37,861 nt of DNA from a bacterium (GCA_028719205.1 JAQUKH010000026.1:1-37861); one strand, 5' to 3'; positions 1 to 37,861 are shown, numbered from the stretch's first letter. Numbers and translations are program-made. The notes: generated by a model not told the origin, from the sequence alone.

Positions 1-1
1 C

Positions 2-325
2 AGGGTTTTAAGTTATTTAAGAGGCGCGACATTGCTTGAGGTTGAGCCAAAGACAGGCCGGACCAACCAGATAAGGGTCCACCTGGCGTTTATCGGCCAC
101 CCGCTTGTCGGAGAACGCAAATACGCGATTGCTAAAGATTTCTCCGTGAAATTCAGAAGGACCGCGCTTCACGCCGAAACAATATCCTTCCGCCACCCCG
201 TAACTAACAAAATGTTATTCTTCAAAACCCCATTGCCGGAAGACATGAAAAACTTTATTCAAATTCGCCAAATTTCCGGCACTAATGAACATGTTAAAGA
301 CACTAAAGGGCCCGATAAATCCTAA
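2..325 (+). CDS. RluA/RluD-family 23S rRNA pseudouridine synthase, C-terminal part (5' end outside window)
   Basis: The reading frame is open from base 2 and ends at TAA 323-325, so the gene begins upstream of the window and any internal start is only apparent. The visible stretch has the family's C-terminal signature: a [21 protein letters not shown]-type segment (residues 13-33 of the visible part), as in RluA/RluC/RluD enzymes, which isomerise uridines of 23S rRNA or tRNA in the cytoplasm. The catalytic Asp motif lies outside the window, so the exact member cannot be named. The tail after the conserved segment is hydrophilic and slightly long. A terminator hairpin follows. Confidence 0.85.
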
Positions 326-357
326 AGCAGTCAAATTCCAATTTATTATAAAAATTT

Positions 358-386
358 AAAGCCGCATTTTTTTATGCGGTTTTTTT
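358..386 (+). terminator. Rho-independent terminator after the pseudouridine synthase
   Basis: GCCGCAT (361-367) pairs with ATGCGGT (374-380), extended by AAA/TTT, with a T-rich 6-base loop and a following T run. It separates the synthase from the toxin-antitoxin promoter. Confidence 0.8.
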
Positions 387-401
387 ATGTGAAAATATCG
401 A

Positions 402-441
402 TGTAGTATAAACAAACAAACACTTGACAGATAATACTACA
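402..441. promoter_or_regulatory. Inverted repeat, likely operator of the toxin-antitoxin operon
   Basis: TGTAGTAT (402-409) and ATACTACA (434-441) are perfect inverted repeats, 9 bp if the flanking A401/T442 pair is counted. The right arm lies between the -35 and -10 of the promoter at 424-452. This suits binding by the HTH antitoxin encoded just downstream (autoregulation). The pairing is seen; the operator role is inferred. Confidence 0.55.
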
Positions 442-452
442 TTTGTTATAAT
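424..452 (+). promoter_or_regulatory. Consensus sigma-70-type promoter for the toxin-antitoxin operon
   Basis: TTGACA at 424-429 and TATAAT at 447-452 are separated by 17 bp: a perfect housekeeping promoter, 24 bp before the GTG start at 476 with a GGGGG-type ribosome site at 466-470. Such a strong promoter overlapping an inverted repeat is typical of a tightly self-repressed toxin-antitoxin operon. Confidence 0.8.
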
Positions 453-475
453 ATGAACAAAATAAGGGGGAATCT

Positions 476-1270
476 GTGGATAATTTTAATAAAAAATTAG
501 GTATAAAAATTAAGAAACTTCGTGAGGGGGAAAAACTATCTCAGGAAAAATTGGCAGGCCTGCTAAAAATAAACAGGATATCTCTTTCTCAGATAGAAAC
601 CGGTGAGCGGAAAATAAGCGCCGAAGAAATAACAAAGCTTTCCAGAATTTTCAATGTTGCGACGGATATCCTTCTTGATCTTGAAAAGGATGCTAAAGTG
701 ACGCTTGAAAAAAGGAAAGAAAAAAACGAGAAACCGAAACAGGAAATGAGAATAAGTGTTCCGCAGAAAAATCTTACAAAGTTTAAGGAGGTTTTGCTTT
801 ATATCCTTAATAAAGTAGGCTCAAAACCGAATATCGGCGAAACGGTTATTTATAAGCTTCTTTATTTTGTGGATTTTAATTTTTATGAAAAATATGAAGA
901 CCAGTTGATAGGTGCAACCTATATTAAAAATCATTTTGGGCCGACTCCGAAAGAGTTTAATGAAATTATAAAAGATATGGAGGGAAAAGACCTCTCAAAG
1001 GTTGAAGATAAGTATTTCCAGTATCCTCGAAGAAAATACCTTCCGCTTCGAAGACCGGATATGACAAAGTTAAAAGGCCATGAAATTGAAATGATAAATG
1101 AGGTGCTTGATAGATTGTCCGACATGAACGCATCAGAGATAAGTGAATATTCTCATAAAGACGTTCCCTGGCTGACCGCCGAGGATGGGCAGGTAATAGA
1201 TTATGAGGCCGTTTTTTATCGTACGCCGGATTATTCAGTAAGGAGTAACAGTGGGAAAGATATTCAATGA
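476..1270 (+). CDS. HTH-Panacea (SocA-like/DUF4065) antitoxin
   Basis: The protein has 264 residues. Residues 8-65 form an XRE-type helix-turn-helix (LSQEKLAGLLKINRISLSQIE) that should bind DNA. A charged linker follows (about 75-100), then a Panacea/DUF4065 domain (about 103-250) marked by NIGETVIYKLLYFVDF and GATYIKNHFGPTPKEF. Panacea domains are known as antitoxin modules that neutralise many unrelated toxins. The start is GTG 476, chosen for the purine-rich ribosome site at 464-471 and the complete HTH. The 3' end overlaps the toxin gene by 20 bases. The operon is probably repressed by this protein at the inverted repeat 402-441. Confidence 0.88.
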   Translation: MDNFNKKLGIKIKKLREGEKLSQEKLAGLLKINRISLSQIETGERKISAEEITKLSRIFNVATDILLDLEKDAKVTLEKRKEKNEKPKQEMRISVPQKNLTKFKEVLLYILNKVGSKPNIGETVIYKLLYFVDFNFYEKYEDQLIGATYIKNHFGPTPKEFNEIIKDMEGKDLSKVEDKYFQYPRRKYLPLRRPDMTKLKGHEIEMINEVLDRLSDMNASEISEYSHKDVPWLTAEDGQVIDYEAVFYRTPDYSVRSNSGKDIQ

Positions 1271-1631
1271 AATAAAAAAACTTACTGAATTCGAGAATGA
1301 TTTTAAAAAGCTTTCAAAAAGATTTAGGACACTGGATGAAGATTTGGAAGTGTTTATTGATAAACAATTAAAGCTTTACCATAAATTAGGCATTGATAAC
1401 AATGGAATATTCCATATATCTAATATGGACATAAATGCTCCCAAAATATACAAAGCCAAAAAATTTGCCTGTAAATCATTAAAAGGAAAAGGTGCCGCAA
1501 GCGGGATAAGAATTATTTATGGGCATTATGAAAAGGAAGATATTATAGAGCTTGTTGAGATTTATTTTAAGGGCGATAAGGAAAATGAGGATAGGGAGAG
1601 GGTTTTGAAATATTATAAGAAAGTATCATGA
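1251..1631 (+). CDS. RelE/ParE-superfamily toxin paired with the Panacea antitoxin
   Basis: This 126-residue protein begins with GTG at 1251, inside the antitoxin gene, with AAGGAG at 1240-1245 as ribosome site. The layout of the RelE/ParE fold is visible: an N-terminal helix pair (FENDFKKLSKRFRTLDEDLEVFI), a central strand segment (KIYKAKKFACKSLKGKGAASG), and strands IRIIYGHY and ELVEIYFKGDKENED. Family members cleave ribosome-bound mRNA or inhibit gyrase; which applies here cannot be told. The 20-base overlap with the antitoxin and the ATGA overlap with the next gene indicate coupled translation. The toxin call is firm from context and moderately firm from sequence. Confidence 0.8.
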   Translation: MGKIFNEIKKLTEFENDFKKLSKRFRTLDEDLEVFIDKQLKLYHKLGIDNNGIFHISNMDINAPKIYKAKKFACKSLKGKGAASGIRIIYGHYEKEDIIELVEIYFKGDKENEDRERVLKYYKKVS

Positions 1632-2209
1632 AATTTAACCCCGATATTCATCGTAGGCGTTCTATTAGGTTAAAAAATTATGATTATTCACAGGGTGGGG
1701 CGTATTTTGTAACAATTTGTACTAACGGTAAAGAATGTTTTTTTGGTAATATTATTGAAAACAAATTGGTATTAAATGAAGCCGGTGAAATGGTAAATGA
1801 ATGGTTTATCAAAATACAACAAAAATTTTTAAATGTAAAAATTGATGAATTTATAATTATGCCCAATCATTTTCATTGTATTATTTGTATTGTAGGGGCA
1901 GACCCATGTGTCTGCCCTAATGATACGGGTGAAAATATAAAGGGCGAACACATGGGTTCGCCCCTACCTCGGATCATCCAATGGTTTAAAACAATGACAA
2001 CAAATTCATATTTAAAAAATATTGAATTAAATAAATGGCAACCGTTTGACCGCAAATTATGGCAGCGCAATTATTATGAACATATTATTAGAAACGAAAA
2101 AGAGTTAAATCGGGTCAGAGAATATATAATTAATAACCCCGTTGAGTGGAATTATGATGAAGAAAATCCGGCTAATTTTATTCCAACCCAAGCGGCGCCC
2201 ACATCGTAA
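1628..2209 (+). CDS. REP-associated tyrosine transposase (RAYT, TnpA-REP/Y1 family)
   Basis: The 193-residue protein starts in the typical RAYT way (FNPDIHRRRSIRLKNYDYSQ), with a GAYFVTICT strand, the HUH motif MPNHFH (His81, His83) and a catalytic-tyrosine region LWQRNYYEHIIRN (Tyr149/Tyr150). RAYTs nick single-stranded REP sequences next to a GTAG tetranucleotide. Residues 89-114 are encoded by an inserted pair of REP hairpins. The gene begins with ATGA overlapping the toxin stop, so it is translated with the toxin-antitoxin operon. Its last 32 bases overlap the 3' end of the convergent protease gene, so the final residues (about FIPTQAAPTS) may be acquired read-through. All key residues are present, so it may be active. 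Confidence 0.9.
   Translation: MKFNPDIHRRRSIRLKNYDYSQGGAYFVTICTNGKECFFGNIIENKLVLNEAGEMVNEWFIKIQQKFLNVKIDEFIIMPNHFHCIICIVGADPCVCPNDTGENIKGEHMGSPLPRIIQWFKTMTTNSYLKNIELNKWQPFDRKLWQRNYYEHIIRNEKELNRVREYIINNPVEWNYDEENPANFIPTQAAPTS
1892..1967. repeat. Two inverted REP hairpins (REPIN-like) inside the RAYT reading frame
   Basis: The left REP is 1892-1917: GTAG head, stem arms GGGCAGAC and GTCTGCCC. The right REP is 1942-1967 in opposite orientation: arms GGGCGAAC and GTTCGCCC, then the complementary CTAC head. With the right copy reverse-complemented, the two 26-mers differ at only four positions (9, 10, 21, 22), and these form two compensating base pairs. The spacer is 24 bases. The insert starts exactly on a codon (GTA GGG GC.), with no stop in frame. 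Confidence 0.85.
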
Positions 2210-5078
2210 GAGTCAAAGTTCCTTCGCCTTTTTTGTCTAATCCTCTCGCAACTCCGATATTTATTGTTAAAGGGCTAACAAATCCGAAGGTTAGATCAAA
2301 CCGGAGTTCCGCGCCGATACTGCTGTTGAGATCTTTTATCCTGAAAGTGTTGTCCCACGCGTTTCCGGTTTCCGTAAAAACCGCGCCATGAAGTTTTCTC
2401 AGGTAGAATGGTTTTGTATCAAAACCCTTGTCGTAATATTTTATAGGGAACCTGTATTCAAGGCTTGCGAGAGAAACTTTTTGTCCCCTAAAGCTATTTT
2501 GCGGATATCCTCTCAGATATACCGACTCATTATCAGCGGAGATATTTATATTACCCGGAAAATCTCCTCCAAGCTGAAACGCGCGCTGGGGAATTATTTC
2601 TCCCTCCGAGCTGCCAAAAAAGGATCTTACCTGTAGAATATGATGTTTCCACGGCATATTAATGTATTCATGCCAGTCGGCGGTATATTTATTAAAATTA
2701 AAGTCACTCCCTATTTTTTTATCATTCCGTTCAAATCCGAAATCCAAACTCCGTCCGTGTTCAGGGCTTATGGAAAGGGTGTAAGTTTTCGAATTGTTAA
2801 AAGCATAGTTTACCCTGCCTGACGCGAGATTCCCTTCCGCGGGGAAGGTTCCTGAAGACCCTGTCAAACTTGCAATATCTGAAAGATGAGAAAACTCCTT
2901 CCACCTGTAACCCAATGTCAGTTTCTGTTGTGAGTTTACTTTAGTGAACGGGACAATTGCCGAAAGAGTGAATATTTTTTCTTTTTCAGTATAATCTCTG
3001 GTTTCAGTTGAGTCTGTAAAAAAGGCGCCGTAGGTGACATCATTATCAGATGCCTGCAAGCGGATCGTGGGATATAAGCCGTCATAAAAATAATCAAGGT
3101 CATACCATAACCGTCCTTTTTTGGGGCCATAAGAGGCTATTATCGAATACTTATGTATATCAATAACGTCGCGCCCGGTTGTCATTGCCCCGAAGAATGT
3201 ACCGCTTTCTTTATTGTATCCAAACCATGGAAGCCAGAACCGCGGCAGGATCGTACCTGCCGAACTGTATTTTTTTGTTTTAATTTCTACAGGCGTGTCT
3301 TTGCTTTCTCTTTTTGGATATGGATCATTGTATGGTTCTGCCGGCTTCCAGGAAGCAGGATCCAGAGGCATTAAATGGATATCAAAGCCTTTCGAACTGT
3401 AGGATGAAAACGCGATTGTCTTACCGTCAGGCGAAACGGAGGGGCAAAAGGCCCCGCCCAAAACATTGGTTATCTGAAAGAGTTTTCCTGTTCCGGTTTC
3501 GTATGAATATAGGTTATTTATCCCTGTGCGGTCGGATGCGAATATGATATATTTCCCATCAGGGCTCCATGAAGGAGAACTGTCAACCGCCCTGTCGTTT
3601 GAGATCTCTGAAAGCTTTTTGCCCTGAGCATCAAGTATCCATATATCAATATATCCCCCGGAACGGCGGATGCTTACAGCGATCTTACTTCCGTCCGGGC
3701 TCCAGCGCGGAAGATTATATAAGACGTCACCGGGTTCGGTTAAATAAGTAATTTTATCTTCGGGAATGAGATTTTCCACGCTGATATCAGCTACTGCGAG
3801 CCTTGTTCTCTCCGCTTTATACACGGAAAAAATAAGTTTTTTGCCATCAGGAGACGGAGCCGGGTCATAGGCGTTGAGCAGGCGGGTTAATCTTATTTCT
3901 TTTTTTTCTTTCAGGCTGAAAAAATATAAGTCATAATACGCGGTATTGTTCCTGTGAAGGTCATTCTTTGTGTAATAAAAACCCTTTCCGTCAGGAGCCC
4001 ATGCGGCATAGGCTGAAGCTCCCGGCAGGTTATTATCGATGACCTTGGTATCTTTTTTATTTTCCAGGTCAAAGATATAAATACCCGGGGATTCGTCAGC
4101 GTTAGATGAGAGATAAAGAATAGTTCTACCGTCAGGTGAGAATAAAGGGTATTGATTAATATAACCTCTTTGCGTGACAGCTTGTGAACCTGTTATTCCT
4201 TTAACTGAAATTTCTTCTTTTTGTTTTTGATATTTTACCTTCAGTTCTTCTGTCCAGCCGTTCCATAGGTCCTTGTAGCTTTTACCTAAAACCTGTTTTC
4301 CGGTTGATTCCACAAGGAAAGGGAAACTTCTTCCGCTGTAAGCGATACTGATGTCCGCGATCTTTTCCCTGCCGTATTTTTCCTCCAGAAATTTTAAAAA
4401 TGCCGAACCAAAATAATATGGGACAATACTTCCGGGCCATGAATCAACGGTATATACCGATAATTGTCCCAGCGTCGGGAAATTATTTTCTAAAGCCGCG
4501 GTCCTTACGATCATCTCTCTTTGCGGTAAGCTGAATTTACCTCCGGTAGAAAACTCTGAATCTTCGTAGCTAGCGAGCCCTTCGATCATCCAGACAGGCT
4601 GGATCTGGTTTGGAAAATAAAACCTTCCAAAAATATTTTGAATGGTTTTAGGTAAACTGTAAACCATGTCAAGCTGGAGCACATGCGTGTATTCGTGCGT
4701 TATAACCACCTTCAGCCAGTCTTCATAAGATTCATTGATTATTTTTTCGGCGTATGGATTTGAAAAATACAAATTTATCCAGCTGTAATACATCGGGGAA
4801 GTTACGCCGTACGAGCTCAAAGCGTTATCAACTGATATTACCATGTTGGTTTTTTCTTTAGGAACCCATTTTATTTTGTTTATCAGGTTGTTATGGACTG
4901 TCTCCGCGATATTGGCAATTTTCTTCGCGATCTCTTCCCCGCCGTTATGGTAATGGATCAGAAAATGTTCGGTTTCGATAGTATTCCATTCATATGAAGG
5001 GTCATATTTAGCGAAAACTGTTCCGGTATAAATCAAAAATATGATCATTAAAACGGCTTTTGTTTTTTGCATATGCAT
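2178..5078 (-). CDS. Secreted metalloprotease-like protein with TolB/WD40-like propeller and C-terminal outer-membrane barrel
   Basis: This 966-residue protein has an N-terminal signal peptide (hydrophobic VLMIIFLIYTGTVFA). Residues about 25-280 form a peptidase-like domain with HEYTH (His128-His132), a gluzincin-type HExxH zinc site. Residues about 290-600 hold at least six PDG-type propeller blades (FSPDGRTILYLSS, WSPDGSKIAVSI, WSPDGKYIIFASDRTG). Residues about 620-966 are beta-rich and end like Omp85/BamA-type barrels (LRGYPQNSFRGQ, LEYRFPI, GAELRFDLTF). The likely location is the outer membrane, with protease and propeller in the periplasm or outside. Two starts, at 5078 and 5072, are equally possible. 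Its 3' end overlaps the RAYT gene and it is divergent from ndh. The substrate is unknown. Confidence 0.82.
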   Translation of the reverse strand: MHMQKTKAVLMIIFLIYTGTVFAKYDPSYEWNTIETEHFLIHYHNGGEEIAKKIANIAETVHNNLINKIKWVPKEKTNMVISVDNALSSYGVTSPMYYSWINLYFSNPYAEKIINESYEDWLKVVITHEYTHVLQLDMVYSLPKTIQNIFGRFYFPNQIQPVWMIEGLASYEDSEFSTGGKFSLPQREMIVRTAALENNFPTLGQLSVYTVDSWPGSIVPYYFGSAFLKFLEEKYGREKIADISIAYSGRSFPFLVESTGKQVLGKSYKDLWNGWTEELKVKYQKQKEEISVKGITGSQAVTQRGYINQYPLFSPDGRTILYLSSNADESPGIYIFDLENKKDTKVIDNNLPGASAYAAWAPDGKGFYYTKNDLHRNNTAYYDLYFFSLKEKKEIRLTRLLNAYDPAPSPDGKKLIFSVYKAERTRLAVADISVENLIPEDKITYLTEPGDVLYNLPRWSPDGSKIAVSIRRSGGYIDIWILDAQGKKLSEISNDRAVDSSPSWSPDGKYIIFASDRTGINNLYSYETGTGKLFQITNVLGGAFCPSVSPDGKTIAFSSYSSKGFDIHLMPLDPASWKPAEPYNDPYPKRESKDTPVEIKTKKYSSAGTILPRFWLPWFGYNKESGTFFGAMTTGRDVIDIHKYSIIASYGPKKGRLWYDLDYFYDGLYPTIRLQASDNDVTYGAFFTDSTETRDYTEKEKIFTLSAIVPFTKVNSQQKLTLGYRWKEFSHLSDIASLTGSSGTFPAEGNLASGRVNYAFNNSKTYTLSISPEHGRSLDFGFERNDKKIGSDFNFNKYTADWHEYINMPWKHHILQVRSFFGSSEGEIIPQRAFQLGGDFPGNINISADNESVYLRGYPQNSFRGQKVSLASLEYRFPIKYYDKGFDTKPFYLRKLHGAVFTETGNAWDNTFRIKDLNSSIGAELRFDLTFGFVSPLTINIGVARGLDKKGEGTLTLTMWAPLGLE

Positions 5079-5098
5079 TTTATTATATCAGAAAAATC

Positions 5099-5126
5099 TT
5101 GACAATAATCGTTATTTCCATAATAT
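5099..5126 (+). promoter_or_regulatory. Probable sigma-70-type promoter of ndh
   Basis: TTGACA at 5099-5104 and TAATAT at 5121-5126, with a 16-bp spacer, lie in the divergent gap between the barrel protease and ndh, 45 bases before the ndh start. This makes the long upstream extension of the ndh frame unlikely to be translated. Confidence 0.55.
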
Positions 5127-5170
5127 ATTATGATCTGGAAAAACATAGTTTATGGAAGGAGCCTCGATCA

Positions 5171-6454
5171 ATGGAGAATGGCAAACGCCCTAAAGTGGTC
5201 ATTGTGGGAGCCGGTCTTGGAGGCATATGGGCGGCAAAGGTTTTAGCTAACGCGCAGGTGGATGTACTGCTGATTGACCGCAATAATTATCATACTTTTC
5301 TTGCCCTGCTTTATCAAGTCGCGGCGGCGGAACTTCAACCTGAAAATATAATATATCCGATCAGAAAGATCATCAGGGAATTGCCGAATGTGTCTTTTTT
5401 AATGGCTGAGGTCGAGAACATCGATTGTGAAAAAAAACTCGTAAAAACCAGCCGTGAAGAAATTGCTTATGATTATTTGATCTTAGCGGCAGGGAGCGAT
5501 ACTAATTATTTTAATATTCCCGGTGTGGAAGAATTTTCATTTCCTTTAAAAACGATAGATGAAAGTATTTTTTTAAGGAATCATATAATAAGTATTTTTG
5601 AAAGAGCGGTAGAAGAACATGATGAAATAAAACGGAAAAAAATGCTGAGTTTTGTCATTGTCGGAGGCGGTGCTACCGGGGTGGAATTCAGCGGTGCTTT
5701 AAGTGAATTAGTTCACAGGTTATTGTTGAAAGATTATCCGATGCTTGATATGTCTTTAGTGAAAGTATATCTTCTGGAAGCTTCTGACAGATTATTATCC
5801 GCAATGCCTGAAAATTGCCGCGATTACACAGCAAAACATTTAAAAATGATGGGCGTAAATGTCTATTTTAACGCTTTTGTGCAGAGAATCACGAAGGACG
5901 AGGTTTATCTGAGGGATGGCGGATTAATACAAACAGAAACAGTAGTTTGGGCGGCAGGTGTCTGTGGCGTTTCTTTCGCGAAAAAATTGGAATTAAAAAA
6001 GACTCCTGATAATAGAATAAATGTGCTTCCCACGCTTCAGACGGTTCATTATGAAAATATTTATACGGCTGGTGACCTGGCATATCTTATTGATGAGGAG
6101 GTCGGAAGGCCATTCCCAATGGTCGCGCAGGTAGCCTTACAGCAGGGGGCACTCGCGGCAAAAAATATTATGCGTCATTTAAACGGAGAGCCTTTAGAAT
6201 CCTTTAAATATAATGACCTCGGGTCAATGGCAACTATCGGCCGTCATCTGGCGGTGGCAAAAATAGGCAAAAAGACATATACAGGTTTATTCGCGTGGCT
6301 GTTATGGCTGGTTGTGCATCTTATCAGGCTGGTCGGATACCGTAACAGGGTAATTGTATTTATTAACTGGATGTGGAATTATTTTATTTATGAACGCGCG
6401 ATCCCGCTGATCTATCCATCTAAAACTGCGCCAAATTCAAAAAAAAATATCTAA
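5171..6454 (+). CDS. ndh: Type II NADH:quinone oxidoreductase (NDH-2)
   Basis: This 427-residue flavoprotein passes electrons from NADH to membrane quinone without pumping protons. The N-terminal FAD Rossmann motif is VVIVGAGLGGIWAAK (residues about 9-23), followed by the NDH-2 family segment NYHTFLALLYQVAAAEL. The NADH-binding motif is FVIVGGGATGVEFSGAL. The FAD-contacting IYTAGDLAYL and PMVAQVALQQG motifs come next, and a C-terminal amphipathic membrane anchor (about 375-420, LLWLVVHLIRLVGYRNR). The start at 5171 is chosen because GGAAGGA at 5154-5160 precedes it; the frame is open further upstream but overlaps the promoter. It is followed by the mod operon with a 90-base gap. Confidence 0.92.
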   Translation: MENGKRPKVVIVGAGLGGIWAAKVLANAQVDVLLIDRNNYHTFLALLYQVAAAELQPENIIYPIRKIIRELPNVSFLMAEVENIDCEKKLVKTSREEIAYDYLILAAGSDTNYFNIPGVEEFSFPLKTIDESIFLRNHIISIFERAVEEHDEIKRKKMLSFVIVGGGATGVEFSGALSELVHRLLLKDYPMLDMSLVKVYLLEASDRLLSAMPENCRDYTAKHLKMMGVNVYFNAFVQRITKDEVYLRDGGLIQTETVVWAAGVCGVSFAKKLELKKTPDNRINVLPTLQTVHYENIYTAGDLAYLIDEEVGRPFPMVAQVALQQGALAAKNIMRHLNGEPLESFKYNDLGSMATIGRHLAVAKIGKKTYTGLFAWLLWLVVHLIRLVGYRNRVIVFINWMWNYFIYERAIPLIYPSKTAPNSKKNI

Positions 6455-6544
6455 CTTAATTTACGGTGATTTCCAAATTCCGGAAGGTAAACTGTGCTAT
6501 TATATTTAAAAGGCTGCCTCAGGATATTTTATTTAGGAGATAAA

Positions 6545-7366
6545 ATGAAAAAATATTTATTATTTACTTTTTTGGTTTTGGCTTTAACATCAAATTCTTT
6601 CGCGGAGGAAACTCTTTTGATTTTTGCCGGCGCGGCGAGTAAACCTGTCCTCGAGGAAATTAACAAAAATTTTGAAAAAGAAAATAATATTAAGATAGAA
6701 ACAAGTTTTGGCGGGTCGGGGGGTATTCTTTCCCAGATGAAACTGGCGAAAAAAGGCGATCTTTATATTCCAGGGTCATCGGATTTTATGGAAAAAGCAA
6801 AAAAAGGCAACCAGGTTTTACCGGAGACAGAAGAGATAATCGCGTATTTAATTCCGTCTATTTGTGTCCAGGCCGGAAATCCGTTGAAAATAACAGGTGT
6901 TGATTCTCTGGTTGGAAAGGATATTAAGCTTGGAATTGGTGTCCCCGGGACCGTGTGCGTCGGGTTATATGCCGTTGAGATAATTGAGGGAAGCGGTTTA
7001 AAAGAAAAAATAAAACCTGAGATTGTTACTAACGCGGAAAGCTGTGAAAAAACCGCTTCGCTTGTCGCGATGAAAAATGTTGACGCGGTTTTCGGATGGA
7101 GTGTTTTTGAAAACTGGATTCCGGATAAAATAAAATCCATACCGATCGAACCGAAATATTTTAAACGGATTGGATATATCCCCGCGGCGGTTTCAGTATA
7201 TTGCAAAAATAAGGAATTAGCTGTAAAATATATCAAATATTTAAAAGCTTCGCGGTCACAGGAAATTTTCAGGGAAAGCGGGTATATAACAGCTCCGGAA
7301 GAACTTAATAAGAATTATCCCGGTGTTAAAATCGGCGGTAGTTACTTATTGCCGGATGGATGGTAA
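6545..7366 (+). CDS. modA: Molybdate-type ABC transporter, periplasmic binding protein (ModA)
   Basis: The 273-residue protein has a clear signal peptide (MKKYLLFTFLVLALTSNSFA) and an oxyanion-binding fold: LLIFAGAASKPVLEEI at the N-terminus, SFGGSGGILSQM, GDLYIPGSSDFM and GIGVPGTVCVGLYA. It should capture molybdate or tungstate in the periplasm for the permease and ATPase encoded next. The start at 6545 follows TAGGAG at 6535-6540 and gives the complete signal peptide; the frame extends to 6494 but without a ribosome site. The GDLYIPGSSDF signature also occurs in tungstate-type relatives, so anion preference is open. Confidence 0.88.
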   Translation: MKKYLLFTFLVLALTSNSFAEETLLIFAGAASKPVLEEINKNFEKENNIKIETSFGGSGGILSQMKLAKKGDLYIPGSSDFMEKAKKGNQVLPETEEIIAYLIPSICVQAGNPLKITGVDSLVGKDIKLGIGVPGTVCVGLYAVEIIEGSGLKEKIKPEIVTNAESCEKTASLVAMKNVDAVFGWSVFENWIPDKIKSIPIEPKYFKRIGYIPAAVSVYCKNKELAVKYIKYLKASRSQEIFRESGYITAPEELNKNYPGVKIGGSYLLPDGW

Positions 7367-7388
7367 GACATGAAAAGAAGAGACACTA

Positions 7389-8186
7389 ATGAATAAATTT
7401 AAAGAAAAGGCCTTTGATATCTTTGTTTTAAGTATTCTAGGCCTTTTGGTTTTATTTTTTTTATGCCTGTTTTTTTCACAAAGCGCGTTTTTCTCTTTTT
7501 CCGCTTTTTTTACGATCCTTTTTTCGAAGGAAATCTTATTTTCGCTGGGCCTTAGTTTTTTTACCGCGACAGCCGCGAGTATTGCCGCGAATTTTATAGC
7601 GGTCCCTTCGGCCTACGCGCTTTCCCGTTATAATTTTATGGGGAAGGATATTATTGACACGATTATCGATATCCCGATCCTTCTTTCCCCTGTTGCTTTG
7701 GGGACTTTGATATTAATGTTTTTCAGCACAAGAGCCGGAACATTTATCCAGAATAACTTCGTTGATTTTGTTTTCAGTGTGAAGGGAATAATCCTGGCGC
7801 AGTTCACCGTGACCGTCGCGCTGGCTGTAAAAATTTTGAAGTCTGTTTTTGACAGTATAAATCCGCGTTACGAATCAGTGGCGCGGAGCCTTGGAAGCAG
7901 CAGGACGGCGGCATTTTTCAAGGTGACCCTTCCTATCGCGAAAAACGGGATCATGACATCATTTATTCTCACATGGGCGAGGGCACTGGGAGAGTTCGGC
8001 GCGTCAGTAATGGTCGCGGGCGCGATGAAGGGGAAGACAGATACCCTGCCGGTAGGCATTTATTTGAGCCTGGCGTCTTTTGACCTTGAAAAGGCAGTGG
8101 TTCTCATTACAATCCTGATTTTTATCTCAGTTGTTATTCTCATGATCTTTAAGAAGATGGTTAAAAAAGAGGGTTGGCATATTTAA
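7389..8186 (+). CDS. modB: Molybdate-type ABC transporter permease (ModB)
   Basis: This 265-residue inner-membrane protein has about six hydrophobic segments, the first at residues 10-30. The EAA loop that contacts the ATPase is seen at YESVARSLGSSRTAAFFKVTLP, followed by GIMTSFILTWARALGEFGASVMVAG, which is characteristic of ModB/CysW permeases. It lies 22 bases after modA with AGAAGAG upstream and one base before modC, so the three genes form one transport operon. Confidence 0.9.
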   Translation: MNKFKEKAFDIFVLSILGLLVLFFLCLFFSQSAFFSFSAFFTILFSKEILFSLGLSFFTATAASIAANFIAVPSAYALSRYNFMGKDIIDTIIDIPILLSPVALGTLILMFFSTRAGTFIQNNFVDFVFSVKGIILAQFTVTVALAVKILKSVFDSINPRYESVARSLGSSRTAAFFKVTLPIAKNGIMTSFILTWARALGEFGASVMVAGAMKGKTDTLPVGIYLSLASFDLEKAVVLITILIFISVVILMIFKKMVKKEGWHI

Positions 8187-8187
8187 A

Positions 8188-9279
8188 ATGTTAGAAATTA
8201 AAGATTTACAAATAAAAATAGACAATAAAATTTTATTTAATGTGAATTTAAACATAAATAAAGGTGAATATTTTGTTCTGCTTGGGCCCAGCGGAGTGGG
8301 AAAGACGCTTCTGATAGAGACCATTATTAATTTGCGTAAGCCTTACAAAGGGTGTGTTTTATTAGACGGGAAGGACGTCACATCGTTATCGCCGGAAAAC
8401 CGTCCGGTCAGTTATCTTCCCCAGGACTCTTTTCTTTTTCCTCATCTTGGAGTAAAAGATAATATTTATTTTGGCGCGAGAGAGCGAAAGATTCCCGTTG
8501 CTGAACAAAATAAACGATTCGATGATCTGGTCTCTGTTTTAAATATTAAAAATATAATAGGCCGTGATGATGTGCGGACTTTGAGTTTGGGTGAACAGCA
8601 GCGTGTCGCGCTGGCCCGCGCGCTTATGGTCAAGCCCGAAATACTTTTTCTGGATGAGCCGTTTGCCTCCGTTGATGAATATCAGAAAAGGATCCTGCAG
8701 TTGAAATTAAAAGAGATAAACAGGCTGTTTAAAATAACCATTTTCCATGTTACCCATGACCGTGAAGAGGCGTTCATGCTGGGAGACCGCCTGGCGATAA
8801 TGATCGATGGAAAAATAAGGCAGATCGGCGCTCGTGATGATATCTATTACCATCCCACCTGTATTGAGGTTGCCAGGTTTATGTTGAATCAGAATATTTT
8901 TTCAGGGAAGATTCTTGAAGTTACCGGCGAAGAAGCAAATATTGAGATCAAAAAAGGGCTTATTTTAAAGGCATTAAACAGGAGTAAAAAATTCAATGCC
9001 GGGGATCAGGTATATTGCGGTATCCGTCCGGAAGAAATTGCCGTTATCAGGCCGGATCGTCCGCTTAAACCTATGTTACAGGATAATCTTGTGAAAGGTG
9101 AAATATCGGAAATATTTGAAAAGGGCGGCAACCACATACTTATTTTGAAACTTTTAGATAAAGATCCGGATATTGAAGTTGTGATCCCTAATTGCGCTTA
9201 CCGCGACATGGAAACAGCGGTCGGGAAAATAATAAGTGTTTGCCTGAAAAAAAACTCAATATGGATCCTGACGAAATAA
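8188..9279 (+). CDS. modC: Molybdate-type ABC transporter ATP-binding protein (ModC)
   Basis: The 363-residue ATPase has Walker A GPSGVGKT (about residues 34-41), Q-loop YLPQDSFLFPHL, ABC signature LSLGEQQR, Walker B ILFLDEPFAS and H-loop HVTHD. A C-terminal TOBE-like region (about 290-360, IRPEEIAVIRP) is typical of ModC and related oxyanion importers and may sense the anion. It completes the modABC set; its ATG is one base after the modB stop. An NHL-propeller gene follows after 32 bases, so the transcript may continue into the cytochrome genes. Confidence 0.9.
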   Translation: MLEIKDLQIKIDNKILFNVNLNINKGEYFVLLGPSGVGKTLLIETIINLRKPYKGCVLLDGKDVTSLSPENRPVSYLPQDSFLFPHLGVKDNIYFGARERKIPVAEQNKRFDDLVSVLNIKNIIGRDDVRTLSLGEQQRVALARALMVKPEILFLDEPFASVDEYQKRILQLKLKEINRLFKITIFHVTHDREEAFMLGDRLAIMIDGKIRQIGARDDIYYHPTCIEVARFMLNQNIFSGKILEVTGEEANIEIKKGLILKALNRSKKFNAGDQVYCGIRPEEIAVIRPDRPLKPMLQDNLVKGEISEIFEKGGNHILILKLLDKDPDIEVVIPNCAYRDMETAVGKIISVCLKKNSIWILTK

Positions 9280-9311
9280 AAAAACGGAAAGGCTAAAAAG
9301 GAACAATTAAA

Positions 9312-10289
9312 ATGAAAAGAAAAAAGATTATATTATCGATAATATTTATTTTAATATTCGAACCTTTAGCCTTTATTTATGCTCAATCCAGGGTGACAGG
9401 TTCAGCAGAAGAAGCGTCAATCCGTGATGGAAGAAAACCGGTAAAGCTCTTAAAAATGTTTGGACAGGGCCAGTTTAATTCAATTAATAATATTTATGTT
9501 TCGCCTAAGGGCATAATTTATATTTCTGACGCAAGTGATTGTACCGTAAAGGCTTTTAATATGCGCAATGAATTTTTATTCAGTTTCGGACAGGTATCAG
9601 GATCTAAACTCCAAAGCATTATGGAACTCAGCTCGGATAATGACGGTAATGTTTATGTGGCGGATTATGATCAGGATCTTGTTAATGTTTATAATTCTAA
9701 CGGGAAATATCTTTTTAATATTAAACCGGAAACTGAAATGCAGAAAAAACTTAAGGGCAGAGGAGTTTCCGGTATGGCGGTTAACAGCAGGAGAGATATT
9801 TATATTGCTGACAGCGCGAACGGGCGTATTGAGGTCCGGGATATTAATTTAAAGTACAAATATCAGATAGATATATTTAAAAATAAAGACGGAAAAAAGC
9901 TGGAGCTTATTTCACCGGCTCATCCAAGGATAAACAGCCATGATGAGCTTTATGTTATAGACCCATTGATCAGTAGTGTTCATTGTTTTGACGCGAGAGG
10001 CAATTATTTAAGCAGTTTCGGGACATATTTATCCGCGCCTTCAGGTTTGGCTATTGACAGGTATGACAGGGTATATGTTATAGATATGAGATTCTGTGCT
10101 GTGCTGATCTATGACAGGGAAGGAAAATTTTTATACGCGTTAAGCGATGAAAACGGGAAAGAAATTTATTTACCTTATCCGACCGGTTTGGCAGTAGATA
10201 ATAATGGTTATATTTACGTAGGTTGTAATGACGGAGGCTGGGGTGTTAAGGTTTTTAAATATATACCGGCATGGGGGGAAGGGAAATGA
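9312..10289 (+). CDS. Secreted NHL-repeat (six-bladed beta-propeller) protein
   Basis: The 325-residue protein has a signal peptide (ILSIIFILIFEPLAFIYA) and repeated NHL-like blades: GIIYISDASDCTVKAFN, GNVYVADYDQDLVNVYN, RDIYIADSANGRIEVRD, DELYVIDPLISSVHCFD, DRVYVIDMRFCAVLIYD and GYIYVGCND. Six blades close a propeller that usually binds proteins or ligands. An AAGGA ribosome site precedes the ATG at 9312. Its stop overlaps the ATG of the multihaem-ankyrin gene (ATGA at 10286-10289), so the two are made together; NHL proteins are often found beside multihaem cytochromes. No enzyme motif is visible. Confidence 0.85.
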   Translation: MKRKKIILSIIFILIFEPLAFIYAQSRVTGSAEEASIRDGRKPVKLLKMFGQGQFNSINNIYVSPKGIIYISDASDCTVKAFNMRNEFLFSFGQVSGSKLQSIMELSSDNDGNVYVADYDQDLVNVYNSNGKYLFNIKPETEMQKKLKGRGVSGMAVNSRRDIYIADSANGRIEVRDINLKYKYQIDIFKNKDGKKLELISPAHPRINSHDELYVIDPLISSVHCFDARGNYLSSFGTYLSAPSGLAIDRYDRVYVIDMRFCAVLIYDREGKFLYALSDENGKEIYLPYPTGLAVDNNGYIYVGCNDGGWGVKVFKYIPAWGEGK

Positions 10290-13198
10290 TATATAAAAAG
10301 AGAGGTATTTATCTTCCCGTTTTATTTTGTTTGATATTTTTATCAGGGATAAACAACGTTTACGCGGAAATAATTAACAGCCCGCATGACTTAATTGCAT
10401 GGTTCAATTATTCTACCGTCAGTTCAGGGCAAACAGGGATATGCAGTTTTTGTCATTATCCGAGTGGAGGCGGCGCGCATTTTTTTGTTAATGGAAGAGG
10501 AAGTGATACAGCTAAAATATACGGAATAGTTGCTGAAATGTGCTGGAAATGCCATGGAAATAATCTATATCTGGGCAGGAATGAACCTGTGGTTTATAAC
10601 GAAATTTTTAAAACTATGGACAAAGATCACGCGCCTTTGGATTCACATCCAGTCAGGGGGATAAGTTCCAAAAGTAAGCCTGAAGTATTAAAAAATACTT
10701 ATATCCCGGCAAAGCTGGATTGGCCATGGACGGAAGGCTGGGACAGCGGAAGGGCGGATAGAGATATAGAATGTACTACCTGCCATAATGTTCACGAATG
10801 GAATTCAAAATGGGATACTCCTGACGGAAAGAGAAAATTTTTAAGGGCTCCGGTTTATTATGAATCAGCGGGTATCGGATATGATTTCTGTGTAAACTGC
10901 CACTTTAACAGGGAGAGTGACACAGCAAAAAACAATATAGGGCATCCTGTAGGACTGAACGCGAAATTTTCAAATTCCACAACCGGTATAATAATGAAAG
11001 ATACTACGGGTATGATAAGGTTATACAAAGATGATGTAATCATCTGCCGGACATGTCATATAACTCATGGCGCGGGAAATAACAAAAATGCTGATTTATG
11101 TGATAGATGCCATATTAAAGAGTCTATCCGGGGAAAAGATATATTATTTACTAAACAATTAGCTCATTCGTCAGATTATAATTCAACATTAATTTTAAAT
11201 GATAACGGGATACAAAAAGTCAAACCGTTGGAACTGAATTGGGAATTGCTGAACGCGTCCCGGGAAGGTAACATTGAAGCCGTAAAAACATTATTGGAGA
11301 AAGGTGCTGATGTAAACTCGAAAGATAAAGATGGAAATACTATTTTACATCGCGCGGTTTGGAGCGGCAACAGCGATATGGTAAAGGTCCTGCTGGACAA
11401 GGGCGCGGATATGAAGGCGCGGGACGAAGATGGAGAAACAGCATTATTGAACGCGGCCGGGATGGAGTTTAAAGCGGATATAGTGAAAATTTTGCTGGAT
11501 AGGGGCGCTGATATTAATATAAAGAACAAATATGGCAGAAATGTTCTTATGTTCGTGGCAGGAAAAAATAATAATGATATATTAAAAACTTTACTGGCCA
11601 AAGGCGCGGATGTAAATGAGACAGATAGTAATGGAGCTACCGCTTTGTTTTACGCGGCTTCGAGCGGCAATGCTGATACTATAAAAATATTATTGGAAAA
11701 AGGCGCGGATATAAACGCGAAAGATAAAAACAAAGTTACAGCTTTAATGCTTGCGGCAAAAAGGAGTAATATTGATGTTGTAAAAGTTTTACTTGATAAC
11801 GGCGCGGTTATGAACGCGAGAGATGATGATGGAGCTACAGCCATACTGTCCGCCGCTGATAATAGAGATCAAAAAGATAATAATATCCAGATCGTGAAAA
11901 TGCTGCTGGAAAAAGGCGCGGATATAAACATAAAAAGTAATGATGGTAAAACTGTTCTTATGTGCGCGGTCCAAAGAGGGTATACTGACCTGGTTAAAGT
12001 TTTGCTTGAAAAAGGCGCGGATGTAAACGCGGAAGACAGTATTGGAGCTACTGTTTTATTCCATGCTGTTTGGAACGGGGGAATTGATATAGTCCGGATC
12101 TTAATAGAAAAAGGAGCGAATGTAAACGCGCAAAATAATAACGGAGTGACTGTTTTAATGCGCGCTATTGAATCGGGACATACCGATATAGCGAAAATAT
12201 TACTGGCCAAAGGCGCGAGTGTGAATATAAAAGATAATAACGGAGCTACTGTTTTATTACACGCGTCCTGGAACGGTAATATTGATATGATAAAAATATT
12301 ACTTGGTAAAGGCGTGGATGTAAATTTAAAAGATAAAAACGGGGTAACAGCTTTATTAAACGCGTCTTTTAAGGGTGAAACTGAGGTGGTTAAAATCTTA
12401 TTGGATAATGGCGCGGATATAAAAGCTAAAGGTAAAGACGGATTCACGGCCCTGTTATACGCGACAAAAAGGGGTAATACCGATACTATGAAAGTTTTGC
12501 TCGCCAAGGGCGCGGATTTTAATATAGCTAACAGTGAAGGGAAAAATATTTTAATGTACGCGTCAGAAATGGGTTATACGGATATTGTAAAAACCTTATT
12601 GGAAAAAGGCGCTGATGTGAACGCGAAAGATAAATACGGCGTTACGGCTTTAATGCTTGCTTCAGAAAGCGGTTATAATGATATAGTGAAAATTTTACTG
12701 GAAAAAGGAGCGCAGGATAAGGCAAAAAATAAGAATGAAAATACAGCCTTGTTGAGCGCGGTTGAAACCGGCAATATCGATATTATGAAAGCCTTACTGG
12801 AGAAAAACGCTGATGTGAATATAAAAGATAAAAATGAAGTAACTATTTTAATGCGCGCGGTTGAAAGCGGCAATATAGATATTGTGAACTCTTTACTGGA
12901 AAAAGGCGCGGATATTAACGCTAAAGATAAAGACAGCGTTACGGCTTTGCTGCTCGCGGTTGAAAGGATCTATGATGATATTATGGAAGCTTTACTGAAA
13001 AAAGGCGCTGATGTAAACGCGAAAGATAAAGACGGAGTGACTGTTTTAATGCGCGCGGCTGACAGGGGAAAAATTAATACGGTTAGGTCCTTGCTTGAAA
13101 AAGGCGCGGATATGAAAGCAAAAGATAAAAACGGTTTAACGGCTTTTAATTACGCGGAAAACAGGCATGATAGCGATATTATGAAAATATTGAGATGA
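10286..13198 (+). CDS. Secreted six-haem c-type cytochrome fused to about 20 ankyrin repeats
   Basis: The 970-residue protein starts with a signal peptide (YLPVLFCLIFLSGINNVYA). The first 290 residues hold six CxxCH haem-c sites, with first cysteines at residues 53, 86, 163, 202, 254 and 272 (CSFCH, CWKCH, CTTCH, CVNCH, CRTCH, CDRCH), resembling doubled-CXXCH/NapC-like cytochromes. From residue about 316 to the end come 19 full ankyrin repeats of about 33 residues plus a partial cap, mostly ending KGADVNAKDKDG-like. Haem attachment requires export, so the ankyrin arm should also lie outside the cytoplasm. The start at 10286 is chosen for the GGGGAAGGGA ribosome site and the ATGA overlap with the NHL gene. 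The redox partner and ankyrin target are unknown. Confidence 0.9.
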   Translation: MIYKKRGIYLPVLFCLIFLSGINNVYAEIINSPHDLIAWFNYSTVSSGQTGICSFCHYPSGGGAHFFVNGRGSDTAKIYGIVAEMCWKCHGNNLYLGRNEPVVYNEIFKTMDKDHAPLDSHPVRGISSKSKPEVLKNTYIPAKLDWPWTEGWDSGRADRDIECTTCHNVHEWNSKWDTPDGKRKFLRAPVYYESAGIGYDFCVNCHFNRESDTAKNNIGHPVGLNAKFSNSTTGIIMKDTTGMIRLYKDDVIICRTCHITHGAGNNKNADLCDRCHIKESIRGKDILFTKQLAHSSDYNSTLILNDNGIQKVKPLELNWELLNASREGNIEAVKTLLEKGADVNSKDKDGNTILHRAVWSGNSDMVKVLLDKGADMKARDEDGETALLNAAGMEFKADIVKILLDRGADINIKNKYGRNVLMFVAGKNNNDILKTLLAKGADVNETDSNGATALFYAASSGNADTIKILLEKGADINAKDKNKVTALMLAAKRSNIDVVKVLLDNGAVMNARDDDGATAILSAADNRDQKDNNIQIVKMLLEKGADINIKSNDGKTVLMCAVQRGYTDLVKVLLEKGADVNAEDSIGATVLFHAVWNGGIDIVRILIEKGANVNAQNNNGVTVLMRAIESGHTDIAKILLAKGASVNIKDNNGATVLLHASWNGNIDMIKILLGKGVDVNLKDKNGVTALLNASFKGETEVVKILLDNGADIKAKGKDGFTALLYATKRGNTDTMKVLLAKGADFNIANSEGKNILMYASEMGYTDIVKTLLEKGADVNAKDKYGVTALMLASESGYNDIVKILLEKGAQDKAKNKNENTALLSAVETGNIDIMKALLEKNADVNIKDKNEVTILMRAVESGNIDIVNSLLEKGADINAKDKDSVTALLLAVERIYDDIMEALLKKGADVNAKDKDGVTVLMRAADRGKINTVRSLLEKGADMKAKDKNGLTAFNYAENRHDSDIMKILR
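11231..13195 (+). repeat. Ankyrin-coding repeat array, 99-base period with a 198-base higher order in part
   Basis: About 20 tandem units of roughly 99 bases, each with a GGCGCGGATGTAAACGCG-like core. Units 9 and 11 resemble each other (ATVLFHAVWNG and ATVLLHASWNG) and begin exactly 198 bases apart (GCT at 12047 and 12245), showing that two-repeat blocks were duplicated. The array is a likely substrate for recombination with the second array at 13.6-15.9 kb. Confidence 0.85.
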
Positions 13199-13201
13199 AA
13201 T

Positions 13202-13510
13202 ATGAGTCAAAATAAAAAAATCTGCAATCAATGCGGGAAATGCTGCGAAGGGGCATTTTTTCTTATTGATGATGCCTACACGGAAGGCGGATTAGACCAT
13301 CTTGAATGGGCGCGGAACCACGGCCTGAAGACCGTCTTCAGGGAAAATTCCGAAGGGAAAAGGCTTTGGGGAATAGAACTGGATACGCCCTGTAAATATT
13401 TGCAAAAAAGCGCGGACGGGAAATCGTTTTGCGCGATCTATGAAAACCGCCCCAAAATGTGCAGGATCTACACCGGAGAAAAAGAATTTCCTGATTGCGG
13501 ATATAAATGA
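13202..13510 (+). CDS. YkgJ-like Cys-cluster protein (putative zinc/iron-chelating domain)
   Basis: This 102-residue protein has the family cysteine pattern CNQCGKCC (Cys8, 11, 14, 15), then CKYL, FCAIYENRPKMCRIY and a final DCGYK, as in the YkgJ/UPF0153 family. These proteins probably bind a metal; their role is not established. The gene begins three bases after the cytochrome-ankyrin stop, with no strong ribosome site, so it is probably translated by coupling. Its last 35 bases recur at 17132-17166, beyond the ankyrin-serpin gene, with one synonymous change. Confidence 0.82.
   Translation: MSQNKKICNQCGKCCEGAFFLIDDAYTEGGLDHLEWARNHGLKTVFRENSEGKRLWGIELDTPCKYLQKSADGKSFCAIYENRPKMCRIYTGEKEFPDCGYK
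13476..13510 (+). repeat. Left copy of a 35-base direct repeat (3' end of the YkgJ-like gene)
   Basis: The bases encoding the last 11 codons and stop (ending EKEFPDCGYK) match 17132-17166 at 34 of 35 positions. The only difference is CCT versus CCA, both proline. A weaker match (CAC then C or T, then G) continues just upstream. Confidence 0.85.
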
Positions 13511-13548
13511 GCTGCCTACCTGGCAAAAAAATCCATAGGATATAAAAC

Positions 13549-16500
13549 ATGAAATTTTCGAATAAAAACTTATTGCTTTTAAATGGTATAGTTTTATTGA
13601 TTTTATGTTTACATTCGTATTCAACGGCTATAGAGTTTAACTCTGGTTTAATATCCGCGGCGGAAAAAGGTGATATTAATACAGTTAAGCAGTTGTTAGA
13701 TCAAGGCGCGGATATAAACGTGAAAGACAGGAATGGTATTACCGCTTTGATAACAGCGGTATGGAATAGTTATACAGAGATAGTAAAGCTGCTGTTAGAA
13801 AAAGGCGCGGATGTGAACGCGAAAGATGATTATGGCCGGACTGTTCTGATGAAAGCGGTTGAGGATGGAAATATAGAGATAATAAAACTGTTAATGGATA
13901 AAGGCGCGGATATAAACAAAAAAGATATAGATGGAAATACTGCTTTGATATTAGCGGGAAGTTTTAATCGCCTGGAAGCAGTAACACTGCTGCTGGAAAA
14001 AAACGCTGATATTAATATTAAAAATGACGAAGGTTTCACAGCCTTTACATGGGCGTCTGAAGGAGGTTATATAGAAATAGTAAAGGAATTGCTGGAAAAA
14101 GGCGCGGATGTGAATGCGAAAACAAAGGATGGTTTTACTCCTCTTATGTTCGCGGCACGGGAGAGCCATATAGAGGTATTAAAGTTATTGCTGGATAAAA
14201 AAGCGGATGTGAACGTACAGGCAAAAAAAACCGGATTTACAGCGCTGATGTTAGCGGAAGAAAATGGTTTTAATGAGGGAGTAAAACTGCTGTTGGAAAA
14301 AAGCGCTAATGTAAATGCTAGAGATAATGCCGGTGTCACTGCCTTGATGAAAGCGGCAGAGAAAGGGAGTACAGAAATAGTAAAGTTACTGTTGGAAAAA
14401 GGCGCGGATGTAAACGCCAAAGATAATAGCAGTGTCACAGTTTTAATAAAAACGACAGAGAGCGGGAGTGCGGAAATAGTGAAATTACTGCTGGAAAAAG
14501 ATGCGGATGTAAATGTAAAAACAAAAGATGGCGGTTTTACCGCTTTGATGGAAGCGGCAAAGAAAGGCCAAATAGATATAGTACAGCTTCTACTGGAAAA
14601 AGGCGCTCATGTAAACACAAAAGCAGATAATGGTCTTGCTACCGCTCTGATCTACGCGGAAAAAAATGGCAACAAAAAAATAGTAAAATTGCTTAAAGAA
14701 GCGGGAGCCGCGGAGGCTAGTGCCAATAACCCCCCTGATCTAATATCCGCGGCGGAAAAAAATGATATAAAAACAGTTAAGCAGTTGTTAGATAAAGGCG
14801 CGGATGTAAATGTGAAAGATAAATATGGTTTCAATGTTTTGATAAAAGAGGCGGGGAGCGGTCATACGGAAATCGTAAAATTATTATTGGAAAAAGGCGC
14901 GGTTGTAAACGCGAAAACAAAAGGCGGCTATACTGCCCTGATGGCGGCGGCAGAGCAGTATAATAATACTGAGATCTTAAAAATGCTGCTGGATAAAGGC
15001 GCTATTATAAACGCGAAAACGGATAAAGGCGATAACGCTTTAATATACGCGGCAAGAGAGGGGCACACGGAAATAGTAAAAATATTACTGGCCAAGGGAG
15101 CGGATCTACACGCGAAAGACAAATATGGCCGTACCGTTCTGATGGAAGTGACAGATAGGGGTTATAAAGATATATTAAGGTCATTGGAGAATAAAGGAAC
15201 GGATATGACATCTGATATTACTGCTTTGGTGAACTCGGAATGGAATAACTACATGCAAATAGTAGAAATATTGTTGGATAAAGGCTTGGAGGTTAACGCG
15301 AAAACAAATTCCGGTTTTACCGCTCTGATGGGAGCGGCAAGGAATAGTAATAAGGAGATAGTAAAACTATTACTGCGTAAAGGAGCGGATGTAAACGCGA
15401 AAGATAAGGAAGGAAAAAATGTTTTGATGTCCGCGCTGGGCCGTGAGGGAAGCCGGACAGAAATAGTAAAATTATTACTGGATAAGGGTGCTGATGTGAA
15501 TGATTTAAAGAAAGAAGATTTCACGGCCTTTATATGGGCGTCTGAAGAAGGTTATATGGAAATAGTAAAGAAAATGCTGGCAAAAGGCGTGGATGTGAAT
15601 GTAAAAACAAATGACGGCTTCACTGCTTTGATGAAAGCGGCAGAGAAGGGGCGTACAGAAATAGTAAAACTGTTGTTGGAAAAAGGCGCGGATGTAAACA
15701 CGAAAAAAGATGACGGCCTTACTACCGCTCTTATGTACGCAAAGGAGCATGGGCACGAAAATATAGTAAAAATGCTAAAAGACGCCGGAGCTGAAGAAAC
15801 TATTGTTAATAGCGGCCCGGATTTAACATCCTTGAAGGAAAAAGGTGATATAAATAAAGAAGAACTGGTTCCGGCAAAAGCCGCGGTTATAAACGCGAAA
15901 GACACAGAGGACACTAACGCTCTGATAATTCCGAAAGTATTGGAGGAAGAAAATGTTGATATTAAGGTTCTGGCTGAAGGAAATAATACCTTTGCTGTTA
16001 ATTTATATAACCGGCTCAAAATTCAGGATGGGAATTTATTTTATTCTCCTTATAGTATTTCAACCCTGCTTGCCATGGTTTATGCCGGCGCCCGCGGAAA
16101 TACTGAGAAACAGATAGCTGAAACTTTATCCTTTCCATTTAACCGTGAACAATTTCATCCGGTTTTTGCGGGCATCATGAAGGAGTTGGGCGCGGCGCGA
16201 GGAGATAACAAAATGGAACTAAGGATGTCCAATGGCCTCTGGGTACAGAAGGATCATGTTTTTCTTAAAGAATATCTCGATTTAAATAAAATGTATTATG
16301 ATGCTGAACCGTACAATGTGGATTTCAGGAATAATGGCGAAATAGCCCGCCTGAAGATCAATAAGTGGGTGGAAGATGGAACGAAAAATAAAATTAAGCA
16401 TTTAGTCCCGCCTGGAATGATCAATTCTAATACAAAATTTATTTTAACCAACGCTGTTTATTTTAAAGCCGGATGGCTGCGCAGGTTTGGGAAAAATATT

Positions 16501-17118
16501 ACAAAGGATGCACCCTTCAAACTTCCTTCAGGAAAAAATATAAATGTGAAAATGATGTCCGGGTACGGAGAATATGAATATGGAGAAAATAATAATTTAC
16601 AAATTTTAGAAATGCCTTATAAAGACAGTGATATATCAATGATCGTATTACTGCCAAAAAAATATGATGGTTTAATGGAGACAGAAAAAATAATAAATGA
16701 TGCAAATATTAAAGAATGGATAAGTTCTCTGGAAAAGAAAGACGTGAATGTTTTATTACCGAAATTTAAAATAACTTCCAGCTTTAACCTTTCACAGTTT
16801 CTTATTTTAATGGGAATGAGTGACGCGTTCAATTTATATAAAGCTGATTTTTCAGGGATAGCGGATTTTTCTAAAATGGATAGTACAAATAACTTATTTA
16901 TATCAGAAGTAATTCACAAAGCCTTTATAGATGTAAATGAAGAAGGTGCTGTTGCCGGAGCCGCGACTTACGCGGATATGACGGAAGGAGGTATATCCAA
17001 AGATGCACCGGTTTTCAGAGCGGACCGTCCGTTTATATTCCTGATACGCGATAATTGGTCGGGAAACATTTTATTTTTAGGCAGAGTAACTGACCCAAAT
17101 GTTTTTTTAGAAGAGTAA
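13549..17118 (+). CDS. Secreted ankyrin-repeat protein with a complete C-terminal serpin domain
   Basis: The 1189-residue protein has a signal peptide (LLLLNGIVLLILCLHSYSTA). Residues 33-757 hold 22 ankyrin repeats in two related 11-repeat blocks (33-396 and 397-757). A degenerate start of a third block follows (758 to about 805). Residues about 812-1189 are a full-length serpin: SPYSISTLLAMVYAGARGNT, LTNAVYFKAGW, and the C-terminal RPFIFLIRD and ILFLGRVTDP. The reactive loop hinge EEGAVAGAAT (about 1131-1140) keeps Gly at P15 and small residues at P12-P9, as in inhibitory serpins. The target protease cannot be read, because the loop (TYADMTEGGISKDAP) is a few residues longer than in alpha-1-antitrypsin. 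The gene lies between two copies of the YkgJ-like 3' end. Confidence 0.9.
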   Translation: MKFSNKNLLLLNGIVLLILCLHSYSTAIEFNSGLISAAEKGDINTVKQLLDQGADINVKDRNGITALITAVWNSYTEIVKLLLEKGADVNAKDDYGRTVLMKAVEDGNIEIIKLLMDKGADINKKDIDGNTALILAGSFNRLEAVTLLLEKNADINIKNDEGFTAFTWASEGGYIEIVKELLEKGADVNAKTKDGFTPLMFAARESHIEVLKLLLDKKADVNVQAKKTGFTALMLAEENGFNEGVKLLLEKSANVNARDNAGVTALMKAAEKGSTEIVKLLLEKGADVNAKDNSSVTVLIKTTESGSAEIVKLLLEKDADVNVKTKDGGFTALMEAAKKGQIDIVQLLLEKGAHVNTKADNGLATALIYAEKNGNKKIVKLLKEAGAAEASANNPPDLISAAEKNDIKTVKQLLDKGADVNVKDKYGFNVLIKEAGSGHTEIVKLLLEKGAVVNAKTKGGYTALMAAAEQYNNTEILKMLLDKGAIINAKTDKGDNALIYAAREGHTEIVKILLAKGADLHAKDKYGRTVLMEVTDRGYKDILRSLENKGTDMTSDITALVNSEWNNYMQIVEILLDKGLEVNAKTNSGFTALMGAARNSNKEIVKLLLRKGADVNAKDKEGKNVLMSALGREGSRTEIVKLLLDKGADVNDLKKEDFTAFIWASEEGYMEIVKKMLAKGVDVNVKTNDGFTALMKAAEKGRTEIVKLLLEKGADVNTKKDDGLTTALMYAKEHGHENIVKMLKDAGAEETIVNSGPDLTSLKEKGDINKEELVPAKAAVINAKDTEDTNALIIPKVLEEENVDIKVLAEGNNTFAVNLYNRLKIQDGNLFYSPYSISTLLAMVYAGARGNTEKQIAETLSFPFNREQFHPVFAGIMKELGAARGDNKMELRMSNGLWVQKDHVFLKEYLDLNKMYYDAEPYNVDFRNNGEIARLKINKWVEDGTKNKIKHLVPPGMINSNTKFILTNAVYFKAGWLRRFGKNITKDAPFKLPSGKNINVKMMSGYGEYEYGENNNLQILEMPYKDSDISMIVLLPKKYDGLMETEKIINDANIKEWISSLEKKDVNVLLPKFKITSSFNLSQFLILMGMSDAFNLYKADFSGIADFSKMDSTNNLFISEVIHKAFIDVNEEGAVAGAATYADMTEGGISKDAPVFRADRPFIFLIRDNWSGNILFLGRVTDPNVFLEE
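13645..15972 (+). repeat. Ankyrin-coding array built of two 11-repeat blocks plus a degenerate third
   Basis: Block starts are recognisable as GLISAAEKGDI (residue 33), PDLISAAEKNDI (Asp397) and PDLTSLKEKGDI (Asp758). Block ends are NGLATALIYAEKNGNKKIVK and DGLTTALMYAKEHGHENIVK. FTAFTWASEGGYIEIVK in block 1 pairs with FTAFIWASEEGYMEIVK in block 2, so a block of about 363 codons was duplicated, apart from the 33-codon period. Confidence 0.8.
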
Positions 17119-17131
17119 GCATGAGCACTGA

Positions 17132-17166
17132 GAGAAAAAGAATTTCCAGATTGCGGATATAAATGA
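17132..17166 (+). repeat. Right copy of the YkgJ 3'-end direct repeat, non-coding remnant
   Basis: This short stretch between the serpin gene and recN still reads EKEFPDCGYK-stop but has no gene body in front of it. See 13476-13510 for the coding copy. Confidence 0.85.
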
Positions 17167-17178
17167 TAAAATACAGCT

Positions 17179-18846
17179 ATGTTATCCCAGCTTAAAATAC
17201 AAAATTTCGGATTGATAGATTCGCTTGCGATAGATTTCTCGGATAAATTAAATATATTTACGGGAGAGACCGGCGCGGGGAAATCTATTCTTATTGACGC
17301 GCTGCGTTTTTCACTGGGGGAACGTTTAGACAGTTCCCAGGTTCGTGACGCGGATAAGCCCTGTGCCGTTGAATCCGTTTTTGAACTTACGGATAAATTT
17401 CTTAAAGAGACACCTGCTTTTTCTGAATATATTTCCGATGAGGACCCGCTTCTTATTATAAACCGCACGTATCTTCCTGACGGCCGCAACAGGATCAAAA
17501 TAAACGGATTTAACATAACGGTTTCGCAGTTAAAAGAGATCGGCAATCATCTTGTTGATTTTCACGGGGCGAACGACCACCAGATGATCCTGGCGGAGGA
17601 ATCGCACATAAAGATCATCGACAGGCTTTCTGACCTTGCAGCGGAAAAAGATGAATATGCCAAAAAATATGCCGGATATTTAAATCTGCAAAAAGAACTG
17701 GATGAATTGCGGGCTTCTTCAAAGAACCGTGAGCAGGACGAACAGCTTCTAAAACATCAGATAACGGAACTGGAACAGGTTACGCTTGATGAAGCTAACT
17801 ACAGGAATATTCTGGAAGAACGCGCCCGCATGAATAATTCCGAAAAATTATACGAACACGCCGGTGAACTGGTTAAGATCTTTGAAGATGAAGAAACCGG
17901 CCTGGATAAACTGATCACGCAGGCGTTCGGCCCGATGAAGGCATTGAATAATCTGGATAAGGGAACAATTAATTTTATGGAAGTACTTAAAAATATGCAG
18001 GAAGAGGCACAAGGATTATCGCACGATCTTTCCAATTACCTTGACAGTCTTTCCTTTAACCCTGATAAAACAAAAAATATAAATTCGCAGTATGATTCCT
18101 ATTATGAAATATTAAGAAAATACGGCCCGGCATTGGAGGACGCGGAAAAAATATACGAGTCGGCGAAGAAAAAATATGAATTGTTAGTAAATCTGGAATA
18201 TAACGATTCAAAATTAAAAGAAGAAATACAGGCACTTCGGAACGAACTGAAAAAGATCGCGGATAAAATAACAGCGAAACGCAATAAAACATCAAAATTT
18301 TTAAAAGAAACAATTGAAAAAGAATTAAAAGAACTGGGCATTAAAAATATCCAATTTGAAGCAAGGATCGATAAGATTGATTTTACCGATAAAGGGCAGG
18401 ACAGGGTTGTTTTTTACATGAGCCCGAATATCGGCGAGGAATTAAAACCTCTGGCGCAGATAGTCTCGGGCGGAGAGTCGGCAAGAGTGATGCTCGCTAT
18501 AAAAAAAGCGTTGACCAAAGTAGACCCGATCCCGGTTCTCGTTTTTGACGAGATAGACGCGCAGATCGGAGGCCGGCTTGGGGACATCACAGGCAAAAAA
18601 CTCAAAGAGCTTTCGGACAACCGACAGGTAATACTTATTACGCACCTTCCACAGATCGCCGCGTTTTCCGACCATCATTTCAAAGTCACAAAAAAAGTTA
18701 AAGACAACCGCACGATAATAAACGTGGACCTCCTTGATAAAACCGCTCGCGTGGAGGAATTGGCGAAAATGATGAGCGGGGAGAAAGAATCTCCGATCGC
18801 GTTGAAGCACGCGAGAGAGATGCTTGGGAGAGTGGAAAATGGATAA
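17179..18846 (+). CDS. recN: DNA repair protein RecN
   Basis: This 555-residue SMC-like ATPase acts in recombinational repair of double-strand breaks in the cytoplasm. Walker A is TGETGAGKS (residues 28-36) within the RecN-typical LNIFTGETGAGKSILIDAL. A coiled-coil region spans about 165-370. The ABC signature IVSGGESARVMLAIKKAL and Walker B VLVFDEIDAQIGG are followed by VILITHLPQIAAFSDHHF. The length matches the family. No good ribosome site is visible before the ATG at 17179, just 12 bases after the YkgJ remnant. The stop overlaps the next gene by 8 bases. Confidence 0.94.
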   Translation: MLSQLKIQNFGLIDSLAIDFSDKLNIFTGETGAGKSILIDALRFSLGERLDSSQVRDADKPCAVESVFELTDKFLKETPAFSEYISDEDPLLIINRTYLPDGRNRIKINGFNITVSQLKEIGNHLVDFHGANDHQMILAEESHIKIIDRLSDLAAEKDEYAKKYAGYLNLQKELDELRASSKNREQDEQLLKHQITELEQVTLDEANYRNILEERARMNNSEKLYEHAGELVKIFEDEETGLDKLITQAFGPMKALNNLDKGTINFMEVLKNMQEEAQGLSHDLSNYLDSLSFNPDKTKNINSQYDSYYEILRKYGPALEDAEKIYESAKKKYELLVNLEYNDSKLKEEIQALRNELKKIADKITAKRNKTSKFLKETIEKELKELGIKNIQFEARIDKIDFTDKGQDRVVFYMSPNIGEELKPLAQIVSGGESARVMLAIKKALTKVDPIPVLVFDEIDAQIGGRLGDITGKKLKELSDNRQVILITHLPQIAAFSDHHFKVTKKVKDNRTIINVDLLDKTARVEELAKMMSGEKESPIALKHAREMLGRVENG

Positions 18847-20653
18847 AATTTTTTTTAAGAATAATTATGTAATATTGAAAATAATTTTTTTAATATTGAC
18901 ATTCCAGTCAGCTATTTATTCAAATCCTCTTGAAAATTGGCAATGGAGAAAACCTGCGCCAACCGGAGCAGATTTAAAAGAAATCGTATTCGGGAAGGAT
19001 ATTTTTGTGGCTATTGGAGAAGGAGGAACAATAATTACCTCTTCGAATGGTGTAAACTGGGTAGTTAGAAAATCCGGAACCTTTGAGGATCTTAATAAAA
19101 TAATATATGAAAATAATATTTTTATAATTGCCGGCAATAAAGGTGTATTGCTCAAATCGTTTGATGGAATTAATTGGGAAAAAAAGGAAATAAATATAAA
19201 TGAAAATTTAGAGGGAATTGCCTGCGGAAAAGATAAATTTGTTGTGCTGGGCCGGGAAGGGACTATTCTTGAATCTTCTGACGCAATCAATTGGAAAATC
19301 AAAAAAATAGAGATAAATAAGATAAAAGACTATGAGGATGAAAATATATATTATAAAGATATTGTTTTTTTGAAAGACAAATTTATAGTAATAGGCGATA
19401 TTGGCATTTCATCAGGTATTGTTCTTTACTCAAACAATGCAGAAGAATGGACTATTAATAAGGATTTAAGTTTAAAAGATCTTATATATAAAATAGTATA
19501 TATTAATGATAAATTCGTAGCATATGGCGGTTACCGGAGTTATATTTCAACATATTATTCAGACGACTTTATGAAATGGAATAGCGGGGATTCGGAGTTT
19601 GGTTATTTTGGTTCAATCATTAGAGTTAATGATTCTTTTTATGGGGTTGCAAGCACTGAAATAACAATTTCAAATGACTGCATTAATTGGAGCGCGATAT
19701 ATAAATGTAAATGGGACAATGAAAGATTGGAGTCAATTGCATATGGCAATAATACTTTTGTTACTGTTGGTGAGAACGGATTAGTAATAATATCGAAAGA
19801 TGGTAAGGCCTGGGAGAAAATATCGTCTGACCGTGAATCAATTATTAATAGGATTATATATAACAATAATTTATTTGTTACAGTCGGTTTTTCAGGATCT
19901 ATCCTTACCTCGACAGACGCGAAGGAATGGATCACAAGAACATCCGGTTTAAAAGAAGCTTTAAGGGATGTTATTTATGCGAACGGTAAATTTATTGCGG
20001 TAGGTGATTCCGGTACGGTTATATCATCATCAGATGGCGTGAATTGGATGAAAATAGAATCAGGGACGGCTGCTAATTTATATAAAATAATTTTTAACGA
20101 TGATAAATTTATAATAATAGGCGGAAATATGTTTGAATTTAAACGTAATAGCGTATGTTTAACTTCAAATGACGGGCTTAAATGGGATTTACTCTGGCCA
20201 AATATTCAATATACATCTGTCTCCTTTATTAATAAGATCTTTATTGAAATAATTAATCATACGTTATATAAATCATCTGACGCGATAAATTGGGTGCCGT
20301 TCTCAATCATAGATAAAGGAAAAATTCCATCAATTGCAAGTATAATTCATGCTAAAGATAAATTTATTGGAATGGGTAGTGATGGAAAACTGTTTTTTTC
20401 ATCGGATGGAAGTTCGTGGAAATATGGACAGAATGAAATAGCGCAGGGTGTAAAGGATTTTTCTGCATTGATATTTCAAAATGAAAAATATTACGCATTC
20501 ACAAAATATGGCCAAATATACAGTTCGGAAGATGGATCTAATTGGTCCGGTATTACATATTTACATTTTAATATTCGCGATATCATATATGCTCAAAAAA
20601 CATTTATACTTGTCGGTGACAAAGGAATTATACAATCAGATATTGTTGAATAA
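18839..20653 (+). CDS. Secreted beta-propeller-like repeat protein (sialidase/Ycf48-type DGxxW repeats)
   Basis: The 604-residue protein has an N-terminal hydrophobic signal (VILKIIFLILTFQSAIYS), then about 13 repeats of 40-50 residues with an FVAVGxxGTIxxSxDGxxW pattern: SSNGVNW, SFDGINW, SSDAINW, SNDCINW, SKDGKAW, STDAKEW, SSDGVNW, SSDGSSW and others. Such repeats form propellers related to BNR/Ycf48 proteins and are common in large secreted proteins of uncultured bacteria. No catalytic residues are evident. The start at 18839 follows GGGAGAG and overlaps the recN stop by 8 bases, suggesting coupling. The function is unknown. Confidence 0.75.
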   Translation: MDKIFFKNNYVILKIIFLILTFQSAIYSNPLENWQWRKPAPTGADLKEIVFGKDIFVAIGEGGTIITSSNGVNWVVRKSGTFEDLNKIIYENNIFIIAGNKGVLLKSFDGINWEKKEININENLEGIACGKDKFVVLGREGTILESSDAINWKIKKIEINKIKDYEDENIYYKDIVFLKDKFIVIGDIGISSGIVLYSNNAEEWTINKDLSLKDLIYKIVYINDKFVAYGGYRSYISTYYSDDFMKWNSGDSEFGYFGSIIRVNDSFYGVASTEITISNDCINWSAIYKCKWDNERLESIAYGNNTFVTVGENGLVIISKDGKAWEKISSDRESIINRIIYNNNLFVTVGFSGSILTSTDAKEWITRTSGLKEALRDVIYANGKFIAVGDSGTVISSSDGVNWMKIESGTAANLYKIIFNDDKFIIIGGNMFEFKRNSVCLTSNDGLKWDLLWPNIQYTSVSFINKIFIEIINHTLYKSSDAINWVPFSIIDKGKIPSIASIIHAKDKFIGMGSDGKLFFSSDGSSWKYGQNEIAQGVKDFSALIFQNEKYYAFTKYGQIYSSEDGSNWSGITYLHFNIRDIIYAQKTFILVGDKGIIQSDIVE

Positions 20654-20686
20654 AGCTTGAGAAAACAAAGGAACAGGAAAAATCAA

Positions 20687-21937
20687 ATGACGGAAAAAAA
20701 ATTACCCTTTAATAAAAAACAACTTAAAAAGATCATTGAGAAATATTCAACGCCTTTCCATATATATGATGAAAAAGCGATCAGAGAGAACGCCAAAAAA
20801 CTGGCCAGAGCTTTTTCATGGGCTGACAATTTTAAAGAATATTATGCCGTAAAAGCCTGCCCTAATCCATATATCCTCAAGCTTTTGAAAGAGGAAGGTT
20901 TTGGCGCGGACTGCAGTTCCTTTCCGGAGCTTCTGCTTGCTGAGAAAGCGGGGATCAAAGGCGAAAATATCATGTTCACGTCTAATGATACCCCGGCTGA
21001 AGAATATAAAAAAGCCGTGGAACTGGGAGCGATAATTAATCTCGATGATATAACTCATATTGAATATCTTGAGAAAACAGCAGGAATTCCTGATCTCTTA
21101 TGCTTTAGATATAATCCGGGCCCGTTAAGAAGGGGAAACGCGATAATCGGTCAGCCGGAAGAAGCTAAATACGGATTAACAAAAGAACAGCTTTTCGAAG
21201 CGTATAAATTATCCAGGAACAAGGGCGTAAAAAGATTCGGATTACATACCATGATCGCGTCAAATGAACTTAATCCGGATTATTTTGTGGAAACGGCAAA
21301 AATGCTGTTTGACCTGGTAATTGAGATCCGTAATAAACTTGATATCAGGATAGAATTCGTTAATTTAGGCGGAGGGTTCGGCATACCCTATAAACCGGAG
21401 CAGGAGCCTCTGGATATGAAACATATCGCGGATGAAATGAAAAATGTTTACGAGAAAATGATCAAGGCTAACGGCCTTCATCCGCTAAAAATATTCATGG
21501 AAAGCGGAAGGATGATAACCGGCCCATACGGCTATCTGGTAGCAAAAGTCATACACCTTAAAGATACTTATAAAAAATATGCCGGGCTTGATGCCTGCAT
21601 GGCGAACCTTATGCGTCCCGCTTTATACGGCGCTTATCACCATATAACAGTTCTTGGAAAAGAGAATCAGGCTTTAGACCATACTTATGATGTAACCGGT
21701 TCTTTATGCGAGAATAATGATAAATTCGCGATAAACCGCAGCCTGCCAAAGATTGATATCGGGGATACAGTGGTAATACATGACACTGGCGCGCACGGTT
21801 ACGCGATGGGATTTAATTATAACGGAAAGCTCAGGTCCAAGGAACTTCTATTGAAACCTGACGGCAAAATAGAATTGATCAGGCGCGCGGAAACCGTGGA
21901 CGATTATTTCGCGACCCTGGATTTTTCGAAAATATAA
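20687..21937 (+). CDS. lysA: Diaminopimelate decarboxylase
   Basis: This 416-residue PLP enzyme of fold type III makes L-lysine from meso-diaminopimelate, the last step of the pathway. The PLP lysine is Lys56 in EYYAVKACPNP. Also seen are the substrate-side FGLHTMIAS, the glycine motif FVNLGGGFGIPY, MESGRMITGPYG, and the C-terminal SLCENNDKFA and DTGAHGYAMGFNYNG motifs that complete the dimer active site. ATG 20687 is chosen with AGGAA about 8 bases upstream; a TTG at 20657 is in frame but adds a basic tail unlike the family. No lysine riboswitch is visible. Confidence 0.9.
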   Translation: MTEKKLPFNKKQLKKIIEKYSTPFHIYDEKAIRENAKKLARAFSWADNFKEYYAVKACPNPYILKLLKEEGFGADCSSFPELLLAEKAGIKGENIMFTSNDTPAEEYKKAVELGAIINLDDITHIEYLEKTAGIPDLLCFRYNPGPLRRGNAIIGQPEEAKYGLTKEQLFEAYKLSRNKGVKRFGLHTMIASNELNPDYFVETAKMLFDLVIEIRNKLDIRIEFVNLGGGFGIPYKPEQEPLDMKHIADEMKNVYEKMIKANGLHPLKIFMESGRMITGPYGYLVAKVIHLKDTYKKYAGLDACMANLMRPALYGAYHHITVLGKENQALDHTYDVTGSLCENNDKFAINRSLPKIDIGDTVVIHDTGAHGYAMGFNYNGKLRSKELLLKPDGKIELIRRAETVDDYFATLDFSKI

Positions 21938-21951
21938 TCTTGATAATATAA

Positions 21952-22171
21952 AATGAACATATCAAGAAAAATAAAAATATTAATGAGTTTAATGATAAAA
22001 TATTATTCAGGCTGTTTATAACAACCCTAAAAGAGAGAAAACCGACTGGCAGTCACCTTTTGTAAAAGATGGTGAAGTAAATGTTGACGCGTATATCGAT
22101 TTCGTTCAGGATTCATAAACTACGCGCCGCGGCCATTCAGAAAAATTATTGATAAAGACATGAAATTGTAA
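21952..22171 (+). pseudogene. Decayed small gene broken by two frameshifts
   Basis: Three reading frames must be joined to read one plausible short protein: NEHIKKNKNINEFNDKILF from 21952, then YNNPKREKTDWQSPFVKDG and VNVDAYIDFVQ from 22017, then [19 protein letters not shown] to the stop at 22169-22171. The join shows frameshifts near 22017 and 22112. The charged, compact sequence looks like a real protein of about 70 residues; I do not recognise a named family. It ends directly before the ribosome site of the subtilase gene. Confidence 0.5.
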
Positions 22172-22187
22172 AAAAATGGAGGTTAAA

Positions 22188-23354
22188 ATGAAAATAAAAA
22201 ATGGCGGATTAATTTGTATCCTGTTTTTTGCGATATTATCAGCAGGATTTTCTAATGTTTTCGCTGAAAACACTTTAAGGAAAATTGTTGTGTTTAAAAA
22301 AGGTTTTTCAGACACTTTAAAACAAACGAAACTTGTTGAAGGTTTAAAAGGGATCAAAATAAAAAACCTGAAACTGATCAACGCGATGGCGGTGGAATTA
22401 TCATCAAGCGCGGAAAAAGAGGTCTTAAAGAGGCCTGAAGTTGAAAGAATTGATGAAGACATAATTATTTACACTAGCGGGAAACCTTCTAAACCGCCTA
22501 GTCCACAGCCGGCGGAAGTTTTGCCATGGGGTGTCGACAGGATAAATGCTGAAATGACCTGGAGTATAACAACCGGTTCAGGTATTAAAGTTGCGATCGT
22601 GGATACTGGTATTTTTTTAAATCACCCTGACCTTGTTAATAATATAAAAGGAAATGTTAATACGATTAATCCGGCAAAAGGTGGTAATGATGATAACGGT
22701 CACGGAACACACGTCGCAGGTATAGTTGCCGCAATGGACAATAGCTTTGGTGTAATTGGTGTCGGGCCGAATATCAGCCTTTACGCGGTAAAGGTTTTGG
22801 GCAAGAACGGTACAGGCTGGCTTTCTGATATCATTGAAGGCCTTGACTGGTGCATCAATAACGGGATCAATGTTGTAAATATGAGCCTCGGTTCATCCGG
22901 TGGGAACCAGTCATATCATGACGCGATAATAAGGGCTTATCAGGCGAGGATTGTTCTGGTTGCCGCGAGCGGTAATGAAGGCGGCCCGGTAAGTTATCCT
23001 GCCGTGTATCCCGAAGTTATCGCGGTTGCCGCGACGGATGGATCGGACAATATTGCGAGCTGGTCAAATAGAGGGCCGGAAGTGGACCTGGCCGCGCCCG
23101 GAGTAAATATTTACTCAACATATAAGGACGGTTTTTATAAAACTTTAAGCGGAACAAGCATGGCTTCCCCTCATGTCGCGGGGGCCGCGGCTCTTGTTTT
23201 AACCAGTCCTGTTGGCGCGTACGACGCTAATTTAAACGGAAAATGGGATCCGCTTGAAGTCATGAATAAACTAAAAGACAACGCCGAGAATCTCGGTTTT
23301 TCAACGGACCTGCAGGGTGCAGGATTAGTCAGGCCTGATCTGGCGATAGAATAA
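22188..23354 (+). CDS. Secreted subtilisin-like serine protease (S8) with I9-type propeptide
   Basis: The 388-residue protein has a signal peptide ([19 protein letters not shown]), an inhibitor-I9-like propeptide (about 28-100, [11 protein letters not shown] to VERIDEDI) that would fold and silence the protease, and an S8 catalytic domain. The triad is Asp139 (AIVDTG), His172 (GHGTHVAG) and Ser324 ([11 protein letters not shown]). The oxyanion region is [19 protein letters not shown] at 22178-22182 precedes ATG 22188; an ATG at 22176 in the same frame overlaps that ribosome site. The enzyme should be exported and self-activated. It lies about 5 kb from the secreted serpin, but no link is shown. 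Confidence 0.92.
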
Positions 23355-23362
23355 GGTGAAAT

Positions 23363-23524
23363 ATGAATAATGACGGCATGATACGTAAAGAAGTAGGGCA
23401 TTATAAAAAAGTATCCCCACTGAAAAAGGCCTTTGAATTAAATAAAATGCTGGAAGAACTTCGCGGTAAAAGGGTTGATACAAAAAATGAAAACATTCGA
23501 AAAGTTGTTGGAAAAGTTAAGTGA
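23363..23524 (+). CDS. Small charged protein of unknown function
   Basis: A 53-codon ORF begins 8 bases after the subtilase stop, with AAGGTG at 23353-23358 as possible ribosome site. The product is basic and helical in appearance (SPLKKAFELNKMLEELRGKR, then NIRKVVGKVK), with no signal peptide or cysteines. It could be the tail of the subtilase operon or a remnant. I do not recognise it. Confidence 0.4.
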   Translation: MNNDGMIRKEVGHYKKVSPLKKAFELNKMLEELRGKRVDTKNENIRKVVGKVK

Positions 23525-23560
23525 AAATAAAATAAATATTGGTTATTATTTAACGAAAAT

Positions 23561-23628
23561 GTAGGGGCGATTCGAGAATCGCCCTTTTTTATTTGCATTT
23601 ATTTGTAGGGGTTTGATTTATCAAACCC
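23561..23628 (+). repeat. Two solo REP hairpins in direct orientation, the first also terminator-like
   Basis: Both begin GTAGGGG and have 9-bp stems with 2-base loops: 23561-23584 (arms GGGCGATTC and GAATCGCCC) and 23605-23628 (arms GGGTTTGAT and ATCAAACCC). The first is followed by T6 and could end transcription of the subtilase operon. They share the GTAG head of the REP pairs inside both RAYT genes, so they are probably targets of those enzymes. Confidence 0.78.
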
Positions 23629-23820
23629 TATTAAAATAATAAGTCACACAAAAGCCCCCCATTTTTATAGTAATAAGAATAATTACAAATTATTATAATA
23701 TTAATATATTAAAATAATAATATATGTTAAATAGTATAATAATAATTACATAATTACCTATATAATAAAGTTATTTATATAATAATAAATGTTAATAAAA
23801 TAGTTAATTTACATAGTAAC

Positions 23821-23890
23821 AAATAGTATATTATTAAATATTATTATTTAATAAATCGTAACAACCTATAAATAAAAGATATTTATAAAA
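23821..23890 (+). repeat. Imperfect about 70-base direct repeat, left copy
   Basis: It begins AAATAGTAT and ends ATAAAAGATATTTATAAAA. The last 33 bases (23858-23890) match 24082-24114 at 27 positions, and all six differences are transitions. The first halves are similar but need a small gap. Confidence 0.6.
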
Positions 23891-24045
23891 TAATGCTTGC
23901 TAAATATAAAATATGTATTATATTATTACAATCATTAAATAATAGTATTAATTAAATATAAAAATATAATTTATGTAACTGCTTGTATAATATATCTATT
24001 TATATATTAAATAATTTAATGATAGTAAAGGGTTTAATCATTAGA

Positions 24046-24114
24046 AAATAGTATTATATTAATTATTCTTATTAAGTAAATGTAACAGTTTATAGATAAA
24101 AGATATTTACGAAA
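24046..24114 (+). repeat. Imperfect about 70-base direct repeat, right copy
   Basis: It begins AAATAGTATTATATT and ends GATAAAAGATATTTACGAAA, just before the promoter at 24121. See 23821-23890 for the comparison. Confidence 0.6.
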
Positions 24115-24120
24115 AAAAGA

Positions 24121-24148
24121 TTGACAAATATATTTTAAATGCTATAAT
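24121..24148 (+). promoter_or_regulatory. Strong sigma-70-type promoter of the three-gene module
   Basis: TTGACA 24121-24126 and TATAAT 24143-24148 are both consensus, with a 16-bp spacer. The first gene starts 46 bases downstream behind TGGAGGT. No other promoter is apparent before 25730, so the three genes are probably one transcript. Confidence 0.75.
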
Positions 24149-24194
24149 TCTTATGTCATATGAAAAAATATTTATTAAAATATGGAGGTAAAAT

Positions 24195-24533
24195 ATGAAA
24201 AAAAATGTTCAAAAGATTGTAGAACAAATTAAAGAGCTTTTAGATCAATTAGCTACAATAGCTGGGGGGCAACATGTTGATAAAAAACTTTTAGTAAAAT
24301 CTGGTTCAGCTACTTCAAAAGGTGCTTCTGGTGCACTTTTATTACTTATAAATGAGGGTTTTTTTGATTCACCAAAAGATTTTAGTTCAATAATGGAAAA
24401 ATTGAAAGAGATTGGACGCTATTATCCCAAACCTACTGTTTCAATGAATTTATTAAATCTTACTAAAAGACGAACATTTAGTCGTCTTAAGAATAATGAC
24501 GTAGCAGGTTGGCAATATACATTAAGAAAATAA
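24195..24533 (+). CDS. Small winged-helix-like protein, first gene of the AT-rich module
   Basis: This 112-residue protein has an N-terminal helix (VQKIVEQIKELLDQLATI), a Ser/Gly-rich linker, and a C-terminal region starting SKGASGALLLLINEGFFDSP and ending NLLNLTKRRTFSRLKN then GWQYTLRK. I recall this general layout (GFF segment, two helices, then a basic wing) in small uncharacterised proteins beside HEPN-like genes in archaea and bacteria; it suggests a winged helix but no named family is certain. The ribosome site is the strong GGAGG at 24184-24188. The gene is AT-rich relative to the flanking chromosome. It may be a regulator or a structural partner of the following proteins. Confidence 0.55.
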   Translation: MKKNVQKIVEQIKELLDQLATIAGGQHVDKKLLVKSGSATSKGASGALLLLINEGFFDSPKDFSSIMEKLKEIGRYYPKPTVSMNLLNLTKRRTFSRLKNNDVAGWQYTLRK

Positions 24534-24549
24534 TTTATGGAGGTATTAT

Positions 24550-24948
24550 ATGAAAGAACACGAAATAATGGAAATTCTAAAACGCATTGATAGACTTGAA
24601 AAAGCTATATTTAGTAGTGAGAAGAAAAAAACAACAGTAAAGGAAAAAAGAGTTTTAGGTAGTGATATTAATTTTTCGCTTAATGAGAGAACATTTGTCA
24701 AAAGATATGCTTGCGATAAAAGTGGCCCCAAAAAACTTACTTTATTGCTTGCCTATTTTACAAAAGGTGCACTTGATAAAAGTATAGAACTTGCTGACAT
24801 AAAAAAACTTTGGAATAAAATGAAAACAAAAACTTTGCTAGGTACATTTAATATGTTTTATACAAGTGAAGCAAAAACAAAAGGATGGATTGATTCAAAA
24901 AAATATGGTTATTATAATTTAACAAATGAATGGAAGAATGTTTTATGA
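24550..24948 (+). CDS. Second small winged-helix-like protein of the module
   Basis: The 132-residue protein has an N-terminal coiled-coil-like helix (EIMEILKRIDRLEKAIF), a lysine-rich linker, and a C-terminal domain about 55-130: SGPKKLTLLLAYFTKG, then ELADIKKLWNKM, then TFNMFYTSEAKTKGWI and a strand YYNLTNEWK. This looks like a winged helix ending in the common LTxxG-type wing. It is a distant relative in layout of the preceding gene (helix, linker, wHTH). GGAGG lies at 24540-24544. Its stop overlaps the next start as ATGA (24945-24948), so it is coupled to the HEPN-like gene. Confidence 0.55.
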   Translation: MKEHEIMEILKRIDRLEKAIFSSEKKKTTVKEKRVLGSDINFSLNERTFVKRYACDKSGPKKLTLLLAYFTKGALDKSIELADIKKLWNKMKTKTLLGTFNMFYTSEAKTKGWIDSKKYGYYNLTNEWKNVL

Positions 24949-25730
24949 ATACTGAGAAAAAAGTAAAAGATTTATTAGCTAATAAATTTGGAATTAGGAA
25001 AATTGATTCATTTGTTAATTATTTATTGTCTTGTGTGCAAAAGTATGAAGAAGGCGATTGGGAAAATTCTTTAATCAATGCAGGTAAATTCGTTGAAGTA
25101 ATAATTAAATTAATATGGATTTATTGTGGTAAATCATTACCCACTAGAGCGAAAGATTTCAAAGCAAGTGTATATGCAGATAAAATAACAAGAGAAGTTC
25201 CAGCCGCAAATGTTCCTGAGGATGCAATACGTATTCAAATACCTCGTGCATGTATTTTTATCTATGATATAACTTCAAATCGTGGGGCTCGGCATGATTC
25301 AGATGAAGTGAATCCTAATGAAATGGATGCTACTGTAGTAGTTTCTATGTGCTCATGGGTAGTTGCTGAACTCATTCGTTTTTCAGCAAAGCAATTAATT
25401 AATATTAATGAAGCAAAAAAAATAGTCGATTCACTAATGGAACGCAAATATCCATTTTTTGAAGAAATTGATGAGAGAGTATATGTTGATAAAGGAAAAT
25501 TTAAAAGTGCACCTGAATGTGCTATTTTAATTTTATATAAATTATATCCACGTAGAATTAACAAAGAAACATTAATAGGCTTTGTAAAACTTCATAATTT
25601 TAGACCTACAGCAATTAAATTCGAACGTTTGAATTCTTATATCGATATTGATAAAAAAGGTGAAATATTATTGCGTGCAACTGGAAGGAAAAAGGCGGAA
25701 CATATTTTGAAACGGGACTCAGGGGGGTAA
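24945..25730 (+). CDS. HEPN-like protein with C-terminal winged-helix-like region
   Basis: The protein has 261 residues, starting at ATG 24945 (ATGA overlap). Residues about 10-145 are all-helical: YEEGDWENSLINAGKFVEVI, then IRIQIPRACIFIYDITSNRG, with Arg113-GAR-His117-Asp, followed by a long helix to AELIRFSA. An Arg-x3-His in this position resembles the RNase motif of HEPN and abortive-infection C-terminal domains, though the spacing is shorter than the usual Rx4-6H. Residues about 185-258 (APECAILILYKLYPRRIN to LLRATGRKKAEHIL) look like a winged helix. The predicted role is an RNA-cleaving or RNA-binding effector of a small defence module; this is inference. Confidence 0.55.
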   Translation: MNTEKKVKDLLANKFGIRKIDSFVNYLLSCVQKYEEGDWENSLINAGKFVEVIIKLIWIYCGKSLPTRAKDFKASVYADKITREVPAANVPEDAIRIQIPRACIFIYDITSNRGARHDSDEVNPNEMDATVVVSMCSWVVAELIRFSAKQLININEAKKIVDSLMERKYPFFEEIDERVYVDKGKFKSAPECAILILYKLYPRRINKETLIGFVKLHNFRPTAIKFERLNSYIDIDKKGEILLRATGRKKAEHILKRDSGG

Positions 25731-25742
25731 TAGTCCACTTAG

Positions 25743-25865
25743 AAAAGATTCTTTAACAAAACGAAATTAATTTTCATTGATGAAACTAAGGAAGTTGATG
25801 GGTTGTTGTTTGAAAAGTTTAATGTGTTTTGGAAAATATTGTTATCAAAATTTCAGAATTATTAA
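25743..25865 (+). pseudogene. Short gene fossil between the module and the nuclease
   Basis: A start-less open stretch of 40 codons reads KLIFIDETKEVDGLLFEKF and on to FWKILLSKFQNY before TAA. IFIDET followed by a helix looks protein-like, perhaps the N-terminus of a DUF3800-type protein, but this is weak. The rest of this 200-base gap holds an inverted repeat (25873-25905). Confidence 0.25.
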
Positions 25866-25872
25866 AATTTTA

Positions 25873-25905
25873 TAACAATTACGTAATATTGAATATCAAT
25901 TGTTA
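25873..25905. promoter_or_regulatory. Inverted repeat upstream of the nuclease gene
   Basis: TAACAATT (25873-25880) and AATTGTTA (25898-25905) are perfect inverted arms 17 bases apart, 25 bases before the start of the nuclease gene. It could be an operator; no T run follows, so it is not a simple terminator. Confidence 0.4.
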
Positions 25906-25929
25906 CAAATTAAAAGAGGGAATTAATAA

Positions 25930-26838
25930 ATGTTTGATGTATTTACAGAAGAAATTGAAGTTACCATAAAAGACGGAATGGCAAATTTATATTGGTACAA
26001 AGGTGATTTGCATAAATCTTGGCTTAGGTCTGGTGTTGATATTGCTCTATGTAATCAAATAAAAAATACGAAAAATGCTGAAGCAAATAATCTAACAAAA
26101 CGTCAACAAATGGACTTGTTGTATCAAACACTGAGAGACAATGATTATAATAGACGATTAGAAATTTCTAGGAATTTTGTCAGAATACTTATTGAACAAA
26201 AAACATTTTCTCCACAAGACCCAAAACACCGAATAGAAATAGCAGAAAAAGCAGCTCTTAAGCTTAAAGATATAATACGAGAACAAGAAAAAGATTTGGA
26301 ATACCAGGAATCTATAAAAAGAAAAGCTCATAAATCAAAAGAGAAAGACTATTATACTCAGCTTCTTGAAATTAGAGATGACTTTGTTTCTGCTCAAGAA
26401 CTGGAACCGCAGCAAAAAGGATATGCACTTGAAAAATTATTTGTAAAACTTATGCAAGCAAGCCAAGTCTTGGTTGAAGAGCCTTTTTGTATAAAGGGTG
26501 AGCAGCTTGATGGTGCCATAAAGCATGATGGACATTATTATTTAATTGAACTTAAATGGACACAATCCAAAGTAGAACCTAAAGATATTGGAAGTTTTTT
26601 TTATAAGGTAGAAGGAAAGTTAGATTCTCGTGGTCTAATTATATCAATGAATGGGTATACAGATGGCGTCATTGATTCTCTCCCTAGAGGGAAAGAACTA
26701 AAAATTCTTTTGATGGATGGTATTCACTTAGCAAATGTTATATATGGGATGTATACATTCCGTGAGCTTTTGGAACATGCAATTAGTCAAGCATCTTTAA
26801 AAGCTAATTTATATTGCAATCATAACTTAAAGGCATGA
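25930..26838 (+). CDS. PD-(D/E)XK (Mrr-like) restriction endonuclease-family protein
   Basis: The 302-residue protein has a helical N-terminal half (about 1-155), with YWYKGDLHKSWLRSG near the start and a charged coiled-coil stretch (LKDIIREQEKDLEYQ). A nuclease core follows: Glu168 in GYALEKLFVKLMQ, Asp194 in GEQLDGAI, and Glu207-Leu-Lys209 in YYLIELKWTQ, then GSFFYKVEGK and RGLIISMNGYTDG. That is the catalytic order of PD-(D/E)XK enzymes, so DNA cleavage is plausible. AAGAGGG precedes ATG 25930. There is no methylase beside it, so it may act alone or target modified or foreign DNA. AT-rich composition fits the acquired island. Confidence 0.72.
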   Translation: MFDVFTEEIEVTIKDGMANLYWYKGDLHKSWLRSGVDIALCNQIKNTKNAEANNLTKRQQMDLLYQTLRDNDYNRRLEISRNFVRILIEQKTFSPQDPKHRIEIAEKAALKLKDIIREQEKDLEYQESIKRKAHKSKEKDYYTQLLEIRDDFVSAQELEPQQKGYALEKLFVKLMQASQVLVEEPFCIKGEQLDGAIKHDGHYYLIELKWTQSKVEPKDIGSFFYKVEGKLDSRGLIISMNGYTDGVIDSLPRGKELKILLMDGIHLANVIYGMYTFRELLEHAISQASLKANLYCNHNLKA

Positions 26839-26901
26839 GTAAAAGATGCGAACGTTGTTTTTGTGGGAACATTGCATCCTACATATACTAACCATTTGTA
26901 A
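26839..26901 (+). pseudogene. Fragment of a Gfo/Idh/MocA-type oxidoreductase gene
   Basis: Right after the nuclease stop, 20 codons read KDANVVFVGTLHPTYTNHL before a stop. This resembles the DVVYVGTxHPxH segment of Gfo/Idh/MocA dehydrogenases. Nothing of the rest of that family is present, so it is a fossil marking an old deletion or insertion edge. Confidence 0.4.
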
Positions 26902-26907
26902 AACAAT

Positions 26908-27045
26908 ATGAAAAAAATCAACAATCGTCAAAACAAATTAATTCAAATAAACCCGGTAAAGTATTTCAACAAAGAAAATTTAAAGCTGGCGCAAAAAATT
27001 GGGAGAAGGGCTGATTCAAAACTTGACCGGAGAGGGGTGAAATAA
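26908..27045 (+). CDS. Small basic protein of unknown function
   Basis: A 45-codon ORF encodes a very basic peptide ([20 protein letters not shown], then [15 protein letters not shown]). It ends one base before the start of the DUF6485-like gene, so the two may be translated together. No ribosome site is clear. It may instead be the tail of a lost gene. Not recognised. Confidence 0.3.
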
Positions 27046-27046
27046 T

Positions 27047-27238
27047 ATGGAATGCCGGATAAATCAAAATACACAAAATTGTAATTGCACATACGAACCC
27101 TGCAGCCGCAAAGGTAAATGCTGCGAATGCCTGGTTTATCACAAAAGGAGTGATGAACTTCCCGCGTGTTTTTTCTCTGCCGATATCGAAAAAACTTATG
27201 ACCGTTCAATTGAAAGATTTTTAAAAATAAAGAAATAA
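27047..27238 (+). CDS. DUF6485-like small cysteine-rich protein
   Basis: This 63-residue protein has cysteines at [20 protein letters not shown] plus one each near the start (MECRI) and in ELPACFFS, then [17 protein letters not shown] recognise this as the DUF6485 pattern, likely metal-binding, with unknown function. GAGAGGGG lies at 27030-27037. Its last 41 bases recur at 29602-29642, where the [11 protein letters not shown]-stop codons survive without the gene body. Confidence 0.7.
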
Positions 27239-27241
27239 AAA
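27201..27241 (+). repeat. Left copy of a 41-base direct repeat (3' end of the DUF6485-like gene)
   Basis: It matches 29602-29642 at 37 of 41 positions, all differences being transitions. The three differences inside the reading frame (CGT/CGC, TCA/TCG, AAG/AAA) are all synonymous. Confidence 0.8.
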
Positions 27242-27257
27242 AGCGGACATTTTTATC

Positions 27258-27286
27258 TTGACATATACGCATAGAAGGCGTATATC
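27258..27286 (+). promoter_or_regulatory. Promoter with an embedded palindrome
   Basis: TTGACA 27258-27263 and TATATC 27281-27286 are 17 bp apart. ATATACGC (27263-27270) and GCGTATAT (27278-27285) are perfect inverted arms with a 7-base gap, covering the space between the two boxes. This is a typical repressor-controlled layout, but the only following ORF is 56 codons. Confidence 0.5.
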
Positions 27287-27296
27287 GTAGTATAAA

Positions 27297-27467
27297 ATGA
27301 GAAAAGAAAAATTAAATTTTAAATACATAAGAGAAAATAATCCAACCGAAATAATTAACAGTGATCTGGTATTTAAGGAAAGCCTGTTGAACATTATTTC
27401 CAGAATTCAGTCTGGAAAAATGAAATGGCATAAAATGTCTGCTGTAAAAGAGGCAATGATAAAATAG
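27297..27467 (+). CDS. Small protein of unknown function behind an operator-like promoter
   Basis: A 56-codon ORF (KLNFKYIRENNPTEIINSDL, then FKESLLNIISRIQSGKMKWH) starts 11 bases after the -10 box, so its transcript would be nearly leaderless; no ribosome site is seen. It may be a decayed antitoxin or the remains of a regulator that once used the palindrome. No family is recognised. Confidence 0.35.
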   Translation: MRKEKLNFKYIRENNPTEIINSDLVFKESLLNIISRIQSGKMKWHKMSAVKEAMIK

Positions 27468-27511
27468 TCCATTTTGCTAATTGCGACAGATTTTCTTTAA
27501 TAATCCCCCAA

Positions 27512-27972
27512 ATGAAATCCAAATACAACCCCGATGTACATCACAGGAAATCATCGATGGATTTCAAATAATGCCGAACCATATTCATGGGATTATTATG
27601 ATTAATGTAGGGGCGCAATTCATTGCGCCCTGCCAATCGGTAATTAAACAACAGGGCGGTAAAAATCAGGGCGTGATGAATCACGCCCCTACAATTGGGG
27701 AAATTGTACGTTCGTTTAAGGCACGATGTACCCGTGCGATTAACAAAATTCATAATAATATAGATATACCTGTTTGGCAGCGAAATTATTACGAACACAT
27801 AATCCGCAATGAAATTGAATTAAATTCCATCCGGGAATATATTGTAAATAATCCATTGAAATGGCCGGATGATGAAAATAATCCGGATAACATTATGAAA
27901 TATTATCCGGTTTTAGTGGTAAAATATATAAAAATATTTAATATCACCTGCAGAAAAAATAACAGAAATTAA
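27512..27972 (+). pseudogene. Internally deleted, frameshifted RAYT transposase
   Basis: The typical RAYT N-terminus reads from ATG 27512 (MKSKYNPDVHHRKS), then the frame is lost. From about 27553 another frame continues IDGFQIMPNHIHGIIMI, the HUH segment. About 50-60 residues between the two parts (the VTICT strand region in the first RAYT) are missing. The rest is intact: an in-frame REP pair (27607-27692), PVWQRNYYEHIIRNEIELNS with the catalytic Tyr, then YIVNNPLKW. The C-terminal tail is longer than usual. It is open from 27481 in the downstream frame, but that start is not genuine. Without the N-terminal strands it is probably inactive. Confidence 0.8.
27607..27692. repeat. Two inverted REP hairpins inside the second RAYT frame
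   Basis: Left 27607-27630: GTAG head, arms GGGCGCAAT and ATTGCGCCC. Right 27669-27692 inverted: arms GGGCGTGAT and ATCACGCCC, then the complementary CTAC head. Reverse-complementing the right copy, the 24-mers differ at four positions that form two compensating pairs. The spacer is 38 bases. The insert lies at the same protein position as in the first RAYT, again reading V-G-A. Confidence 0.85.
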
Positions 27973-27976
27973 TCAT

Positions 27977-29614
27977 ATGCCTTTTTCATTTTTTGAAATT
28001 GAAGAGAATAAAAAACGAAAAATATTTTTTCTGTTTATTTTCTTGATTTGTTTTTATTTTATCGGGGCATGGTTATTGAGTGTTGTAATATTCGCGCCCA
28101 GGATACTGTTTTATTCATTCAGGATCTCCTTCTTTTCTGCAAATTATCTTCTTTCTATTTTTTCCGCCGCCTTTATAGCCGCGGTTCTTCACTGGAATAT
28201 TTCCAAAACATACGGCACTAAAAACATAATAAGCATTTTACGCGCGAATCCCCCGGATAAGGAGGATATGTACCACCGGGTGTTCATGAACGTCGTAGAA
28301 GAGGTTGGTATTGCCGCTGGCGGGAGAAAAATAGGCTGCGTAGTGCTTCCGATAATGGGAATGAACGCGTTTTCCGTGGATGATTTTAATAACCACGCGG
28401 TAATCGGCGTGACGGAAGGGCTTCTTTCGAAACTCAGCAGGGCTGAATTAGAGGCGGTTGTCGGCCATGAGGCTGCCCATATTGTTTCTCGGGATACGCT
28501 TTTAAAAACTATTGCGGTATCTCTTTTTTCTGTTTTTGGCGCAGTTTTTGAAAGGATGCGGAAAGCGATAATAATCGGGGTTAATCCGGAAGCAAGGAAA
28601 AAAGAAATTAATCCCCTCGTTCTGCTCATTTATTTAGTTTCAGGTTTCCTTTATTTAATGGGGAAATTTATAAGCATTTTTATTTCGCGGGAATGTGAAT
28701 ACCGCGCGGACGCGGTCGCGGTAAGGCTGGTAAGAGATCCGTTGAGTTTAGCCAGGGCGCTTTACCGGATAAATAAAGGATGGCGGGGAGGAGGTATAGG
28801 TTATGACGCCCTGGAATGCCTTTTTATTACAAACCCGAATTACAGCCGGCTGGATGAAAGCGAAGGATTTTTTGCTGATCTGTTTTCAACTCATCCTCCC
28901 ATAAGAAAGCGCCTGGATGTTTTATTGAATATGGCGCACAGCGATTTAAACAATATGGAAAAAGATATACAGGCCGCCTGTTCCGGGATCGTAAAACCGG
29001 ATGAATTGAAAATTATACCTTTGAAGGAACAAAAATGGTATATTGCGTTAAATGAATGGCAGGGCCCGTTTTCAACAATAGAACTTTTATCTTCGGGATT
29101 ATTGAAAATTGACAGTTTTGTAAAAAAAGAAGGGAATGAAAAGATCTTAATTGCCGGCAGTGAACCGGAGATTGCGGAAGCCGTCCGGCAACTTAATAAA
29201 GGATCCGGCGGATATATCTGTCCGCGCTGTTTTCAGGGCCTCGGAAAGTATTTATATGAAGGGGCGCCTATACATGTATGCGGTTCATGCAAGGGAGAAT
29301 TGCTTGAAGAAGATAAGGTAACGCGTATTTTGGTAAGGGAGAGGCAGGGTTTTTCTGATGAAATCAAAAGAAACGCGAAAATAATAGAGGAATCGGCGAA
29401 AAAAATATTTATCGATAAAAAGGTAAAAATGAAAAATGAATATGCGTGCCCTGGATGTAAAAAGGCCATGTCCCGGATTTTTTACAGCCTTGTTTATCCT
29501 ATCGAAATAGACAGGTGCTTCGAATGTAATTTAATATGGTTTGATAAAAATGAATTGGAAATGCTGCAGTATTTAACAGAAAAATATAGTTCTTCAATTT
29601 CACCGCTCGATTGA
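27977..29614 (+). CDS. M48 metallopeptidase fused to a GYF_2-like domain and two TFIIB-type zinc ribbons
   Basis: The 545-residue protein has two N-terminal membrane segments (about 15-40 and 50-75). The M48/HtpX core has HEAAH (His164-His168) and EYRAD (Glu241 as third zinc ligand), and another hydrophobic stretch at about 210-235. A GYF_2-like segment (WYIALNEWQGPFSTIEL, about 355-400) follows, then two zf-TFIIB units: CPRC with CGSCKGELLEEDKV, and CPGC with CFECNLIWFDKNELEML. It is probably an inner-membrane protease of the HtpX/Ste24 type with cytoplasmic sensor-like domains; the fusion is unusual. The last codons and stop lie in the right copy of the DUF6485 3'-end repeat. Confidence 0.85.
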   Translation: MPFSFFEIEENKKRKIFFLFIFLICFYFIGAWLLSVVIFAPRILFYSFRISFFSANYLLSIFSAAFIAAVLHWNISKTYGTKNIISILRANPPDKEDMYHRVFMNVVEEVGIAAGGRKIGCVVLPIMGMNAFSVDDFNNHAVIGVTEGLLSKLSRAELEAVVGHEAAHIVSRDTLLKTIAVSLFSVFGAVFERMRKAIIIGVNPEARKKEINPLVLLIYLVSGFLYLMGKFISIFISRECEYRADAVAVRLVRDPLSLARALYRINKGWRGGGIGYDALECLFITNPNYSRLDESEGFFADLFSTHPPIRKRLDVLLNMAHSDLNNMEKDIQAACSGIVKPDELKIIPLKEQKWYIALNEWQGPFSTIELLSSGLLKIDSFVKKEGNEKILIAGSEPEIAEAVRQLNKGSGGYICPRCFQGLGKYLYEGAPIHVCGSCKGELLEEDKVTRILVRERQGFSDEIKRNAKIIEESAKKIFIDKKVKMKNEYACPGCKKAMSRIFYSLVYPIEIDRCFECNLIWFDKNELEMLQYLTEKYSSSISPLD

Positions 29615-29642
29615 AAGATTTTTAAAAATAAAAAAATAAGAA
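29602..29642 (+). repeat. Right copy of the DUF6485 3'-end direct repeat
   Basis: The bases still read [11 protein letters not shown]-stop in one frame, with no gene in front; in another frame they supply the stop of the M48 gene. See 27201-27241. Confidence 0.8.
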
Positions 29643-29689
29643 ATATAAAAATTTTCTATCCTGATATATAATAATTATTATTCACAAAA

Positions 29690-30397
29690 ATGAAACAATT
29701 ATACCCGGAGTATATGAAAAAAACATTTAAAAAGCTCATAATTTTTATTTTAATAGTTGCCGTAATATTACTGGTTGAATATTTATACTTCGGGAATTAT
29801 TTTACGTTAGAAAGCCTGAAAAATGACAAAGATTTCCTGCAAAATTATGTAAGCCAAAATTATTTATCATCCGTTTTTATTTACATAGCAATATACATTC
29901 TTTCAATATCATTTTTTGTCCCGGATACAGCTGTTCTTGTGCTGGCGGGAGGGTATCTGTTCGGTGTAATACCCTGCGCGATCTATGTGAATATTGCCGT
30001 GACGATCGGTTCGGGGATTGCGTTCCTTATTTGCCGGTATCTTTTCGGGGAATGGTGGCAGAAAATATATAAAGACAAACTGGTTGAATTTAATTATGAA
30101 GTGAACAAAAATGGATATTTGTATTTATTGACAATGAGATTAATGCCTGTTTTCCCTTATTTTCTTGTCAATATCCTGGCCGCGTTGACTACAATTCCGT
30201 TTATAACTTTTATCTGGACAACATCCGTCGGTATTTTACCTGGCACATTAATATACGCGTTTGCCGGCAGTCAGTTAAATACTATTTCATCATTAAAAGA
30301 TATTTTTTCGTTAAAGATCATATTTGCTTTTTCAATGTTAGCATTCCTCCCTTTTTTCTGCGCGGAAATAAAAAACCGGATGCATAAAAAAATATAG
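29690..30397 (+). CDS. TVP38/TMEM64 (DedA-like, VTT domain) membrane protein
   Basis: This 235-residue inner-membrane protein has a first helix at about 12-30 (IIFILIVAVILLVEYLYF) and the VTT core: FVPDTAVLVLAGGYLFG, then ISFFVPD/GSGIAFLICRYLFG helices and LTMRLMPVFPYFLVNILAAL. VTT proteins move lipids across the membrane or affect lipid homeostasis; the substrate here is unknown. ATG 29690 has no ribosome site; ATG 29714 has CGGAG just 3 bases before it, so the protein may be eight residues shorter. It converges on cysM with a 5-base gap. Confidence 0.85.
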   Translation: MKQLYPEYMKKTFKKLIIFILIVAVILLVEYLYFGNYFTLESLKNDKDFLQNYVSQNYLSSVFIYIAIYILSISFFVPDTAVLVLAGGYLFGVIPCAIYVNIAVTIGSGIAFLICRYLFGEWWQKIYKDKLVEFNYEVNKNGYLYLLTMRLMPVFPYFLVNILAALTTIPFITFIWTTSVGILPGTLIYAFAGSQLNTISSLKDIFSLKIIFAFSMLAFLPFFCAEIKNRMHKKI

Positions 30398-30402
30398 AGA
30401 TA

Positions 30403-31323
30403 TCACGGCGGGCATTCCGCGCAAATCGAACGGAAAAGGCTGGTGGAAAGGTATCGGTCGCCTCGGTCAGGGAGCAAAACTACCACTGTGTCTGACGGGG
30501 AAAGATCAGAAGCTGCGTGTAACGCGGCGCACAACGCGGCGCCGCTGCTCATGCCGGAAAAAAGGCCTTCTTCCAGGGCCAGCCTGTTTGCCATCGCGTA
30601 TGCCGGGCGGTCCTCAACTGTTATTACCCTGTCCAGCCTGGCTCTTTCATATATTTTTGGAACGATGGATTCGGTCATATTTTTTAAACCCTGGATAGCG
30701 TGCCCTTTAATAGGTTCCGCGCCGATGATCTGGATCCTGGAATTAAATTCTTTCAACCTTCTGCCGACGCCCATTAGGGTCCCGGTAGTTCCCATTCCCG
30801 CTACAAACGCCGTTATTTCACCCTTGGTCTGTTTTAAGATTTCCGCGCCGGTCGATTCATAGTGGCTTAACCAGTTATCCGGATTTTCAAACTGGTTGGG
30901 CATAAAATATTTATCAGGATCTTCATTCATGATCCTATGTGCCTCTCTTATCGCGCCGTCCGTACCTTCTTTCGCGGGTGTAAGGACAAGTTCCGCCCCG
31001 TAAGCCAGCAGTATCTGCCTGCGTTCCATGCTTACGCATTCCGGCAGTGTTAATTTAGTTCTGTATCCTTTGCAGGCACAGATCATCGCTAAACCAATAC
31101 CTGTATTGCCGGATGTCGGTTCTAAAATAACCTTTCCCTGTTTCAGAAGCCCTTTTTTTTCCGCGCCGTTGATCATCCATAAAGCCGGGCGGTCTTTAAC
31201 CGAACCGCCGGGATTACTTCCTTCCAGTTTGGCCAGGATCCTCGCGCCTTTTTCAGGTTTGATCCGTTTAAGTTCAACGAGCGGTGTGTTGCCGATAGAT
31301 TCAAGCAAATGAGGAATTTTCAT
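30403..31323 (-). CDS. cysM: Cysteine synthase, CysM/CysK type
   Basis: The 306-residue PLP enzyme makes cysteine from O-acetylserine (or a related activated serine) and sulfide. Motifs: IGNTPLVEL near the start, PLP Lys43 in NPGGSVKDRPALWM, substrate loop EPTSGNTGIGLAM, GMGTTGTLMGVGRRLKE for the PLP phosphate, and GMSSGAAL. The features lean to CysM, but CysK or cystathionine-beta-synthase-like use is possible. ATG at 31323 is chosen with AAAGGA upstream; the frame runs on to 31428 but that part is not family-like. It is divergent from the MFS gene. Confidence 0.88.
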   Translation of the reverse strand: MKIPHLLESIGNTPLVELKRIKPEKGARILAKLEGSNPGGSVKDRPALWMINGAEKKGLLKQGKVILEPTSGNTGIGLAMICACKGYRTKLTLPECVSMERRQILLAYGAELVLTPAKEGTDGAIREAHRIMNEDPDKYFMPNQFENPDNWLSHYESTGAEILKQTKGEITAFVAGMGTTGTLMGVGRRLKEFNSRIQIIGAEPIKGHAIQGLKNMTESIVPKIYERARLDRVITVEDRPAYAMANRLALEEGLFSGMSSGAALCAALHAASDLSPSDTVVVLLPDRGDRYLSTSLFRSICAECPP

Positions 31324-31407
31324 ATTTATCCTTTGATATTTTTCAGGGAATAGTATACACCAGCTTGCCGGTATTTTTCCAGTTAAATGAGCAAATTTAT
31401 TCTCCCC

Positions 31408-31437
31408 TTGACAACTCCTTATTATCACCCATATAAT
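31408..31437 (+). promoter_or_regulatory. Sigma-70-type promoter of the MFS/hydrolase pair
   Basis: TTGACA 31408-31413 and TATAAT 31432-31437 with an 18-bp spacer, 30 bases before the MFS start. Confidence 0.65.
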
Positions 31438-31467
31438 AATTTATAAATTAAAACTGGAATTATTCAA

Positions 31468-32772
31468 ATGGACCAGGAAAACAATAAAATAAATAAAACT
31501 TTAAAATTTTCATTTTTTGACGGGATATTCGCGAGCCTGATGACCGGTTTTACCAACGATTATTTTGTGCCTTTTCTGCTTGTGATAGGAGGAACAGCGA
31601 GATCGATAGGTATTCTCAGCGCGCTGCCGAATTTATTCGGCGCCCTGGCGCAGGCTAAAACCCCGGATATAGTTGAAAAGGTAAGATCCAGAAAAAAAAT
31701 AATAATTGGATTTGTTTTACTTCAGGCCTTAATGCTGCTTCCGGTCATATTTCTTGATCTCTTCGGAAAACTTAATCAGACATTATTTATTGCCTGTGTG
31801 ATTTTATTCACTTCTTTTAACGCGATCGCCTCTCCGGCCTGGGGCAGTTTAATGTCGGATCTGGTCCATGGGGATAAAAGAGGGTCGTATTTCGGATGGA
31901 GAAATAAAACGCTTGGTTTTATAACCGTTATCGCGAGTTTTGCCGCGGGGTACATTTTATATGTAATGAAAAATATTAATATCTTTGCCGGGTTTATTAT
32001 TATTTTCAGCGCGGCATTTATATTCAGGATGATCTCATGTTATTTTTTAACAAGAATGCATGAACCGCATTGCGAATATAAGGAAAAGGATTATTTTACC
32101 GTATTTGATTTCCTGGCGCGGGCCAGAGAAAGTAATTTCGCGAAATTTGTATTTTTTATTTCACTTATGAGTTTTTCAGTAAATCTATGTTCGCCTTTTT
32201 TTGCCGTGTTAATGTTAGAGGACCTGCATTTCAGTTATCTGATCTATATAATAGTTGTAAGTATGGCGAACCTTACGATCCATTTTATGACCGACCGCTG
32301 GGGCAGGCTGGCGGACAGGACCGGGAACCTCAGGATCCTTAAGTTCGTAACTCCTTTGATCGCGTTAGTGCCTCTATTATGGCTCATTAACCGCAGCCCT
32401 TTGTTTTTGATGGGAGCACAGATCTTCAGCGGGTTCGCGTGGGCGGGTTTTAATCTATGCGCCACTAATTTTATTTATGACGCGGTCAGCCCCGGAAAAA
32501 GGACCAGATGTATAGCGTATTTTAATATGTTTAACGGATTAGCTGTTTGCCTGGGCGCCCTGTTAGGCGGGTTTCTGATCCAGAAACTGCCTCCGCTTTT
32601 GGGATATAAAATTTTAACTATTGTATTGATATCATCTGTTTTAAGGCTTATAGTCGGTATCTTTATGCCGATGATGTTAAAAGAAGTAAAACCTGTTGAT
32701 GAAGTCAGCAATACCGACTTATTTTTCAGTGTAATCGGTATTAAAGCTGTTTTCAGGATAGGGGAGGATTAG
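31468..32772 (+). CDS. Major facilitator superfamily transporter
   Basis: This 434-residue protein has about 12 hydrophobic segments: FFDGIFASLMTGFTNDYFVP first, then paired helices through residue 400, and a charged middle loop (about 190-215, ARARESNFAKF follows). MFS-like loop motifs are seen at SDLVHGDKRGSYFGWRN and MTDRWGRLADRTG. It is related to uncharacterised MFS groups of uncultured bacteria; the substrate cannot be told. The hydrolase gene starts 4 bases after its stop, so they are co-transcribed. Confidence 0.82.
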   Translation: MDQENNKINKTLKFSFFDGIFASLMTGFTNDYFVPFLLVIGGTARSIGILSALPNLFGALAQAKTPDIVEKVRSRKKIIIGFVLLQALMLLPVIFLDLFGKLNQTLFIACVILFTSFNAIASPAWGSLMSDLVHGDKRGSYFGWRNKTLGFITVIASFAAGYILYVMKNINIFAGFIIIFSAAFIFRMISCYFLTRMHEPHCEYKEKDYFTVFDFLARARESNFAKFVFFISLMSFSVNLCSPFFAVLMLEDLHFSYLIYIIVVSMANLTIHFMTDRWGRLADRTGNLRILKFVTPLIALVPLLWLINRSPLFLMGAQIFSGFAWAGFNLCATNFIYDAVSPGKRTRCIAYFNMFNGLAVCLGALLGGFLIQKLPPLLGYKILTIVLISSVLRLIVGIFMPMMLKEVKPVDEVSNTDLFFSVIGIKAVFRIGED

Positions 32773-32776
32773 ATTT

Positions 32777-33679
32777 ATGAGAACTTTTAAATTAATATTT
32801 TCGCATATCTTAATTTTTTTACTGCTCTCAAACTTCAGCCTTTCCGCGCAGGAAAACCTGATAAATGAAAAGGTTTTTTCTGAAATTCAGCTGGCACAGC
32901 TCCGGTTTCAGCAGGAGTTATCTTTAATACAGGACAAATTACGTGAAGACAACGAACCCTTTTTGCTGATTCACGAGAAAAAAACGAAGGTTTCTTTTTT
33001 ATTGATACATGGTTTTACCGCGAGCCCGTGGGAAATGAGGGATCTGGGGCAGTATTTGCATGGCAAAGGATTCAACGTTTATGGAATGCTTCTTGATGGG
33101 CACGGGACAAAAGAAGAAGATTTATTAAATACAAAATGGGAAGACTGGTCTCAATCGGTTGAGGACGCGTATGAACTTACAAAACTTATCGGGGATGAGG
33201 TAATTGTTGTAGGTTTGTCAACAGGCGGTGACCTTGCCCTGCATTTGGCGGCCGGTAAACCTGAAGTATCCGGTGTGGTTTCACTCGCGAGCGCTATATT
33301 TTTCCAGGATTGGAAGATAAATTTCAGCGGGATAGGAAAATATTTTATGAAATATAATTTCAGGCCGCTGCCTCCGGTATTAAAACACTATTATTATGAG
33401 AACAGGGCGGTATCAGCGATATATGAAGTGTATAAATTAAGCGGTGTTGTAAAAAAAGAACTGAAAAATATCTCGCAGCCGGTTTTGATCATCCAATCTA
33501 AGAATGATGGAACGATCAAACCGGAAAGTTCAGAATATATTTATAAAAATGTAACTTCAAAAAATAAAAAATTGATCTTTTTAGAGAATAGCCCCCACGT
33601 CCTTACCACGATTGAAAATCCTAAGCAAAATGAGGTGTTTGAGACTATTAATTACTGGGTGGAAAACCTTAAATTTTAA
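32777..33679 (+). CDS. Secreted alpha/beta hydrolase (carboxylesterase/monoacylglycerol-lipase-like)
   Basis: The 300-residue protein has a signal peptide (LIFSHILIFLLLSNFSLSAQ). The hydrolase fold shows the oxyanion segment FLLIHGFTASPWEM, DGHGTKEEDL, nucleophile Ser148 in VVGLSTGGDLAL, a likely acid in IIQSKNDGTIKPE, and the catalytic His in FLENSPHVLTT. It matches the esterase/lipase group that cleaves carboxyl or acylglycerol esters. Export suggests action on lipids or esters outside the cytoplasm. It follows the MFS gene by 4 bases. Confidence 0.86.
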   Translation: MRTFKLIFSHILIFLLLSNFSLSAQENLINEKVFSEIQLAQLRFQQELSLIQDKLREDNEPFLLIHEKKTKVSFLLIHGFTASPWEMRDLGQYLHGKGFNVYGMLLDGHGTKEEDLLNTKWEDWSQSVEDAYELTKLIGDEVIVVGLSTGGDLALHLAAGKPEVSGVVSLASAIFFQDWKINFSGIGKYFMKYNFRPLPPVLKHYYYENRAVSAIYEVYKLSGVVKKELKNISQPVLIIQSKNDGTIKPESSEYIYKNVTSKNKKLIFLENSPHVLTTIENPKQNEVFETINYWVENLKF

Positions 33680-33737
33680 TCAAAATTCACCTTTCAGAAA
33701 ATATCCCAAATTGCCGATAATACTGAATAATTAGCTA

Positions 33738-35107
<1,370 letters not shown>

Positions 35108-35111
35108 ATGA

Positions 35112-35172
35112 GACCACAACTTAGCAGGCTAAGTTGTCTGGTCGAATTTATCCCGATGTAACATCGGGATAA
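35112..35172 (+). repeat. Two tandem hairpins between eno and gyrB
   Basis: Hairpin 1 (35112-35143): GACCA and TGGTC outer, CAACTTAG and CTAAGTTG inner, loop CAGG, a 2-base bulge. Hairpin 2 (35148-35172): perfect 11-bp stem TTATCCCGATG and CATCGGGATAA, loop TAA. No T tract follows either, so neither is a classic terminator. They could be dispersed palindromes, a Rho-type end, or leader structures for gyrB. Confidence 0.7.
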
Positions 35173-35194
35173 TGTTCTCTTTGAAGGAGATTAA

Positions 35195-37597
<2,403 letters not shown>

Positions 37598-37610
37598 ATT
37601 GAGGAGAATC

Positions 37611-37861
37611 ATGTATTCCAAAGGCGAAAGAGTAGTTCCGATAAATATTGAAGATGAAATGCGTAGTTCGTATATTGATTACGCTATGAGCGTTATTATA
37701 GGAAGAGCGTTGCCGGATGTCCGTGACGGGCTGACACCGGTGCATCGCAGGATCCTGCATTCAATGAATGAGGCGGGGATCGTTCATAGTAAACCGTACA
37801 AAAAAAGCGCGAGGGTCGTTGGAGATGTTTTAGGTAAATACCATCCGCATGGAGATATGGC
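37611..37861 (+). CDS. gyrA: DNA gyrase subunit A, N-terminal part (runs off the window)
   Basis: The frame starts at ATG 37611 behind GAGGAG and stays open to the window end, giving 83 full codons. Family motifs: [36 protein letters not shown] and [16 protein letters not shown]. The catalytic Tyr lies outside the window. The residue after HPHGD, equivalent to E. coli Ser83 in the quinolone-resistance region, is Met. Confidence 0.95.

Follow-up and report, generated by a model that had tools for sequence, protein, structure and literature searches.

What does a bacterium do with a serpin that is tethered to a long array of ankyrin repeats? To our knowledge, the targets of bacterial serpins are mostly unknown, and most of the bacterial serpins seen in this analysis consist of a serpin domain on its own, preceded by a signal peptide. 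The window analysed here, a 37,861-nucleotide stretch of bacterial DNA, comes from an organism of a little-sampled phylum, of which four genomes including this one were compared. It contains a gene that the initial annotation read as an exported fusion of 22 ankyrin repeats with a complete serpin carrying an inhibitory-type hinge. The locus raises the linked questions of whether the two parts form one gene, how unusual their combination is, whether the serpin is likely to trap a protease, and which proteases it may meet.

Results

A complete serpin joined to 22 ankyrin repeats

The fusion is encoded by a single open frame with no internal stop (Table 1). Pfam ankyrin matches cover aa 34-750 of the 1189-aa protein, and an iterated profile built in this analysis counts exactly 22 repeats, from aa 34-59 to aa 726-748, all of them supported by independent E-values of ~1e-10 or better. 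The repeats fall into two blocks that are 53% identical to each other; the opening repeat (ISAAEKxDIxTVKQLLD) and the closing, capping one (LKxAGAxE) are common to both. Paired helices run along the whole ankyrin part of the predicted model, and the repeats recur in tandem every 33 residues. The Pfam Serpin family (PF00079) matches aa 811-1183 over model positions 2-370 of 370, scoring 387 bits (cut-off 27) with an E of 9.9e-116. The AlphaFold model of this part has a pLDDT of 89.4 and a pTM of 0.89, and its best Foldseek match is antithrombin (1jvq, TM 0.90). Among PDB sequences, the bacterial serpin chloropin matches best (8gxv, E 2e-82), and 46 of the 48 core sites that are at least 90% conserved among relatives are retained. 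By every family test run here, the domain is a member of the serpin superfamily (PF00079, MEROPS I4). Besides the ankyrin and serpin families, the Pfam scan of the protein returned only weak matches to repeat-rich models, and no dockerin.

Table 1. Features of the ankyrin-serpin gene, its flanks and related genes, in window coordinates
Feature	Position	Strand	Basis or remark
Ankyrin-serpin fusion gene, 1189 aa	13549..17118	+	open frame; Pfam Ank families and Serpin
Signal-peptide-like N-terminus, aa 1-27, MKFSNKNLLLLNGIVLLILCLHSYSTA	13549..13629	+	read by eye; contig C9 paralog starts similarly
Ankyrin block 1, 11 repeats, aa 34-387	13648..14709	+	iterated profile search
Ankyrin block 2, 11 repeats, aa 398-748	14740..15792	+	iterated profile search
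Linker, aa 752-802, ~50 aa, predicted disordered (pLDDT <50)	15802..15954	+	model
Complete serpin domain, aa 811-1183	15979..17097	+	Pfam PF00079; AlphaFold; Foldseek
Reactive-centre loop	16939..17013	+	alignment of relatives; loop pLDDT <50, uninserted in model
CxxCxxCC (putative zinc/iron-chelating) protein, left flank	13202..13510	+	84.7% nt identity in G001
RecN/SMC-type ATPase, right flank	17179..18846	+	G001 orthologue directly after CxxCxxCC gene
35-bp direct repeat, left copy, 3' end (last codons) of CxxCxxCC gene	13476..13510	+	
35-bp direct repeat, right copy, just past serpin stop	17132..17166	+	34/35 identical to left
Multihaem CxxCH cytochrome fused to 20 ankyrin repeats, signal-like start, upstream neighbour	10271..13198	+	
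S8 subtilase, complete Asp-His-Ser triad, signal-like start, candidate target	22176..23354	+	sequence

Read by eye, the N-terminus has a Lys-containing start, a long hydrophobic stretch and STA ahead of the mature start. It looks like a Sec signal peptide, in line with the export proposed in the initial annotation, and we infer that the protein is probably exported. Many relatives' serpins also begin with a signal-peptide-like sequence.

Repeat arrays misassemble easily, and no other serpin occurs in the four phylum genomes compared; an ankyrin gene might thus have been joined to an unrelated serpin gene by chimeric assembly or contamination. We regard this as highly improbable. The reading frame is open over the join, the linker opens with a decayed copy of the start of a third ankyrin block, PDLTSLKEKGDINKEEL, and the codon usage of the serpin fits that of the neighbouring genes. 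In addition, the left and right flanks are syntenic with a single contig (C31) of the sister genome G001. Since the two flanks are adjacent there, both sides of the fusion belong to the same stretch of chromosome. Each of these observations argues against separate genes, the case that had been named as fatal to the original reading, and, within what can be judged from sequence, a single gene encodes the ankyrin repeats and the serpin.

The fusion gene is absent from the sister genome

G001 is the only sampled sister species, and the contrasts drawn with it are between two genomes of one genus. On contig C31 the CxxCxxCC gene is followed immediately by recN, with no ankyrin-serpin gene between them. 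The 35-bp direct repeat that brackets the gene here is present as a single copy in G001, and the two copies listed in Table 1 are the only ones in the whole present genome. The ankyrin-serpin gene is therefore part of a clean presence/absence difference, a 3656-bp unit found here and missing from G001. The same trace would be left by an insertion here that duplicated the repeat and by recombination between two repeats that looped the unit out of the sister genome; we favour a gain here, since none of the other three phylum genomes compared has a serpin.

The 35-bp repeat was considered as the end of a mobile element and rejected, as it occurs at only two places in the genome and no inverted repeats were found at the edges. 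Promoter and terminator scans at the locus gave results no better than shuffles. Elsewhere in the window, two IS200-type (Y1) transposase-like ORFs were seen (1628-2209 and 27481-27972). A gene with HTH and SocA/Panacea domains, resembling an antitoxin, is followed by a 126-aa ORF without a Pfam family (together 476-1631), which is possibly an undescribed toxin partner. The G001 orthologue (L087) of the upstream ankyrin-cytochrome gene is shorter, with 5 detected repeats. Furthermore, between the alpha-2-macroglobulin and CxxCxxCC genes of G001, a 66-bp stretch (L093, reverse complement 11553-11618) resembles the start of an NHL-repeat gene (window 9312; aligned 9310-9375), as if the locus had been rearranged in both genomes.

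Origin and rarity of the fusion

A paralog on contig C9 of the same genome has a signal-like start and the same two-block ankyrin layout, with blocks 52-58% identical to those of the ankyrin-serpin, and carries no serpin. The simplest history would be that a two-block ankyrin protein was duplicated and that a serpin was captured at the C-terminal end. Judged from its relatives, the serpin is of bacterial type. These relatives are 27-51% identical and spread over many phyla, the closest being from bacterium STD1_36 (L002, 51% over the domain), Anaerolineales (49%) and Thermoflexia (48%). In a quick tree the place of the window serpin among mixed phyla was unresolved. Composition gives no ground for claiming a recent horizontal transfer: although the AT content of the serpin is slightly above that of the ankyrin part, its codons are used as in resident genes.

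That such a fusion would be unusual among bacterial serpins had been suggested at the outset, and a search for the architecture bears this out. None of the 73 relative loci carries ankyrin in the serpin frame. Of ~80 serpins in the genomes of 48 relatives, nearly all lie in frames below 600 aa; the two longest frames outside the 73 loci (792 and 695 aa) are without ankyrin, and no fusion is evident in the set. Viral contigs yielded no ankyrin-serpin fusion, and the annotated plasmid matches, among those listed, are named plain 'serpin family protein'. A full-text literature search returned no description of such a fusion, and in the two papers that mention both, serpins and ankyrins are separate genes. 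One genome alone thus carries the fusion, a rarity that refers to what was searched and not to nature at large.

A different elaboration was seen in one relative, Spirochaetota bacterium bin100 (CP070841; L024:5866-7620), where a Hint-type (intein-like) domain of ~150 aa (Pfam PT-HINT, E 2.6e-15) lies inside the serpin reactive-centre loop, directly after a canonical hinge (EEGTEAAAATKVEVG/C...VHN/KG). Self-cleavage or splicing of this domain could create, destroy or switch the serpin loop.

A locally altered hinge in the reactive-centre loop

Alignment with relatives places the predicted P1-P1' at Gly1147-Gly1148, a pair that points to no clear target class. The hinge reads E1131-E-G-A-V-A-G-A-A-T (P17-P8), with Tyr at P7, and the loop as a whole is EEGAVAGAATYADMTEG/GISKDAPVFRADRPF as against EEGTEAAAATAV in typical relatives. 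It matches GTEAAAAT at 5 of 8 positions, the lowest of the 77 sequences compared, with changes at P14 (T/S to A), P13 (E to V), P11 (A to G) and P7 (A to Y). As the other core sites are conserved, the change is local.

Loop insertion turns P14, P12, P10 and P8 inward. Here these residues are Ala, Ala, Ala and Thr, all of them small, and P13 Val, P11 Gly and P7 Tyr, which make up most of the striking changes, sit at outward positions. The published consensus for inhibitory hinges is E[EKR]G[TS]x[AGS]4 over P17-P9 (PMC2770083). Set against it, EEG-A-V-AGAA fits E[EKR]G at P17-P15 and [AGS]4 at P12-P9 (A, G, A, A), leaving Ala for Thr/Ser at P14 as the sole misfit and placing the hinge outside the strict inhibitory consensus. 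In Drosophilids, whose consensus at this position tells inhibitory serpins from non-inhibitory ones, T, S or G is permitted at P14, and one hinge change can abolish the inhibitory mechanism (PMC2770083). We do not file the protein as a proven inhibitory serpin because this one defining hinge position departs from the consensus.

The description of the hinge as inhibitory-type is therefore upheld in part: Gly or small residues do occupy all insertion positions, but with Ala at P14 and the lowest match of the 77 sequences the designation is probable and not established. Structure prediction, which had been proposed as a check, leaves the reactive loop free, flexible and uninserted in the model (loop pLDDT <50). 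Taken together, these features make protease inhibition by the serpin domain likely but not assured.

Contrasting protease-inhibitor families in two sister species

The present genome encodes a single serpin and two S8 subtilases but no alpha-2-macroglobulin, whereas G001 has no serpin, three alpha-2-macroglobulins and no S8 subtilase. One of the G001 alpha-2-macroglobulin genes ends ~80 bp before the CxxCxxCC gene of the ankyrin-serpin locus. With the present genome 92.7% complete, the absence of alpha-2-macroglobulin from it is probable, not certain. The more distant phylum genome G003 has neither inhibitor. Substitution of a serpin for alpha-2-macroglobulin between the sister species is a fair reading of this pattern, seen in two genomes of one genus; of the clues to function, this contrast within the genus is the most suggestive.

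The subtilase of the window is missing from the syntenic place in G001, which has no S8 match anywhere, and two more distant phylum genomes have 2 and 9 subtilase matches and no serpin. The flanks of the window subtilase (22046-23539) align to G001, which carries a RelB/VapC-like toxin-antitoxin pair (by eye) in its place. The second subtilase of the present genome (contig C24, L113:3455-6985) is a 1176-aa frame in which inspection by eye shows repeats of propeller-like and PKD-like character and a C-terminus resembling a dockerin, DINDDAIVNGEDLILLAADFGR.

Discussion

We consider it fairly probable that the ankyrin-serpin is an exported, ankyrin-tethered protease trap that acts in the periplasm or at the cell surface. 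In this model, a resident two-block ankyrin protein of this lineage gained a bacterial serpin domain at its C-terminus, and the serpin would now hang by a flexible linker of ~50 residues from the tip of an extended ankyrin solenoid. A protease would cut the exposed loop near Gly1147-Gly1148, whereupon the loop would insert into beta-sheet A, carry the protease across and trap it covalently, and the ankyrin arm would keep it attached to a partner protein or surface. The ankyrin-serpin may in this way take the protease-trapping role of the sister species' alpha-2-macroglobulins.

The main alternative to a trap is that the serpin fold has drifted, is no longer inhibitory and now serves at the end of the ankyrin arm either as a cleavable bait or as a stable module for structure or binding. 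The hinge would fit such a drift, being the least canonical of those compared within an otherwise conserved core, and its P14 residue lies outside not only the T/S of the general consensus but also the wider T/S/G of the Drosophilids (PMC2770083). However, a charged or bulky residue is found at none of the inward positions, and the conserved core residues of the serpin are still in place. A hydrophobic P13 is also tolerated in an engineered serpin: alpha-1-antitrypsins with changed P13-P8, one of them with Ile at P13, retain SDS-stable complex formation, although altered hinges can increase the stoichiometry of inhibition, with a value of 12.7 in one engineered variant (PMC7946950). On this evidence we judge a non-inhibitory role unlikely, and a working trap remains our preferred reading.

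Two finer versions of the trap reading differ in the proteases that would be met. Defence against outside proteases, from bacteria, predators or eukaryotic hosts, with the ankyrin arm anchoring the inhibitor near the cell, is a plausible version that we hold tentatively. It draws on the export-type start and on the occurrence of the serpin in place of alpha-2-macroglobulins, which have been proposed to meet foreign proteases (PMC4498604); likewise, serpins of sponge and coral symbionts have been read as a defence against outside proteases (PMC7848895; PMC9296628). Conversely, ankyrin arrays of the same genome are also fused to a multihaem cytochrome, which suggests a general periplasmic or surface use and not that of a host effector. 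The other version makes the serpin a guard against the cell's own secreted subtilase, as the initial annotation suggested for that of the window; the subtilase on contig C24 would be a further candidate, and PinA is proposed to act in such a way for the cellulosome. The triad of the window subtilase is intact and its start signal-like, G001 lacks subtilases as well as a serpin where the present genome has both, and the bacterial serpins PinA and miropin are described as inhibitors of subtilisins (PMC8201313). Against this, subtilases occur without a serpin in two distant phylum genomes, which gives no support to a strict guard role; the serpin and subtilase genes are ~5 kb apart with no obvious shared operon, and the Gly-Gly loop offers no tie to the specificity of the window subtilase. 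We regard the guard role as weakly supported and unlikely.

By analogy, the ankyrin-serpin would work most like PinA of Clostridium thermocellum, as a trap carried by a docking module, each being a bacterial modular serpin that such a module would place on a partner assembly. In PinA the docking module is a cellulosome dockerin; here, 22 ankyrin repeats would take that part. The ankyrin repeats replace a cellulosome module on an otherwise known modular-serpin theme. PinA is described, in PMC8201313 citing Cuiv 2013, as an inhibitor of subtilisin-like proteases and a proposed protector of the cellulosome from endogenous and exogenous proteases. Chloropin of Chlorobium limicola, the closest solved sequence, is a secreted inhibitory bacterial serpin with Arg at P1 (PMC10090351); it differs from the present protein, with its predicted P1 Gly, and the solved protein is the serpin domain alone, with no ankyrin. 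The serpin of STD1_36, highest in identity over the domain, shares the signal-like start, but stands alone and has the canonical hinge GTEAAAAT. Bacterial alpha-2-macroglobulins of the E. coli ECAM type are also large protease traps, but of an unrelated fold, with a bait and thioester mechanism and no homology to serpins. Finally, the ankyrin proteins encoded on contigs C9 and C5 of the same genome, together with the upstream ankyrin-cytochrome, have the same kind of array and a signal-like start, and lack the serpin.

A more far-reaching proposal is that the sister species have exchanged alpha-2-macroglobulin for a serpin, built as a solenoid-guided trap through the gain of a resident ankyrin arm that sets where or on what the serpin acts. 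We would call this doubtful in its full form. If it is true, the protein would be a case, beyond the cellulosome, of a bacterial serpin that carries its own module for protein recognition. The contrast of serpin and alpha-2-macroglobulin within one genus makes the interchangeability of unrelated traps testable, and a serpin with its own putative recognition arm, together with the empty site in the sister genome, provides a concrete case for how bacteria aim protease inhibitors.
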